Source of the DNA: Bifidobacterium mellis
GTDB taxonomy: Bacteria > Actinomycetota > Actinomycetes > Actinomycetales > Bifidobacteriaceae
NCBI RefSeq assembly: GCF_000967265.1
Contig: NZ_KQ033885.1
Coordinates: 1,655,538-1,719,537 of the forward strand
Direction: 5' to 3'
DNA: 64,000 nucleotides
The notes below the pieces were generated by a model. That model was not told the DNA's origin and made no database searches. It saw only the letters and a program-made list of their open reading frames with translations. A program made the position numbers and the translations under genes. Below are positions 1 through 64,000 of this stretch, piece after piece (the first letter of the stretch is position 1; each line of letters begins with the position of its first letter).

Positions 1-70
1 CAGCCTGGCTGTAGGCTCCCAAGGCCTGGGGCGCATATGGCGTGCCGATCTCTTCCGGTCCATCTTCCAT
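1..70 (-). CDS. RidA/YjgF-family reactive intermediate deaminase (5' end only)
   Basis: Reading leftward from an ATG at 70-68, the first 23 codons give a peptide ending in APQALGAYSQA, which matches the conserved N-terminal motif of RidA (YjgF/YER057c/UK114) proteins, enzymes that hydrolyse reactive enamine/imine by-products of PLP enzymes. An AAAGGAC ribosome binding site sits about 6 bases upstream of the ATG. The rest of the gene is outside the window. It follows pyruvate oxidase on the same strand, with a hairpin between them, so it may be a separate transcript. The family call rests on a short stretch and is therefore moderate. Confidence 0.68.
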   Translation of the reverse strand, partial: MEDGPEEIGTPYAPQALGAYSQA

Positions 71-118
71 GGGTCCGTCCTTTCTTCAGGTCCGCCGCAC
101 CCATGACGGGCCGAAGCC

Positions 119-156
119 CCGGGCGGACACCGTCCACTATAGGAGTGCCCGCCCGG
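119..156 (-). terminator. hairpin after the pyruvate oxidase gene
   Basis: A 12-bp stem (119-130 with 145-156, one G-T pair) around a 14-base loop lies just past the pyruvate oxidase stop codon. It has no clear T-run on the minus strand, so it may be a weak or factor-assisted terminator, or an mRNA 3'-end stabiliser. Confidence 0.5.
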
Positions 157-173
157 CGCAAGCGGTACCGGTC

Positions 174-1928
174 TCAGCCCTTGCGAGCCTCCTGACCCAT
201 CCAGTAGGCCAGGGAGCGCAGATCTCCGGCCTCGTAGGTCTTGACGAATTTCTCGACCTGGTCCGGATCCGAGCAGGTCTCCGGGAACCGCATGTAGCGG
301 GTATCCAGAGGGCTGGCTCCTGTCAGCTTGACATCGATGACCGAAGACCTGTCGGCCTTGCGGGCCTCGGAGAAGGCGTGGCGGGCATCGGCCACCGTGC
401 GCACGGTGAAGCCCAGGGCACCCATGCCCTCGCCGACCTTGGCCCAGTCGGTGTCGGGCAGGTCCACTCCGCTCAGGGGCTGATGGCTGTCGTCGCGCTG
501 CTCGGCCTCGATGTAGCCCAAGGAGCGGTTGGAGAAGACCACGTTGATGACCGGGGCATGGTACTTGAGCTGGGCCAGCACCTCCTCACCGAGCATGGCG
601 AACCCGCCGTCGCCGCTCAGGGAGTAGACGGTCGATTCCGGATGCTCCAGCTTGGCAGCCAAGGCGGCCGGCACGGCGTAGCCCATGGTGGCATGCTTGC
701 CGGAGACGGTCCAGCGGTTGGTGGGCTTCAGATGCAGCAGACGCAGGAAGTCAATATCCACATTGCCCACGTCGGGGATGACGATGTCATTGTCCTCAAG
801 CTGCTGATCGATGATGTGGTAGACGGGCTCGGGCCGCAGGGGTGTACGGGTGTCTTCGTTGAAGGAGGCCACCCACTGGTCCCAGTTCTCCTTGCTGCGC
901 AGGCAGGCCCTGTAGAAGACGGACTCCTCCTGGTCCTGGCCGGCGGCGGTTATGGCCTTGAGGGCCTCGCGGGCGTCGGCCTGGATGGCCAGGACCACAT
1001 TGGCCTGGAAGCGCTTGCCCAGCTTGACCGGGTTCAGGTCGATCTGGATGACCTTGGTGTTGGGGGTGACGAACATGGACCCGAAGGGGTTGTCCGAACC
1101 CACCCAGACCGTCAGATCCGAGGTGTAGATGGCCTCCGTGGCGGTCTTGGTGGCCACACGGCCGGCCGACTGCAGGTAGGCAGGATAGGTGTCCTCCACA
1201 ATCCCCTTGGCCGGGAAGGTGGAGACCATGGGCATCTTGAAACGCTCGGACATGGCGACCAGCTCATCGCGGGCCCCGGCAGCGCCCTGGCCGAAGTAGA
1301 GCAGCGGCGCCTTGGCGGACTGAATGATCTCAACTGCCTTGCTGACCTGGTCTGCCGCAGGCTTCAGAGGCTCCGGCTTGCGGAAGTTGGGCGCGGATGC
1401 CACCGGGCGGTCGTCGATCTCGGCCCAGGCCAGATCCTTGGGAATGATGACCACGGAGACCCCGTGGCTGGCGTAGGCGCGACGGATGGCCTCGTCCACC
1501 AGGGCCGGCAGCCCCTGGGCATTGGTGGCGGCCCGGGCGAATACGGCCACATCGGTAAAGATAGGCACCTCATCCATGGCCTGGAAGAAGTCCATGTTCA
1601 TAAAGGCCTGGGGCACCTCGCCCACCAGGGCCAGCACCGGCACGCCGTCCTCACGGGCATCATAGAGGCCATTGAGCAGGTGGACAGCCCCTGGGCCCGA
1701 CGAGCCGAAGCAGACACCGATCCTGCCGGTCAGCTTGGCCTCGCCGGCGGCAGCCAGGGCTCCGGCCTCCTCATGACGGACCTGGATGAAGTCGATGCGC
1801 TCGCGCTCGTTGTGGATGGCGTTCATCATTGAGTCGAAGGAACCGCCGGGCAGGCCATAGATGCGCGGCACCCCCCACTGCTCCAGGACGTGAAGGACAG
1901 CATCCCCTGCATTGATTCGATTGGCCAT
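174..1928 (-). CDS. spxB: pyruvate oxidase (thiamine diphosphate- and FAD-dependent)
   Basis: A 584-residue protein of the thiamine diphosphate enzyme family, full length for pyruvate oxidase, which converts pyruvate, phosphate and O2 to acetyl phosphate, CO2 and H2O2 in the cytoplasm. The N-terminal PYR domain has the RHEEAGALAA motif at residues 51-60 with the cofactor-activating Glu; a central domain (about 185-340) would bind FAD; the C-terminal PP domain has the GDGGF...N metal/diphosphate motif near residues 434-465. The closest pattern is the Lactobacillus-type oxidase rather than acetolactate synthase. An AAAGGAG site lies 5-6 bases before the ATG. The product acetyl phosphate would yield ATP via acetate kinase. 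A quinone-dependent (PoxB-type) enzyme cannot be excluded without alignment, although no membrane-binding C-terminal helix is obvious. Confidence 0.9.
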   Translation of the reverse strand: MANRINAGDAVLHVLEQWGVPRIYGLPGGSFDSMMNAIHNERERIDFIQVRHEEAGALAAAGEAKLTGRIGVCFGSSGPGAVHLLNGLYDAREDGVPVLALVGEVPQAFMNMDFFQAMDEVPIFTDVAVFARAATNAQGLPALVDEAIRRAYASHGVSVVIIPKDLAWAEIDDRPVASAPNFRKPEPLKPAADQVSKAVEIIQSAKAPLLYFGQGAAGARDELVAMSERFKMPMVSTFPAKGIVEDTYPAYLQSAGRVATKTATEAIYTSDLTVWVGSDNPFGSMFVTPNTKVIQIDLNPVKLGKRFQANVVLAIQADAREALKAITAAGQDQEESVFYRACLRSKENWDQWVASFNEDTRTPLRPEPVYHIIDQQLEDNDIVIPDVGNVDIDFLRLLHLKPTNRWTVSGKHATMGYAVPAALAAKLEHPESTVYSLSGDGGFAMLGEEVLAQLKYHAPVINVVFSNRSLGYIEAEQRDDSHQPLSGVDLPDTDWAKVGEGMGALGFTVRTVADARHAFSEARKADRSSVIDVKLTGASPLDTRYMRFPETCSDPDQVEKFVKTYEAGDLRSLAYWMGQEARKG

Positions 1929-2614
1929 GTGAACTCCTTTGCTTCACCGGGAAAGGAGGCTCCGCCGCAACGCGGAAGCGTCGGTCCTCCCCGACGTTCG
2001 GTCTTACCCTTTCACTATGGCACCTGAGAACGAGGACACGAGCGGGCCAAGGGCCATGTTCCTCAAAAGCTTAGTGATTCACCACACATAAGATGTGTGT
2101 AAAGAGCTTCTACAATTTGCATGGTTAAGCATCCATTCAATCCATCAAGGAATGCTGCCAGCTTTCTATACTTCAAAATTTCATTTATCGTCCATAAAAT
2201 TATCTTTATGCTTTGCCTATATTATTTTATTCAATAATTATCTAATACAATAAAAGCTGCTCGCTTTAAAGCGCCGATAACCCAGACATGCTTCTTTTCT
2301 TACAGGAGCTTTGTTTCTCAGACCTGCCGTCCGCTACACAATCCCTCCCATGAGGTCTATAGGTATCTTTATTGATTGGACCAATCTTTAAAAGTCAATA
2401 ACTACTTGTAATGAGGGCGCAGACGTCAATAAATAGATTAAGAATTAGATTCTAATCCACTCAATTCTCAAATAGAGCAATACTTTCTTTTAAAGACCTC
2501 ATGTGCGTAATGGCTTTCCTGACCAATCATCCACGATTACAGGTCAGAGGCAAGATAGAATTTTATAGCATCACGAACTAAGTCTTTTTCACTCAGCAGC
2601 AACGGCAGAACTTA
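1929..2614. other. AT-rich stretch without a convincing gene
   Basis: Apart from the pyruvate oxidase leader at the left edge, no reading frame here looks coding. Base composition changes sharply from GC-rich to AT-rich at about 2040. A perfect 7-bp inverted repeat (CACACAT, loop AAG, ATGTGTG) lies at 2083-2099, about 155 bases upstream of the pyruvate oxidase start; it could be an operator but nothing supports that beyond its symmetry. Confidence 0.6.
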
Positions 2615-2914
2615 TTAGATCTCTGTCAGCCCCCTACCCCCCTTTGCAACCAGGAAACAGGACATGCCGATAAAATTGATACCAAGTGAATAATCGTCAA
2701 GAAACTGCAGATTAGTTGGTTCAGAGCGAACGGGATATTTACGACGAAACCCATGCCTGTCTGGAACGACCGAGAAATATAACATTCCCACATCTAGACT
2801 GAAACAAACTGAGCTAGATTTAGTTGCGTTGTTTCGAAAGCACCCCCATCTTTTCCTTCGGATGTCGCTTTGTACCTGTCGGACTTGCCAATCCAGGTCG
2901 CCTAGCCAAAACAC
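2615..2914 (-). CDS. possible small hypothetical protein
   Basis: An open frame of 99 codons beginning with GTG, in AT-rich DNA. An AAAGGA sequence directly abuts the GTG, which is too close for a normal ribosome binding site, so the start is doubtful. I recognise no domain; the peptide has no signal peptide and only a weakly hydrophobic patch near the C-terminus. It lies on the same strand as, and downstream of, the winged-helix gene at 3110-3955. It may be an orphan gene, a remnant, or chance. Confidence 0.25.
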   Translation of the reverse strand: MFWLGDLDWQVRQVQSDIRRKRWGCFRNNATKSSSVCFSLDVGMLYFSVVPDRHGFRRKYPVRSEPTNLQFLDDYSLGINFIGMSCFLVAKGGRGLTEI

Positions 2915-3109
2915 TCCTTTGCCGATAGAGTAAAAATCTTCTCACCTTTTGAGGAGTCGCCAACGCTAGATATAAAAATGAATTTTCAACACCTACTGAA
3001 GAATGCCCAATCGGTAGAACGCAATACTAAAGCTTGCTCAGTGTCAAACTCCAAAGCCGAAGACCATATTGTTGAAGGCATGGGGCAATCTATTCTGTGT
3101 GATTCTCCT

Positions 3110-3955
3110 TCATACTCCTTCGACGGTCATCTCCTTCAGGAAGGCTTCACCATTCTCTGTTATACGTAACGTCTTATCGTTTGTCGAGTGGTTTATGCGG
3201 TTGCCTGCTCGATGACTACGTGCTGCTCTGGATATATTCTTGCTATCCACAGCGTTTCCTAGTTCATTGGTCAGCCAAGCAATTGCAGAGGTTTTAAGCC
3301 CGTTGATGTTGTTATTTTTTGCAAAATATAATGCCCACAGCACCCGATCTGCTTCAGTTTTCATTTTCGCATAATCGGGTATACCTTCTATCTGAGGTGA
3401 GAATTCGTCTATCTCTGAAAACACTTCCGGCTTTTCTTTTGTGGCTTTATTTGCGCTCCTTGTTCTGCTAACGTGCGACCCTGCCTTAGGGAACTTGAAG
3501 TTACCGTCGAAAATTCCATTAATTTTGTTAGTAATATAGTAATTACCAGGAGTAGCTTCATCAATCCAACCTTCTCTGATAGCACAGTTGAGGTCGCGGG
3601 AGAAGTTCTTAGGAGCTATCTCTCGTGCGCGATGAAACTGACTTTTGATTTCCTGCGCCGTAAACGAGTTCCCACCATCCTGCATTATGTATTTTCCAAG
3701 AGCAACTATTTTTTCCGGGTTTGTCTTTGCATTAGAGCGGTTAAGCGCATCTTGTGCACTGGTGACTATTCTTCCGGAATTCTTGTAAGCTGAGGTTCTG
3801 TAGCTATCTATAGCTACAGGCATTTTTGTTTCAGCGTTATCTTCGTTCTCTTCAGAGTTGAGCAATAGGATGATGTTAGCCGCTTGGTCAACAGAAATCG
3901 AGTCGTCATAAGTGATTTTACCGCTCATCTTGAGATTAACTGTGTTTGTCGTCAT
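3110..3955 (-). CDS. tandem winged-helix hypothetical protein
   Basis: A 281-residue soluble protein in AT-rich DNA unlike its neighbours. Two similar helical segments, about residues 81-150 (EKIVALGKYI... to YYITNK) and 200-278 (RVLWALYF... to LRITENG), each run helix, helix, recognition-like helix, then a short beta wing, so it looks like a duplicated winged-helix protein. The N-terminal 60 residues start with two beta strands and an acidic stretch. The ATG is only about 8 bases from a TACAAT box and has no clear ribosome binding site, so the mRNA may be leaderless. A perfect inverted repeat at 3994-4010 lies just upstream and could be its own operator. Similar proteins occur on mobile elements, but I cannot assign a function. 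Confidence 0.75.
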   Translation of the reverse strand: MTTNTVNLKMSGKITYDDSISVDQAANIILLLNSEENEDNAETKMPVAIDSYRTSAYKNSGRIVTSAQDALNRSNAKTNPEKIVALGKYIMQDGGNSFTAQEIKSQFHRAREIAPKNFSRDLNCAIREGWIDEATPGNYYITNKINGIFDGNFKFPKAGSHVSRTRSANKATKEKPEVFSEIDEFSPQIEGIPDYAKMKTEADRVLWALYFAKNNNINGLKTSAIAWLTNELGNAVDSKNISRAARSHRAGNRINHSTNDKTLRITENGEAFLKEMTVEGV

Positions 3956-4375
3956 ACTCTACATTGTATCACATCATTACGAATATGTCGCATTGTAGTA
4001 CATAACTACATCAACTGTGGTACCAATATTCGTGTATACACACATTCGCATAAATCGCTGTGATTTCGTTAGTAATTCATGGCAAGATCTCAGCTTTAGA
4101 AAGCGCAAGTCCGTAACTTGAGAAGATCTGAATATCTAGAGCAAATCTCCGTTTTGACGACGCTCAAACAAGTACCAACTGTATATGTGAAATGATCGCG
4201 TTCGGCCATCAAGTGGATTAATCCTGCCAACGGAAACATTCAAATTCGAGCACCCACTATGACATAAGCCAGATCAGTCAGTCTTTTCGTTTCGAACATA
4301 TCCCTAAACACTGTCCTACTTTAAGACGGCGAAGAGACTATTGATAAAGTCACGTGCCTAATAACAATCACGAAG
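3956..4375. other. AT-rich non-coding stretch between winged-helix gene and tRNA-Arg
   Basis: No plausible gene. It contains the promoter region of the winged-helix gene (two copies of CATTGTA on the plus strand, at 3962-3968 and 3991-3997, 29 bases apart, each reading as TACAAT on the minus strand) and the inverted repeat listed separately. The right end abuts the 3' end of the tRNA gene. I found no copy of the tRNA 3' end elsewhere in the window that would mark the far end of an insertion. Confidence 0.55.
3994..4010. promoter_or_regulatory. candidate operator upstream of winged-helix gene
   Basis: Perfect inverted repeat TGTAGT-ACATA-ACTACA, 39-55 bases upstream of the winged-helix protein's start and next to a TACAAT-like box. 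Its position and symmetry suit a dimeric regulator, possibly the winged-helix protein itself. Confidence 0.4.
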
Positions 4376-4448
4376 TGGGCTCGAAGGGATTTGAACCCTC
4401 GACCTTCTGTTCCGGAGACAGACGCTCTATCCGCTGAGCTACGAACCC
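4376..4448 (-). tRNA. tRNA-Arg (anticodon CCG)
   Basis: A 73-base tRNA on the minus strand. The acceptor stem GGGTTCG pairs with CGAGCCC (one G-U), discriminator A, no encoded CCA. The anticodon stem TCTGT/ACAGA encloses loop CTCCGGA, giving anticodon CCG for the CGG arginine codon. The T-arm has the usual GGTTCAAATCC core. Its 3' end borders an AT-rich, gene-poor tract, the classic position of an integrated element. Confidence 0.96.
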
Positions 4449-4814
4449 GAGAAACCACCTTACAGTGGACACCAGAAACAATAATAGGACACTTTGCGCC
4501 TTTACGCATCTAAGCGCGTCTTGCCGTGTCGGTCTGACTCCAGTCACTCTCGGCGTGTTGCCGCAGGATTCCAGGCGTTTCGTAGTTATTGTGATGGCAA
4601 GGCTTCGTGCCACCGCCCCGGTTGCGCCATTGCATCCTCATGCGGTGGCGCGAAGCCGCCAACATTCCCGGATGATCTTCTCTCGGGATAGTCTCCACTG
4701 TAGTTCCTTCACCCGGCCATCACAAGCGGCCTTCACATACCTGGACAACTCGAATGGGCTGTGGACAGCAAATGGTGGCCGCAACCGGCCTACCGTACCA
4801 TGGAAAGCATGGCC
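4449..4814. other. gene-free region between tRNA-Arg and the CYTH gene
   Basis: Holds the tRNA promoter (minus) and the leader of the CYTH gene (plus). The only structured element is the long inverted repeat at 4601-4657, reported separately. Open frames here overlap each other and show no domain or codon pattern. Confidence 0.55.
4601..4657. repeat. 16-bp inverted repeat (strong hairpin)
   Basis: 4601-4616 pairs with 4642-4657 over 16 positions with a single wobble, around a 25-base loop. It sits upstream of both flanking genes, so it is not an ordinary terminator of either; it may end a transcript whose gene is gone, or regulate the CYTH gene leader. Confidence 0.5.
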
Positions 4815-5444
4815 ATGAATGAGGACGAGGACGATTTCGAATTCGAGCGCAGATTCTTCTGCAGGGACCTCCCCCGGGAGCTGCTCGGGGAGAGTCGGCC
4901 GACCCTGATTGTGCAGAGCTACTACGTGCATGAGGACAACTTCGCCCTGCGGGTTCGCTTGCAGGGGCAGGTGGACCCGGTGGTGCCCATGACGGCCCGG
5001 ACCGATGCCCTCCACACCCTGCTTGAGGAAGGCGACCACTTCGAGGCTGCCTCAATGACGGCCAAGGGCCCCTCCGTCGGCGGCACCCGCTACGAGGCCG
5101 AACGGGCCATAGACCCGGGAATCGCCCTGGAGCTGGTTTTGCGCGGCGGCATTCCCATCGTCAAGAACCGGTATGGGGTCTGGCTGGACGAGGACTGGTG
5201 GAACCTGGATGTCTTCGGGGACGGCAACGCCCCCCTGGTGGTGGCCGAGGTGGAGCGGACCGGGCCGGTGACCGACCTGACCATCCCCGACTTCTGCGCC
5301 ACGGAGATCACCGACGATCCGCGGTTCTCCAACGATGGGCTGGCTAACCGCCCCTTTGGCGACTGGTCAGCCGACTTCGATCAGGAGCTGAAAACCGAAG
5401 GACCGCGCTTCCTGACCAACTTCGACGGGAACCGCGAGTCCTGA
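4815..5444 (+). CDS. CYTH-domain protein (triphosphate tunnel metalloenzyme family)
   Basis: A 209-residue soluble protein. It opens with the CYTH signature ExExK/R (EFERR, residues 9-13), then alternating beta strands rich in paired charged residues (for example ALRVRLQG and YEAERAI), as expected for the eight-stranded tunnel that binds triphosphate with divalent metal. Relatives include thiamine triphosphatases and inorganic triphosphatases; the substrate here is unknown. The ATG at 4815 is preferred because GGAAAG lies 7 bases upstream; ATGs at 4800 and 4809 and a GTG at 4761 are in frame. It converges on the co-chaperone gene with only 12 bases between stops and no hairpin. Confidence 0.8.
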   Translation: MNEDEDDFEFERRFFCRDLPRELLGESRPTLIVQSYYVHEDNFALRVRLQGQVDPVVPMTARTDALHTLLEEGDHFEAASMTAKGPSVGGTRYEAERAIDPGIALELVLRGGIPIVKNRYGVWLDEDWWNLDVFGDGNAPLVVAEVERTGPVTDLTIPDFCATEITDDPRFSNDGLANRPFGDWSADFDQELKTEGPRFLTNFDGNRES

Positions 5445-5456
5445 CCCAAGAGCGGT

Positions 5457-6422
5457 TCAGTACATCAGCGTGGACAGACGGCGACGGGCCTTGGCCAGCC
5501 GAGGATCGGTCGATTCAGGAATGACGAAGTACTCCAGCAGACGGCGGCGGATGGGATCGGTCTGATCCCGGTGCCCGGCCAGGAAGTCCAGCAGGCGATC
5601 GAAGGCATCCTGAACCTGGCCACCGATCATGTCCACATCGGCCACATCCAACTGGGCCTGCAGGTCGTCAGGGGCATCGGCAGCCGCCTGACGGACCTTG
5701 CGGACATCGGCCTTGGCCGAACGTGCCATCAACAGGCACTTGGCCTGTTCACGCTTGGCCAGATCGTCGGTCGAATCGGCCTGGACCAGCTTGCCATAGG
5801 CCTCGGCTGCGGCTGCATAGTCGCCCTCCTGGGCCAGCCGGTGGGCCTCTTGATGGGCAGGCGGAATAACATCAGCCGCTGCCTGGCCGGCCTGCTCGTC
5901 CTGTTCCTGATCGCTGGTCTCCTGGTAGGGGGCGCTGCCGGTGATGCCGGCCTTCTGCGCCATCTGAATCACCTGGGGGATGAGCTGATCGGTGATCTGG
6001 CTCATCTCCTCATCGGTGGGCAGTCCCTGCAGAACGGGCATGGGCCTGCCGGCCAGTAGGGCAAAGAGGGCCGGGGCGCCCTGCACCTGGAAGGTCTGGG
6101 CGATCTGCGGATTGGATGCGATGTCGATGCGGGAGAGCTGAATGCGCCCCTCCTGGGCGTTGACGACCTGGGCCAGACGGGTGGCCAGGGGGAAGAGGCG
6201 GTCATCGGTGGGCACCCAGAGCAGGATCAGAATGGGGAAGGTGGTCGAGGTCTGAACCATGGCCTGGAAACTGGCCTCGGTGGTATCGATCACATAGCCG
6301 CCGGCTGCGGGCGCACCCCCCTGCTGGCCTGGCTCGGCATCGACCTGGTGCTTGAGCGCACCCAGGTCGACCGCTCCTGCCAGTGAGACGCCCGGCTGCC
6401 CCTGCCCGTTCTTGTTCGCCAT
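5457..6422 (-). CDS. thioredoxin-fold/TPR co-chaperone, CnoX (YbbN) family
   Basis: A 321-residue cytoplasmic protein. Residues about 45-150 form a thioredoxin fold, but the CxxC redox motif is missing: the usual WCxxC region reads WVPTDDRLFP. After an acidic linker (about 155-185), residues 190-321 are helical repeats of the TPR/YbbN type. In E. coli CnoX, which also lacks a normal active site, the protein protects substrates from oxidation and passes them to chaperones; a similar holdase role is inferred here. An AAGGAGG site lies about 7 bases upstream of the ATG. It is transcribed alone, converging with the CYTH gene. Confidence 0.85.
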   Translation of the reverse strand: MANKNGQGQPGVSLAGAVDLGALKHQVDAEPGQQGGAPAAGGYVIDTTEASFQAMVQTSTTFPILILLWVPTDDRLFPLATRLAQVVNAQEGRIQLSRIDIASNPQIAQTFQVQGAPALFALLAGRPMPVLQGLPTDEEMSQITDQLIPQVIQMAQKAGITGSAPYQETSDQEQDEQAGQAAADVIPPAHQEAHRLAQEGDYAAAAEAYGKLVQADSTDDLAKREQAKCLLMARSAKADVRKVRQAAADAPDDLQAQLDVADVDMIGGQVQDAFDRLLDFLAGHRDQTDPIRRRLLEYFVIPESTDPRLAKARRRLSTLMY

Positions 6423-6539
6423 GTCAGTCCTCCTTAACCCCGCGGTCGCCGACTGCAGCCCCGGCCCGCCCTCGATTGCAAACTCCTGAAAGCCAATCTA
6501 GTCCAAGGCCCGGGCGTTCACCCAGCGCAATCCCGCCCC

Positions 6540-7571
6540 TCAGACCGCTTCCACCTTGATGGGCTCACGCTCGGCGCCCACAGCCCTGATGGGCTCATGC
6601 GAGTCCGCCGAAGGCACGTAAAGGGCGATCACGTTGACATAGGTGACCTTCATGGTGCTGGTGGGCTTGCCCTGCCCGAAGAGGGCCGTCTCGGCATCCG
6701 AGGCCGGCGAGGATTCACGGCCCTCACCTGCCTGCCTGGTCCAGACCGAATCGATCCGGGCCACGACCAGGTCGCCCCCATCGGAGGAGTGCATGACCCG
6801 CAGCTGCCCCTGTGCCGGGGTGAAGGTCTGCGACTGACTGCCCTTGTTGGCTTCGATTCCCTGCTGGACAACCTGAGTCAGCGTGCCCAGGGAGTTGCGG
6901 AAGTCATCCTGGGCGAACTCCTTGACATACTTGCTGCCCTGGGGGTTCTGCAGGAGGTCGGCATAGCGGCGCACGGCCTCCACCGGTGTAGCCTTGAGCC
7001 CCTGATCGTCGCCCTGCCCCATCCTGGCGCCGATCGTGGCCACCGGGAACTTGGGCAGCTGGGCACCTTGGAAGAGCCGTGCCACCCCCCAGAGCTTGTA
7101 GTTGTCATGGGCGGACTCCTGGTCCAGAACCAAGAGGCGCTTGGACTGCTGATCCTGCGTGGTGGTGGTAATCGAGAAGACCGAACGCGGCCAGCCCGGA
7201 TCACCGGGAATGACCGTCTGGGCGATGGTGGTGGGGATGGTCGTCTTGGGATCCAACTGCCCGGTGGCCCGGGCTATGGTCAGCTCGCTGGTGCGGATCT
7301 CCAGTTGGGGGCCGCTGACCCGCTGGTCCAGCCCGGCCGGGTCTTTGGCCTCGTTGGCCTGATCGAGAACAGCCCCGATGTTCTTGCGGATACGTGCCTC
7401 CTGGGCCGGGGTCAGGTTGGGCGCAGGAGCAGTGGTTGCAGTGCTCTGAGGCTCTGTCCGGCGGGCCTGGGGAACCTGCCCCTCACAGGCTGATAGACCC
7501 GGCAGAAGGGCCAGGGACAAAGCCAACGCCGCTACAGCCGCCACCCCGTTCAACGGTTTGTTCATACTCAT
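6540..7571 (-). CDS. lipoprotein of unknown function
   Basis: A 343-residue predicted lipoprotein: positively charged start, hydrophobic helix, and lipobox LSAC with the lipidated Cys at residue 29. The mature part begins with a Thr/Ala/Pro-rich linker (about 30-55) followed by a globular domain of mixed alpha/beta character with no motif I recognise. Its ATGA start overlaps the stop of the upstream membrane protein gene by 4 bases, so the two are translationally coupled and probably act together at the cell surface. An ATG two codons later is an alternative start. Confidence 0.82.
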   Translation of the reverse strand: MSMNKPLNGVAAVAALALSLALLPGLSACEGQVPQARRTEPQSTATTAPAPNLTPAQEARIRKNIGAVLDQANEAKDPAGLDQRVSGPQLEIRTSELTIARATGQLDPKTTIPTTIAQTVIPGDPGWPRSVFSITTTTQDQQSKRLLVLDQESAHDNYKLWGVARLFQGAQLPKFPVATIGARMGQGDDQGLKATPVEAVRRYADLLQNPQGSKYVKEFAQDDFRNSLGTLTQVVQQGIEANKGSQSQTFTPAQGQLRVMHSSDGGDLVVARIDSVWTRQAGEGRESSPASDAETALFGQGKPTSTMKVTYVNVIALYVPSADSHEPIRAVGAEREPIKVEAV

Positions 7572-8635
7572 TGGCGCTCCTCCTCCCCCTCGTGGGCAAG
7601 CCTGGCCAGGTAGGAGGCCATCTCCTGGCTGCTGATGACCCTGGTGGACGACACATCGTCGGCTCTCCGGTCGTCACCCTCCTGTTGGTCAGCGACCAGG
7701 TTCCGATTGCGCGGATCAATCACCACAGGCGGCCTGGGCGGGGGTCCTGGATCCCCCTGCCGCGCCTGGCCACGAGCGTGACGCAGGCGTCGGCCTGAAG
7801 CCGGGGTATGCCGATTTCCGAGACCAGGCAGAATGGCGCTGCCCAGGGCCTGGACCACACTGACCTCGGGAGTCTCTTCATCCTCTTGTTCAGATTCGGT
7901 CTGCTTGCGGCGCTTGGCCGGATCCATGGCGAAGACCGTAGCCGAAAGGACAGCCAGCAGGGCCAGCAGCCCGCCGGCAAAGTAGAAGGGCATGGCGAAG
8001 TTGGGCAGTTTGTCACGCTGCCAGAGCATCTCCAGCCCCAGGGAATGAGCGCCCTGGGGAACCGCCACCAACAGGACGGCCTGCGGATCGTCGGTCTTCA
8101 GGGACATTGACACGCTGCTGTCGGAGCAGGTGACCTGTTGCCACATATCCGAATCCTGAAAGGCCACGCCCTGATCATTTTTGACGGACTTGCCGGGACT
8201 GGTGTCCCTGCCGACGGACAGGGTCTGCCAATTATCCAGGCCGCGCACCCGCGCCACATCATGTCCAGCCGTCCAACCGGCTGCATCCTTGGCCGTGGTC
8301 AGGGCCATACAGACGGTGGGCTTCTGTGAATCCTGATCTGCTGACGCGGAAGCCCCAGCCGATGTCGCATCCACACGCATGGTCACTTTGCTGTCCACCA
8401 GGGGAAGCACACCCGGATCGGTCACTACATAGGCTGCCTTGGTGCGCGCATGTGCATCCACATGAGCCGAAGGCTTCCAGACCGTGGCGTTGAGAATACC
8501 CAGCACAATGGCCGTTACAGCCAGCAGTCCGAAGATGGGGGTGACGATGCCGCGCATGATCATGCTGTGACGCGAGGGCTTGCCAGGCCGCGTCATCTCA
8601 TCTTTTTCCTCGGGTACTTGCTCCATATCATCCAC
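7568..8635 (-). CDS. membrane protein of unknown function, coupled to lipoprotein gene
   Basis: A 355-residue protein with a short cytoplasmic N-terminus, a transmembrane helix at about 28-52, an extracellular domain of some 165 residues (two cysteines at about 104 and 191 could form a disulfide), a second helix at about 218-240, and a C-terminal cytoplasmic tail rich in charged residues, Arg and Pro (about 245-355). No known domain. First gene of a two-gene operon with the lipoprotein at 6540-7571. An in-frame ATG at codon 4 is an alternative start. It is divergent from the FKBP lipoprotein, sharing a 73-base promoter region. Confidence 0.8.
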   Translation of the reverse strand: MDDMEQVPEEKDEMTRPGKPSRHSMIMRGIVTPIFGLLAVTAIVLGILNATVWKPSAHVDAHARTKAAYVVTDPGVLPLVDSKVTMRVDATSAGASASADQDSQKPTVCMALTTAKDAAGWTAGHDVARVRGLDNWQTLSVGRDTSPGKSVKNDQGVAFQDSDMWQQVTCSDSSVSMSLKTDDPQAVLLVAVPQGAHSLGLEMLWQRDKLPNFAMPFYFAGGLLALLAVLSATVFAMDPAKRRKQTESEQEDEETPEVSVVQALGSAILPGLGNRHTPASGRRLRHARGQARQGDPGPPPRPPVVIDPRNRNLVADQQEGDDRRADDVSSTRVISSQEMASYLARLAHEGEEERQ

Positions 8636-8708
8636 ATTCTACCGTCGGCCCCCTATGAGATGGTTTCCGGCACCGGGAAATCACCCATGAGCCCTAAACT
8701 GGTCATTT

Positions 8709-9644
8709 ATGACCATCATCGCAAGGAAATCAGGCAGCAAGCGTCTACTGGGCGCCATGACCGCTCTTGCCCTATGTCTCGGACTGTCAGCCTGTAGCGG
8801 GAACTCTGACGGAGGCGGGCACTCGGGCGACACCATGCAGGGCGTATCAGCCAGCGGCAAACCTGGCAGCAAGCCCGACATCAGCTTCAAAACCCCCTTC
8901 AAGGTCGAGAACCAGACCCACCAGGTCATCCAGGAGGGCAACGGCGAGGTCATCCGCGACGGGGACCGCGTATGCACAAGGAGTCTGGCCCTGGATGCCA
9001 AGACCGGAAAGGTGATCAACTCCACCTGGGACAAGAGCAGCCCGGAGTGCTCCATCGTCATCAGCAGGAAATCCATCCCGGCCTACTATGACACCTTCAA
9101 GGGCCTCAAGGTCAACTCCACCGTGGCCGTGGGCATCGATGAGTCAGGCTCCGGCAGCAGCCAGGCGACCGACTCCTATATTATGGCCCTGACCTTCGTC
9201 TCCCGGTCCAAGAACCTGACCCGCGCCCAGGGTCAGAAGGTGACCGACCTGCCCAGCGACCTGCCCAGGATCAGCCTGGACGACAAGGGCAAGCCCTCCC
9301 TGGATCTCAACGGATACAAACCAAAGGGAGGATTGGTCGTCCAGCCCCTGATCAAGGGCGAGGGGGCCAAGGTCGGCGAGCATCAGAGCGTCAGCGCCAA
9401 CTACACCGGCTGGCTGGCCTCCGACGGCAAGCAGTTCGACTCCTCCTGGGACAGGGGTGAGGCCAGCGACTTCAGCCTGGACCAGGTGGTCAAGGGCTGG
9501 CAACAGGGTCTGGCAGGCCAGACGGTGGGATCTCAGGTTCTTTTGGTCATTCCGCCCGACTTGGGCTATGGCAGCCAACAGCAGCAGAAGATCCCGGCCA
9601 ATTCGACCCTGATCTTCGTGGTCGACATCCTGGCCGCCTACTGA
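8709..9644 (+). CDS. FKBP-type peptidyl-prolyl cis-trans isomerase, lipoprotein
   Basis: A 311-residue exported protein with lipobox LSAC (Cys29). Residues about 215-311 are a recognisable FKBP domain, with the pattern VSANYTGWL, FDSSW, GWQQGLAGQTVGSQ, IPPDLGYG and STLIFVVDIL. Residues about 60-190 look like a second, degenerate FKBP-like domain. It would speed proline isomerisation in proteins folding outside the membrane. The gene stands alone, ends at a strong hairpin, and is divergent from the two-gene membrane/lipoprotein operon. Confidence 0.92.
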   Translation: MTIIARKSGSKRLLGAMTALALCLGLSACSGNSDGGGHSGDTMQGVSASGKPGSKPDISFKTPFKVENQTHQVIQEGNGEVIRDGDRVCTRSLALDAKTGKVINSTWDKSSPECSIVISRKSIPAYYDTFKGLKVNSTVAVGIDESGSGSSQATDSYIMALTFVSRSKNLTRAQGQKVTDLPSDLPRISLDDKGKPSLDLNGYKPKGGLVVQPLIKGEGAKVGEHQSVSANYTGWLASDGKQFDSSWDRGEASDFSLDQVVKGWQQGLAGQTVGSQVLLVIPPDLGYGSQQQQKIPANSTLIFVVDILAAY

Positions 9645-9679
9645 CCAGCCGATCCACCAACTCAGACAGATCAGACAAG

Positions 9680-9727
9680 CAGGGGCCCGTACCCATCCAG
9701 TCGCATTCGGATGGGTTCGGGCCCCTG
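9680..9727. terminator. bidirectional terminator hairpin
   Basis: A long, nearly perfect stem (CAGGGGCCCG.ACCCATCC paired with GGATGGGT.CGGGCCCCTG) with a short loop lies between the convergent FKBP gene and the ABC-transporter binding protein gene, and would stop transcription from both sides. Confidence 0.85.
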
Positions 9728-9747
9728 TCATAAACCAGATGGTCGGG

Positions 9748-10659
9748 TCAGTCCTTGCCACCCTCGACCACGATCTCATCGGGGTTGGCTGCGCTGCCGT
9801 AGACCGGTTCCAGGGTCTTGCGGTAGTCCTCATGGAAGAACTGCTCCTGGCCCAGCTTGACCAGCTCCTTGTTGATGTAGTCCAACAGGGGCTTGTTCCC
9901 CTTGCGCACGGCCGGAGCGATGACCGCCTCGTCCCCGAGCTTGGTGATGCCCACCGAGAAGCCCTTGTTGGCCTTGGCCCAGGCCAGCACCTCGGTGTTG
10001 TCGGTGCTCATGGCGTCGCCACGGTGGTCCAGCAAGGCGTTGTAGGCATCGGCGTACTGGTCATACTTCTGTAGCTTGACTTCCGGGTAGTGCTGTTCGA
10101 AGTAGGGCTCGGCCGTGGTCCCCTTGGCGATGATCAGGGTCTTGCCGTTCAGCTCCTTGACATCTTTGATCGGCGCCGAATCCGGGGAAACCACGCCCAG
10201 GAAGACCTTCATATAAGGCTTGGCGAAGTCCACCTTGCGAGCGCGATCATCGGTGACGGTGAAGTTGGCCAGGACCACGTCCACCTTGTTGCTGGACAGC
10301 ACGTCCACCCGGGCGGCCGGGTCCACCGAGGTGTATTCGGGCTTGACGCCCAGATCCTTGGCCAGGCGCTCGGCCAGGACCACGTCGTAGCCTTGGTTCT
10401 TGCCGTCCTTGTCCACGTAGCCGAAGGGGGCCTTGTCGGTGAAGACCGCCACCTTGAGCTTCCCGGACTTGGTGATCTGCTCCGGGGTGCGTGCAGACCC
10501 GGATGCCGCCGAGGAGCCGGAGTTGCTCCCCGAGCCGCTTCCAGCCTCACTGGGGGTGGCCGCCGAAGGGCCGCAGGCCGCCATGGAAGCCATCATTGCG
10601 ATCGTCGCCCCCGTGGCCAGCGCCGCCCGTATCAATCGGTTCATTACCCTTGCGGTCAT
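9748..10659 (-). CDS. polar amino-acid ABC transporter, substrate-binding lipoprotein
   Basis: A 303-residue family 3 solute-binding protein. The start at 10659 is supported by a GAGGGATC site directly upstream and by the signal peptide it gives: lipobox ending at Cys29 (MAAC), then a Gly/Ser linker. The mature part has SGKLKVAVFTDKAPFGY, QGYDVVLAERLAKDLG and the VDVVLANFTVTDDRARKVDF signature of amino-acid binding proteins. The detailed pattern recalls cysteine/cystine and CjaA-type proteins, but substrate is not settled. It is the last gene of a four-gene importer operon (two permeases, ATPase, binding protein). Confidence 0.92.
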   Translation of the reverse strand: MTARVMNRLIRAALATGATIAMMASMAACGPSAATPSEAGSGSGSNSGSSAASGSARTPEQITKSGKLKVAVFTDKAPFGYVDKDGKNQGYDVVLAERLAKDLGVKPEYTSVDPAARVDVLSSNKVDVVLANFTVTDDRARKVDFAKPYMKVFLGVVSPDSAPIKDVKELNGKTLIIAKGTTAEPYFEQHYPEVKLQKYDQYADAYNALLDHRGDAMSTDNTEVLAWAKANKGFSVGITKLGDEAVIAPAVRKGNKPLLDYINKELVKLGQEQFFHEDYRKTLEPVYGSAANPDEIVVEGGKD

Positions 10660-10742
10660 GATCCCTCTTTTCCTATTCTCTTTCCTTTGGCCGCCCCTGG
10701 GGACGGTTCCGGCGAATGCCGCCGGACGAATATGCGGAGTCC

Positions 10743-11618
10743 TCATCGGGACTCCTGATCCTGGTCCTGATCCCGCCTGCGCTCGTAGGTGAAGGTGGAC
10801 AGGAAGCGTTGCGCCCGGTCAGTGGCCGGGTGGGTGAAGAAGGCCTCCGGGTCGTCGGACTGCTCGACCAGGGTGCCTCCATCCAGAAGGACGATGTGGT
10901 CGGCGATGCCCCTGGCGAAGGCCATCTCGTGGGTGACGATCATCATGGTCAGCCCCTGGTCGGCCAGCTCCAGAATGACCTGGAGGACCTCGCGGACCAT
11001 CTCAGGATCCAGAGCTGCGGTCACCTCGTCGAAGAGCATGATTTCGGGATGGAGGATGAGCGCCCGGCAGATGGCCACCCTTTGCCGCTGGCCGCCTGAG
11101 AGCTGGCTGGGCCAGGCATCCCGGCGGTCGGCCAGACCCACCCGGTCCAGTAGCTCCAGAGCCTCCTGCCGTGCCTGGTCCCGCTTGCGCTTCTGGACCA
11201 GGACGGGCGCCAGGGTCACGTTGTCCAGCACCGTCCTGTTGGGGAAGAGGTCGTAGCTCTGGAAGACCATGCCGATCCTGGTGCGCAGGTCGGAGCTGCG
11301 GCTGCCCGACATCAGGCCGCCAGGACCTCCGCCGTGCTTACCCAGGGGATGACCGGTCTCCACCACTTGACCGTCCAGAAGAATCCTGCCACCCTGTATG
11401 GGCTCCAGCCCGGCTATGGTCCGCAGCAGGGTGGATTTGCCTGAGCCCGAAGGACCCAGGACCACAAAGACCTTGCCCTTGGGCACCTGGAAGGAGATGT
11501 CGTTGAGTACAGGGCTCTGAGCCTGCGGATACTGCTTGACCAGATGCTCGACGGTCAGCACCGCCCGCTCCTCCTGTTCGTCCTGTGGCTGGTTCGCCGT
11601 CGTCTGCCCCTCAGTCAT
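10743..11618 (-). CDS. polar amino-acid ABC transporter, ATP-binding protein
   Basis: A 291-residue ABC ATPase. It has Walker A GPSGSGKST (about 55-63), a Q-loop in GMVFQSYDLF, the signature LSGGQRQRVA, Walker B IMLFDEVTAALD and the switch His in VTHEMAFA, all intact. It is of the GlnQ/HisP type that powers uptake of polar amino acids. About 20 extra residues between Walker A and the Q-loop (GKHGGGPGG...) are unusual for the family. The start overlaps the upstream permease gene by 8 bases, showing translational coupling. Confidence 0.93.
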   Translation of the reverse strand: MTEGQTTANQPQDEQEERAVLTVEHLVKQYPQAQSPVLNDISFQVPKGKVFVVLGPSGSGKSTLLRTIAGLEPIQGGRILLDGQVVETGHPLGKHGGGPGGLMSGSRSSDLRTRIGMVFQSYDLFPNRTVLDNVTLAPVLVQKRKRDQARQEALELLDRVGLADRRDAWPSQLSGGQRQRVAICRALILHPEIMLFDEVTAALDPEMVREVLQVILELADQGLTMMIVTHEMAFARGIADHIVLLDGGTLVEQSDDPEAFFTHPATDRAQRFLSTFTYERRRDQDQDQESR

Positions 11619-12285
11619 GGGCCCACCTCTTTTCCAGATGCCGGGCCACCAGGGACAGGGGCCAGCAGATGAAGAAATACATGAAGAAGATCACCCCGTA
11701 GATCCACAGGGTCGCCTGGGGATAGGCGAAACGGTTGGCATCGATGATCTGCTGACCCACCTTGATGACCTCGATGACTCCCAGCAGTGCGGCAAGGGAG
11801 GTGGTCTTGACGATCCTGGTGGCCAGGTTGACACTGGCCGGCAGCAGTCGGCGCAGGGCCTGCGGAAGGATGATCCTGGAGAAGGTCTGCCAGGACCCCA
11901 GTCCCAGCACATAGGCCGACTCCACCTGGGTACGGGGAATGGACTCCAGGGCCCCGCGGACCAGGTCGCCCAGCTCGGCCCCGCCCCAGAGCACGAAGAC
12001 CAGCAGGCAGGCGCCGGTGGCATCCAGATTCAGGTTCCATGCCCTGGACAGCCCGTAGAAGGCGATGAAGAGCAGCGCCAGCTGGGGCATGATACGAATG
12101 AAGTCCAGATAGATCCTCATCAGGAAGCGAACCAGACGGTTGCGCAGTGTCATCAGCCATCCGACCACCAAGCCCAAGGGCAGGGAGAGCAGGACCGAAA
12201 CGCCGGCTATCCAGACGGTCACCCAGAGCCCCTGGAAGAGCCTGGGCATGACCCCTGGCTGGAAGAGCACCTCAACGCCGTGCAT
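11611..12285 (-). CDS. polar amino-acid ABC transporter, permease
   Basis: A 224-residue inner-membrane permease of the HisM/GlnP family, with about five transmembrane helices and the EAA-loop region (ELGDLVRGALESIPRTQVESA...LGLG) that docks on the ATPase. The ATG at 12285 is chosen because GGAGG lies about 8 bases upstream, inside the end of the preceding permease gene; the two overlap by 14 bases. It forms a heterodimer with the 12272-12925 product. Confidence 0.92.
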   Translation of the reverse strand: MHGVEVLFQPGVMPRLFQGLWVTVWIAGVSVLLSLPLGLVVGWLMTLRNRLVRFLMRIYLDFIRIMPQLALLFIAFYGLSRAWNLNLDATGACLLVFVLWGGAELGDLVRGALESIPRTQVESAYVLGLGSWQTFSRIILPQALRRLLPASVNLATRIVKTTSLAALLGVIEVIKVGQQIIDANRFAYPQATLWIYGVIFFMYFFICWPLSLVARHLEKRWAHD

Positions 12286-12925
12286 AGTCGAACCTCCGCT
12301 CAAGAACGGTTCCGATGACGGAGATGGGCAGCAGGATTATCAGATAGGTGACGATGAGCAGGGTCAGGGACTCGTAGGTGTCATAGGAGGTGCCCATCAG
12401 GTCCTTGGTGACATACATGACGTCGGCCAGAGCGATGGCCGAGACCACCGAAGACTCCTTGATCAGGAAGATGATGTTGGCCACCACGCCCGGTATGGCA
12501 CTGCTCAGGGCCTGGGGCAGCACGATTCTGGACAGGGCCTGGGCTGGCGTGAATCCCAGGACGCGGGCTGACTCGGTCTGCACCCGAGGCACCGCCTCCA
12601 GTCCACCACGCATGGCCTCGGCCATGTAGGAGCCGCCCAGGAAGGCCAACCCGACGATGGCACAGGTCTGGGCGCTCCAATTGACCCCAAGCTTGGGCAG
12701 CCCGAAATACAGAAAGTAGAGCTGAACCAGGAGCGGGGTGTTTCTCGACAGCTCGATGTATACCCTGGCCACCTGCGAGAGCAGAGGGATCCTGAAGACC
12801 TCCAGCCCGGCGCAGACCAGCCCGATCAGCATGGAAAACACCACGCCAAAGAAGGAGATGAAGACCGTGACATAGGCCGCGTTGACGAAGAAGTGCAGAT
12901 TCTGCGCCATAAAGGTCCAATTCAT
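12272..12925 (-). CDS. polar amino-acid ABC transporter, permease
   Basis: A 217-residue permease paralogous to its downstream neighbour, with the same five-helix plan and EAA-loop (GSYMAEAMRGGLEAVPRVQTESARVLG). First gene of the importer operon. The leader is unusually C-rich on the plus strand (G-rich on the mRNA), with GGGGGTGGGGG in place of a normal ribosome binding site. Confidence 0.92.
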   Translation of the reverse strand: MNWTFMAQNLHFFVNAAYVTVFISFFGVVFSMLIGLVCAGLEVFRIPLLSQVARVYIELSRNTPLLVQLYFLYFGLPKLGVNWSAQTCAIVGLAFLGGSYMAEAMRGGLEAVPRVQTESARVLGFTPAQALSRIVLPQALSSAIPGVVANIIFLIKESSVVSAIALADVMYVTKDLMGTSYDTYESLTLLIVTYLIILLPISVIGTVLERRFDYARR

Positions 12926-13405
12926 GCCCCCACCCCCCTACTTGCTTGAGTCCTGTTCATCGTCTCCTCTTCACTGCTTCTCGCCCGCTTCCTGCCGCCT
13001 GCGGCATATAGTGGACCATCCTAGGGAACGCGAGCCGGTTTCCTCTGCTTTTGGATATACGAATACCGGATACCGCGTTATCATCCGCTCTCACAGCAAC
13101 TTCGACGGCGATTCGTATTCATGCCGCAAGCAAAGAGCACCAATGAGATGACCACTGGTCGGCAAAGGCCAACCGACACCTGCAGATCATGCCTTCTGAA
13201 ACTGTCGGATACACTCCAAAACCACAGATGGCCTCTCTGTCATTGCAACACCTATCAAGTAGGCAGTGCCCAATCAAACAAGTCCAGCTGATTAAGCACT
13301 TGCAGAACAAAAATCAGCCAATTACTTACCTACCGACCATCTACTAACCAAGTAGGCGCACAACGCGATTTGCACTAACCCGACTGCTGGCCAGGCTATG
13401 AAAAA
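12926..13405. other. non-coding region upstream of the amino-acid importer
   Basis: No gene seen. It must hold the importer promoter (minus strand). A TATATG-like box on the minus strand lies near 13007-13012 but has no good partner at -35. I see no riboswitch fold that I can name. The right edge is the nrdH terminator. Confidence 0.5.
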
Positions 13406-13434
13406 AGCCCGGTCCACATATTCGTGAACCGGGC
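13401..13434 (-). terminator. rho-independent terminator of nrdH
   Basis: Stem AGCCCGGT.CAC/GTG.ACCGGGCT with a 5-base loop at 13406-13434, followed on the minus strand by six Ts (13406-13401). It begins 15 bases after the nrdH stop codon. Confidence 0.9.
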
Positions 13435-13448
13435 TCCGAGTGCTTTGA

Positions 13449-13691
13449 TCAGGCAAAGACCTTGGCGCTCTGTGCTACCTTCCTGATCAAATCGGGGCGA
13501 TACCCGCTCCACGTCTCCTGGTCAGTGACTACGATAGGGGTCTGCTTGAACCCCTGGGCGATAAACTGGTCGATCAAGGTCTGATCCTCGGTCAAATCCA
13601 CCTGCTCGAACTCCAGCCCCTGCTTGGTCAACTGACGCTTGGTGGCATCACACTGGGGACAGTGCGCCTTGGTGTAGACCGTGATGGACAT
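13449..13691 (-). CDS. nrdH: NrdH-redoxin (glutaredoxin-like electron donor)
   Basis: An 80-residue glutaredoxin-fold protein with redox motif CPQC (11-14) and the NrdH-specific WSGYRP motif (61-66). NrdH is reduced by thioredoxin reductase and supplies electrons to class Ib ribonucleotide reductase. Here it stands alone with its own terminator; nrdI, nrdE and nrdF are not next to it. A GGGAG site precedes the ATG. Confidence 0.93.
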   Translation of the reverse strand: MSITVYTKAHCPQCDATKRQLTKQGLEFEQVDLTEDQTLIDQFIAQGFKQTPIVVTDQETWSGYRPDLIRKVAQSAKVFA

Positions 13692-13927
13692 GACCGCCTC
13701 TCCCTTACATGTAGCCGTTATGTTCCAAGCCCTATAGCCCTCTGCTTGGAACCTGTCGTTTGCACTCTACACAATCCCAGACGCAAGCACAATACCACCT
13801 GTAGTGGCGTGTCAGGCCATAAACCCCAATATCTAGTAGCTTTTCGGGTCTTATAGAGCCAAATGAGAATCTATGTGAGCTGCCTGACATATTGACTATG
13901 TAAGTCCATGCAAGACTGAAAACCGTC

Positions 13928-14731
13928 TCAAAAGAGGGTCAGTTCATCGCTATCAGCGCCCTTCATGGCCTCGTAATCCAGGATCAGGCACTCGAATCCC
14001 CTGTCCTCGGCAAGAACCCTGGCCTGGGGTGTAATGGTCTGGGCCGCGAAGATCCCACGAACAGGGGCCAGCAGGGGGTCGCGATTGAGCAGGCGGCAAT
14101 AGCGGGTCAGCTGTTCCACCCCGTCGATGCCCCCATGCCGCTTGATCTCGATGGCCACATGCCGTCCCTGGCCATCCACGGCCATGATGTCCACCGGGCC
14201 GATGGGTGTGGGATACTCCCGGCGCACCAGGGTGGCCCCCGGACCGATCCGGTCGATCTGTTCAGCCAGATAGCGCTGCAGATGCGCCTCCACACCGTCC
14301 TTGACCAATCCCGGATCCGTGCCAAGGTCATAGCTGTCGTCGGCATAGACCTGGTAGAGCCTGATGGTGAGTACATCGCTGGATTTGACGGCCGAGACAC
14401 GCAGAACCTTACGGACAGGCCGAGCCTGGTCCTGATCCTGCTCCTGGGCGATCAGCGCATCGGGCGCGGCGGCTTCGACTACCTCATCCGGCCCGGTCCC
14501 GTCCGCGGGATCAGCCTTGGCATCTGCGTCGTCCCTGCTCGCCTCCTCGGGTTCGATCTCCCTGATGGTACAGGGGGCGCACATCCAGTTCAGGGGCTTG
14601 TAGGAGCCCAACTCCGAAAAGATCAGACAGCTCATGTCGGCCTTGATCAGCAGAACGCGCCTGGCCGGCGGCAGGCTGGCATTGAGACGCCCGGAGTATT
14701 CGGCGGAGCAGTCGGCAACAATGATTCGCAC
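13928..14731 (-). CDS. nucS: endonuclease NucS (EndoMS), mismatch-specific
   Basis: A 267-residue protein of the NucS/EndoMS family, which cleaves both strands at mismatches and replaces MutS/MutL repair in many actinobacteria. The GTG start at 14731 gives VRIIVADCSAEYSGRL, matching the conserved NucS beginning; the longer frame to 14842 would run through the ATP synthase terminator. The N-terminal domain has YKPLNWM; an acidic, low-complexity linker (about 65-110) is longer than usual; the C-terminal nuclease domain has GPVDIMAVD and AIEIKRHG with the D/E-x-K catalytic residues. It lies just downstream of the atp operon, as in other actinobacteria. Confidence 0.93.
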   Translation of the reverse strand: MRIIVADCSAEYSGRLNASLPPARRVLLIKADMSCLIFSELGSYKPLNWMCAPCTIREIEPEEASRDDADAKADPADGTGPDEVVEAAAPDALIAQEQDQDQARPVRKVLRVSAVKSSDVLTIRLYQVYADDSYDLGTDPGLVKDGVEAHLQRYLAEQIDRIGPGATLVRREYPTPIGPVDIMAVDGQGRHVAIEIKRHGGIDGVEQLTRYCRLLNRDPLLAPVRGIFAAQTITPQARVLAEDRGFECLILDYEAMKGADSDELTLF

Positions 14732-14763
14732 AGGTGCCAATATATCAGTCGTTGTTCCAGGCG

Positions 14764-14802
14764 AAAAAGAAAAACCCGGCCGATGCAAGTGCACCAGCCG
14801 GG
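14764..14802 (-). terminator. rho-independent terminator of the ATP synthase operon
   Basis: Stem CCCGGC/GCCGGG (14775-14780 with 14797-14802, plus inner pairing) followed on the minus strand by a T-rich tract (TTTTTCTTTTT). It lies 17 bases after the atpC stop codon and before the nucS start. Confidence 0.88.
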
Positions 14803-14819
14803 CAGAAGAGGAAAGGAAG

Positions 14820-15116
14820 TCAGGACTGCTGTCCCTGATCAACGTCCTCCAGGTAGTGGTCCACGGCCACAGTCAGCTTGTTGCTGTCGAAGGAGGCGAA
14901 TCCGCTGTCCACATGGAAGGACTGACGACTGCCATCGGTGGCCTGAACCCGGATGTTGCCCTCCTGCAGCAGGGCCAGCACCGGCTCGTGGTCGGGCATG
15001 ATGCCCATGGACCCCTTGGTGCCGGGCACGGTGACCGACCGCGCCTGACCCGACCAGATGGGCCTGTCCGCCGAGACGATGTTGACCTGCATGGAAGCCT
15101 TGCCTGTGTCCGCCAT
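14820..15116 (-). CDS. atpC: F1Fo ATP synthase epsilon subunit
   Basis: A 98-residue epsilon subunit, last gene of the operon. The ATG at 15116 is two bases after the atpD stop and gives the usual start. The sequence covers the N-terminal beta-sandwich (SVTVPGTKGSMGIMPDHEP is the conserved core) but stops where the two C-terminal helices of the approximately 135-residue E. coli protein would begin, so the helical inhibitory domain is missing. Confidence 0.94.
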   Translation of the reverse strand: MADTGKASMQVNIVSADRPIWSGQARSVTVPGTKGSMGIMPDHEPVLALLQEGNIRVQATDGSRQSFHVDSGFASFDSNKLTVAVDHYLEDVDQGQQS

Positions 15117-15118
15117 GA

Positions 15119-17562
<2,444 letters not shown>

Positions 17563-17565
17563 GGT

Positions 17566-19224
17566 CTACCGCTTCCCGGCCTTGCTGCCGCTCTTGCCGT
17601 CGGCCACCAGCTTCTCCTGCTGGACGGCCACAGGCTGCTCCTGGTCCTGATCGGCCTTGTGGCCATCCAGGGTCTGGCCCTTGTGGGTCACGAAGGTCTT
17701 GGCGAACTTGTCCACGGCCTTATCCAGGGCCTTTTCGGTGTCGTCGGTGAAGTCCTCCGTGTCGCGGATGGTTTTGAGGATGTCGGTGTTGTGGTCCAGG
17801 TAGTCCAGGAGCCCGGACTCGAAGGGCAGCACGTCCTCCAGGTCCAAATCATCCAGCTTGCCGTGGGTACCCACCCAGACGGAGACAACCTGCTTCTCCA
17901 TGGAGTAGGGGGTGAACTGAGGCTGCTTGAGCAGCTCGGTCAGCCTGGCACCGCGGGTCAGCTGGGCCTTGGAGGCCGCATCCAGATCCGAGGCGAACAT
18001 GGCGAAGGACTGCAGGGAGCGGTACTGGGCCAGGGAGATCTTCAGGGTCGAGGAGACCTTCTTCAGGGCCTTGGTCTGTGCGGCGCCGCCCACACGGGAG
18101 ACGGAGATGCCCACGTCCACGGCGGGACGCTGGTTGGAATTGAACAGATCGGACTGCAGGAAGATCTGGCCATCGGTGATGGAGATCACGTTGGTCGGAA
18201 TGTAGGCCGAGACGTCGTTGGCCTTGGTCTCGATGATGGGCAGACCGGTCATGGATCCGCCGCCCAGGTCATCGGAGAGCTTCGCGCAGCGCTCCAGCAG
18301 ACGCGAATGCAGGTAGAAGACATCGCCAGGATAAGCCTCGCGCCCCGGCGGACGACGCAGCAGCAGGGAGATGGACCGGTAGGCCTCAGCCTGCTTGCTC
18401 AGGTCGTCGAAGACGATCAGGACGTGCTTGCCGCCATACATCCAGTGCTGGCCGATGGCCGAACCGGTGTAGGGGGCTATGTACTTGAAGCCCGCGGAGT
18501 CGGAAGCCGGGGAGGCCACGATGGTGGTGTACTCCATGGCGCCGGCCTCTTCCAGGGAGGAGCGGACCGAGGCGATGGTGGTGCCCTTCTGACCGATGGC
18601 CACGTAGATGCACCGCACCTGTTTCTTGGGGTCTCCGGACTCCCAGTTGCGTTTCTGGTTGATGATGGTGTCGATGGCGATGGCCGTCTTGCCGGTCTGC
18701 CGGTCGCCGATGATCAGCTGGCGCTGACCGCGGCCGATGGGTGTCATGGCGTCGATGGCCTTGATGCCGGTGGCCAGGGGCTCGTCGACGGGATGCCGGT
18801 GCATGACGTCGGGGGCCTGAGCCTCCAGGATTCTGCGGCCCTCGCTCTTGATTTCGCCCAGGCCGTCGATGGGCTCGCCCAGGGGGTTGACCGTACGCCC
18901 CAGATAGCCGTCGCCGACGGGCACCGAAAGCACCTCACCGGTCCTGTGGACTTCCTGGCCCTCTTCGACACCTGCGAAGTCGCCCAGGATGACCACGCCG
19001 ATCTCTCGGGCGTCCAGGTTGAAAGCCAGACCCAGCGTGCCGTCCTCGAAGGTCAGCAGCTCGTTGGCCATGCAACCAGGCAGTCCCTCCACATGCGCAA
19101 TGCCGTCACCGGCCGTACGGACGTAGCCCACCTCCTGGGTGGGGGTGTCCGTCGGCTTGTAGGACTCGACGAATTGGTCGAGCGCCTTGCGCACCACGGC
19201 GGGATCAATGGTCATTTCTGCCAT
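17566..19224 (-). CDS. atpA: F1Fo ATP synthase alpha subunit
   Basis: A 552-residue non-catalytic nucleotide-binding subunit with P-loop GDRQTGKT (about 174-181) and the alpha-type [20 protein letters not shown] signature region. The ATG at 19224 is favoured by AAGGAG five bases upstream over the GTG at 19230. The C-terminal 40 residues form a charged, Gln/Lys-rich tail beyond the normal end. Confidence 0.97.
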
Positions 19225-19270
19225 GATCACTCCTTATTTCTGTTCTTGTTCAAGTCTGTTGGTCCCCTGC

Positions 19271-20098
19271 TTATCCTGCCACGGCCATTCGCCGCTTCAG
19301 GTGCTTGAGCTGGGTGGCCACCGTGCCGTCGGTGGAGACCGAGCCGTACTGGACCTTCATGCCGCCTAGGACCGAGGGATCGACCACCGAGTTGATGTGG
19401 ACCGGCTTGCCCAGCTTGCGCCCGTAGACCTCCTGAAGGCGGCTGACCTGCTCGTCCTTCATGGAGACCGCCGTGGTGACGGTGACCATGATCTGGTCCA
19501 TATGCTCGGAGAAGCGGTCCACCAACCAAACGATAGTGTCTGGGAAGCGCCGTCCGCGCAGGTCGATGGTGGCGTTCAGGGCCATCTGCTCGGTGACCGG
19601 ATGCATATGCTGCCCGTCAAGGAGCGCCCTGAGCAGGTCGGCCCGGGCTTTGGAATCACTGTACCCGTCCGAGAGCCGGAAGAGCACCAGAGGCATCCCG
19701 AGCAGGGCCGAATGGATCTCAGCCAGCTCGCCGGCCACCTGGTTGGTGATGCCCAGAGCATCGGCGTAATAGGCGGTGGCATCCACTGACATGTCCTCGG
19801 CCGCGTTGGCGATGTGCACCACACGGCTCCACTGATGATCGGTCAGATCATGGAGGATATCCACGGTCAGCGGATCGGCCTTATCAGCCAGGATGGTGTC
19901 GATCACCCGCCACTTGTCCTCAGCAGGACGGGAGGGGTCGGTCAGCGCACGCTCCAGGGGCCTGTTGGCATCGAGCAGGGTCACGAAGGTATAGAGCTCC
20001 ATGGCCACACGGAGGGCATCCTTCCCCTTGCTCTTGAGCAAAGGGGCATACTTGGCCCTGGTCTCCTTGTCGGAGCTCAGCGAAGTCTCTCCTCGCAT
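19271..20098 (-). CDS. atpH: F1Fo ATP synthase delta subunit
   Basis: A 275-residue stator subunit. The C-terminal part (about 165-270) is the conserved OSCP/delta domain ending in GGMKVQYGSVSTDGTVATQLKHLK. The N-terminal half is longer than in E. coli (177 residues), as in other actinobacteria. Position between atpF and atpA is standard. Confidence 0.95.
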   Translation of the reverse strand: MRGETSLSSDKETRAKYAPLLKSKGKDALRVAMELYTFVTLLDANRPLERALTDPSRPAEDKWRVIDTILADKADPLTVDILHDLTDHQWSRVVHIANAAEDMSVDATAYYADALGITNQVAGELAEIHSALLGMPLVLFRLSDGYSDSKARADLLRALLDGQHMHPVTEQMALNATIDLRGRRFPDTIVWLVDRFSEHMDQIMVTVTTAVSMKDEQVSRLQEVYGRKLGKPVHINSVVDPSVLGGMKVQYGSVSTDGTVATQLKHLKRRMAVAG

Positions 20099-20146
20099 GT
20101 CACCTCCCCTTTCGCGGAATCAACGTTCCCATCGTCCGCCAATCAG

Positions 20147-20683
20147 TCATCCTGCCTGCCGCTTGTCCGAGCCCTGGTCCGCGATGATCGAGTCGATCAT
20201 GGAGGACTGCACGGCATCATCCTGAAGCTGCGAGCCCAGGATTTTGCCGGCAAGAGCCGTAGCCAGCGTGCCCACCTCGCCCTTGAGCGAGACCAGCGCC
20301 TGCTGCTGCTGGGTCTTGAGGGATCGCTGGGCGTTCTCGGTGATCTGGTTGGCCTCGGTCTCGGCCCGGGTCCTGGCATCCGCCACGATCCTGGAGGCCT
20401 CGGCGCGGGCGTCATCACGGATCTGGGAAGCCTCAACACGAGCCTTGCCCAGCTGATCCTGATACTGCTTACGGGCCTGATCCGCCTCTTCACGAGCCTT
20501 GGCGGCCTTCTGGATGTTGCCCTCGATCTTGGACGAGCGCTCATCGAAGATGGCCTGGAACTTGGGCATGAAGAACTTGTAGAAGAAGACGGCCAGGATG
20601 ACCAGGATGACCAGCGACCAGAAGATGTCGTAAATCGGAGGAATAAACAGCTTGATCCCTTTGCCTACCGCTAGAGCGTACAT
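20147..20683 (-). CDS. atpF: F1Fo ATP synthase b subunit
   Basis: A 178-residue peripheral stalk subunit: one N-terminal transmembrane helix (about 12-42, IPPIYDIFWSLVILVILAVFF) followed by a long charged coiled coil. Standard position between atpE and atpH. Confidence 0.95.
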   Translation of the reverse strand: MYALAVGKGIKLFIPPIYDIFWSLVILVILAVFFYKFFMPKFQAIFDERSSKIEGNIQKAAKAREEADQARKQYQDQLGKARVEASQIRDDARAEASRIVADARTRAETEANQITENAQRSLKTQQQQALVSLKGEVGTLATALAGKILGSQLQDDAVQSSMIDSIIADQGSDKRQAG

Positions 20684-20733
20684 TGGCTCCTCCTTTCCTT
20701 TATCGAAGCCGGATCATGCAAGAATCACACGGC

Positions 20734-20961
<228 letters not shown>

Positions 20962-21001
20962 TTATTTTCCTTTCCTCCACCGTTGCCGGTTCTTGGATTG
21001 T

Positions 21002-21036
21002 GGTTCGGCCCCGACCCCCGTCTACTGGTCGGAACC
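21002..21036 (-). other. intercistronic hairpin between atpB and atpE
   Basis: Within the 131-base gap, GGTTC...CCGACC pairs with GGTCGGAACC around a short loop with a bulge. It could protect or process the mRNA and help express atpE, whose product is needed in the largest copy number. It has no T-run. Confidence 0.35.
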
Positions 21037-21092
21037 AACGAATATGTGGGCTGCGACCGCTTAAAACGCCGACCGCGGCTTGTTCTTTTCGC

Positions 21093-21908
21093 TCAACCTT
21101 CTTCAGGGTAACTCATGGAGATGTAAACCGTGGTCAGGATGGCGAAGATGTAGGCCTGAAGGGCCGCCACAAAGATTTCAAAGGCCGTCAGGGCGAAGCC
21201 CAGAACGAACCAGCCGACGCCAGCCAGTGCCAAAGCCTTATTGCTGACCTCGATGATGTAGAACTGGGTAAAGGCCAGGGTAACCGCCACCAGCAGATGG
21301 CCGGCGATCATGTTGGCGAAGAGTCGGATGGTCAGAGAGGCCGGCTTGACGATGACCATCTCCAGAAGCTGGATGGGCGTCAGAATAATATAGAGAGGCC
21401 AGGGCACACCAGCTGGAAAGAGCTCCGACTTGAAGTAGCCCCAGACACCCTGCTCCCGGAATCCCGTTACCATGTACTGGCAGAAAGTCCAGATGGCGAA
21501 GACCAGAGGCATGGTGATAGTGGCCGTAGCAGCTATGTTCATGCCTGGCACGATGCCACAGAGGTTGAAGACCAGGATGGTCAGGAAGATGGTCGTGATC
21601 ATGGGCACGTAGCGCTTGCCACGAATCTCGCCCAAGGTGTCATAGACGACCGAGTCACGGATGAACTCGATGACCCACTCAATTGCCCCCTGCCAGCGGG
21701 ATGGAATCAGCTTGGCCCTTGCGGCAGTGATCCCCAGCACCAGAAGAATGATGACCATGGCCACGAATCTGATCAGGATGATCCGGTTCATGGCAAAGGG
21801 CGTTCCCTGGAAAAGAATCTCAGGAGGCAGGAAATCATCGATGGAAGGCAGCTCACTCGGCTTGGCCATGGCCAGACTGAAAGCTTCACTTCCCATTGCC
21901 TCTAGCAT
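21093..21908 (-). CDS. atpB: F1Fo ATP synthase a subunit
   Basis: A 271-residue integral membrane subunit, first gene of the operon, with five to six transmembrane helices. The essential proton-channel arginine is Arg195 in SLTIRLFANMIAGH. GGAGG lies 6-7 bases before the ATG. There is no atpI upstream; the 190 bases up to metA must hold the operon promoter, where a TATAGT box can be seen on the minus strand about 30 bases from the start. Confidence 0.96.
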   Translation of the reverse strand: MLEAMGSEAFSLAMAKPSELPSIDDFLPPEILFQGTPFAMNRIILIRFVAMVIILLVLGITAARAKLIPSRWQGAIEWVIEFIRDSVVYDTLGEIRGKRYVPMITTIFLTILVFNLCGIVPGMNIAATATITMPLVFAIWTFCQYMVTGFREQGVWGYFKSELFPAGVPWPLYIILTPIQLLEMVIVKPASLTIRLFANMIAGHLLVAVTLAFTQFYIIEVSNKALALAGVGWFVLGFALTAFEIFVAALQAYIFAILTTVYISMSYPEEG

Positions 21909-22099
21909 CTATCGCCTCCTGAACGACACAGTGAACACTATAGCGCGCATGCGACTCATGGCTGCACCGTATGGGTAGTGTAGCCCACACCACGAGCCAC
22001 GGTAATCATAGATTCATCCAGTGTGTCACAAATAGTGGCCGCAGGTCCAATCCGCACCGCGACGTGGACAGGCCGATGATGAACTTAATGCAATCGTCA

Positions 22100-23146
22100 T
22101 TAACTCTTAACAGCGCCCGGAATAAGCCCGTACCCGTCACCCGTCAAGGGCCGATAACCGTCGGTGCGTGGGCAGCCAGGGACGTGTCTGATGGATCGGT
22201 CGGTGCCTAGCCGGCCAGCAGCCCGCAGAGTCGGCACCTGGTCCAAGTCGTAGGGGGTGGTCTCGTATACCCAGTTCAGCCAGTTGCGCCAGAGCAGGTT
22301 GGCGTGGGCCCGCCAGGAGAAGACCGGCTCCAATGTCGGATCGTCGTGAGGGTAGTAGTTGACCGGGAAAGGCACCTGGTCCAGGCCCTTGGCCATGTCG
22401 CGCTGGTACTCGTGGGCCAGTGTGTCACGGTCGTACTCCCAGTGGCCCAGCACGAAGATCTCTGAGAAATCCTGGGTGCTGATAAGCCCCGGGCCGGACT
22501 GGGGACCCCAGGTCAGCACCTGCAGATCCGGACAGGCCCGCACCTGGTCCTCGTCCACCCCGGCCCAGCGGGAGTGGGGCTGCAGGGCGATCTCATCGAA
22601 GCCATTGGTGATGAAGCAGTATTCGTCCTGCAGATACTGGGGAAAGACCCCGAAGACCTTGCGATCCAGGTCGCGCTTGGCGATGCCGTGGCGGTAGTAG
22701 AGCCCGGCCATGGCTCCCCAGCATAGATACATAGTGGAGAAGACGTGGGTAGAGGCCCAGTCCAGAATGTGGGTCAGTTCATCCCAGTAGTCGACTTGCT
22801 CGAAGTCCATCTGCTCCACTGGGGCGCCCGTGACGACAAGACCGTCATAACAGTTGTCCTGGAAGGAATCCAGATTCTCGTAGAACTTGACCAGGTGATC
22901 CATGCTGGTATGCACAGCCTGATGGGTGGAAGTCTTCATGAAGTCGATCTCCACCTGAAGCGGCGACTTGGAAATCAGTCGCAACAGCTGGGTCTCGGTC
23001 TCCACCTTGGTAGGCATCAGGTTGAGGATGACCAGCCTGAGCGGACGCATCTCCTGGCGCTCCGCCTCATGGCTTTCCAGGGCGAAGATGCGCTCCGAAT
23101 CCAGGATGGATCTGGCCGGCAATCCGGTGGGGATGGTGATAGGCAT
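22100..23146 (-). CDS. metA: homoserine O-acetyltransferase, MetA family
   Basis: A 348-residue MetA-fold enzyme that acylates homoserine at the first step of methionine synthesis. The nucleophile is Cys142 (LCWGAMAG); a His-Glu pair lies in LGHWEYD. The residue known to set acyl preference, position 111, is Glu (TGAPVE), as in acetyl-CoA-using MetA of Bacillus cereus, whereas succinyl-using E. coli has Gly; so I call it an acetyltransferase. The ATG at 23146 matches the family start. It has no ribosome binding site, and a CATAAT box lies only 7 bases upstream, so the mRNA may be leaderless. The last 45 residues are a poorly conserved tail. Confidence 0.93.
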   Translation of the reverse strand: MPITIPTGLPARSILDSERIFALESHEAERQEMRPLRLVILNLMPTKVETETQLLRLISKSPLQVEIDFMKTSTHQAVHTSMDHLVKFYENLDSFQDNCYDGLVVTGAPVEQMDFEQVDYWDELTHILDWASTHVFSTMYLCWGAMAGLYYRHGIAKRDLDRKVFGVFPQYLQDEYCFITNGFDEIALQPHSRWAGVDEDQVRACPDLQVLTWGPQSGPGLISTQDFSEIFVLGHWEYDRDTLAHEYQRDMAKGLDQVPFPVNYYPHDDPTLEPVFSWRAHANLLWRNWLNWVYETTPYDLDQVPTLRAAGRLGTDRSIRHVPGCPRTDGYRPLTGDGYGLIPGAVKS

Positions 23147-23241
23147 GACTCTATTATGACCCAGCGCAGGCCTTCCCACACACGGACTTGACAAGTGCGC
23201 CGGAATCCGTAACATAGATAACTGCTGTGTTGAACAGCCGA

Positions 23242-23318
23242 CGCGGGGTGGAGCAGTTCGGTAGCTCGCTGGGCTCATAACCCAGAGGTCTCAGGTTCAA
23301 ATCCTGACCCCGCTACCA
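23242..23318 (+). tRNA. initiator tRNA-fMet (anticodon CAT)
   Basis: A 77-base tRNA with encoded CCA. It has the initiator hallmarks: an unpaired C at position 1 opposite A72, and three G-C pairs (GGG/CCC) at the base of the anticodon stem GCTGGG-CTCATAA-CCCAG. Anticodon CAT. Confidence 0.97.
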
Positions 23319-23491
23319 GTAAGGCTCGGAATCGTTTGGATTCCGAGCCGTTGTTTTTTCTATCCCAGCGTACTTGCAGCAAATCAGCACGCTGGTCCAC
23401 GACGCAGTCAGATATGGATGGACCGCCAGACTACAAAATCAAAGAAAGCCGTCTATATCCATCCCTTCACATGACTGCACCGTTCACGATC

Positions 23492-25018
23492 TCAGGATTC
23501 TATCGCCTTCGACTTCTTTACTTCGTCGAACCTGGCCTTCATCGTCTCATTGTTTCTGGTCAGTCTTCGTATGGTTACATCCTGCGCCTTGTTGTTGGCC
23601 AGACGAAGCTGGTTCTCGGAACCTAGCAGCGCGTCCTTTATCTTGTTCAGGTGGTTGATGGATTTGTCGATCTCCTCTACTGCATTCTTAAACTTTTTTG
23701 AGGCGATATCGTAGTTGCGTCCAAAAGCACTCTTGAAGGAGTCCAGCTCTTCCTCGAAATGCGTTATATCGATGTTCTGTGCCTTCACCTCTTCAAGTTC
23801 ATTCTTGTATTGCAGAGAGTTCTTGGCGGCATCACGAAGCAGGGTGATTATCGGAATGAAGAACTGCGGACGGACGACATACATTTTCGGATAGCGATAG
23901 GAGACGTCCACGATACCCGTGTTGTACAGGTCGCTGTCAGGTTCCAGCAGGGAGACCATGATGGCGTACTCACAATGCTTCTCCTGCCTGTCCTTGTCCA
24001 GCTCCCTGAAGAAGTCCTCATTCTTGTGCTTGGTGGAGGTGGTGTCCATCTCATTCTTCATCTCGAACATGATAGACACAATCTCCGTTCCGGAATCATC
24101 CTTGTCGCGGAAGATGAAGTCGCCCTTGCTGCCCGTCCTGGCATCGTTGTCCTTCTCGAAGTAGGCATTGGGGAAAGCCGTGGACCGCAGCTTGTTGAAC
24201 TCGATCTGGCAATGCTGCTCAAGTGTCTCCCCCACCATCTTGGTGGACAGCTTCGCCTTCAGATCACGCAGCCGCTCAATCTGCTCGTCGCGATCCTGGA
24301 TCTGGACCTCATAACGTTCCTTGAGGGACCTGGCCTCGACCTTGCTCTGCAGCTCCGCCTTGTCAAGGCTGCTCTCCAGTTCCGCTATCTTGGAATCCTT
24401 GTCCGCGACGACCGCCTGCAGCTGCGACTTCAGCTGCTCCTTGGAGAGCTTCTCCTCCGACTCCTTCTCAAGCTGCAGCCTCTCAAGCCTGCCCCTGGAA
24501 TCATCACGCTCCTTCTCCACCGGACTCAGCGCCTGGGCAAGCTCCTGCCTCTTCTGCAACTCAAAAGCATCAAGCTGATTCTGCAATTTGACAATCTCGG
24601 CCTCTTTGTCAGCAGCTGCCTTCTGCAACTCGTTCTTGGAATTGGCCTCTGCCAGATCGAGCGTCTGTTGCTTCTCCGACTCGGCCTTGTCCAGTTTGGC
24701 GCTCAGATCGTCTTTCTCCTTCTCGACCTTCCTCAAGGCTTCCGAAACAGCCAATTCCTTTGCAGCCTGCTCGGATTCCAGCTTTGCCTGCAGCTCCTAT
24801 ATCTGGGCATCCTTGGCGCTTTTGGTCTTCTGCAAGGTTTGCTCGGCCTGCGCCTGGTCCAGTTCGCGGATCTTGCTATTCTCACGGTCAGCCTGCTCAA
24901 GCCGTTCATGAAGCTGCCTGTCAAAATCCTTGTCACGAACCTGCTTCAGGATATCGGCATATCCGGCCTCGTCAATGGTGAATGCGGTTCCGCATTTGGG
25001 ACAAACAATCTCAGGCAT
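23492..25018 (-). pseudogene. DUF2130-family protein broken by an in-frame stop
   Basis: From the ATG at 25018 (AAGG upstream) the frame starts with a zinc-ribbon-like half (VCPKCG, residues 5-10) and a coiled coil, then meets TAG at 24799-24797 (codon 74). The same frame stays open for 434 more codons to 23492, carrying a long Lys/Glu/Gln coiled coil (about 75-255) and a C-terminal domain (EQHCQIEFNKLR, FIFRDKDDSGTEIVSIMFEMKNE, HCEYAIMVSLLE) typical of DUF2130 proteins, which resemble restriction-type nuclease folds. Nothing else in it is damaged, so the stop is recent, a sequencing error, or read through. A single C-to-T change in CAG would explain it. Confidence 0.82.
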
Positions 25019-25136
25019 ATGCGACCTTTTCTTTCCGAAACTATGTCGAAAACTACCCCCTGCTCTAAGCAGTCTGCGCTGAAAGCCGAGCATCTACGAC
25101 GCTTATCAAAATTATATTTGATATACGGTGATGCCA

Positions 25137-25550
25137 TTACAAGGATTCAATAATCATGGACCAAGTGATGATCCTGCGGATTGCGCCGCAGGCTCGGCGA
25201 TGGTCTCCCGCCTGTCTTGCAGCCTCGAAAGCTGCTGCTACAATCGATTTTTCAATGCCAACTGCCTCGGCAATCCACAGTAACGATGCAGCATTCTCCA
25301 ATTTGTTATAACAATTTTTTGCACTGTTATTTGGCTTCTGCCGGGAATAAGCGCCTGATCCATGCGTTGCATTATCTGTAAACCACTGCACCATATGCTG
25401 TTTTTCCGTCCTTGCATGACTATCCGGCGAATTGCCCACCTCTTGGAGATACTTATCGCAATACGGGTAATGCGAGCGCTTGAAACGCAACAAATGCGAA
25501 AAAGCACCACAGCTCATATCGTTTCCACTTGCCACATGAGCCTTCCTCAT
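25137..25550 (-). CDS. hypothetical protein
   Basis: A 137-residue soluble protein of a small uncharacterised type, rich in His, Tyr and Asn in its first half (RSHYPYCDKYLQEVGN, HMVQWFTDN) and helical in its second (NAASLLWIAEAVGI, AFEAARQAGD, CGAIRRIITW). The composition is consistent with a compact alpha-helical fold. The start codon is uncertain between 25550 and an ATG at codon 12. It lies upstream of the broken DUF2130 gene, same strand, in DNA of lower GC than the core. Function unknown. Confidence 0.68.
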   Translation of the reverse strand: MRKAHVASGNDMSCGAFSHLLRFKRSHYPYCDKYLQEVGNSPDSHARTEKQHMVQWFTDNATHGSGAYSRQKPNNSAKNCYNKLENAASLLWIAEAVGIEKSIVAAAFEAARQAGDHRRACGAIRRIITWSMIIESL

Positions 25551-26300
25551 TAAAGGTTAACTTCAACTTTTATCTTGATTGTATCAGCGGGAAATAATGG
25601 CAGGTGTCGTTGGCAATTAGTCTGATGGCATTGCTCAGGTCACATCTATGAGACCGGCAAATGCGTTTGTGCTGGCTACCGATTTCTGGCCGAGTGCGCT
25701 GGAATCGCCAGCATTTTCATCAGTGTCACCCTCAAACAACTAGGCAGGGGCAGGGGGGGGGGTGCTCTGGACCCCGCTTGCCACGACTCTTGTAGGCATC
25801 TGATCGATACAGGCCCCTTTGGCTTACACACTGCATCGCACCTACAAGCGCATTCTGTAAAACGGTATATGCAGTCGCCAATCTGGCATGCTGGACCATT
25901 TACATAGATAGAGCTATAAAAATTTTCTTCGCTCTAGCCTCTTTTGATATTGACTGATTGCATGACTGTTGAGCTGATCTTTAATTTCGAAGCGGCTTTC
26001 TTATTAAACTCCTTCTTAATAGATGCACATCTTTACTTAAAGCGCTATTAAGATCGCCTGAGCGCGAGGAATAGGTCTCGAACCCATGGTTCATGGATAA
26101 TTAACCATAGACGAAAACAGCAGTAGTTCATTTTAGCTTAATAATATAAATATTCAGACACGGTTATTATGCGTTTCCGAGCGATATAGATACGATATAA
26201 TTGAATTTGCAGAGTTGCACCATCACAACGATTCATAGTGATGCTGCAAAAGCACTCGAATGAATGCAGCAAATCATAATGGTAAAAAAGGGGCAAAGCA
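25551..26300. other. gene-free, low-GC stretch
   Basis: No convincing frame on either strand. It holds a run of ten Gs at 25753-25762 and, at 26064-26087 on the minus strand, a piece resembling the 3' end of a tRNA (five-pair T-arm ATGGG/CCTAT with loop TTCGAGA, then TCCTCGC), with no rest of a tRNA attached. Probably decayed mobile-element DNA. Confidence 0.5.
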
Positions 26301-26828
26301 ATGCAACTATTCTCCGTCGATGCACAAGTGGAAATAAATGTGCCACCCGTCAATCAGCCTTACACAAAGCCGTCTCTTGCTATCGATTTCATGACTGAAA
26401 ACAAAGAGGCCGAAAAGCTAATTACGAACGAATCACCACTTTATGATTCTGGTATGTGTGATGTAGCTTGGCGAATACATGGTCCGGCTAAAAACGAGAC
26501 ATGCTTTGTACTGTTTCCAGGAAAGGACAATACAATTCGTTCCTCTATTTCTAATAATCCCGATACTCCTAAAACCAGCTATTTCATAAGTCAGTCTCTT
26601 CCTTATTTGAATACAACTTCAGAAAGCAGAGTGCACTTATTCTCTTATTACGTCTGTCCTAAAAATCATCATATTTATTGGTTATACCGTGGTATTTATA
26701 CCCTGGCGAAGGAATTCAAATCTACTTTGTCCATTGACCAGAGTACTTCCTCGCTTAATGGAACTAAGCTACCCATAAGCGGGAACATTCCCGTATATCT
26801 GTCTTTATGGTCAAGTGCGATTGAATGA
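26301..26828 (+). CDS. hypothetical protein
   Basis: A 175-residue frame in AT-rich DNA with AAAGGGG about 7 bases before its ATG. The sequence is Ser/Asn/Thr-rich with many predicted beta strands and aromatic residues (RVHLFSYYVCP, HIYWLYRGIYTLAKEF); no signal peptide or transmembrane helix. I recognise no family. Its codon use differs from the GC-rich neighbours, which suggests transfer. No partner gene lies nearby. Confidence 0.55.
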   Translation: MQLFSVDAQVEINVPPVNQPYTKPSLAIDFMTENKEAEKLITNESPLYDSGMCDVAWRIHGPAKNETCFVLFPGKDNTIRSSISNNPDTPKTSYFISQSLPYLNTTSESRVHLFSYYVCPKNHHIYWLYRGIYTLAKEFKSTLSIDQSTSSLNGTKLPISGNIPVYLSLWSSAIE

Positions 26829-27149
26829 TGCAGCAATTACTGAAACACTATAAAAGTTAAACGATGTACTTCCATTACTCTTCTTAACGTGCATTTTGAA
26901 AAGCTCGCTTTGACTTTAATGGAAGTACATTAGCATGCTTGCACGGTCGATATCGATAACGCACAAACATTGTAATTTTCAAATTGAACTGGCTCGGAGC
27001 ACACCAAAGTAGGCTTCAGCGTTCATCAAGCATAGATCATCTTCCACTCAGTGAACTAAACACTACATCTATCTTATAAATAGACTTCCACCGACTCGAA
27101 CTTGCTAGCATGATTGCACCAGCACCAAGGAAGGCCAAGGCGGCTCATC
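26829..27149. other. AT-rich stretch without a gene
   Basis: Nothing coding seen. The sequence GATGTACTTCCATTA (26863-26877) recurs inverted as TAATGGAAGTACAT (26918-26931), making a 14-bp inverted repeat around about 40 bases, which may be a transcription terminator for the preceding gene or a mobile-element end. Confidence 0.5.
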
Positions 27150-28157
27150 ATGCAGTACACACAACTGGGCGAAACGGGCATCAACATATCGAAAATCTGC
27201 GTGGGGTGCATGAGCTTCGGCAAACCAGGCACCATGCACGACTGGACACTGGATGAGGAAGGGACTGACACGGTCGTTGCGCACGCACTGGATCTGGGCA
27301 TCACCTTCTTCGATACAGCCAACGACTACTCCGCCGGGACCAGTGAGGACTATCTGGGAAAGGCGCTTAGGAGGCATACGGGCCGCGACCAGGTGGTCAT
27401 CGCCTCCAAGGTCTATTTCAAATGAGGGCCGACTTTCATCCAAGGCCATCATCGGGAGATCGATGGGACGCTCAAGCGACTGGGCACCGACTACCTGGAC
27501 CTCTACATCATCCACAGGTTCGACTATGAAACCCCCATCGAGGAGACCATGGAGGCGCTGAGCGATCTGGTCCAGGCTGGCAAGGTGCGAGCGCTGGGCG
27601 CCTCGGCCATGTACGCCAGACAGTTTCAGGATATGCAGAAAGTCGCCCAAGACAACGGCTGGACCCCTTTCAGCGCCATGGAAAACCATTACAACCTGCT
27701 CTACCGGGAGGACGAAAAGGACCTGATACCCTTCTGCAGAAAGACGAACGTCTCGCTCATGCCCTACAGCCCTCTGGCCGCCGGACATCTGACAAGGCCC
27801 ACCTGGACCGCCGACACTCTGCGCAGTGCCACAGACAAGGTCTCGCGCGGCAAGTACGACCGGGCCGAAGGCAACGACCTGGCCATCATTGACCGCGTAC
27901 AAAAAGTGGCAGAGCAGCATGGGGTACCTATGGCCCAGGCAGCCATCGCCTGGCAGTGGGCCAAAGGCGTTGCTTCACCGATCATCGGTGCCACAAAGGC
28001 CCGGCATCTTGACGATGCGGCGGCTGCCCTGGATTTGGAACTCACACCCGAAGAAATCGCCTCCATGGAGGAGCCCTACCTGCCACATGAGACCGTGGGA
28101 GCCTTAGACAGCAATCCGCCCCAGGGCGTGGTATTGCTAGACGCAGAGGAGAATTGA
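27150..28157 (+). pseudogene. aldo/keto reductase with two compensating frameshifts
   Basis: Starting at ATG 27150 (MQYTQLGETGINISKICVG), the frame has the aldo/keto reductase core: FFDTANDYS with the catalytic Asp/Tyr, then ASKVYFK and a TGA at 27423. Dropping one A of 27420-27422 gives NEGRLSSKAII, the expected continuation, and adding one base near 27453 brings the frame back to REIDGTLKRLGTDYLDLYIIHRFDYETP and on to the normal end. So two opposite single-base changes some 33 bases apart disable an otherwise intact 335-codon NADPH-dependent oxidoreductase gene. Either a recent pseudogene or assembly errors. Confidence 0.85.
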
Positions 28158-28601
28158 TTCCGCCAACCTCCCTCCGCGTCCGGACTTCTGCAGTAGACGC
28201 TCAAAGGTCGACTTCCCCAGTCGCGCGGAGATCAGACGCAGTGCAGAACAGAAAGCAGTGAGGCCAAGCATGAGGTGGACATCCCATCAAGGGTCCGATC
28301 TCGCAGGAAACGCGATCAGCCGGAATCTAAGCCCAATGCGACTCTGAGCGGTGTGAGGTCATGGTATGTCCTTTCTTCACCGAGCGGGATACGAGACACC
28401 GAAGGAATCAATTTCAATCACATTGGAAACCAGACTAGACGACCTGCGATCTTAACTTCTTGCGGCAACTCCAGCATTGGCCATTATCGGAAGATAAAAG
28501 TTCGTTGAGTAAAAAGTTTCTGTACATTAAAGGGCTCAAGATTCACTTGTGCCAGTGAAATCGCGATTGTATGACCTTCTGAAATCTGCCGGCGAACGGC
28601 C
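28158..28601. other. gene-free stretch between aldo/keto reductase and LacI genes
   Basis: No supported gene. It holds the 3' flanks of two convergent genes, and GC content falls towards its right half. I see no strong hairpin. Confidence 0.5.
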
Positions 28602-29606
28602 TTACAAGGGCATTCTGGTAGAGGCTCGCTGGACTAGCGTGCCCTTGACACATTCGGTGCCCTGGTGACCTCGGCCGTCCAGCATATCAGCCAGGCAGCT
28701 GGCTGCCCTGATGCCGATGGCCTTCAGATTCAGGTCGACGCTGGTCAGCGGGGGACGCGAGTTGCCGACAATGACCTGCCGATTGTCAACCCCGACCACC
28801 GATACCCTATCCGGCACGGAAACATGCCGGTCATGCAGGATCTCCAGGCACCCCCGGGCTATCTCGTCGTTGCCGCAAGCCACCCCATCGAAGTCGATGC
28901 CCTCATCCAGCAAGCCAACCATGGTGCGGCGTCCAGTCTCTTCGTTCCAGCCTCCATATCGAACCGTACGCACGGCAGCCAACCCACGGCTATCCAATTC
29001 GGCCATCTCGCCCTTGAGTCGTCTGACCGAGGACTGGAAGGCCGGATCGCCAGCGATCAGCACGATTTTTCTGGATCCACCCTCGACCAGATGCCGGACC
29101 ATCAGCCGCCCAATATCCTCGTTGTCAGTGACGACCGAGCAGTCATGAGGATCCAGGGACGCCTGGTTGGCATAGACAACCGGCACCGGGCAACCGGTCA
29201 GCGCTGGCCGCGGATCGGTACGCCAGCCGACCATCAGCAGACCTTTGACACCATAGGCCAGCAGATTGTCTATGTGATGCTGTTCAAGAGCCGGGTCCCT
29301 GCCGGCGTTGCAGAGAAAAACAGGAATAGACTCGACCCCGAAGTAGCTTTCCGCGCCGATCAGGATGGGCATGGAGAATTGGCCGTCCAGGTCCGAAGTG
29401 ACCAGGCCCACCGACTTGGGCAGGCTGGGAGGCTGGGACTGCTTCTGACGCTCGTTGAGCGAGAAGGAGAGCTCCGCCGCAGCCTTGAACACCTTGGCCC
29501 TTGTCGGACCGCTGACCTGTGCGCTGTTGCGCAGCGCCTTGGAGGCCGTGGACACCGCAACCCCTGCCTTGGCGGCAACGTCGGCCAGCGTCACTTTCTT
29601 GCTCAT
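28602..29606 (-). CDS. LacI-family transcriptional regulator
   Basis: A 334-residue repressor: an N-terminal helix-turn-helix and hinge (VTLADVAAKAGVAVSTASKALRN, residues 5-27) and a periplasmic-binding-protein-like sensor domain (about 60-334) with the usual FDGVACGNDEIARG and RVSVVGVDN segments. It is divergent from the GH115 gene and probably represses it, responding to a uronic-acid sugar or xylan fragment; the ligand is inference from context. Confidence 0.93.
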   Translation of the reverse strand: MSKKVTLADVAAKAGVAVSTASKALRNSAQVSGPTRAKVFKAAAELSFSLNERQKQSQPPSLPKSVGLVTSDLDGQFSMPILIGAESYFGVESIPVFLCNAGRDPALEQHHIDNLLAYGVKGLLMVGWRTDPRPALTGCPVPVVYANQASLDPHDCSVVTDNEDIGRLMVRHLVEGGSRKIVLIAGDPAFQSSVRRLKGEMAELDSRGLAAVRTVRYGGWNEETGRRTMVGLLDEGIDFDGVACGNDEIARGCLEILHDRHVSVPDRVSVVGVDNRQVIVGNSRPPLTSVDLNLKAIGIRAASCLADMLDGRGHQGTECVKGTLVQRASTRMPL

Positions 29607-29701
29607 CGGATCGCCTCCCGGCTCTGCTGGACTCTAAGCGTCTCCAACCATGGTAATGGAATGAAGCGGTCATCAGACCCTCACAGTCGTATTTTTTCTC
29701 A

Positions 29702-29731
29702 TTGAAAATTTTCCTAATCCGGTGTTAGCCT
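29702..29731 (+). promoter_or_regulatory. candidate promoter and LacI operator for GH115
   Basis: A perfect 10-bp palindrome GAAAATTTTC at 29704-29713 overlaps a TTGAAA -35 element (29702-29707); a weak TAGCCT -10 follows after 18 bases. The place, between the divergent regulator and the hydrolase, fits repression by the LacI protein, though LacI sites more often have a central CG. Confidence 0.4.
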
Positions 29732-29793
29732 ATGGGTGTCCGAACACGGGCGGCAGAGCATCCGCCTGATCAGTGGACAGTGGGAGCGCCACC

Positions 29794-32700
29794 ATGGTCA
29801 CCTTGTTTCATCCCCAGCCCGGAACCATCCCAGTGACCGCCGTGTCGGGCGCAGTTCTGGCCGATTCAGGGGTCCGACCTAATTGGCTGCTGGATCATGG
29901 TGAGGATTCGGCTGTGCAAATTGCGGCCGGCAACCTGATGCGTGATTTTGCGACCGTGACAGGCCGGGCCCAGAGATCGGCCAATCAGATCGACGAAAGC
30001 AGCCCGAACATCCGCTTGGGCACTCTGGGTCATTCCAGCTGGATCGATTCAGCTGTCTGCTCCGACCAGCTTGATTTGACTCCACTCAAGGATCCCCAAG
30101 GAGAGTATCGCTGGGAAGGCTTCACCTTGCAGGTCGTCGACGGCACACTCTATGTCGTCGGGACCGACCGGCGCGGAACCATCTACGGAATCTACGCCCT
30201 CAGCCGGGCCATCGGCATCTCACCCTTGCACTGGTGGGGGAATGTGCCGGCCCGCCGCCATGAGCGGATATGCCTGCCCAGCGACCTGCGCGTCTTCGAC
30301 TGGCCTTCGGTCCGATACCGGGGCTTCTTCATCAACGACGAGGAAGAGCTGGACGACTGGGCTCGCCTGCACACACCGGACGGAACCATCGGACCGACGA
30401 CCTACGAAAAAGTCTTCGATCTTATCTTGCGACTGGGTGGTAACTATCTGTGGCCGGCCATGCACGTCAACGCCTTCAACGCCGATCCGCGCAACGGGAG
30501 GCTTGCCCAGAGCATGGGGGTGGTCATCGGGAGCAGCCACTGCGACATGCTCCTGCGGAGCAACCAGCATGAGTGGGACCCCTGGGTAGCCTCCCAGGGC
30601 AGGCATGTGGACTATGACTATTCGCTGCCAGGAGGCAACCGGGATATGATTCGGCGCTACTGGTCGCAGAGCGTGGACATGAACCGGAACTACGAGGTCA
30701 CCTGGACCCTGGGCATGCGCGGTATACACGACACGGGCCTGACCACGCGCGCCATCGACGAGGATCCGAACCTGGATCAGGAGGGCCGCCTGCGAGCGCG
30801 GGTCGATCTGCTCGGTCGGATCATTCACGACCAGAGGGACATCCTGCGTGAGCACCTGGGTCGATCACCACAAGAGGTCCCACAGCTCTTCATTCCTTAC
30901 AAGGAGGTGCTGCCCCTCTACGACGCGGGCCTGGACCTGCCCGAAGATGTGACCATCATGTGGGTCAACGACAACTACGGGTATATGCGCCGCTTCCCCA
31001 ATCAGGACGAACAGGCACGCAGCGGAGGCAATGGAGTCTACTACCACAGCTCCTACTGGGCGCCGCCGAGGACCAGCTACCGGTGTACTTCATCCACTCC
31101 CCTGGCTCTGATGAACGACCAGCTGGGCAAGTGCTGGGATCGGGGCATCCGCCGGGTATGGGTGGATAATCTGGGAGCCATCAAACGCCTGGAGCTGGAG
31201 GGATCCTACTTCCTCCATCTGGCCTGGAATGCTGACGAGGATCACCGCAGTCTGTCGGCCCGGGACTTCGTGGCCGCCTGGTTCGACCAGACCTTCGATG
31301 ACGATCGCGGCTCTGAGGCTGCCGACCTGTGTATGAGCTACTACCGGATCAATAATCAAAGCAAAATCGAACACCTGCACGAGGACTCCTTTACCCAGAC
31401 AGGCTACGACGACGAGGCCGGCGGCCGCCTGGCAGCATTACGGGAACTGGCTGAGCGCTCGCACAGTCTTGGCAAGAGCATGAAGCCGGAGTTTCGCGAA
31501 GCCTACCGATCTCTGGTGGATCTGAAGATCGCCATGGTCTACTACGTAAACGCCCAGTTCTACCATGCGGACCGCAGCCGTCTTGAGGCCTCCCGGGGCG
31601 CCTTGCCGGCCGCCGACAGGCAGATGAGGATCTTCCATCTCTTCCAGGGGATGATCCGGGCTCTGCTCCATTGGTACAACAAGGAACTTGCCCAGGGCTG
31701 CTGGGATGGCATCCTCACTCCAAACAGGTTCCCTCCCCCCACGCTGCCTCAGTACCCGGCTTGCAGACCGGTCAAGGTCCAACCGAACCGGAGGCTGATC
31801 CTGACGCCACAAGGAGCACAGGAGGGTGCCATGGTCCCCGGCGATAACGATCGCGTCAAGCTGGTCTTTGATCCCTATGGCATCACCGACCGTTGGATTG
31901 ACTTGGACCTCATGGGCAGCCCTGCCCAGGAAGTGTACCTCAGCGCCGATCAGGACTGGATCCGTCTGCCAGAGGAGCGGCGAATCGTCGGGGACGAGTG
32001 GCGAATCCATGTACGGGTCGATAACGCCTCAACCCATGCGGGTCGTCAGGGCACGCTAAACATCATCACCCGTCCCTGCAACCCGGAGACAACCGAAAAA
32101 GCCTGGTCGGACCCAATCAGAGTCGATGTTCTGGTAGGTGAGAATCCTGGCCTCAAACAAGGATTCACTGGCTACGTCGAGGCGGACGGCCACATAAGCA
32201 TGGACCCTTCACGCGGACGCGTCAACCACGACCTCACGGGGGCCACTACTTGGCTGGCGACCCAAGACCTGGGGCGTTTCGGCCCGGACCTGATGCAGAC
32301 CCGGGGATGGAGCGACCCGGAATCAGGAAGCGGGGCTTGCCTGAGTCTGGACTTTTGGCTGAAGACCCCCGGCCGCCATCGTCTGGAGGCCCACCGGCTG
32401 CCCACCCTGAACTCACGTGGGCGAATTCGACTGCGTGTCAGCCTTGATGGCACCCGGGGCGAAATCCTGGAATCGCCCACCACTGACGAGTTCCGTGGCG
32501 ATTGGCAGGAGACCATCGTATACAACGCCGAGCAACTGACCATGATCCTGCCCTATTTGAAGGCAGGACCCCACCGGCTGCAGCTGATCGCCGTGGACGA
32601 CTCCTTCGGCATCGACAAAATCGTGATCAACACCGGTCGCGAACGGACCAGCCGGTTGGGACCGGCCTTCAGTACCTGGGTGGCGGACGGCCGGCCCTCC

Positions 32701-33561
32701 CAACAGGCTGATAATGGGAGCTCTCACTCATCTGACATGGACAGGGCTCAGACCAGCAATCAGATTACGGACCATCAGCCAACGCCCACGGCCGAGGCCT
32801 TGGACCGCCCCCTGCGGAATCTGGCTATTGGAGACTACGGAACCGATCCGGACCACGCTCCGAACGAACCTGTACCCTACTTCGACCAGGACTACTGGCT
32901 GCACGGCGGTTTGTATACCCGGCCGAAGCTGGTCTGGCCTGCCGGACATCAGCATGAGCAAAAGCTCAGCCAGAACAAGGACACCAACAAGACTCCAGAG
33001 CGCATCTACCTTGAGGCCGCCGACTGCCTGAGACAGGACGAAAACGCCTGGCTGTCACAGGATGGGCCACAAAACGGCATGCCTCAGAAGGGCTGCTGGG
33101 TTCCCACCGACGCCCCCACTCACAGGGGCCGGGGCCTGGCCATGCGGGCCGAGCCAAGACAACAGCTCTGGCCCGATGCCGGTCGAGCTCCCGGCATGAA
33201 CCTGTCCTTCCAGGTTGGCAGGCCAGGCAATTACCGGATCTGGCTGCTGGCCCAGTTCGCCTCCGACCTGGAGGACTCCTGCCATGTAATCTTGGACGGC
33301 GACCCGCTGGCCCGGACCGACCTCTTCCCCCGAGGAGGGAGACTGATGACCTTTGCCACCGAGCATGTCTGGGGATGGTCGGAAGTGACCGCCGTCCAGC
33401 TGACCGGCGGTCGGCACGTCCTGACCTTGGAGCCGGAACGGGCCGGTATGCGCATCGCCCGTATCTACCTGGCCTGCGACGAATCCCGGCCGCCCTTGGA
33501 TGAGCAGTGGCCCCGTCAGCAAGATGACAGACCAGGGGGCGCACATGGGCTGGACGCCTGA
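29794..33561 (+). CDS. GH115-family alpha-glucuronidase
   Basis: A 1255-residue glycoside hydrolase. Family 115 enzymes remove (4-O-methyl-)glucuronic acid from xylan and its fragments. The core is seen in RYRGFFINDEEELDDWA (about 174-190), LRLGGNYLWPAM, MGVVIGSSHCDMLL, NYEVTWTLGMRGIHD, and VTIMWVNDNYGYMRRFP, in the expected order; beta-rich C-terminal domains follow (about 660-1255), separated by a Ser/Gln/Asp-rich linker near 975-1010. There is no signal peptide, so it should act inside the cell on imported oligosaccharides, yet no sugar transporter is adjacent. The ATG at 29794 has GGGAG 8 bases upstream. Its stop lies 9 bases from that of the convergent adhesin gene. Confidence 0.92.
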   Translation: MVTLFHPQPGTIPVTAVSGAVLADSGVRPNWLLDHGEDSAVQIAAGNLMRDFATVTGRAQRSANQIDESSPNIRLGTLGHSSWIDSAVCSDQLDLTPLKDPQGEYRWEGFTLQVVDGTLYVVGTDRRGTIYGIYALSRAIGISPLHWWGNVPARRHERICLPSDLRVFDWPSVRYRGFFINDEEELDDWARLHTPDGTIGPTTYEKVFDLILRLGGNYLWPAMHVNAFNADPRNGRLAQSMGVVIGSSHCDMLLRSNQHEWDPWVASQGRHVDYDYSLPGGNRDMIRRYWSQSVDMNRNYEVTWTLGMRGIHDTGLTTRAIDEDPNLDQEGRLRARVDLLGRIIHDQRDILREHLGRSPQEVPQLFIPYKEVLPLYDAGLDLPEDVTIMWVNDNYGYMRRFPNQDEQARSGGNGVYYHSSYWAPPRTSYRCTSSTPLALMNDQLGKCWDRGIRRVWVDNLGAIKRLELEGSYFLHLAWNADEDHRSLSARDFVAAWFDQTFDDDRGSEAADLCMSYYRINNQSKIEHLHEDSFTQTGYDDEAGGRLAALRELAERSHSLGKSMKPEFREAYRSLVDLKIAMVYYVNAQFYHADRSRLEASRGALPAADRQMRIFHLFQGMIRALLHWYNKELAQGCWDGILTPNRFPPPTLPQYPACRPVKVQPNRRLILTPQGAQEGAMVPGDNDRVKLVFDPYGITDRWIDLDLMGSPAQEVYLSADQDWIRLPEERRIVGDEWRIHVRVDNASTHAGRQGTLNIITRPCNPETTEKAWSDPIRVDVLVGENPGLKQGFTGYVEADGHISMDPSRGRVNHDLTGATTWLATQDLGRFGPDLMQTRGWSDPESGSGACLSLDFWLKTPGRHRLEAHRLPTLNSRGRIRLRVSLDGTRGEILESPTTDEFRGDWQETIVYNAEQLTMILPYLKAGPHRLQLIAVDDSFGIDKIVINTGRERTSRLGPAFSTWVADGRPSQQADNGSSHSSDMDRAQTSNQITDHQPTPTAEALDRPLRNLAIGDYGTDPDHAPNEPVPYFDQDYWLHGGLYTRPKLVWPAGHQHEQKLSQNKDTNKTPERIYLEAADCLRQDENAWLSQDGPQNGMPQKGCWVPTDAPTHRGRGLAMRAEPRQQLWPDAGRAPGMNLSFQVGRPGNYRIWLLAQFASDLEDSCHVILDGDPLARTDLFPRGGRLMTFATEHVWGWSEVTAVQLTGGRHVLTLEPERAGMRIARIYLACDESRPPLDEQWPRQQDDRPGGAHGLDA

Positions 33562-33570
33562 AATCAGCGG

Positions 33571-36500
33571 TCACTGCCGTCCCCTATGGCCCTTGGACAT
33601 CCGCCTGACCAGGCCGGTGAGGAGCGAGCCGGTCACGACTGCCGCTGCAACGATGGCCAGAGGAAGAGCCACAGCTGCCCCGGTCTTGGGCAGTGCTTCC
33701 CCCAGGGCGTTCCAATCGTCGCTATTGGAACGGACGGCCCGATCCGAGCACAGCAGACGTCCGTCGACCTTCACGCCCCGGGAATCAGGCTGTAGAGAAG
33801 CCTTGCCGGTATCTTCCCTTTCAGGAAGGGACGCCTCAGCTTCTACAGGACAAGGCACAAGAGGACTGCCGATCACCCTGGCCCTGTCGGTGTGCCGACC
33901 TGATATGCCCGTCACCCTAGCATGCACGTCCACTGACTGGCCAGGACGGAGCATAAGGGTCGACCAATTATCCGGATAGCGGATCCCGGTCACCCGTCCC
34001 TGCCCCACGACTGTCTGATCCTCAAGATGAAGCTGTCGGGCAGGGAAGATTGCTCCGGTCCCATCGCTGGGATCGCGAGGAGAATCATTGGTGATTCGGA
34101 AGACAATGGGGACATCGTCATGAGTCCGGAGAGCCTGTTCCGGCTGATCCCGATCCCCTTTGGGCATACCGCCTGCCTGGTCAAACTTCTCAATATGCAG
34201 GGCCGGTGTCATATCGGGCGTTCTGGTCCAGACCGTGTTGGAGACCAGGGTCTTGTCCTGATAGAACTCAGTGAATCGGTTCTCATGACGCTCCACCTTC
34301 TTCAACCGCCTGCATTGCAGGTAGACCCTCCAACCGACCGGGCGGTCGCCTGAAGCGCTGACCAGGGCCAGATACCGCGATGTAGCCTCCACTTTGATCA
34401 GACCTGCAGGGTCTGCGGTCATCGTAAACAAAGGACCGCCATGGATATCTGCGGACATGTCTGAACCAGCCATGATCTGTCCATGATGAATCAGGATGCG
34501 CCCATTCTCGTAAAGGTCCTGGGTTGCGTAGACGGCCCAATGGCCGGTGAACCGATCCACCGCTGGGTCCAGCCGATCCTCAATCCGCCAGGTTTTCACC
34601 TGCGGATAGGCACGTCCGGCCGGCAGCAGACTGGAGTCCAGACGGTAGAGGAAGAGTCGGTCACGGTAGATACTGCCACCATGAACGCTTCCTCCACCCA
34701 CGGCGACCACTGCATCCTTGGCGGGATTGAGCGGCTTGACCGGATTGGTGACCACGTTGGTCGCTTTGTGCAGGTCGTTGACGATCTGGGCCGCCTGGTT
34801 GCGAACCACGTGACCGGTTTCCGCGCGGATGACCGTGTAGGGCAGAACCAGATTGTAGGTGCGCCCCAGCAGCCCTTGGTCAATAGCAGGCTCTCTAAGG
34901 GGATTATGACCTCGGGCAGCAGCATAGGCAGCCAGATCGGCTGGCTGGGGATTCCCTTTGAGGGTCACGCCGGTGGCCGGAACATAGGTGTCTACGGTTT
35001 TGGCGAAGACCAGGACCATGCCGTCAGCCACCTGAATGTTGAAGGCCTTGGTGTAATCGCGACCGTCGGAACCCAGAACCTCGATGCCCTTGGGATCGAT
35101 ATCCAAGTGACGGGCGTCGTAGGCATCCGTCATACCCAACCGCCAGACCGGATAGGCAGTGTCCTTGCGGCGGGCGTCCAGACTGATCCGATAGACACCA
35201 CGGTCGCCCACAAAAAGCACCTTGCCGTCGATGCTGATGCCTGAATCGTGCACGCTGACATCGCTCTTTGAAGGATGGAAGTCAGCCGACGGATTGCTCA
35301 CTTGGTTGGAGGGAGTCAGCGAGTCGTTCAGCGTCAGCGCCCACTGATTGCCCACACGATGGTCCGTCGGGGCCTTGGGGTCAACCCTGCCTTCGAAGCG
35401 CAGACGGATTCTGGGATGGCCCCCGGCCCGCCACTGGCTGATACGGGCGGGGTCGGTAATGGTCACCCGCAGGCTATGGTCCTTGTCCTTCCACTTTGTG
35501 GCATATCCGGTCTTGGCTATGACATCGCCGCTCTGCAGGTCAGTCAACTCAAGGGTCTGTTTGTCGGGCAAAAACCAGCGGTCATATACATCCGTCAGGA
35601 TGATTGATCTGACAGGATAGGCAAGATTGTCGGACAGGCTGGGCTGGGTATCCAGCTGATACTCCAGCCGCTGACCCGGGAAGACCACCTTACCGTCAAC
35701 ACTGGCCTGCTGACCGCCCTGGCCGGCCTCCGAGATGACATCCTTGCGCACCGGAGGCAGATACCCGCAGATGCCTGGCTTGTTGGTCTGTACGCTCTGC
35801 CTGTTGACAGTTTGGGAGCCTGAGTTGGTCAGGGCCTCGCCCTGGTTGCCATGGCCGTCGGGCGCCTTGCAGAAGGTCAGCTCCTGGTCGGGTGTTCTGC
35901 CCAGATCCTTGCGAACCTGGGCCGCGCCACCGCCATTGGCGAATCGGACCGTGAAGGGAACCAGCATGGTGACCTGCATAGGCTCCTCCATCCCCTTGAG
36001 ACCGTTCAACCACCCGCTCTTGGCCTGGGCCCGCGCCCGAGTGCCTGTCACGCTGATCTCGAAACGGTCAGTCACATCCCTGCCCTTGGCCACGATGTCT
36101 CCGAGGCTGCTGCGGCGATAGTGTCCGTCTGCATCCGCCTTGGCCTTGGCCACGAAGATACGAATGGCCCGAGCCCCATCCTGATCAACCAGATAGTCGG
36201 CGGCGCTCCAGTCGTCGGTCAGGGCGAAAACCTTGGGGGCCTCGATCAGATGGGCTTCGACAGTGGCGTTGACCACCGACCCCACCCGGTCGCCGTCCAG
36301 AAAGACGTGTCCGTCAGCACCAGTCCCGTTACTCCATTGGGGGTCTACGACACTCTTCCACGCCCCCGTGGCTGTGTCTCGCAGAATCCAGGATTTGTCC
36401 GGCCTGGGCTTCCAGGTGGGTGTCCGACGCTCCGGGGTCGACTGGTCAACCTGCCGGGCGGCGCCCTCCCAATGGATTCCTCCCTGGTCCAGGATCACCC

Positions 36501-37476
36501 CGGTCTCCGGCCGGTCGACAGTCACATCCAACTGCCATGCCCAGCGGTGTTCCTCCGGCAGAGCACCGCCCTTCCAGGCGGCTGTGGCCCGGTCTCCAGG
36601 CGGTCTGGTCCCTTCGGCCGTGTTGAAAACGAATTTGTCGGTCAGGTCTTCGCCGCTGGTCTGGTCTTTGACATGCTGACCGCTGATACGGTACTGCTTG
36701 CCCTGAGGGTTGAAGACATCGGTAAAGGTCAGTTCGCGACCGCCCCGACCGGTTCCAGTGACGATATGGGTGCGATTGGTCATCCCATCCGCGCTGGTGC
36801 CACGATCCACTTGCTTGTCAGGTGGATCCGGCGGCAGATCGGCCGGCTTGGGCTCGTAGTCATTGAGCATGATCACCACCAGGGAGATGCCCTTCTCGTT
36901 GCCCGCATACTCGTCAGCGAATTTGTCCAGATTGTCGTTGGACTGATCCCAGAAGGAGTCGCTGGTCCGATAGGTCACCCCACGGTTGCTGAAGGTGCTG
37001 TTGGCCACCTGGCTGCGCCAGTTATCCATCCAAAGCTTGTGGATAGCCACGGAGATCCCGTCAAAGATACGCCGGGACCCACGGTAGCCGGCAACCACGC
37101 CCACGCCGGTCACCCGGCAGTGTCCCTGTCCGGATTGGTCGGCATGGGCCTCGTTAAAGCGCGCCTGACAGTTGCCGTTGGCCTCATCCAGAGCCTGCCG
37201 CTTGACCCGGGCCGTAGTGGCATTGCCTCCGTCCACCACCCCCATCTGGGAGAACGCCCTGTCTACGCTGCCTATCTCATAGCCGCCAAAGGCACCATGG
37301 TCGTCATCCTTGTAGGCCCAGCCCTGCCAGAGCCGGACCTTTTGGCCACCGGGGGGCACTGGTCTGCCGCCGGCATGACCCGATCCCCCGCCAGCCATGG
37401 CTGGGGCCACCGGACCGGCAAGGGTCGCCAGGGCAGCCAGAGCCGCCAAGAGGCCGATCCACCTATGCTTGTTCAT
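33571..37476 (-). CDS. LPKTG-anchored adhesin with fimbrial isopeptide-type domains
   Basis: A 1301-residue wall-anchored protein: signal peptide (1 to about 28), and at the C-terminus LPKTG (1262-1266), a hydrophobic helix and a basic tail, the sortase signal. Between them are repeated beta domains that each open with LAYPVRSIILTDVYD-, TAYPVWRLGMTDAYD- or RAYPQVKTWRIEDRLD-like strands, as in antigen I/II C-terminal and pilin-type adhesins stabilised by Lys-Asn isopeptide bonds. Such proteins bind host or bacterial surfaces. ATG 37476 is preferred over GTG 37488 because GAGGA lies 5 bases upstream. Single-gene unit; no sortase or other pilin gene is nearby, so anchoring by a housekeeping sortase is inferred. 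Confidence 0.88.
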   Translation of the reverse strand: MNKHRWIGLLAALAALATLAGPVAPAMAGGGSGHAGGRPVPPGGQKVRLWQGWAYKDDDHGAFGGYEIGSVDRAFSQMGVVDGGNATTARVKRQALDEANGNCQARFNEAHADQSGQGHCRVTGVGVVAGYRGSRRIFDGISVAIHKLWMDNWRSQVANSTFSNRGVTYRTSDSFWDQSNDNLDKFADEYAGNEKGISLVVIMLNDYEPKPADLPPDPPDKQVDRGTSADGMTNRTHIVTGTGRGGRELTFTDVFNPQGKQYRISGQHVKDQTSGEDLTDKFVFNTAEGTRPPGDRATAAWKGGALPEEHRWAWQLDVTVDRPETGVILDQGGIHWEGAARQVDQSTPERRTPTWKPRPDKSWILRDTATGAWKSVVDPQWSNGTGADGHVFLDGDRVGSVVNATVEAHLIEAPKVFALTDDWSAADYLVDQDGARAIRIFVAKAKADADGHYRRSSLGDIVAKGRDVTDRFEISVTGTRARAQAKSGWLNGLKGMEEPMQVTMLVPFTVRFANGGGAAQVRKDLGRTPDQELTFCKAPDGHGNQGEALTNSGSQTVNRQSVQTNKPGICGYLPPVRKDVISEAGQGGQQASVDGKVVFPGQRLEYQLDTQPSLSDNLAYPVRSIILTDVYDRWFLPDKQTLELTDLQSGDVIAKTGYATKWKDKDHSLRVTITDPARISQWRAGGHPRIRLRFEGRVDPKAPTDHRVGNQWALTLNDSLTPSNQVSNPSADFHPSKSDVSVHDSGISIDGKVLFVGDRGVYRISLDARRKDTAYPVWRLGMTDAYDARHLDIDPKGIEVLGSDGRDYTKAFNIQVADGMVLVFAKTVDTYVPATGVTLKGNPQPADLAAYAAARGHNPLREPAIDQGLLGRTYNLVLPYTVIRAETGHVVRNQAAQIVNDLHKATNVVTNPVKPLNPAKDAVVAVGGGSVHGGSIYRDRLFLYRLDSSLLPAGRAYPQVKTWRIEDRLDPAVDRFTGHWAVYATQDLYENGRILIHHGQIMAGSDMSADIHGGPLFTMTADPAGLIKVEATSRYLALVSASGDRPVGWRVYLQCRRLKKVERHENRFTEFYQDKTLVSNTVWTRTPDMTPALHIEKFDQAGGMPKGDRDQPEQALRTHDDVPIVFRITNDSPRDPSDGTGAIFPARQLHLEDQTVVGQGRVTGIRYPDNWSTLMLRPGQSVDVHARVTGISGRHTDRARVIGSPLVPCPVEAEASLPEREDTGKASLQPDSRGVKVDGRLLCSDRAVRSNSDDWNALGEALPKTGAAVALPLAIVAAAVVTGSLLTGLVRRMSKGHRGRQ

Positions 37477-37633
37477 ACTCGTCCTCACTCTTCGCCCGCC
37501 CCATGCCTTGAGTATGAGCGGCCGCCGGGCATATAGATGCGTGAGCGGGAGACTGTGGTCGAATGTGCCGCGGGACGGTTATGCTGTGTATGAGACATAC
37601 CTATGCCGTCCAGACCGAAAAGGAGACAGGACA

Positions 37634-38125
37634 ATGGCAGAGACATTCGACGTGTTGGTCGAGATCCCCCGGGGCTCCCGGAACAAGTACGAGATGGACC
37701 ACGACAGCGGCCATATCAGGCTGGACCGCACCCTCTTCACCTCCATGGGATACCCCGACGACTACGGGTACATCGACGGCACCCTGGGCGAGGACGGGGA
37801 CCCCTTGGATGCCCTGGTCATGATTCCCGACTCGGTCTTCCCGGGTTGCATCGTTGAATGCCGCGCCGTAGGTCTCTACCACATGGTCGACGAGGCCGGT
37901 GGGGATGACAAGGTCCTCTGCGTGCCCGCCGACGTCCGCTTCGACGCCATCAAGGACATCGACGACGTCTCCGACTTCCACAAGCAGGAGATCAAGCACT
38001 TCTTCGAGCAGTACAAGGCTCTGGAACCGGGCAAGGAGGTCATGCCCGGCGACTACTGGACCAACGCCGAGGCCGCCGAGACCCAGATCAAGGCTGCACG
38101 CGAGCGCCTGGCCGCCCAGCACTGA
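37634..38125 (+). CDS. ppa: inorganic pyrophosphatase
   Basis: A 163-residue family I soluble pyrophosphatase that hydrolyses pyrophosphate to phosphate with Mg2+. The active-site pattern is complete: EIPRGSRNKYE (10-20), YGYIDGT, and the metal-binding DGDPLDALVMI. AGGAGA lies 7 bases before the ATG. It is divergent from the adhesin gene, with both promoters in the 157 bases between, and ends at a strong terminator. Confidence 0.97.
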   Translation: MAETFDVLVEIPRGSRNKYEMDHDSGHIRLDRTLFTSMGYPDDYGYIDGTLGEDGDPLDALVMIPDSVFPGCIVECRAVGLYHMVDEAGGDDKVLCVPADVRFDAIKDIDDVSDFHKQEIKHFFEQYKALEPGKEVMPGDYWTNAEAAETQIKAARERLAAQH

Positions 38126-38155
38126 CCTCTCAAGGCCGCCCAGCGGTCTCAACCA

Positions 38156-38195
38156 CCCCGGCAAGGGCCCAATCGAGCGCCCGAACCGGGGTTTT
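38156..38195 (+). terminator. rho-independent terminator of ppa
   Basis: CCCCGG (38156-38161) pairs with CCGGGG (38186-38191), with inner GGGC/GCCC pairing, followed by TTTT. Confidence 0.85.
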
Positions 38196-38275
38196 GCATG
38201 CCCAAATCCTCCCAAAACGCCTCCGGCCGTCTACGATTGCGAATTGCGGGTGCGCGCGCAAGGGCAGGAGCGGCT

Positions 38276-38722
38276 ATGACTTTCTATACGTACCAATACC
38301 TCAAGGGCGGGCAGACCAACTGGACCATGATCAGGATCATCGTGGTTGTCGTTCTGGCCCTGGCCTTCCTCTTCTTCCTATTCATGTACTCCCGCCATCG
38401 CTGGAACCATAAGTACAAAGATCTGTCCATCATCCTGGCCACCCTGCTCCTGCTGGCGGCGGCCATCCAGTACAGCGACTACACCAATCTGCGCACGGCC
38501 AGCCTGCAGAGCGGACAGCTGACCACGGTCATCGACAAGTCGGCAGCCAAGCTCAAGGTCAATCCCGAGCAGATCAGCATCAACGACACCTCGCGCAACA
38601 ACGACATGATCATCAAGACCCCCAAAGGCTACTACACCCTGGTATTCAACAGCTCCGGCTCCGAGTTCCTGCTACAGCGGGCCGACCTGTACCACCCAGA
38701 CATCACCGTGATCGGAGAGTGA
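38276..38722 (+). CDS. DUF3290-family membrane protein
   Basis: A 148-residue protein with the DUF3290 start (MTFYTYQYL), two transmembrane helices (about 19-37 and 49-63) and a soluble C-terminal domain of about 80 residues. The ATG at 38276 is chosen for the AGGAG site 6 bases upstream; a longer frame from 38198 would run through the ppa terminator. It is followed after 3 bases by a DUF421 gene, a pairing also found in lactobacilli, so the two probably form one complex. Function unknown. Confidence 0.88.
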   Translation: MTFYTYQYLKGGQTNWTMIRIIVVVVLALAFLFFLFMYSRHRWNHKYKDLSIILATLLLLAAAIQYSDYTNLRTASLQSGQLTTVIDKSAAKLKVNPEQISINDTSRNNDMIIKTPKGYYTLVFNSSGSEFLLQRADLYHPDITVIGE

Positions 38723-38725
38723 CCC

Positions 38726-39370
38726 ATGGATATCAATTTCTACGTCAACGTGGCCCTGAAGCTGATTGTCGGGCTGCTCTTCATCACCCTGCTCATCAAT
38801 GTGACCGGTAAGGGGAACCTGGCGCCCACCTCGCCCATGGACCAGCTGCAGAACTACGTCCTGGGCGGCATCATCGGCGGGGTCATCTACAGCGACAGCA
38901 TCTCAATGGCCCAGTACATTGTCATCCTGCTGATATGGGCGGCGCTGATTCTCATCACCCGGTACGCCAAGACCCACATCCACGCGGTGGGCAAGTACAT
39001 CGACGGCGAACCGGTCACCATCATCAAGAACGGCAAACTGCTGGTCCAGAACTGTCTCAAAGTCAACCTGACGGCCAAGGAGGTGGACTTCAAGCTGCGC
39101 ACCAAGGGCATCAATGACATCCGCGACGTCAAGCGGGGCATCGTCGAGCAGAACGGCGGCCTGACCATCATCTCCGAGGGCGACAAGGACGTGCGCTACC
39201 CGGTGGTCATGGACGGGCGGGTCAATCCCGACGTTCTTGACACCATGGGACGGGACGAGGACTGGCTTGACGAACAACTGGCCAAGCAGGGCATCCACAA
39301 GGTCAGCGATGTGTACATGGCCCGATACCAGAACGGCGAGTTCTACGCCGTCACCTACCAGGACCAATAG
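38726..39370 (+). CDS. DUF421-family membrane protein (YetF type)
   Basis: A 214-residue protein with three N-terminal transmembrane helices (about 5-90) and a C-terminal soluble domain (GEPVTIIKNGKLLVQNCLK... ) typical of DUF421/YetF. Residues 150-214 form an extra acidic tail. It is translated with the DUF3290 partner three bases upstream. Its Bacillus relatives are linked to spore and membrane stress, but no function can be given here. Confidence 0.9.
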   Translation: MDINFYVNVALKLIVGLLFITLLINVTGKGNLAPTSPMDQLQNYVLGGIIGGVIYSDSISMAQYIVILLIWAALILITRYAKTHIHAVGKYIDGEPVTIIKNGKLLVQNCLKVNLTAKEVDFKLRTKGINDIRDVKRGIVEQNGGLTIISEGDKDVRYPVVMDGRVNPDVLDTMGRDEDWLDEQLAKQGIHKVSDVYMARYQNGEFYAVTYQDQ

Positions 39371-39602
39371 CGCCATCCACGCATCGGGAGACAGCCTGAC
39401 GGTGACCAAGGCTCATTGAGCAGGGTCATCCGGCTTCATGTCATGCTTGATTGTTCCAGCGCTGACAGGTAAAATCCATGTCCATATTGTTTTGGCGTAG
39501 CATGTGAACGGCATTCAACGAATTCAAAGCCGACTCCAATCGGCAGTTCCGCGCTCGACGCTCCCGAGGCGTAGGCGGGTTTGAGGAGACCTGGTCGAGG
39601 CC

Positions 39603-39618
39603 CATCCCAGCGGGGATG
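39603..39618 (+). promoter_or_regulatory. small hairpin in the mntP leader
   Basis: CATCCC-AGCG-GGGATG, a 6-bp stem ending 9 bases before the AAGGA ribosome binding site of mntP. It might affect translation start. The 267-base leader (39371-39637) holds no gene. I looked for the manganese-sensing yybP-ykoY riboswitch often found here and could not match its conserved segments. Confidence 0.3.
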
Positions 39619-39637
39619 AACCCTTTCAAGGAATGCC

Positions 39638-40201
39638 GTGTTTTTGAGATTGTTGTTTATCGCTTTAGGTGTATCTTCTGACGCTTTTGCCGTCTCCATC
39701 AGCAAGGGACTGTCCGTGGACCGACTGCGGGCCCGCCATCATTGGCTGGTCGGACTTTGGTTCGGCGGATTCCAGACGCTGCTGCCCCTGCTGGGCTACT
39801 TCGCCGCCTCCATGCTGCAGGACTCCCTGGCCGCGGTGGATCACTGGATTATCTTCGGCATCCTTTCGGCCATCGGGGTCAACATGATCCGCGAGGGCGT
39901 CTATGGCGAAGAGGAGGGGGCGAACGGCGAGGAGAGCTTCTCCTGGCGGCAGATGCTTCCCGCAGCCATCGCCACCAGCATCGACTCATTCGGCGTGGGC
40001 GCAGGCCTGGCCTTGCTGGGCATCAACATCTGGCTATCCGCACTGGTCATCGGGCTGGTGACGGCTGCGGCCTCCATTCTGGGGCTGCGCATCGGATACG
40101 CGGTCGGGTCCCGCTGGCGCAAGCCTGCCAGAATCACCGGCGGCATCATTCTGATTGTCATGGGCATCCAGATCCTTCTGGACCACCTGATGAATGCCTG
40201 A
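39638..40201 (+). CDS. mntP: manganese efflux pump MntP
   Basis: A 187-residue six-helix inner-membrane protein of the MntP/YebN family, which exports excess Mn2+. The duplicated signature is intact: ALGVSSDAFAVSISKGL (about 9-25) and ATSIDSFGVGAGLALLG (about 111-127), each with the metal-binding Asp. Start GTG with AAGGA five bases upstream. The gene ends one base before the stop of the convergent membrane protein gene. Confidence 0.93.
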   Translation: MFLRLLFIALGVSSDAFAVSISKGLSVDRLRARHHWLVGLWFGGFQTLLPLLGYFAASMLQDSLAAVDHWIIFGILSAIGVNMIREGVYGEEEGANGEESFSWRQMLPAAIATSIDSFGVGAGLALLGINIWLSALVIGLVTAAASILGLRIGYAVGSRWRKPARITGGIILIVMGIQILLDHLMNA

Positions 40202-40202
40202 C

Positions 40203-40865
40203 TCAGAATGTCGTCTGCAAAACCATGGCGGCCAGAACCATGATGGATCCGGCCAGAAGAACCGACATCAGCGCCAGACCAACGGCCCCACGCCGATCAG
40301 CTGCCTCCTGGGCCCAACGGTAACCCGAGGTCATGAGCCCGACCAGCAGCAGCAAGGCCACAAGCACCACCAGAATCGGCATCAGGTCAGGATACAGGCT
40401 TCTGACCAGCTCCGGCAGAAAGACCCACCCCGAGGCGGCCACAGCGGTCACCCCGCCCATGGCGGTTGCGGAAATGCCACGGATGACCATCCGCCGGTCC
40501 CGACGCAGCATCTGACGAACAAACATAAATACAGCCAGGAGGGCCAGCAGGAATGCCGCAGTCGACAGCCAGGCCCAGAGGGCACCAGGCCCCTGCACGA
40601 CCAGGGCCGGCACCAAAGAGACCAAGGCCAGCAGACCGAACACGGCTCGGTCAGGACCGGGTCGGATACCCCGGCCAACCAGGGGCCAAGAGACCAGCAT
40701 GGCCAATGCCAGCACCAGAACCAAAACGGTCTGCACCCATCGAGCGACCCGGGGCTCGGCCAACAAGCCCGTCGCCACGGCCGGCAGAATCAGGGCCGCC
40801 AGAGCCAGCAACTGCGTCAGGGCGGGCGCGCGTCCATCCCGGGTTTCTTTTACGGTCTGCGCCAT
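40203..40865 (-). CDS. integral membrane protein of unknown function
   Basis: A 220-residue, very hydrophobic protein with about six predicted transmembrane helices (first at about 20-37), short loops and a charged N-terminus. No motif recognised. The ATG at 40865 follows AGGAGG by 4 bases, so it is preferred over the longer frame to 40898. It is divergent from glnR and convergent with mntP. Confidence 0.8.
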   Translation of the reverse strand: MAQTVKETRDGRAPALTQLLALAALILPAVATGLLAEPRVARWVQTVLVLVLALAMLVSWPLVGRGIRPGPDRAVFGLLALVSLVPALVVQGPGALWAWLSTAAFLLALLAVFMFVRQMLRRDRRMVIRGISATAMGGVTAVAASGWVFLPELVRSLYPDLMPILVVLVALLLLVGLMTSGYRWAQEAADRRGAVGLALMSVLLAGSIMVLAAMVLQTTF

Positions 40866-41028
40866 GGGTCCTCCTGCCTGTCCCCGTCGGGGAGCCATAC
40901 GTCACATCCTAGGGCAAGGCCATCCTGTGAACTCGGAGCCCCTGTGACGGGCCGATTGTACAATGATGACGACTGTTCAACGAATCCACCCCCGCTATGG
41001 ACGAACGGACAGGGAAGAAGGTACCCCC

Positions 41029-41859
41029 GTGACGGATCTGACCTTGATGACCTGCGCCGAGGACCCGGCATCGGTTCTGCCAGCCTTGGCGCTGCTCTCC
41101 CATCGAGTGCGCGTCCTGCCCCTGGATGCCGCCTCCCTGGTAAGAATGCCCGAGGACACCGTGCTGCTGATTGACGCCAGCGACGACCTGGCCGAGGCCA
41201 AGACCCTCTGCAACCTGACCCGGGCCTCGGGTCTGTCCACGCCCATCATCCTGATTCTGAGCGAGGGCGGCTTCACTGTGGTCAATGCCGGCTGGGGCGT
41301 GGCCGACGTCATCATTCAGTCCGCATCCCCGGCCGAGGTCGAGGCCCGGCTGCGACTGGTCTGCCAGCGCGTGACCCCGACACGCAAGCCTGATGCCCAG
41401 CCGGAAGAGGCGGAAGACCAGGTGCCCACCGGTCAGGTCCGCTCGGGCGATCTGGTCGTGGACACCGAGAGCTACACGGCCCGAATCCACGGCCGTCCCA
41501 TCAACCTGGCCTACAAGGAGTTCGAGCTGCTCAAATACCTGGTTCAGCATCCCGGCAGGGTCTTCACCAGGGCGCAGCTCCTCCAAGAGGTCTGGGGCTA
41601 TGACTATTACGGCGGCACCAGAACGGTGGATGTGCACGTGCGGCGGCTCAGGGCCAAGCTGGGCAGCGAGTACGAGCACCTGATCGGCACGGTCCGCAAT
41701 GTGGGCTACCGGTTCGACCCGCCCTCCTCGGCAAGGACGACCTCAGTGCCCAAACCGGAGCCGGATGCCGGGGCCAATCCAGACCCAGCCGAGCAAAAGG
41801 ACAGCCGGACCGAACAACCCCAGGATTCCAAGAAGAAGAAAACCGATCATAGTGACTGA
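41029..41859 (+). CDS. glnR: GlnR-type atypical response regulator
   Basis: A 276-residue regulator. The receiver domain (1-115) has VLLIDA with Asp49 where a phospho-acceptor would be, but it lacks other acidic pocket residues, as in actinobacterial GlnR, which works without a kinase. The C-terminal OmpR-type winged helix (about 140-240: NLAYKEFELLKYLVQHPGRVFTR, then RTVDVHVRRLRAKLG, GTVRNVGYRF) is nearly the same as in Streptomyces GlnR. A charged Pro/Glu/Lys tail of about 35 residues ends the protein. The GTG at 41029 fits the family start. GlnR controls nitrogen-assimilation genes; the targets here are unknown. It overlaps nth by 8 bases. Confidence 0.85.
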   Translation: MTDLTLMTCAEDPASVLPALALLSHRVRVLPLDAASLVRMPEDTVLLIDASDDLAEAKTLCNLTRASGLSTPIILILSEGGFTVVNAGWGVADVIIQSASPAEVEARLRLVCQRVTPTRKPDAQPEEAEDQVPTGQVRSGDLVVDTESYTARIHGRPINLAYKEFELLKYLVQHPGRVFTRAQLLQEVWGYDYYGGTRTVDVHVRRLRAKLGSEYEHLIGTVRNVGYRFDPPSSARTTSVPKPEPDAGANPDPAEQKDSRTEQPQDSKKKKTDHSD

Positions 41860-42568
41860 TGCATCATCAAATCGAAAGCGCCCCCAGGGCAGGGAAAGCA
41901 AGGCCCGGCGCCTGGCCCGCATGCACGAGGAATACCGCATCCTCTGCCAGGTCTTCCCCGAGGCGGTCTGCGCCCTGCACTTCCGCAACCCCTTCGAACT
42001 GCTGGTGGCCACGGTCCTGAGCGCCCAGACCACCGACAAGCGGGTCAACTCGGTGACCCCCGAACTCTTCGAGCGCTACCCCGACCCCGCAACCATGGCC
42101 CAGGCCCAGCCTGCCGAACTGGAGGCCATCATCCACCCGGTGGGCTTCTACCATGCCAAGGCCCGCCACCTCTTGGGGCTCTCCCTCATGCTGACCGAAG
42201 ACTACGGCGGCAAGGTCCCCCAGACCATGGAGGAGCTGACCAGCCTGCCCGGCGTGGGGCGCAAGACCGCCAACGTGGTCCTGGGCAATGCCTTCAACAT
42301 CCCCGGATTCCCGGTGGACACCCACGTCACCCGGGTCACCGGCCGTCTGCGCTGGCGGACCGACTGGCGCAGCGTCCACCCTGATCCGGTGAAGATCGAG
42401 CATGAGATCTGCGACTGCTTCCCGCCCGAGGACTGGACCAATCTGTCGCATAGGCTGATTCTGCACGGCCGGGCCACCTGCCACGCCCGCAAGCCCGACT
42501 GCCTCCACTGCCCGTTGGCCGAAACATGTCCCAGCGCCGAGATCCTTGCCGGACCGTCCTCTCGGTAG
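41852..42568 (+). CDS. nth: endonuclease III (DNA glycosylase/AP lyase)
   Basis: A 238-residue base-excision repair enzyme for oxidised pyrimidines. The helix-hairpin-helix LPGVGRKTANVVL carries catalytic Lys138; the catalytic Asp is Asp156 (FPVDTHV); and Cys210, 217, 220 and 226 (spacing C-x6-C-x2-C-x5-C) bind the 4Fe-4S cluster. The GTG at 41852 overlaps the end of glnR by 8 bases, so the two are co-translated, an arrangement also found in other bifidobacteria as far as I recall. A 20-residue basic N-terminal extension is present. Confidence 0.95.
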   Translation: MTDASSNRKRPQGRESKARRLARMHEEYRILCQVFPEAVCALHFRNPFELLVATVLSAQTTDKRVNSVTPELFERYPDPATMAQAQPAELEAIIHPVGFYHAKARHLLGLSLMLTEDYGGKVPQTMEELTSLPGVGRKTANVVLGNAFNIPGFPVDTHVTRVTGRLRWRTDWRSVHPDPVKIEHEICDCFPPEDWTNLSHRLILHGRATCHARKPDCLHCPLAETCPSAEILAGPSSR

Positions 42569-42578
42569 AATCAAGACC

Positions 42579-44111
42579 ATGGCACGCGGCAGACACAAAC
42601 GAATCAGATCCGGAATCATCTTTTTCCTGGTACTGGCGGTCCTGACCGCAGGCACCTACATGGCCTGGCCGCTGGTGACGGGCCAAGGAGGCTGGCGGCT
42701 GCCCTGGGCCCAGGAGGGTTCAGGCCGAATCGTGCGCATCCGGGCCCGCCAGGCCCCCGTCTCCCTGGACATCCGCACCGAGCCAGGACGCGCCACTGAC
42801 CAGGCCCTGATGGGCAACGTCTACCAGACCCTGACCAGGCCCGACGCCAAAGGTCGGCCGACGCCCGGCCTGGCCCAGAACTGGGAGGTCTCCGCAAACG
42901 GCCTGCTCTACACCTTCCATCTGCGCGATGACGCCCGCTTCGCCGACGGACGCCGCCTGACCTCGGAGGATGCCCTCTGGTCCCTGCACCAGATCATCGA
43001 CCACCAGTACCAGGGCCATCGGGACCTGGACGGACTGGCCAGGGTCACCAACCCCGATGATGCCACACTGGTGATCGGCCTGAAGAGCCCGAACGCCAGG
43101 CTGCTGACCGCCCTGAGCGGTCGGGCGGGCATAGTCTACGACCGCCAGGCCCGGGTCAACTATTCGACTCGATCAGCCGGTTCAGGCCCCTACCAGGTGG
43201 ATGACTGGCAACCGGGCACAAGCCTGACCCTGACTGCCAACAAATCCTACCGAGGCCCGGACAAGCCCGCCATCGGCAAGGTGATCTTCACCTATACCGG
43301 CAGCCCGCAGGAGACCATCAAGGATCTGGACCAGGGACACCTGGACGCTGTAGTGGACATGGATTCCGCAACCGCCGCACAGGCCCACAAGGCACCGACC
43401 GCCACGCCCAGCACAGACAATGTGGTCCTGGCCTTCAACAACATAGCAACCAGCCCGCTGTCCGACCAGCATATGCGCGAGGCCGTCCGCTACGCCCTGG
43501 ATCGAGAAGCCATTGCCAAACTGGAGGGAGGCGGAGCCAAGGCCCTGGGCGGACCACTCAACCAGCTGAGCCCCGGCTACGATCCTGACCTGCAGGCCTT
43601 CCCCTTCGACCGGGCCCAGGCGATTCATCGGTCCTCCTACTACCGCCCCTCCTTCTTTAAGAACGGTCTGCGTCTGGTCTATCCCCGCGAATTCGGCAGC
43701 CAGGTGGGCGAGCTGATGCGCACACAGCTCAAGGCAGCAGGCATCCCCACCCAGGTCTCCATGGTGGATCAGCCCACCTTCCGCGACCAGGTGCTCAACC
43801 GCCGCGACTACGACATGGCCCTGATGGTCATGGACAATGATGAAATCGACCGCTTCGCCGACCCCGACTCAACCATGCTCTTCGACAATGTCGATGTTCA
43901 GAATTCCTGGAAGCAGGTGACGGACTGCACCGACCAGAACACCTATGCCGAACGACTGAAGGCCTTTGCCCGACAGGTCAGCGACCTCTCCCCCAGCGAC
44001 TGGCTGTATCAGCGCACGCCCCTGGTCCTCACCGCCCCCCGCCTGAAGGGCATGCCCAGCTCTCTGTTGGACCGCTACCTGCCCCTGTGGAACCTGCGCA
44101 TCCAAGGGTGA
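42579..44111 (+). CDS. membrane-anchored family 5 solute-binding protein
   Basis: A 510-residue protein of the peptide/nickel binding-protein family (SBP_bac_5). Instead of a lipobox it has an uncleaved-looking N-terminal transmembrane helix (about 10-32). The body has LMGNVYQTLTRPDAKGRPTPGLAQNWEVS and the family signature FHLRDDARFADGRRLTSEDALWSL. No permease or ATPase gene is adjacent, so it may serve a transporter encoded elsewhere or have another role. It starts 10 bases after nth, probably in the same operon. Confidence 0.85.
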   Translation: MARGRHKRIRSGIIFFLVLAVLTAGTYMAWPLVTGQGGWRLPWAQEGSGRIVRIRARQAPVSLDIRTEPGRATDQALMGNVYQTLTRPDAKGRPTPGLAQNWEVSANGLLYTFHLRDDARFADGRRLTSEDALWSLHQIIDHQYQGHRDLDGLARVTNPDDATLVIGLKSPNARLLTALSGRAGIVYDRQARVNYSTRSAGSGPYQVDDWQPGTSLTLTANKSYRGPDKPAIGKVIFTYTGSPQETIKDLDQGHLDAVVDMDSATAAQAHKAPTATPSTDNVVLAFNNIATSPLSDQHMREAVRYALDREAIAKLEGGGAKALGGPLNQLSPGYDPDLQAFPFDRAQAIHRSSYYRPSFFKNGLRLVYPREFGSQVGELMRTQLKAAGIPTQVSMVDQPTFRDQVLNRRDYDMALMVMDNDEIDRFADPDSTMLFDNVDVQNSWKQVTDCTDQNTYAERLKAFARQVSDLSPSDWLYQRTPLVLTAPRLKGMPSSLLDRYLPLWNLRIQG

Positions 44112-44155
44112 AAAGGCCGGCACCCCTTGTCACTGTTCGTCCATAAAATGCTGGT

Positions 44156-46897
44156 ATGTCTGCTGAACACCAAGGAATCGTCAATGCCCATCTGACCCCC
44201 CTGCCCGACAGGGTGGGCGTGGATGGCCTGGAGGAAAAGTGGTGCCGCGACTGGGATGAGTCCGGCGTCTACCGCTTCCGCAACACCCGCGAGCGCTCCG
44301 GTGTCTACTCCATCGACACCCCGCCGCCCACGGTTTCGGGGCATTTGCACGTCGGACACGTCTTCTCGTACACCCATACCGACGTGATCGCCCGGTTCAA
44401 GCGGATGCAGGGCTACGACGTCTTCTACCCCATGGGCTGGGACGACAACGGCCTGCCCACCGAGCGGCGGGTCCAGAACTATTACGGTGTCCGCGTGGAC
44501 ACCTCGCTCAAGTACGATCCGGACTTCAAACCCCCCTTCCATGGGACCAAGGGCAAGAAGATCAGCGCCAAGGACCAGGTGCCCGTCTCCCGTCAGAACT
44601 TCATCGAACTGTGCGAGGAACTGACCGCCGAGGACGAGAAGCTCTTCGAGCAGCTCTGGCGGTCGCTGGGCCTGTCGGTGGACTGGTCGCAGACCTACCA
44701 CACCATCGGCGAGCATCCCCGCCGTGTGGCACAGAAGGCTTTCCTGCGGAACCTGGCCAGGGGCGAAGCCTACCAGAAGGAGGCCCCCGGGCTCTGGGAC
44801 GTGACCTTCCAGACCGCCGTGGCCCAGGCCGAGCTGGAGTCGCGCGAGTACGACGGCTTCTACCACAGGGTGGCCTTCCGGTTTGCGGACGGCACGCCGA
44901 TATACATCGAGACCACCAGGCCTGAGCTGCTGGCGGCCTGTGGAGCCCTGATCGCCCACCCGGATGACAAGCGCTACCAGAAGTATTTCGGGCAGAAGGT
45001 CTACTCCCCCCTGTTCAAGGTGGAGGTGCCCATCCTGGCCCATCCCGCCGCCGAGATGGACAAGGGCGCCGGCATCGCCATGTGCTGCACCTTCGGCGAC
45101 GTGACCGACGTGCAGTGGTGGCGGGATCTGAACCTGCCCACCAGGTCCATCATCCAGCGCAACGGACGAATCGTCATGGACGTGCCGGACTGGATCACCG
45201 ATGAGGGCGGACGGCGCATTTTCGAGCAGACCGAGGGCAAGACCACCTTCTCAGCCCGCAAGATCATCGTGGATGCCCTGCGCGAGTCCGGCGACTTGGA
45301 CGGCGAGCCCAAGCCCACCAAGCGCATGACCAACTTCTACGAGAAGGGCGACAAGCCCCTGGAGATCGTCACCTCCCGCCAGTGGTACCTGCGCAACGGC
45401 GGCACCGACCAGAAACTGAACCAGGAGTTGCTGGAGCGCGGCAAGGAGCTCAACTTCCACCCGGACTTCATGCGGGTGCGCTACAACAACTGGGTCGAGG
45501 GCCTGAACGGCGACTGGCTGATCTCCCGGCAGCGCTTCTTCGGAGTCCCCTTCCCCCTCTGGTATCCGGTCAAGGAGAACGGCGAGACCGACTACGCCCA
45601 TCCCATCACCCCGGCCGAGGACAGGCTCCCCATCGATCCCAGCACTGATGTGCCCGAGGGCTTCGAGGAATCCCAGCGCGACCAGCCTGGCGGCTTCACG
45701 GCCGAGAAGGACATCATGGACACCTGGGCCACCAGCTCCCTGACCCCCCAGATCGTGACCCACTGGGCCGAGCCGGGCGAACAGGACCAGGCCCTCTTCA
45801 AGGCCACCTTCCCCATGGACCTGCGCCCCCAGGGCCAGGACATCATCCGCACCTGGCTCTTCAGCTCCATGGACCGCGCCCACCTGGAGAACGGCTGCCT
45901 GCCCTGGAGCGACACCACCCTGTCGGGGTGGATCCTGGATCCGGACCACAAGAAGATGAGCAAGTCCAAGGGCAATGTGGTGGTGCCGGACGAACCCATC
46001 AAGAAGTATGGCGCCGATGCCGTGCGCTACTGGGCATCCTGCGCCCGGCTGGGCCTGGATGCCACCTACGATGAGGGGCAGATGAAGATCGGCCGCCGCC
46101 TGGCCGTCAAGCTCCTCAACGCCGTCAAGTTCGCCCTGGCCATCGGTCGGGAGGATGAGAACCATAAGGTCACCCGGTCAGCGGAGGTCACCTGGAACCC
46201 CGCTGACGTCACGGTCCCGTTGGATCGCGCGGTCCTGGCCGGCCTTGCCCAGGTGATCGACCAAGCCACCAAGGCCCTCGAAGCCTATGAGCACTCCAAG
46301 GCCCTGGAGGCGACCGAATCCTTCTTCTGGGACTTCTGCGACAACTACATTGAGCTGGCCAAGAACCGGGCCTATGGGACCGCGGATGCCACCGGCAGGA
46401 CCCCTGACGAGGCCCAGGTGCTGAGCGCCCGCACAACCCTGGGGCTGGTCCTGGATGCTCTGGATCGTCTCCTGGCACCCTTCCTGCCCTTCGCCACCGA
46501 AGAGGCCTGGCAGTGGATGCACCAGGGGGACGGATCGGTCCACCGCGCCTCCTGGCCACGTCCGGAATCCTACCGGGCAGCTGCCCAGGGCCAGGATCCG
46601 GCTCTTTTGGCCTGGGCAGGTACGGCCTTGGCCTCCCTGCGGCGGATCAAGTCCGAGGCCAAGGTCTCCATGAAGACCCCCATCCTCTCAGCCTCCTTGA
46701 GCGTGGCGCCGGAGGGCCTGGAAGCCGTCAAGGCCGCCCTGGACGACATAGCCGAAGCGGGCAGGGTCACCGGAGATCTGGATCTGGTCGAGGAGACCGC
46801 TCAGTCCGAAGCGACGGGAGCCGGCGAGGATGAGGCGGGCATCCGTGTGACCACCAGCCAGCTGGGCGAGCCCCCCGCCAAGAAGCCTCGCAAGTAG
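44156..46897 (+). CDS. valS: valyl-tRNA synthetase
   Basis: A 913-residue class I synthetase that charges tRNA-Val. HIGH motif HVGH at 65-68, KMSKS at 600-604, an editing (CP1) domain at about 240-400, and a C-terminal anticodon-binding domain (about 680-840). It ends in a Glu/Ala-rich segment and a Lys-rich tail, with no obvious coiled-coil arm. The leader is only 44 bases long and contains no T-box. Its mRNA ends at a strong terminator. Confidence 0.97.
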   Translation: MSAEHQGIVNAHLTPLPDRVGVDGLEEKWCRDWDESGVYRFRNTRERSGVYSIDTPPPTVSGHLHVGHVFSYTHTDVIARFKRMQGYDVFYPMGWDDNGLPTERRVQNYYGVRVDTSLKYDPDFKPPFHGTKGKKISAKDQVPVSRQNFIELCEELTAEDEKLFEQLWRSLGLSVDWSQTYHTIGEHPRRVAQKAFLRNLARGEAYQKEAPGLWDVTFQTAVAQAELESREYDGFYHRVAFRFADGTPIYIETTRPELLAACGALIAHPDDKRYQKYFGQKVYSPLFKVEVPILAHPAAEMDKGAGIAMCCTFGDVTDVQWWRDLNLPTRSIIQRNGRIVMDVPDWITDEGGRRIFEQTEGKTTFSARKIIVDALRESGDLDGEPKPTKRMTNFYEKGDKPLEIVTSRQWYLRNGGTDQKLNQELLERGKELNFHPDFMRVRYNNWVEGLNGDWLISRQRFFGVPFPLWYPVKENGETDYAHPITPAEDRLPIDPSTDVPEGFEESQRDQPGGFTAEKDIMDTWATSSLTPQIVTHWAEPGEQDQALFKATFPMDLRPQGQDIIRTWLFSSMDRAHLENGCLPWSDTTLSGWILDPDHKKMSKSKGNVVVPDEPIKKYGADAVRYWASCARLGLDATYDEGQMKIGRRLAVKLLNAVKFALAIGREDENHKVTRSAEVTWNPADVTVPLDRAVLAGLAQVIDQATKALEAYEHSKALEATESFFWDFCDNYIELAKNRAYGTADATGRTPDEAQVLSARTTLGLVLDALDRLLAPFLPFATEEAWQWMHQGDGSVHRASWPRPESYRAAAQGQDPALLAWAGTALASLRRIKSEAKVSMKTPILSASLSVAPEGLEAVKAALDDIAEAGRVTGDLDLVEETAQSEATGAGEDEAGIRVTTSQLGEPPAKKPRK

Positions 46898-46916
46898 GCT
46901 TCACAATTCCCAATGC

Positions 46917-46956
46917 AACCGGCGCGGTTCAGCCATAGGCACCGCCCCGGTTTTTT
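46917..46956 (+). terminator. rho-independent terminator of valS
   Basis: A 12-position stem AACCGG.GCGGT / ACCGC.CCGGTT with a 12-base loop, followed by TTTTTT. Confidence 0.92.
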
Positions 46957-47215
46957 ATCGGAGTCACTGGTGACAACGGCAATCCGCAATGCCAATCGAA
47001 CCACCGTCGCTCATACAAAAAGTGCGGCTTCCACAATCAACGGCATGCCTCTTGCAACGAATTTGTCCTGCAAGGGCCTGATCACGACACTATGAACTGC
47101 TCGAAGATTGCAATGCTACAGTAGAAGTTATAGAGGGACTTTATTTTAGTGTGCACCGACGCAGATTTTGGGGCTACGACCTGGGGAATCGGCACGCTTG
47201 GGGAGGAAGAATCGA

Positions 47216-50200
47216 ATGGGGAATGCTCATGGCATCCGCAGACTGATGACACTGACAGCCATGGTTGGGTTGGCACTGATCGGCGCATCAACAGGAGCAT
47301 ACGCAACCACAGGCGATACGGCGCCTTCGCCTACCACGGAAACGCCCTCTCCCAGCCCGTACAGCAGCGTGAGTCCATTGCTCAGGACGGGCGGCGAGGC
47401 AGAGGCCGGGGCCGCTGCTCCGACCGCCACACCATCACCGCTGGCCAGCAACAATCCCTCGCCTTTCAAGTCCATCCTACCGTTCAACGAGAAAAAGACG
47501 GACAAACCCATCAGGAACAGCTCACCGAGAGCCAAGTCGCCACAGACCAGGGATTCATCCTCATATACCCTTACCTTCGAGCCTGACGGGGGCTCGCTGA
47601 CGTCCGGCTCACCGGCCTTGAGCCAGACAGTAACCTCAGGCCATCTGGCATCACCTCCCACCGTCGCCAAATCAGGTTACCTGTTTGACGGATGGTTCCT
47701 GAAGGGCTCCGACGTGGCCTATGACTTCGGCAAGCCGGTCACCAGCACGCAGTCGCTGACGGCCCATTGGTCATCGGTCAACGACGCCCAGTGGACGACG
47801 GCCGACGTCAGCGGCGACGACACCGGGGGCTCTGCAATCACACTTACACCCCCCAAACCCAGAGGGGTGAGATTCGCACAGGTCAGCGCCGGTCATGACC
47901 ACACCCTGGCCGTAGGCTCGGATGGCCACGTTTATGCCTGGGGCGACAACAGCAAGGGCGAGCTTGGCGACGGCACCACAACCAACAAAAACACGCCAGT
48001 GCGGATTACCGAAAACGAGGCCATCAAGGGAAAGACCTTCATATCCGTCAGCGCGGGAACCACATTCTCCATGGCCCTAGCCTCGGACGGCACCGTCTAC
48101 ACCTGGGGCGACAACAGTCGCGGCGAACTCGGCAACGGGTCCACCACGAATTCTTCAGTACCGGTAAAGGCGAATCTTAATGCCACCATCACCGCCATCA
48201 GCGCCGGATACTGGCATGCCATGGCCCTGTCCTCCAGCGGGACGATCTACACATGGGGAGACAACGAATACGGCCAGCTCGGCAACGGGCACACGGGCGT
48301 CAACGTCAACTCTTCACCAGCAGCGGTCTCTTCATCCGGCGTCACCTTCACCACCATCAGTGCCGGATACGATTTTCAAACGGCGCTGGACAGCCAAGGA
48401 CATGCCTACGCCTGGGGACGCAACCAGGGCGGCCAGCTCAGCATCGGCACCATGGACGGCACCAGCAGTGGTTCCAACGTCTACACTCCATCGCGCATTT
48501 ACGGCGACTCGACCGGCAACCCAGACAGCACAGTCTACACCGACATCGATGCAGGGTACCTGCACGTCCTTGCACTGAGCAATACAGGCAAGGTGTACTA
48601 CTGGGGTTATCCCCTGACCAAGGGCAATGACGCCAATACCGACAGCGTTCACTCCTTCTACCCCAGTCTGTTAAGCTGGCCCACGGAAGCGGCGACGCCT
48701 GTTTCAGTCAGCGCCGGGGACTACTCCTCTGCGGTGGTCGACTCTGCGGGCAGCCTGTACATGTTCGGCAGCAATTCCAGCGGCCAGCTGGGCGATGGAA
48801 CCACAAATCCTAAATCAATCATGACCAAGGTGAGCCTGACAGGCGTCACAGTCGCCGCATTCGATGTCTGCCGGCACAGTCTGGCCATCGGCTCGGACGG
48901 GCTCCCCTACAGCTGGGGGGAAGCGAAAAGCGGCAAGCTGGGACAGGGCAGCAGCGGGCCTCAAAGCGGCTCACAGACCAAGCCTGCGGCGGTCAGCCCA
49001 CCCCAGATAGATCTGGCCAAGGTGACCTTTGGCAAGACTGATGTTGCCAAGACCGACAGCGGTAGTCTGATCAGCCGAACTTCAGCAGGTGACGACGCTT
49101 GGAGTGCGAATACCCCATGGAAGGTCACTACCCCACACCACACTTACGGAACCACCAAGATCAGGATCAACGACGGTCAATGGTCCATTGGCGGTGCTGC
49201 ACAACAGGGGCAAAGCATTGGCAACTATACATTCACACCCACTGCCCAGAAGATCACCTTTGATTCGGACGGAGGCTCATCAGCCTCGGACCAGTTCGTC
49301 ACCGCAGGCAAGCAGGCTTCGCCTCCCACCGTCACCAAGGCAGGTTTCCTGTTCGACGGCTGGTTCATCAAGGAGGCAGACGGCAGTTCCAATGTGGCCT
49401 ACGACTTCAGCAGTCCGGTCACCGGGCCACTGAATCTGAAAGCGCATTGGTCTTCGTCAGACATGAAATGGAAGACCTCGGATGCCCTCCATGGCGATGA
49501 CACCGGTGGCTCCACGATTACTCTGACTCCTCCCAAACCCAGAGCAGTAAGGTTCACCCAGGCCAGCGCCGGGCGCTACCACACCCTGGCTGTGGGTTCG
49601 GACGGACACGTCTACGCTTGGGGAAATCAGGCCAGCGGCGGACTGGGCAACAGCAAAGACTCAGGCACGGCGACTACACCAGTACGGATTACTGAAAATG
49701 ACGCCATAAAAGGAAAGATCTTCATAGCCGTCAGCGCCGGCGACACCTATTCCATGGCCCTGGCATCGGACGGCACCGTCTACACCTGGGGCAACAACGA
49801 CAAAGGCCAGCTCGGCAACGGCACCACAGGAGGCTACTCAGCCGAACCAGTAAAGGCACAGACAGGCAATGCCAAAATCACCGCCATCAGCGCCGGACGG
49901 TCATACGCCATGGCCCTGGCATCGGACGGCACGGTCTACACCTGGGGCAACAACCAGTACGGTCAGCTGGGCAACGGCGGCTCAGACAACAGCAGCCATT
50001 CCTCCCCTGCCAAGGTCACGACGCTGTCCGGGATCACCGCCATCAGCGCAGGGTTCACTACAGGTACTGCCCTGGACAGTCAAGGCCACGCCTGGGCCTG
50101 GGGCCACAACGACAAGGCACAGCTCGGCAACGGCACCCTTAATGACAATCCGACACCGGCACGCGTCCAAGACCTGAACACCGGACAGCCTGATACGCGG

Positions 50201-52702
50201 TTCTATATCGCCATCAGCGCGGGCTATCAGCATGTGCTGGCGCTCGATACGGATCATAACGTCTATGGATGGGGTTCCAGCACCGCCGTCGGCTCCTCGA
50301 CTGATACCAATGTCAGCACGAAAGGATCCACTAAGATCAGCTTCGGAGACGACGCTGTCAACATCACCGCCATCAGCGCGGGCGACGATGGATCCGAAGC
50401 CATAGACGACAACGGAAAGCTCTACACCTGGGGCAATCAGGGTTACGGCCAGCTAGGCAACGGCAATAGTGATGCATGGCAGACCAATCCGAAAGCCATC
50501 ACTCTGGCCCAATCGGTGAAGGCCTGCGCGGTAGCCACCTCCGGCCATCACCAGACGGCCATCGGGTCTGACGGATTGCTCTACACCTGGGGATACAACT
50601 ACTACAACCAGCTGGGGCAGAGCATATCGGCATCAAGGCCCGGCACCACACAGCCACCACAGATCACCCTGACCAAGGTGACCTTCGGCACCATGGCCAG
50701 CAGCACCAAGCCAGCCACGAAACTGACCCAGACAAGCAAAGACACCTGGGATGAAAACCGGGATTGGACCTTCGTGACGCCCGCGTACCCGTACGGCCCG
50801 TCCAGTTTCACCATCACATGGAACATTGCCGGCGATGCCGGGGACTCAAGGCAGACACAGCAGTTCGACTACACCTTCGATCGGACCAAGAAACGCATAA
50901 CGCTTGACCCTGAGGGAGGTACTGGAGCTGCATGGACAAGCAAAGACATCGAGGAAGGCGAATTGGTACCCCGACAGACCGTGGCCAAGACGGGCTTCCT
51001 GTTCGACGGGTGGTTCGTCAAAGCGGCTGACGGCAGTTCAAATGTTGCCTACGACTTCGGCAAGCCGGTAACGGACCCGTTGACCCTGGTCGCGCACTGG
51101 ACGCTTTCGACTCAAATGACCGTCGACCCAACCGTCAGTCCGTCCACTGGCGGATACCAGGTCACCATCACTCCGCCCTCGCAGCGCGGCATCCGCTTCG
51201 CCCAGGTCAGCACAGGCAAAAACCATTCCTTGGCTGTCGGCAGCGACGGCAATGCCTACGCCTGGGGAAACAACAGCACGGGACAGCTCGGTAACGGCAG
51301 CAAGGACAGCAGCAAGACGCCCGTCCAAGTGAAGAAGCCATCCGACGCAGGTACCGACTTCGCCTACACCCAGGTAAGTGCTGGATATGGATTCTCGTTG
51401 GCCCTCGGCAGTGACGGCAATGCCTACGCCTGGGGAGACAACGGCAGGGGGCAGCTCGGCAAGGGCACCGCAGGCGGCACCAACACGACGCCCGTCCAAG
51501 TGAAGAAGCCATCCGACGCAGGTACCGACTTCGCCTACACCCAGGTAAGTGCAGGAGGCTATCATTCCCTGGCCATCGGCAAGGATCATCAGGTCTACGC
51601 CTGGGGAGACAGGAGCAACGGCGGACAGGTGGGCGACGGCAAAACGAGCGGGAACGCCCCTGCCCCTGTAGCTGTCAACGCAAGCGCCACCAGTCCTGGA
51701 TTCCAGGCTAGACAGGTCAGTGCGGGATATCAGCACTCTCTGATTATCGGCATAAGCGGGCAAACCTACGCCTGGGGATACGGCGACAGCGGTAGACTGG
51801 GCAACAATGCCAAATCCTCACAGGCCACTCCTGTGTCGGTATCGTCACCCGTGCAATATGAGGACGGGTCAATGGGATTCTTCGCCACTCAGGTCAGCGC
51901 AGGAGGCTCGCACTCCCTGGCCATTGGCAGAGACGGCAAAGCCTATGCTTGGGGTGCGAATACCGATGGGCGACTGGGTACCGGAGACACCAATGATGCC
52001 GCAATACCAACCCCGGTGGCCGATCCCGACGGAGGTAGCGATGGATTCAAACCCACCGAGATCAGCGCCGGAGGATGGTTCTGCGCAGGAATCGACGACA
52101 AAGGGCGAATCTACACCTGGGGAAACAACGGTCAAAACGCCCTGGGCAATGTCTCCATCTCAGGATCCATCAGCACATCCCCCGTTTTGGTGAGCAAGGA
52201 CGGTAGCACCATACAGATAAGTGCAGGCGAGCGCCAAGTCCTGGCCATCGACTCCGACGGCATGGCCTACGGTTGGGGTGACAATGGCGGCAAGCAGCTC
52301 GGCACCAATTTGGACAGCGACTCAGTCAAGGCGGCCACCTTGGTCTGCCCGCCGCAATTGACCATCAGCTCGGCCACAGTCGGCACGGATCCGCATACTG
52401 CATCAGTTCTTGAACTGACCCGGAGCAGCACAGCCGACACATGGGGATCATGGAATACCTGGACCTTCTATACCCCAGCCTTCAAGGCAGGCCAAACAAC
52501 AGTCAACATCACCTGGAATGTGGGCCAGGGCAATCCTCATACCGAGAACCTGCCCTTTACCTACAGGGATATTCTGCCCCTGACCGGCAGCCAGGGTCTG
52601 CTCGTCATACTGCTTGTAGGACTTTTCGTGACGGTGACAGTCCTGGCAGCGAGGCAACATTACCTGGAAACAGCCCATCAGGCTCCAGCGAGCACGCGCT
52701 GA
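47216..52702 (+). CDS. giant LPLTG surface protein: three InlB-B/TIG/RCC1-propeller units
   Basis: An 1828-residue wall-anchored protein. The ATG at 47216 has GGGAGGA 8 bases upstream; a signal peptide (about 1-33) and a Pro/Ser/Thr linker follow. Three units come next, each with an InlB B-repeat (starting near residues 117, 678 and 1226; motif GYLFDGWF), then GGsxITLTPPkxRGvRF, then exactly seven RCC1 repeats ([24 protein letters not shown]), then VTFG...W...TP.Y..G...I.W..FTY. The flanks of each RCC1 block look like the two halves of one TIG/IPT domain. LPLTG is at 1787-1791, then a membrane helix and a tail. RCC1 folds form seven-bladed propellers that bind proteins. Adhesion or matrix binding is inferred. 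Paralogue at 53288-57040. Confidence 0.9.
51316..51552 (+). repeat. 66-bp exact direct repeat inside the third RCC1 block
   Basis: 51316-51381 and 51487-51552 are identical over 66 bases, 171 bases (57 codons) apart, one RCC1 repeat length. Nearby stretches (51238 on, 51409 on) are almost identical too. This marks a recent in-frame duplication of one propeller blade. Confidence 0.93.
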
Positions 52703-52704
52703 AA

Positions 52705-52752
52705 TTTCATGGCCGACGGCATAGGAGTTGACCCAAGCCGTCGGCCATGAAA
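52705..52752. terminator. bidirectional terminator hairpin
   Basis: A perfect 16-bp stem (TTTCATGGCCGACGGC, 52705-52720, with 52737-52752) around a 16-base loop, between the convergent surface protein and chorismate mutase genes. Confidence 0.88.
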
Positions 52753-52767
52753 CTACGACGGATTTCC

Positions 52768-53124
52768 TCAGCGTGAATTGGTCTGGCCGGCCAGCCGTTC
52801 GTGGTCGCGCTTGGCGGCGTCAGCCACCAGATGCAAATAGGCCTCGGCCAGATCAGGATCCAGCCCGTAATCATCAGCCTTGTCTCGCAGGGCCGCTATC
52901 TGTGTGCTCTCCCGGTGCATATCCGCCGAGGCGAATCCTGCCTGGGCCTTGAGCAACCCAATGCGGTGGGTCACCCTGAACCGCTCGGCCAGCATGGCGA
53001 CAATGGCGGCATCGATGGTGTCCACATCGGCACGCAGTTCCTCCACCTGGCGGGCGGCCTGGGCCCGTGGACCCCCGCCCTGCGCCTGATCATCAATCAC
53101 TGTTTCCATCTTCTCAGAGCTCAT
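52768..53124 (-). CDS. chorismate mutase, AroQ type
   Basis: A 118-residue all-helical protein of the AroQ class, which converts chorismate to prephenate for Phe and Tyr synthesis. Conserved features: LRADVDTIDAAIVAMLAERF (first helix with substrate-binding Arg), RIGLLKAQAG, and the C-terminal helix with E/Q residues. The first 25 residues are Gln/Gly-rich. The start could also be the ATG at codon 6, behind GAGAAG. It sits between two giant surface protein genes and is transcribed against the first of them. Confidence 0.9.
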   Translation of the reverse strand: MSSEKMETVIDDQAQGGGPRAQAARQVEELRADVDTIDAAIVAMLAERFRVTHRIGLLKAQAGFASADMHRESTQIAALRDKADDYGLDPDLAEAYLHLVADAAKRDHERLAGQTNSR

Positions 53125-53287
53125 GAAATACCAGTCTAATCAAACGCCCCAGGCGACTATGCCAGGCCCCTCTCCACTTTGACACTGGTGTTATTGTAGT
53201 GGATGGAATTATTGACTCTTGGGGAGAGTCTCGTTCGCCTACACCTGCCTATACAAGTGCCGGACGCATGGGGGAGGATGCCTTCAC

Positions 53288-56200
53288 ATGAAGATGGTAC
53301 GTAGTCGTCGCGTCACAGTGCTCGTCAGTCTATGCTGCGTCCTGGTCGCCTGCAGCATGCTCGGCCTGCAGTTTGGCCAGGCAGCGCCGGAATCCAATGG
53401 GACCGCAGTCGCAACTCAGGGAACTGGGGCAATTGGTACTGGAGCCAATACCCCCGGACAGATTCCTTCGGTTTCCCCCGGTCCGTCATCATCGCCATCC
53501 GGCATTCCCACCCTGGCCAATGGCTCTCGTGCGACGGCAACAGGACAATCGCCTGCTGCCAGCACATCGCCCACCTCGCCGTCCTCATCATCGCCCGGCA
53601 CAGCAGGTTCCCCGGAGCCGACCTCAACCGCCTCTTCCCCCTCGAATACCACCAGCCACACAGTCACTTTCGACTACAACATGCAGTCTGCAACTCCGAC
53701 AACTTCGACTGTGGCTGATGGCGCCCAGGTTGCGCGCCCTAGTCCTGAACCCACCCGCCGAGGATTCGTTCTCGAAGGATGGTTCGCGGGCAAAGTAGCC
53801 TACGACTTCTCCGCTCCTGTGCACGCGAACCTGACCCTGAAAGCCAAGTGGGCCCGGGCCGACCAGACCTGGACCATGCAGCCGCAAGAGGGACCCGAAT
53901 CAGGAGGTACCGGGGTAACACTTACCCCGCCCCCACCTTCCGGTGTCCGTTTCAGCCAGGTCAGTGCAGGCATCCGGTTCTCACTGGCTTTGGGATCGGA
54001 TGGCAACGTCTACGCCTGGGGCTATAATGCTGGTGCTCAGCTGGGCGATGGCACTGTTGTCAACAAGTCAACGCCCATAAGGGTGCCCCGGCCCGAAGAA
54101 GCCCGCAATGACAAGGATTTTCGGTTTGTCAGCGTCAACGCTGGTCGGTTCTTCAGCATGGCCCTGGACAACCATGGCACCCTCTGGTCCTGGGGATACA
54201 ACTATCTGAAGACCTTGGGCAACCCCAATGTGGCTGACAGCGGCATGCATAACTATTCGGAATACCCGGTCAAGGTGATGCTGCCTGAAGGAGCGCCGAC
54301 CAGATTCACCTACAAGGCCGTCACCGGCAGTTACAATCACACCCTGGCCATAGGATCGGATGGCAACGTCTATGGCTGGGGAACCTGCAGTGAAGGAGAA
54401 ACCGGCCGCCATAAGTGCGACGGCATATGCGACTCCACGCCCAGCCTCATCCAGGGATTCGATAAGAACCACAAAATCATAGCTGTACAGGCAGGAATGA
54501 ACTACTCAACAGCTCTGGATGACGCTGGCACGGTATGGTCATGGGGAAGCAACCTTTACCACCAGTTGGATCCATCCGCCGTCGCGGTCGTAGGAAACTA
54601 TACGCCGACCAAGATCCACGGCCTTGACAAGGTCCATGTGGTGGCCATCGCAGACGGCTTCGAAAACACCCTGGCCCTGGATGACCAGGGAAGGGTCTGG
54701 ACCTGGGGGATGAACGAAAACGGCCAGATCGGCAACGGGTCAAGTGCAAGCAAGACCGAGGCGTTCAAAGACCCCGTCCAGGTCAGCTTCCCCCAGGGGA
54801 CCAGAATCACCGCCATCGCTGGTGGCTGCCATTACGGTTCCAACCATGCCATAGCTCTGGATTCCAATGGCAATATCTGGACCTGGGGCGACAATAGCTA
54901 CGGACAGATGGGCGACGGCAAAACCTCCGCAGCAGACAGCCCCCAGACCACTCCAGAACGCTTGGAGGATCCGAACCTTGCCGGCCGACACTGGATCAGT
55001 ATCGACGCTGGCGAGGATTTTAACCTGGCCATCTGCGACGACGGCCTGACCTACAGCTGGGGACGCGACGACATGGGTCAGCTGGGTCAGGGCACCAGCG
55101 GCGATGGCGCCCATAACCGGCCCTCTGCGGTCGCCTTCCCCTGGCCGGCGAAACTGACCGGACTCAAATTCGACACAACGGATATCACCACCGGAATGAA
55201 GGCGCAAAAGAACGGGACCTGGACGGCTACCACCCCGCCGCACGCACCAGGGCTGGTGGATGTGGCCCTGGCGTGGACTTTGAACGACCAAGAACAGACC
55301 CAGGTCCACCTGCCCTTCCGCTATCTGTCGAACGGTGTGACCGTAACCTTCCAGTCGGAGAGCGATTCACCGGCGCCACCCAGCCAGAGTCTGGAAGCGG
55401 GAGAGCGAGCAGTCCGCCCCAGCGCTGATCCGACCAAGGCCGGCTGCCGCTTCGATGGTTGGTTCCTGGGCAAGACCGCCTACGACTTCTCCAAGCCAGT
55501 CACCAGCTCCATGACGCTCAAGGCCCACTGGAGCCCTGAGAATCAGAACTGGAGCATGACCCCAGACCATGGAACCGAGATGGGCGGGACGAAGGTCACC
55601 CTGACGCCGCCAGCCCTGCGGGGCATTCGCTTCAGCCAGGTCAGTGCCGGTTCCCACTGGTCCCTGGCCCTGGGGTCCGATGGGAAGGCCTACGCCTGGG
55701 GCAAGAACAACAGCGGCCAGCTGGGCAATGCGAACATCGCCAAGGGCGGCACCAGCACCATGCCGGTCCGAGTGGACATACCCGAGAAAGCGGAGGCCAA
55801 CTTCGTCTTCACCCAGGTCAGCGCAGGCGGTGACTATGGCCTCGCTCTAGGCTCCGATGGAAAGGTCTACGCCTGGGGCAACAACGATGTCGGCCAGCTG
55901 GGCGACTCCACCCTGAATGCCCAAAGCCGGCCCCATCCGGTACCGGGTCTGCCGGCCACAATCCAGTCCATCAGCGCCGGCGGCGGACATGCCTTGGCTC
56001 TGGATTCCCAGGGACGAGTCTGGTCCTGGGGCGCCAACCAATACGGGCAGCTGGGCCTGGATAATGCCGGCGGCGATACCATCTCGCCAGACGGGCGAAC
56101 CAGCCCTGCCATGGTGACCGGAATCCCGGCGACCATAACGGCAATCAGCGCCGGAAGCCGGTATTCACTGGCCATGACCGTGGATGGACAAGTCTACGCC

Positions 56201-57040
56201 TGGGGCATCAATGATGCCGGCCAGCTAGGCGATCCCACCCTGCCGGTCAGCGAGGACGGCGCCAACCCCACACCGTCTGCCGTCCAAGGACTGACGGTCG
56301 AGATGATCGCCGTCAGCGCCGGAGACCACCAGGCTCTGGCCCTGGATTCCCAGGGACGCATCTGGACCTGGGGACAGGTCAAGGGCGAGAACAAGAAAAC
56401 CCCTGCCCTATTGACCCTTCCTGACGGACTGCCGACCGGATTTGCCATTACACAAATCAGTGCCGGCACCGGAGCATCCTCCGCTTTGGGCTCCGACGGA
56501 CGGATCCTGACCTGGAGCAATGCCGCAGAAGGGACTGATCCCGCATACTTGACCAAACCCAAGGACGTGCCTGCAGATTTCAGCTTCACTGCCGTCTGCA
56601 CGGGCGACCCGAGCTCACTGGCCCTGGGCTCCGACGGTCTGGCCTATGGATGGGGCGCCGACGATTCCGGTCAGCTGGGTGACGATCAGTCCGGACCGGA
56701 CCTGAACAGCAAGACGCCGCAGGCTGTCGTGATCAGAAGCCTGGTCAAAGCGGTCACTTTCGCGGGACTGTCTGCAGAAGGAACACCGCAGTACCAGAAT
56801 GGCGCCTGGTTGGTACTCACTCCACGCTACAGGCCCGGACAGGTGGATACCGTCATTCATTGGAGCCTGGTCGGCGTGGACCAGCAGGATCAGACCCTGC
56901 CCTACACCTACGATCAGTTGGCCGTCCTGCCCCTGACCGGCAGCACCGGCATAATCCTGCTGGTCATGGCTGGCTTGCTGGCCATGGGAGCTGTTATGGC
57001 TGCCAGATTCCAGCGGCGGGAAAACAAGATGACAGCATGA
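53288..57040 (+). CDS. LPLTG surface protein: two InlB-B/TIG/RCC1-propeller units
   Basis: A 1250-residue paralogue of the 47216-52702 product. The ATG at 53288 follows GGGAGGA by 9 bases and starts a signal peptide (MKMVRSRRVTVLVSLCCVL). A Ser/Thr/Pro-rich linker (about 35-120) leads to two units, each with an InlB B-repeat (from about 125 and 684; GFVLEGWF, GCRFDGWF), ESGGTGVTLTPP/EMGGTKVTLTPP, seven RCC1 repeats, and a closing TP.Y.PG.VD..L.W...FRY-type strand set. LPLTG lies at 1214-1218, followed by a membrane helix and basic tail. In two blades the WG pair is altered (WGQVKG, WSNAAEG). It is likely a surface-exposed binding protein; the ligand is unknown. Confidence 0.9.
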   Translation: MKMVRSRRVTVLVSLCCVLVACSMLGLQFGQAAPESNGTAVATQGTGAIGTGANTPGQIPSVSPGPSSSPSGIPTLANGSRATATGQSPAASTSPTSPSSSSPGTAGSPEPTSTASSPSNTTSHTVTFDYNMQSATPTTSTVADGAQVARPSPEPTRRGFVLEGWFAGKVAYDFSAPVHANLTLKAKWARADQTWTMQPQEGPESGGTGVTLTPPPPSGVRFSQVSAGIRFSLALGSDGNVYAWGYNAGAQLGDGTVVNKSTPIRVPRPEEARNDKDFRFVSVNAGRFFSMALDNHGTLWSWGYNYLKTLGNPNVADSGMHNYSEYPVKVMLPEGAPTRFTYKAVTGSYNHTLAIGSDGNVYGWGTCSEGETGRHKCDGICDSTPSLIQGFDKNHKIIAVQAGMNYSTALDDAGTVWSWGSNLYHQLDPSAVAVVGNYTPTKIHGLDKVHVVAIADGFENTLALDDQGRVWTWGMNENGQIGNGSSASKTEAFKDPVQVSFPQGTRITAIAGGCHYGSNHAIALDSNGNIWTWGDNSYGQMGDGKTSAADSPQTTPERLEDPNLAGRHWISIDAGEDFNLAICDDGLTYSWGRDDMGQLGQGTSGDGAHNRPSAVAFPWPAKLTGLKFDTTDITTGMKAQKNGTWTATTPPHAPGLVDVALAWTLNDQEQTQVHLPFRYLSNGVTVTFQSESDSPAPPSQSLEAGERAVRPSADPTKAGCRFDGWFLGKTAYDFSKPVTSSMTLKAHWSPENQNWSMTPDHGTEMGGTKVTLTPPALRGIRFSQVSAGSHWSLALGSDGKAYAWGKNNSGQLGNANIAKGGTSTMPVRVDIPEKAEANFVFTQVSAGGDYGLALGSDGKVYAWGNNDVGQLGDSTLNAQSRPHPVPGLPATIQSISAGGGHALALDSQGRVWSWGANQYGQLGLDNAGGDTISPDGRTSPAMVTGIPATITAISAGSRYSLAMTVDGQVYAWGINDAGQLGDPTLPVSEDGANPTPSAVQGLTVEMIAVSAGDHQALALDSQGRIWTWGQVKGENKKTPALLTLPDGLPTGFAITQISAGTGASSALGSDGRILTWSNAAEGTDPAYLTKPKDVPADFSFTAVCTGDPSSLALGSDGLAYGWGADDSGQLGDDQSGPDLNSKTPQAVVIRSLVKAVTFAGLSAEGTPQYQNGAWLVLTPRYRPGQVDTVIHWSLVGVDQQDQTLPYTYDQLAVLPLTGSTGIILLVMAGLLAMGAVMAARFQRRENKMTA

Positions 57041-57133
57041 CAGAGCGGAGACGAATCTATGAAGAACCAGGACTGACAGGCTTCGAATAGATCATGGTCC
57101 TAAACGACTGTCTTGTTTCGGCGCTGCTTATGC

Positions 57134-57175
57134 ATTGGGCCCCACCCGCGAAATGAATCGCGGATGGGGCCCAAT
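57134..57175. terminator. bidirectional terminator hairpin
   Basis: ATTGGGCCCCA.CCGCGA pairs with TCGCGG.TGGGGCCCAAT, 18 positions with one mismatch around a 6-base loop, between the convergent surface protein and rho genes. Confidence 0.9.
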
Positions 57176-57200
57176 AAACATGTCAGGCGTCAGGCCCGAG

Positions 57201-59102
57201 TCACTTCTGCGCCAGCATGGACTGGTTGATAGCCGCCAGGAAGTCTCGGTTGGTGGCGGTCTTCTTCAGCCTGGGCACCAGGGTCTGATAGGCCTGCTCG
57301 GTCTCCATGCCACCCAGGAGGCGACGTAGCCGGTAGACCACGGCCAGCTCCTCGGGGGCAGTAATCAGCTCCTCACGCCGGGTGCCGGAGGCATTGATGT
57401 CAATGGCGGGGAACATGCGCTTATCGGCCAGATCCCTGGTCAGTCTCAGCTCCATGTTGCCGGTGCCCTTGAACTCCTCGAAGATGACCTCGTCCATCTT
57501 GGATCCGGTCTCCACCAGGGCCGAGGAGATGATGGTCAGAGAGCCGCCGTTCTCGATGTTGCGGGCGGCGCCGAAGAAGCGCTTGGGCGGATAGAGGGCC
57601 TGCGCGTCCACGCCGCCGGAGAGGATACGGCCGGAAGCGGGGGCCGAGATGTTGTAGGCGCGGGCCAGGCGGGTCATGGAATCCAGAAGGACCACCACAT
57701 CCTGCCCCAGCTCCACCAGGCGCTTGGCCCGTTCGATGGCCAGCTCGGCCACGGTGGTGTGATCGCTGGCAGGGCGGTCGAAGGTGGAGGAGATGACCTC
57801 GCCCTGGACCGTGCGCTCCATGTCCGTGACCTCCTCGGGCCGCTCGTCCACCAGGACCACCATCAGATGCACCTCGGGGTTGTTGGCGGTGATGGAGTTG
57901 GCGATGGACTGCAGGGTCAGGGTCTTGCCGGCCTTGGGCGGCGAAACGATCAGACCGCGCTGACCCTTGCCGATGGGGGCGACGATGTCGATCAGACGAC
58001 CGGTGATGTTCTTGGGCTGGGTCTCCATCCGCATGCGCTCCTGCGGGTAGAGGGGGGTCAGCTTGTTGAAGTGGGGCCGTCCTGCAGCGTCCTCCACGCT
58101 CATACCGTTGATGGTGTCGATGGCCTGCAGAGGAACGAACTTCTGCCGCTGATTGCGGTGCTCACCCTCGCGGGGGGGACGGATGGAGCCGTGCACGGCA
58201 TCACCCTTGCGCAGGCCGTACTTCTTGACCTGGCCCATGGAGATGTAGACGTCGTTGGGGCCGGGCAGGTAGCCGGAAGTGCGCACGAAGGCGTAGGAGT
58301 CCAGCACATCCACAATGCCTGCCACGGGGACCAGGTCCTCGGGCTTGAAGTTCTCCCTGGGCTCATAGTCACGATCCCGGCCGCTGCTGCGGTGGTTGTT
58401 GCGGTTGCGTCGGTCGTTGCGATCGTTGCGGTCATTACGATCGCCCCGGTTTCGGCGGTCATAGCCGTTATGACGGTAGTCACGCCCTTCCTCGCCGCGA
58501 TCCTCGTAGCTGCGCCGACGGGGCCGGTCATTCCGTGAGGGCAGAGCCGCCAGAATGTCGTCCAAATTGCGCACAGAACCGGAGCCGGAGCCTGCGCGCT
58601 CCTCATCATGCTCATGCTCGTTCCGGCCACGGTTGGAGTGGGAGCCTCGGGATGAATCCGTGCTGCGGTGACGGCGGCGGGATATGACCACGTTCTCCTC
58701 GTCGGCCACCGTATGGGGGAAGCGGGTCCGGTGCTCGCTATGACCGCTCTTATGATCGTCAATACCCAAAACATCGAAGAGGTCTCCGACAGGACGATCG
58801 TCCTTGGATTCCTCCGATCCCTTGGTATCCGTGGTCTCCTGTCCGCCTTCCGCGGAGGAGTCCGCCTCCTGCTTCGTCGGCTGCTGCTGATCGGCGGCCT
58901 GGCCCCCCTTGGCCACGGCGGCCGCAGCCTTGGGCTTACCAACGGTTACTCCCTCAGGGGCCTTGCCGCCCGAGCGTGCCGCCTCGATCGTCTCGATCAG
59001 GACAGGCTTGCGCATGCCGGAAATACCGCGCAACCCCAGCTGCCTGGCCAATTCCTTGAGTTCGGGCAGCTTCATGGAATGAATATCTTGGCTTGTTGCC
59101 AC
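57201..59102 (-). CDS. rho: transcription termination factor Rho
   Basis: A 633-residue Rho, an RNA-dependent hexameric ATPase that ends transcription. Domains: N-terminal helical domain ([15 protein letters not shown], 10-24), a long hydrophilic insert (about 55-245) ending in an Arg/Asn/Asp repeat region ([14 protein letters not shown], about 217-232), the cold-shock RNA-binding fold (about 255-330), and the ATPase core with P-loop PPKAGKT near 385 and the intact C-terminus. Inserts of this kind occur in high-GC Gram-positives. Start is GTG with AAGGAAAGG 10 bases upstream. Confidence 0.96.
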
Positions 59103-59127
59103 TGTTGTAATGCCTTTCCTTCGCTAT

Positions 59128-59139
59128 GCCTACTTAGGC
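59128..59139. promoter_or_regulatory. short palindrome between rho and the TetR gene
   Basis: GCCTA-CT-TAGGC, a perfect inverted repeat 26 bases before the rho start and in the 194-base region shared with the divergent TetR gene. It could be a TetR-family operator or part of rho autoregulation; there is no further support. Confidence 0.3.
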
Positions 59140-59296
59140 TAGGCAAATAGCTTGAGAATAGTGCGGGGGTACCGCTCATGAAAATTCGATGCCGACTCGG
59201 CTTGTCGAACTTCCATAAGCCTACAACGAGTGCACGACCGGCGCAAGAACCGACCTGCGTGTCCAGAAATCACAGGTAAACCTCTAGACTGGGCAT

Positions 59297-59959
59297 ATGA
59301 CTGACCGATCATCTCTGCGTGAACAACGGCGGAGCGAATTCGTAACCACCGCCATGCGGGTCTTCGACCGGAAAGGCGCTGCAAACACATCCCTGCGTGA
59401 CGTAATCCGTGCCATGAACCACGGCAAGGGCGTAGGAATGAGCGTTTTCTATTACTACTTCAAATCCAAGGACGACCTGATAGATGCCTGCGTGCGCACC
59501 TACCTGGCCTCCTACGTGGACAATGTAGTCGACATTCTGCAGAATCCTGACCTGAGCGTTCAAGAGGCGCTGGACGACATCTGTCCGCATCTGGTAAGGG
59601 CCATCTGGAAGATGGACGTCATCTTCGCTGATAAGGCCAACTGGTACAACTACCTGAGCACCAACAGCAATGTGATGGAGGGCTTCGTCAGACAGATCAT
59701 CGACCCCTTGTCCAAGGCCCTGGACCGCTGGCTGGATCGGGACGACCTGCCGCAGACCCAGCTGATCCAAACAGCCGGCACCCGCACTGTGGCCTGGCTG
59801 ATGGCCGACGGGCTCTCGTCCATCGTCAGCAACGGCAGAGGAGCCGCCGGAAACCCGCAAATCAGAGAGGTGGTCCGCCAACGTGTCCGCGAGAGCGTGT
59901 CCTTCTTCTCGCAGCTTCTCGGCCTGCCCTTGAAGCCACCAGCCATCGCCCTGTCGTAA
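59297..59959 (+). CDS. TetR-family transcriptional regulator
   Basis: A 220-residue regulator: an N-terminal TetR DNA-binding domain (about 10-62, with FDRKGAANTSLRDVIRAMN and SVFYYYFKSKDDLIDAC) and an all-helical ligand domain. A TAGACT box lies 7 bases before the ATG and no ribosome binding site is seen, so the mRNA may be leaderless. The target is unknown; the divergent gene is rho and the convergent one an oxidoreductase. Confidence 0.9.
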   Translation: MTDRSSLREQRRSEFVTTAMRVFDRKGAANTSLRDVIRAMNHGKGVGMSVFYYYFKSKDDLIDACVRTYLASYVDNVVDILQNPDLSVQEALDDICPHLVRAIWKMDVIFADKANWYNYLSTNSNVMEGFVRQIIDPLSKALDRWLDRDDLPQTQLIQTAGTRTVAWLMADGLSSIVSNGRGAAGNPQIREVVRQRVRESVSFFSQLLGLPLKPPAIALS

Positions 59960-59965
59960 ATGACA

Positions 59966-59993
59966 AAGCCCCCGACCCTGCAGTCGGAGGCTT
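59966..59993. terminator. bidirectional terminator hairpin
   Basis: AAGCC.CCGAC / GTCGG.GGCTT stem of 11 positions with a 6-base loop, between the convergent TetR and FAD oxidoreductase genes. Confidence 0.75.
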
Positions 59994-60019
59994 GAAAGGA
60001 AACGAAGGCAGAGGTCTGT

Positions 60020-61609
60020 CTACTTCTCCTCGTGATAGGACTTCTCGGTGTTGACGTTCCAGACGTTGGTCTTGTCAGTACGCCCCGATTTGATGTTGGC
60101 CACGGCTTCCATGGATGTGGCCATGGAGTGGTCCTGGTTGTTGTAGTGATGCTGCCCGTTGCGGCCCACGCAGTAGAGGTTGCCGAAGGAGTCCAGCCAT
60201 TTGACCAGCTCGGGCATCTGGGCGTAGGTGTCGAAGTAGGCCGGGTAGGCCTTGACCACCCGCTCCCGGTGCGAGTCCAGCACGTCGGCAGGTCCGTTGA
60301 TGATGCCCATCCGGGTCAGCTCCTTGATGGCGAAGTCAGTCGTCTCCTGATCGCTCATGTTCCAGAAGTCATCGCCCTCCTTGCAGAAGTACTCCAGGCC
60401 GATCCAAACGGTGCCGTCCACGTTCTTGACCATGTAGGGGCTCCAGTTGTTGAAAATCTGGATGCGGCCCATCTTGTAGCCGGGATCCTGCACATAGATC
60501 CAGCAGTCGGGAACGATGGGCGGGTCGCCCAGGGTCTTGATGGAGGTGGTGTTGCGGATGCGCAGGTGGCGGACCAACAGGCCAACGGTCACGAAGTCGC
60601 GGTAAGGCAGGCCCTGAGCCACCCTGACCATCTCCTTGTCAGTGGAGGGCTCCTCGTGGGCGATGGCCTCCACCAGGTCCTTGATGGGCATGGAGGAGAT
60701 GATTTGGTCAGCCTTCAGGGTCACCTCCTTGCCATCAGCATTGCGATAGATCACACCGGTCATGTGGCCGTCGCTCTGGGTCAGTCCGATTACACGGGCA
60801 TCGGTGATCACGTGGACCCCATGCTCCACATTGCGACGCTCCACGGTCTCCCAGAGCTGCCCTGGACCAAGCTTGGGGTACCAGAACTCCTCGATCAGGC
60901 TGGTCTCGACCTGATGAGCGTCGCGCTTCTTGGGCAGCAGCTTCTGGAAGGCGTTCTTGAGCACGCCCATGATGCTGAGTCCCTTGACCCTCTGGGCGCC
61001 CCAGTCGGCGCTGATCTCGCGGGGATGGCGTCCCCAGAGCTTTTCGGTATAGCCCTCGAAGAACATGGAGTAGAGCTTGCGGCCGAAGCGGTTGATGTAG
61101 AAGTTCTCCAGGTTGTCCTCAGGCAGCTTGTGGACGACGGACTTCAGGTAGCTGAATCCGGCCTGCATGGTCAGCTTGAAGCCCATGGCCCTGAGTGTGT
61201 TGAGCGTCAAAGAGATGGGATAGTCGAAGAAATGGTGGTTCCAGTAAATCCTGGAGACACGATGACGCTTGAGCATGACCCGGTCGGTCTTCTCCGGGTC
61301 GGGGCCGCCGGGCTCCAGGTCATGGTGGCGACCAAGTTTTTTGTCGTCATAGGAGGGCGCGCCTTGCAGTGGCAGGACCTCCTTCCACCAGTCCATGATC
61401 CGGTCGTCCTTGGAGAAGAACCGGTGTCCACCAATGTCCATGCGATTGCCGTTGTGCCGAACTGTGCGGGAGATGCCGCCAAAGGCATCAGTGGCCTCCA
61501 GCACAGTGACGTCATAGCGCTCGTCACCGCCGTCCTTGACCAGTTCCCATGCCGCTGTCAAGCCGGCGGGCCCTCCGCCGATGACGATCACGGACTGCTT
61601 GCGCTCCAT
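60020..61609 (-). CDS. FAD-dependent oxidoreductase of the amine oxidase/UDP-galactopyranose mutase type
   Basis: A 529-residue flavoprotein. The N-terminal dinucleotide fold has [14 protein letters not shown] (about 10-23) and [12 protein letters not shown]; the C-terminal part ends with [20 protein letters not shown], the FAD-ribityl binding region. The [12 protein letters not shown] segment and overall order resemble proteins that act on sugar nucleotides or carotenoid-like substrates and are common near cell-wall polysaccharide genes. The substrate cannot be fixed. ATG 61609 follows AGGAGG by 5 bases. Confidence 0.86.
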
Positions 61610-61747
61610 GCCAACCTCCTGAAAACCGTATGAAATCATCACCACTGTACCCGGCCCGTCCCCAGTCGGATGCTACCGAGCGACTTCCCACACGAATTCC
61701 CGCCATTGCGTGGTGCAGACGTGATGATGCTCGCCCCTGCGCACTGT

Positions 61748-62062
61748 TTAGCCCAGCGAGTCAGGGATATCGATGTCCGTCTTCTGCACTTCCTCCACAT
61801 TGACGTCCTTGAAAGTGACGATCCGGACGTTCTTGACAAACCGGCTGGACCGGTAGACATCCCAGACCCAGGCATCGGTCAGTCGAACGTCAAAGTAGAC
61901 GTCCTGCCCAGCGGATCGGACGTTGAAGTCCACCTTGTTAGCCAGGTAGAACCGCCGTTCGGTCTCGACAACGTAGGTGAACAGCTTGATCACGTCCCGA
62001 TACTCGCGATACAAGGCCAGCTCGGCGTTGGTCTCGTAGTTGTCGAGATCCTCAGCACTCAT
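61748..62062 (-). CDS. DUF2469-family protein
   Basis: A 104-residue soluble protein conserved across actinobacteria: MSAEDLDNYETNAELALYRE, VVETERRFYLANKVD and VRIVTFKDVNVEE are the family landmarks. In mycobacteria and streptomycetes it lies in conserved clusters near ribosomal and endonuclease genes; function is unknown. Its ATGA start overlaps the stop of the acetyltransferase gene by 4 bases. Confidence 0.93.
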   Translation of the reverse strand: MSAEDLDNYETNAELALYREYRDVIKLFTYVVETERRFYLANKVDFNVRSAGQDVYFDVRLTDAWVWDVYRSSRFVKNVRIVTFKDVNVEEVQKTDIDIPDSLG

Positions 62063-63225
62063 CGACTACCTCCATTCGCGCGATCACGGCCATGGCCAAG
62101 CGTACGCCACCAGGCACGCTTGGATCGCTTGGCCTCAGCCGACCCGTAGGCCCAATCCGACGCTGTATGCTCCTCGCCAGACCGCTCGGCAACGGGTTCT
62201 TCGGAACCGGACTTCCTCCCCGCATCCTTGGCATCCGCCTGACCAGGGCCCGCCGTCTTGTCATTCCTGCCGTTGGGTCCTGCGTGGCCTCCAGCAGATT
62301 TTCCTGAATGTGAACCACTCTTCGGGGCCAGACCGATCTGTTCGCTTGATGTCTGCGAATCCTGAGATGCCGAGGTGGACTCTTTAGACTTTGTTTCGCT
62401 GATACCACCATCCTCATCCGCTGCATACCCATGTGCAACAAGGGCTTCAGCCACACCGGGGTTTTCGCGGATGACATGCATGCCGAAAGCATTCAAAGAA
62501 CGGATGGGATCGTACTCGTCGACCAGGGCGTCCATGACGATCTGATCCTGATACTTGCCGTTCTCGGCATCCCAGAGCGCATCGCGGGAGGTGCCCGAGA
62601 TCATGAATCCCAGGGACTGGTAGACGGAGATTGAGCGTGTGTTCTTCTCCGGCACAGCCACCCAGATCCGGTGCAGGCCCAGCCCTGTAGGAGCAGCCGC
62701 GTATCCGTAGGTCATGATTCTTGGCATGGCATCCCGGGAGTAGCCACGTCCGCGGAAGTGCCTGCCCAGGACCACCTGGATCCTGGCCGAACGGGACCAG
62801 CCGTCCACGTCGATCAGGAAGATCATGCCGATGACCCCCTTGGTGGCATCAGCATCGGGCGAGCCGTCCTGGTCTGTATCCGCATCAGTGACCATGGCCC
62901 AGGCCAGGGTGCGGCGGGACTCTGGATCGCCCACGCCCGAATCACGGGCAGCCAGACCCTTGGACCAGGCCACTGACCGTCGCACCCAAGCGTTGACCAC
63001 GGCTCGTTCGGCACTGGGCCCCTTACCGGTGATTCCGGTGGAATTGTAGAAGGCCTCCAGCTGGTCCATCGCCGTCAGATCAGCGATGACGGCCGGCCGC
63101 AGGTGCAACATTTCGCCCCGGATGTAGGGAATCTCAATCCGGTCGGGCAGCTGTCTGTTCGCCGCGTCTTCGGATCCCTCGGTTTGTGTTTGCGGTCGGT
63201 CATTGCCCCTGCCGCTCATAGACAT
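62059..63225 (-). CDS. GNAT-family N-acetyltransferase with low-complexity tail
   Basis: A 388-residue protein. Residues about 30-215 form a GNAT domain of the RimJ/RimL type, with the acetyl-CoA binding loop in VVLGRHFRGRGYSRDA and the NTRSISVYQSLGFMISG segment. After about residue 265 comes a Ser/Gly/Lys/Glu-rich, disordered tail of some 120 residues, unusual for the family and ending in a basic patch. ATG 63225 has GGAGG 7 bases upstream. It is translationally coupled to the DUF2469 gene. Confidence 0.88.
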   Translation of the reverse strand: MSMSGRGNDRPQTQTEGSEDAANRQLPDRIEIPYIRGEMLHLRPAVIADLTAMDQLEAFYNSTGITGKGPSAERAVVNAWVRRSVAWSKGLAARDSGVGDPESRRTLAWAMVTDADTDQDGSPDADATKGVIGMIFLIDVDGWSRSARIQVVLGRHFRGRGYSRDAMPRIMTYGYAAAPTGLGLHRIWVAVPEKNTRSISVYQSLGFMISGTSRDALWDAENGKYQDQIVMDALVDEYDPIRSLNAFGMHVIRENPGVAEALVAHGYAADEDGGISETKSKESTSASQDSQTSSEQIGLAPKSGSHSGKSAGGHAGPNGRNDKTAGPGQADAKDAGRKSGSEEPVAERSGEEHTASDWAYGSAEAKRSKRAWWRTLGHGRDRANGGSR

Positions 63226-63307
63226 CACGTCACCTCCATGATCGCCACCTTGCGATGGCAATCAATTGTAATCCCTCGCCCCTGGGAAAACCATGAGAAG
63301 CCGGGCA

Positions 63308-63348
63308 GGTCCGCCGGTCCGAACCCGATGGAACCAGGCCGGCGGACC
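63308..63348 (-). terminator. hairpin after gatB
   Basis: A perfect 10-bp stem GGTCCGCCGG/CCGGCGGACC (63308-63317 with 63339-63348) starts 8 bases after the gatB stop. No T-run. Confidence 0.7.
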
Positions 63349-63356
63349 GAGCCTGA

Positions 63357-64000
63357 TCAGGACTTGGCGATGTGCTCCATGACGATCTTGCTGACTGCCT
63401 TGGCATCGGCCTGGCCCTTGGTGGCCCGCATGACCGCTCCGATAATAGCGCCCATGGGCTTCATATTGCCGCCCTTGAGCTTGGCCACGATGTCCGGGTT
63501 GTCCTTGAGGGCCTGATCGACGGCTGCATCCAGAGCCCCGTCATCCGAAACCACCTGATAACCGTGCTTCTTGACAACCTCGGCGGGCTTGCCTTCTCCT
63601 GCCAACACGCCGGAGACGGTCTGCTTGGCCAGCTTGTCATTGAGCCTGCCGTCAGCGATCAGCTGCTCCACATCGGCGACATCCTGAGCCGAGATGGGCA
63701 GCTCCTGCAGGCTGACCCCACGGGCGTTGGCCTCACGGGAGATCTCTCCCAGCCACCACTTGCGGGCTCCGGCAGCCGTGGCTCCGGCCTTGACCGTATC
63801 CTCGATCAGATCCACGGCATCGGCGTTGACCGCGTCCTGCATCTGCCGGTCGGTGAAGTCCCACTCCTTCTTGAGACGGGCGCGGCGTTCGCGCGGCATC
63901 TCAGGCATCTGGGCCTTGAGCTCCTCAATATGGTCCTTGGTCACATGGACCATGACCAGGTCAGGATCGGGGAAGTACCGGTAATCGTTGGCATCGGACT
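63357..64000 (-). CDS. gatB: Asp/Glu-tRNA(Asn/Gln) amidotransferase subunit B (3' part)
   Basis: The C-terminal 214 or so residues of GatB, which helps turn misacylated Glu-tRNA-Gln and Asp-tRNA-Asn into the correct amide forms. The fragment enters from the window edge with [14 protein letters not shown], a GatB landmark, and continues through the helical domain and the tRNA-binding YqeY/tail domain ([27 protein letters not shown]). The gene begins beyond position 64000. Confidence 0.95.

Follow-up and report, generated by a model that had tools for sequence, protein, structure and literature searches.

TIG/IPT domains are Ig-like sandwiches in which strand A′ pairs with strand G. In plexin and MET, a sema propeller and IPT domains are arranged one after another, and in the integrin β subunit an I-like domain is inserted into an Ig-like hybrid domain. 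UVR8 and BLIP-II contain propellers of the type considered here and are not known to have an Ig frame or a wall anchor. The GWRHT residues of UVR8 are dimer contacts (PMC4501546), and BLIP-II is a secreted protein-binding protein (PMC9218822, PMC6121496) with three-stranded blades (PMC6121496). The closest described proteins are an RCC1/Listeria–Bacteroides repeat/LPxTG family of bee Bifidobacterium, in print since 2012 and 2015, in which Flg_new precedes each RCC1 domain, the RCC1 repeats average seven, and 2–4 domains occur together with LPxTG; there are 7–24 genes per genome, clustered and said to be under diversifying selection (PMC3447821, PMC4449606). The retrieved portions of these two papers do not mention TIG/IPT halves, nesting or a map of variable positions for the bee family.

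Two surface proteins encoded in the window, a 64,000-nt stretch of the genome of Bifidobacterium mellis, probably of the asteroides group, fit this description (Flg_new before the RCC1 domains, about seven repeats, 2–4 domains, LPxTG), and we assign them to the same family. As to the original remark that no described protein has a propeller nested in a TIG domain, the family itself is described, and the nesting is unreported in the part of the literature searched (mostly open-access, without preprints). Like plexin and MET, the two proteins combine a propeller with an IPT domain at the cell surface, and their IPT sequences match; unlike plexin and MET, where propeller and IPTs are consecutive, the propeller here would interrupt the IPT. 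The integrin β subunit provides a parallel for nesting a ligand-binding domain within an Ig-like domain, but its inserted fold and its host are unrelated to those described here.

Architecture of the two surface proteins

Five units distributed over the two proteins share a single order, confirming the pattern first proposed: an InlB B-repeat, a GG-x-x-VTLTPP-like stretch, a seven-bladed RCC1 propeller, and a V-x-F...TP...G...Y-x-Y stretch. We refer to the two stretches flanking the propeller as the TIG N and C halves. All features lie on the forward strand. Pfam places three stretches of InlB B-repeat (PF09479) in protein 1 and two in protein 2, with whole-protein scores of 96.7 and 78 bits, respectively, which pass the cut-off of 27.

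Protein 1 (1828 aa, 47216..52702) has a signal-like N terminus, three units, and an LPLTG sortase motif identified by eye (52574..52588). Unit 1 is composed of an InlB B-repeat (47564..47773), the N half (47786..47854; model strands 83–85 and 91–95), the propeller (47855..49000) and the C half (49010..49246). The corresponding N half, propeller and C half are located at 49463..49534, 49535..50665 and 50666..50890 in unit 2, and at 51110..51178, 51179..52360 and 52361..52573 in unit 3. Protein 2 (1250 aa, 53288..57040) also has a signal-like N terminus and contains two units and an LPLTG motif (56927..56941), where Gram_pos_anchor scores 20.6 bits against a cut-off of 20. In unit 1, the InlB B-repeat (53657..53851) is followed by the N half (53867..53932; model strands 73–75, 78–80 and 86–90), a UVR8-like propeller (53933..55141) and the C half (55148..55327; model strands 499–505, 522–525, 532–542 and 550–557). 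Unit 2 contains the N half (55544..55612), the propeller (55613..56740) and the C half (56741..56917). The genome encodes two sortases and, together with the motifs, these predict that both proteins are exported and linked to the cell wall.

Each of the five blocks contains exactly seven RCC1 blades when counted by eye, as anticipated, and AlphaFold models of two of them agree. The modelled units (unit 1 of each protein; pLDDT 92–93, pTM 0.91–0.92) each contain 28 strands in the propeller. For unit 1 of protein 2, a fold search with Foldseek and VIA-align was also carried out; RCC1 chains occupy the matches listed, with the propeller dominating over the flanks, and the absence of Ig or TIG entries from that list counts neither for nor against the frame. 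For the remaining three units, the seven blades were counted by eye in the alignment. The flank strands in both models sit where a TIG domain would need them, as judged from strand positions, with the pairing of A′ and G inferred.

Proposed division of the TIG/IPT domain by the propeller

Taken as a whole, the arrangement is probably best explained as an InlB B-repeat followed by a TIG domain that is split by a propeller, with the proteins acting as multivalent adhesins or receptors whose discs are held by the back. Insertion of the propeller between strands of one TIG/IPT domain had been predicted, and sequence profiles support it. The N and C flanks match opposite halves of TIG/IPT. Searching the genome with the TIG model gives eight matches at E≤10: seven are downstream of a propeller and begin at profile positions 24–45, and one is upstream of a propeller and spans positions 6–22. 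RCC1 ORFs contain seven of the eight; the remaining one falls in a 120-aa frame that directly follows an RCC1 ORF interrupted by TGA. Per-domain annotation overlooks this arrangement because seven of the eight matches fall under the curated cut-off.

Single sequences perform poorly when the flanks are joined with the propeller removed. Only one of the five window units (protein 1 unit 3; 17.9 bits, profile positions 5–84) matches Pfam TIG, and none reaches the gathering score of 20.9 bits; the C half of this unit on its own matches positions 24–84 (E 0.038). One of five joined paralog flanks scores above the cut-off (22.1 bits), so that 1/10 passes overall. Since four of the five window units gave nothing, we switched to profiles. 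A joined-flank profile built from 17 units matches four contiguous TIGs, which were chosen by hand, across the join (hhalign 96.0%, E 3.9e-9), and a profile limited to the five window units does the same (94.1%, E 1.2e-7). The expectation that joined flanks would match TIG/IPT is thus borne out by pooled profiles and mostly fails for single window units in Pfam.

Several controls define how these scores should be read. Against the contiguous TIGs, the InlB repeats give 0.2% in hhalign, and a profile joined in the wrong order gives 76.5% through its C half alone, although it contains 11 rather than 17 units and is not fully matched. The wrong-order profile also matches plexins (4.5e-5), because in the tandem IPTs of plexins the C half of one domain precedes the N half of the following one; we accordingly read plexin E-values for the halves only. 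The plexin E-value of 7.1e-7 is a sum over three IPT domains in the chain, of which the best single IPT scores 17.1 bits (E 0.048). The C halves alone give 0.99 against plexin-A1, and the five window units joined give 0.035, with the alignment over the C part. In Pfam, TIG is matched by two of five C halves and one of two N halves tested alone and by two of three wrong-order joins, and one paralog unit scores higher in the wrong order than in the right order (22.7 versus 22.1 bits). Pfam bit scores cannot tell the order of joining, because wrong-order joins score about as well. Covariation at z>3 is mild between the N and C flanks (21/1298 pairs) and is seen also with the InlB repeat (N–InlB 17/1386; N–propeller 32/7458), and we give it no weight as support for a single TIG.

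Proposed orientation and variable positions of the disc

In the proposed arrangement, the RCC1 propeller would replace the loop between strands A′ and B of TIG/IPT, an E-set Ig-like fold, with the strand pairing inferred as above. The chain would enter ahead of strand a of blade 1 and exit past strand d of blade 7. In a four-stranded meander topology, both chain ends would lie on the face formed by the b–c and d–a turns; the TIG would therefore hold the disc on that side, with the a–b/c–d face remaining free. Among moderately related units, amino-acid change peaks at two turns, AG-xx-H and WG-x-N-xx. Topology would put both on the side of the disc away from the TIG, and the most changeable positions would thus fall in free-face turns. 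The AG-xx-H turn aligns with the GWRHT dimer residues of UVR8. The variable positions were named post hoc, after entropies had been computed on the very same units, and the sequence pairs compared pool orthologs and paralogs. The proteins would most likely act as multivalent adhesins or receptors, in which discs on a common frame may present differing binding faces to the host, the diet or other bee-gut microbes.

A rather unlikely alternative is that these proteins are spacers or elements of wall architecture, not binders. The propeller would then be a bulky module that varies because constraint on it is relaxed or because it escapes phages or host immunity. The variable positions have a dN/dS of ∼1, a value that also fits relaxed constraint, and the links that by topology lie on the frame side are variable as well (mean entropy 2.50 bits for d–a versus 2.24 for the c–d loops). 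WG+4 has a dN/dS of just 0.56 and positions in strand a reach 1.06 and 0.80, which weighs against the free-face reading. Escape, too, would target an exposed face. However, the variable positions alternate with strictly kept neighbours (WG+1 1.59, WG+2 0.09, WG+3 1.39), and in close pairs (93–98.5%) AG-xx is conserved (0.11); both the alternation and the conservation of AG-xx argue against a simple spacer. WG-x-N-xx is not conserved in these pairs (0.37 versus 0.14), which weighs against the main reading.

Distribution and other inserts at the TIG loop

Of 27 genomes sampled from the genus, 21 have the nested junction, as do three genomes from one other genus, and Bombiscardovia also carries the propeller–TIG junction. 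In four other Bifidobacteriaceae genera, a lectin-like domain interrupts TIG at this loop as well; the lectin-nested profile matches 5/189 genomes in the family and, in a search without a positive control, 0/396 genomes in the phylum. Because the loop that holds a propeller here holds a lectin-like domain in sister genera, it looks like a reusable socket for inserted domains. The first insert of L104 (176 aa) resembled an F5/8C domain by eye but has neither a Pfam match nor a structural match of that kind.

Beyond the family, the nested-propeller profile matches 11 of 396 phylum genomes at E≤1e-6; with scoring limited to 16 candidates in each genome, alignments starting at profile positions 2–4 of 57 occur only in the B. 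mellis genome itself. Two partial matches (G197, positions 17–57; G176, positions 16–57) proved on inspection to be plain RCC1 repeats and were rejected. TIG is found at E≤0.01 in 57 of 198 phylum genomes, and the matches listed from these genomes, which leave aside weaker half matches, are near-complete TIGs, so that split TIGs may still occur elsewhere.

The lectin-like insert bears on a further alternative, in which an ordinary propeller precedes a small Ig-like domain that is complete in itself and the N flank is a linker that resembles TIG by chance or ancestry. The C flanks do match TIG alone in some units (28.6 bits for one paralog; 90% in hhalign; the Pfam halves above), and for some units joining adds little in Pfam. 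Against this, N flanks of some units match TIG positions 5–22 or 6–22 by themselves, the part absent from the C flanks; 197/197 units retain the N element (by motif or by eye), for which the models show strands at high confidence; and an unrelated insert splits TIG in the same way. We consider two independent neighbours improbable. A recent insertion into a TIG protein of a single strain, without wider meaning, might be suggested by the abundance of TIG matches in the phylum but is contradicted by the spread of the junction across genera and can be dismissed.

A propeller-split TIG would give a testable design to a bee-symbiont gene family that has so far been catalogued without explanation: an Ig frame, a variable front and, between them, a disc held by its back. 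This design predicts which residues determine binding and that versions with a lectin-like domain and versions with a propeller have equivalent functions. As a tentative extension, the A′–B loop may be a general socket in the Bifidobacteriaceae (for the RCC1 propeller, a LamG/CBM40-like lectin and one further insert), and the bee discs may form a repertoire. Its gene copies would differ in a free-face ring made up of five positions per blade over seven blades, and each strain would thereby possess a set of binding surfaces, comparable to antibodies, on one fixed frame. If the socket is general, it would represent a natural scaffold for the display of unrelated binding domains.

Domain organization of the two surface proteins

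The two plus-strand genes encode proteins of 1828 aa (protein 1, 47216..52702) and 1250 aa (protein 2, 53288..57040). Both run from a signal-like N terminus through a Ser/Thr/Pro-rich spacer into three and two units, respectively, and end with LPLTG followed by a hydrophobic stretch and a tail of basic residues. Each unit consists of an InlB B-repeat, the N half of a TIG/IPT domain (the N-flank), a seven-bladed RCC1 propeller and the C half of the TIG. Whole-protein Pfam searches return RCC1 and the Listeria-Bacteroides (InlB B) repeat for both proteins and the LPxTG anchor for protein 2; TIG is absent from the results for either at E ≤ 1. The genome contains two sortase matches. The gene pair lies between what we take to be a valS-like gene upstream and a rho-like gene downstream. 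Because an opposite-strand ORF (52768–53124, minus strand; presumably chorismate-mutase-like) sits between them, the two genes are probably separate transcription units. The best-matching relatives of protein 2 unit 1 are from Bifidobacterium choladohabitans (97% identity), B. mizhiense (96%), B. apousia (95%) and B. asteroides (90%), which would place the window in the asteroides group of bee-gut bifidobacteria.

The family itself is known. B. asteroides PRL2011 has 19 copies with RCC1 and PF09479 (PMC3447821), and 7–24 genes per genome, with 2–4 domains, an average of seven repeats per domain and LPxTG, have been described (PMC4449606). The original note knew of no described protein with such nesting; the family is described, and a word search of the available text found neither ‘IPT’ in the first paper nor ‘TIG’ in the second. 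The nesting is the point left to judge.

A propeller very likely nested in a TIG domain

When flanks of 17 units are joined with the propeller removed, their profile matches four contiguous TIGs of sister genera at 96.0% (E 3.9e-9) over 63 columns spanning the join; the five window units by themselves give 94.1% (1.2e-7). C halves alone (14 units) reach 90.0% (1.7e-6), a wrong-order join (11 units) 76.5% (2.2e-5) through its C half only, and InlB repeats 0.2%. The order of the TIG halves shows at the profile level. Among solved structures, the only matches of the joined profile at E ≤ 0.01 are to plexin-A1 (chains 7.1e-7 and 4.1e-5, best single domain 0.048) and plexin-A2, followed by MET (0.23) and COE1 (0.33) amid unrelated weak rows. 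The wrong-order profile also finds plexins, because plexin IPTs stand in tandem.

In single-unit Pfam tests of ten joined flanks (five window units, five paralogs), six match TIG: four across the join (profile 5–84 in two, 5–72 and 5–76 in one each), one by its N half only and one by its C half only. One of the ten reaches the cut-off. Some halves alone and some wrong-order joins match too (one at 22.7 bits), so Pfam scores reveal TIG halves, not their order. Among the five window units, protein 1 unit 3 alone matches singly (17.9 bits).

The TIG model has eight matches in the same genome at E ≤ 10, one of which, at 28.6 bits, scores above the curated cut-off. Seven follow a propeller and begin at profile position 24–45; one precedes a propeller and spans 6–22. 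Seven lie inside RCC1 ORFs. The eighth, a TIG C half, occupies a separate 120-aa frame downstream of an RCC1 ORF that is interrupted by an in-frame TGA (C2:1127506-1128279, within locus L017) and is probably a broken paralog.

In the structure models, the N-flank forms short strands at 73–75, 78–80 and 86–90 in protein 2 unit 1 and at 83–85 and 91–95 in protein 1 unit 1. In both models the propeller is followed by at least four strands. The best UVR8 row begins at residue 91, directly after the 86–90 strand of protein 2 unit 1, which would pair within the TIG frame. The proposed nesting of the propeller in a split Ig-like fold is very likely.

Distribution of the proposed nested architecture

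The 64 loci collected from the best 80 of 185 relatives, all Bifidobacterium or Bombiscardovia by title, contain 111 RCC1 ORFs and 192 units of 430–640 aa, a count in which overlapping loci may duplicate a few units. With the window's five (197 units), the N element matches its motif in 186 and was recognized by eye in the other 11; the C-element motif is too loose to discriminate. A profile of the junction matches 24 of 189 family genomes at E ≤ 1e-12 (21 of 27 in this genus, 3 in one other). Across 396 genomes of the phylum, with up to 16 candidates scored in each, the only near-full-length junction matches are from this genome. The first unit of paralogous ORFs in L012, L015, L016, L017 and L018 has a shorter propeller with degenerate RCC1 blades and retains both TIG halves.

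Other domains occupy the same TIG loop

A profile of TIG interrupted at this position by a different domain matches five of 189 Bifidobacteriaceae genomes, from four other genera (G008, G014, G031, G003 and, weakly, G009). Among 20 hand-picked split units from 11 ORFs, the insert is 234–317 residues long in 19 and 176 in one (L104:366-893), which is of a different kind and has no Pfam match. Most of these ORFs carry two split TIGs followed by one unsplit (by motif), and in one of them TIG is detected in five stretches (E 1.7e-32). Laminin_G_3 is recognized in nine of the 20 inserts at E ≤ 1, the best at 4.1e-8. The insert profile finds a sialidase A chain of 188 aa (1.7e-7, over 113–246 of 257 positions) and a trans-sialidase (0.05), in parts that we take to be lectin (CBM40-like) domains. 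With flanks included, positions 4–26 match plexin-A4 (0.012), positions 292–347 plexin-A1 (1.5e-9 for the chain) and the region between these ends sialidase (3.7e-8). The lectin-like inserts (L100–L104, L130–L135) come from small incomplete genomes of sister genera, and a 3157-aa ORF (G003:C128) has lectin-nested TIG matches at two places.

Variable positions of the propeller

With blade strands ordered a-b-c-d, the a–b and c–d turns would lie on one face and the b–c and d–a turns on the other, where the frame is expected because both chain ends fall there. Across 216 units, the two AG-xx-H residues have weighted entropies of 3.2–3.7 bits (one is mostly gapped in blade 3), most WG-x-N-xx positions shown have about 3.2–3.6 bits, and the glycine of the SDG turn has 0.1–0.7 bits. 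Mean entropies are 2.82 (a–b), 2.50 (d–a), 2.24 (c–d) and 1.73 (b–c); given the d–a value, links on the other face also vary.

Codons were compared in disjoint pairs from 194 units, orthologs and paralogs pooled. At 70–85% identity (29 pairs), the share of codons that differ in amino acid is 51% at AG-xx, 57% at WG-x-N-xx and 20% elsewhere in the propeller, with dN/dS of 0.84, 1.08 and 0.32 (TIG 0.31, InlB 0.28). The corresponding dN/dS values are 0.22, 0.45 and 0.19 at 85–93% (21 pairs) and 0.11, 0.37 and 0.14 at 93–98.5% (20 pairs). In a scan of 33 registers, leaving out strand d and the d–a link, these five ring positions take the top five ranks for amino-acid difference. Ranked by dN/dS, WG+1 (1.59) leads, followed by WG+3 (1.39), one position in strand a (1.06), the second AG-x-x position (1.00), another in strand a (0.80), WG+11 (0.77) and the first AG-x-x position (0.70), with WG+4 at 0.56. 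Values near 1 can be explained by selection as well as by a relaxation of constraint.

In the alignment, AG-xx corresponds to W-R of the GWRHT motif of UVR8, whose residues have been described in the UVR8 dimer. What is new here, inside a known family, is the arrangement and the shared socket, the TIG loop that would hold the inserted domain. A binding function seems likely, and each unit would be a putative binding disc gripped at its back, whose front alters as units diverge.
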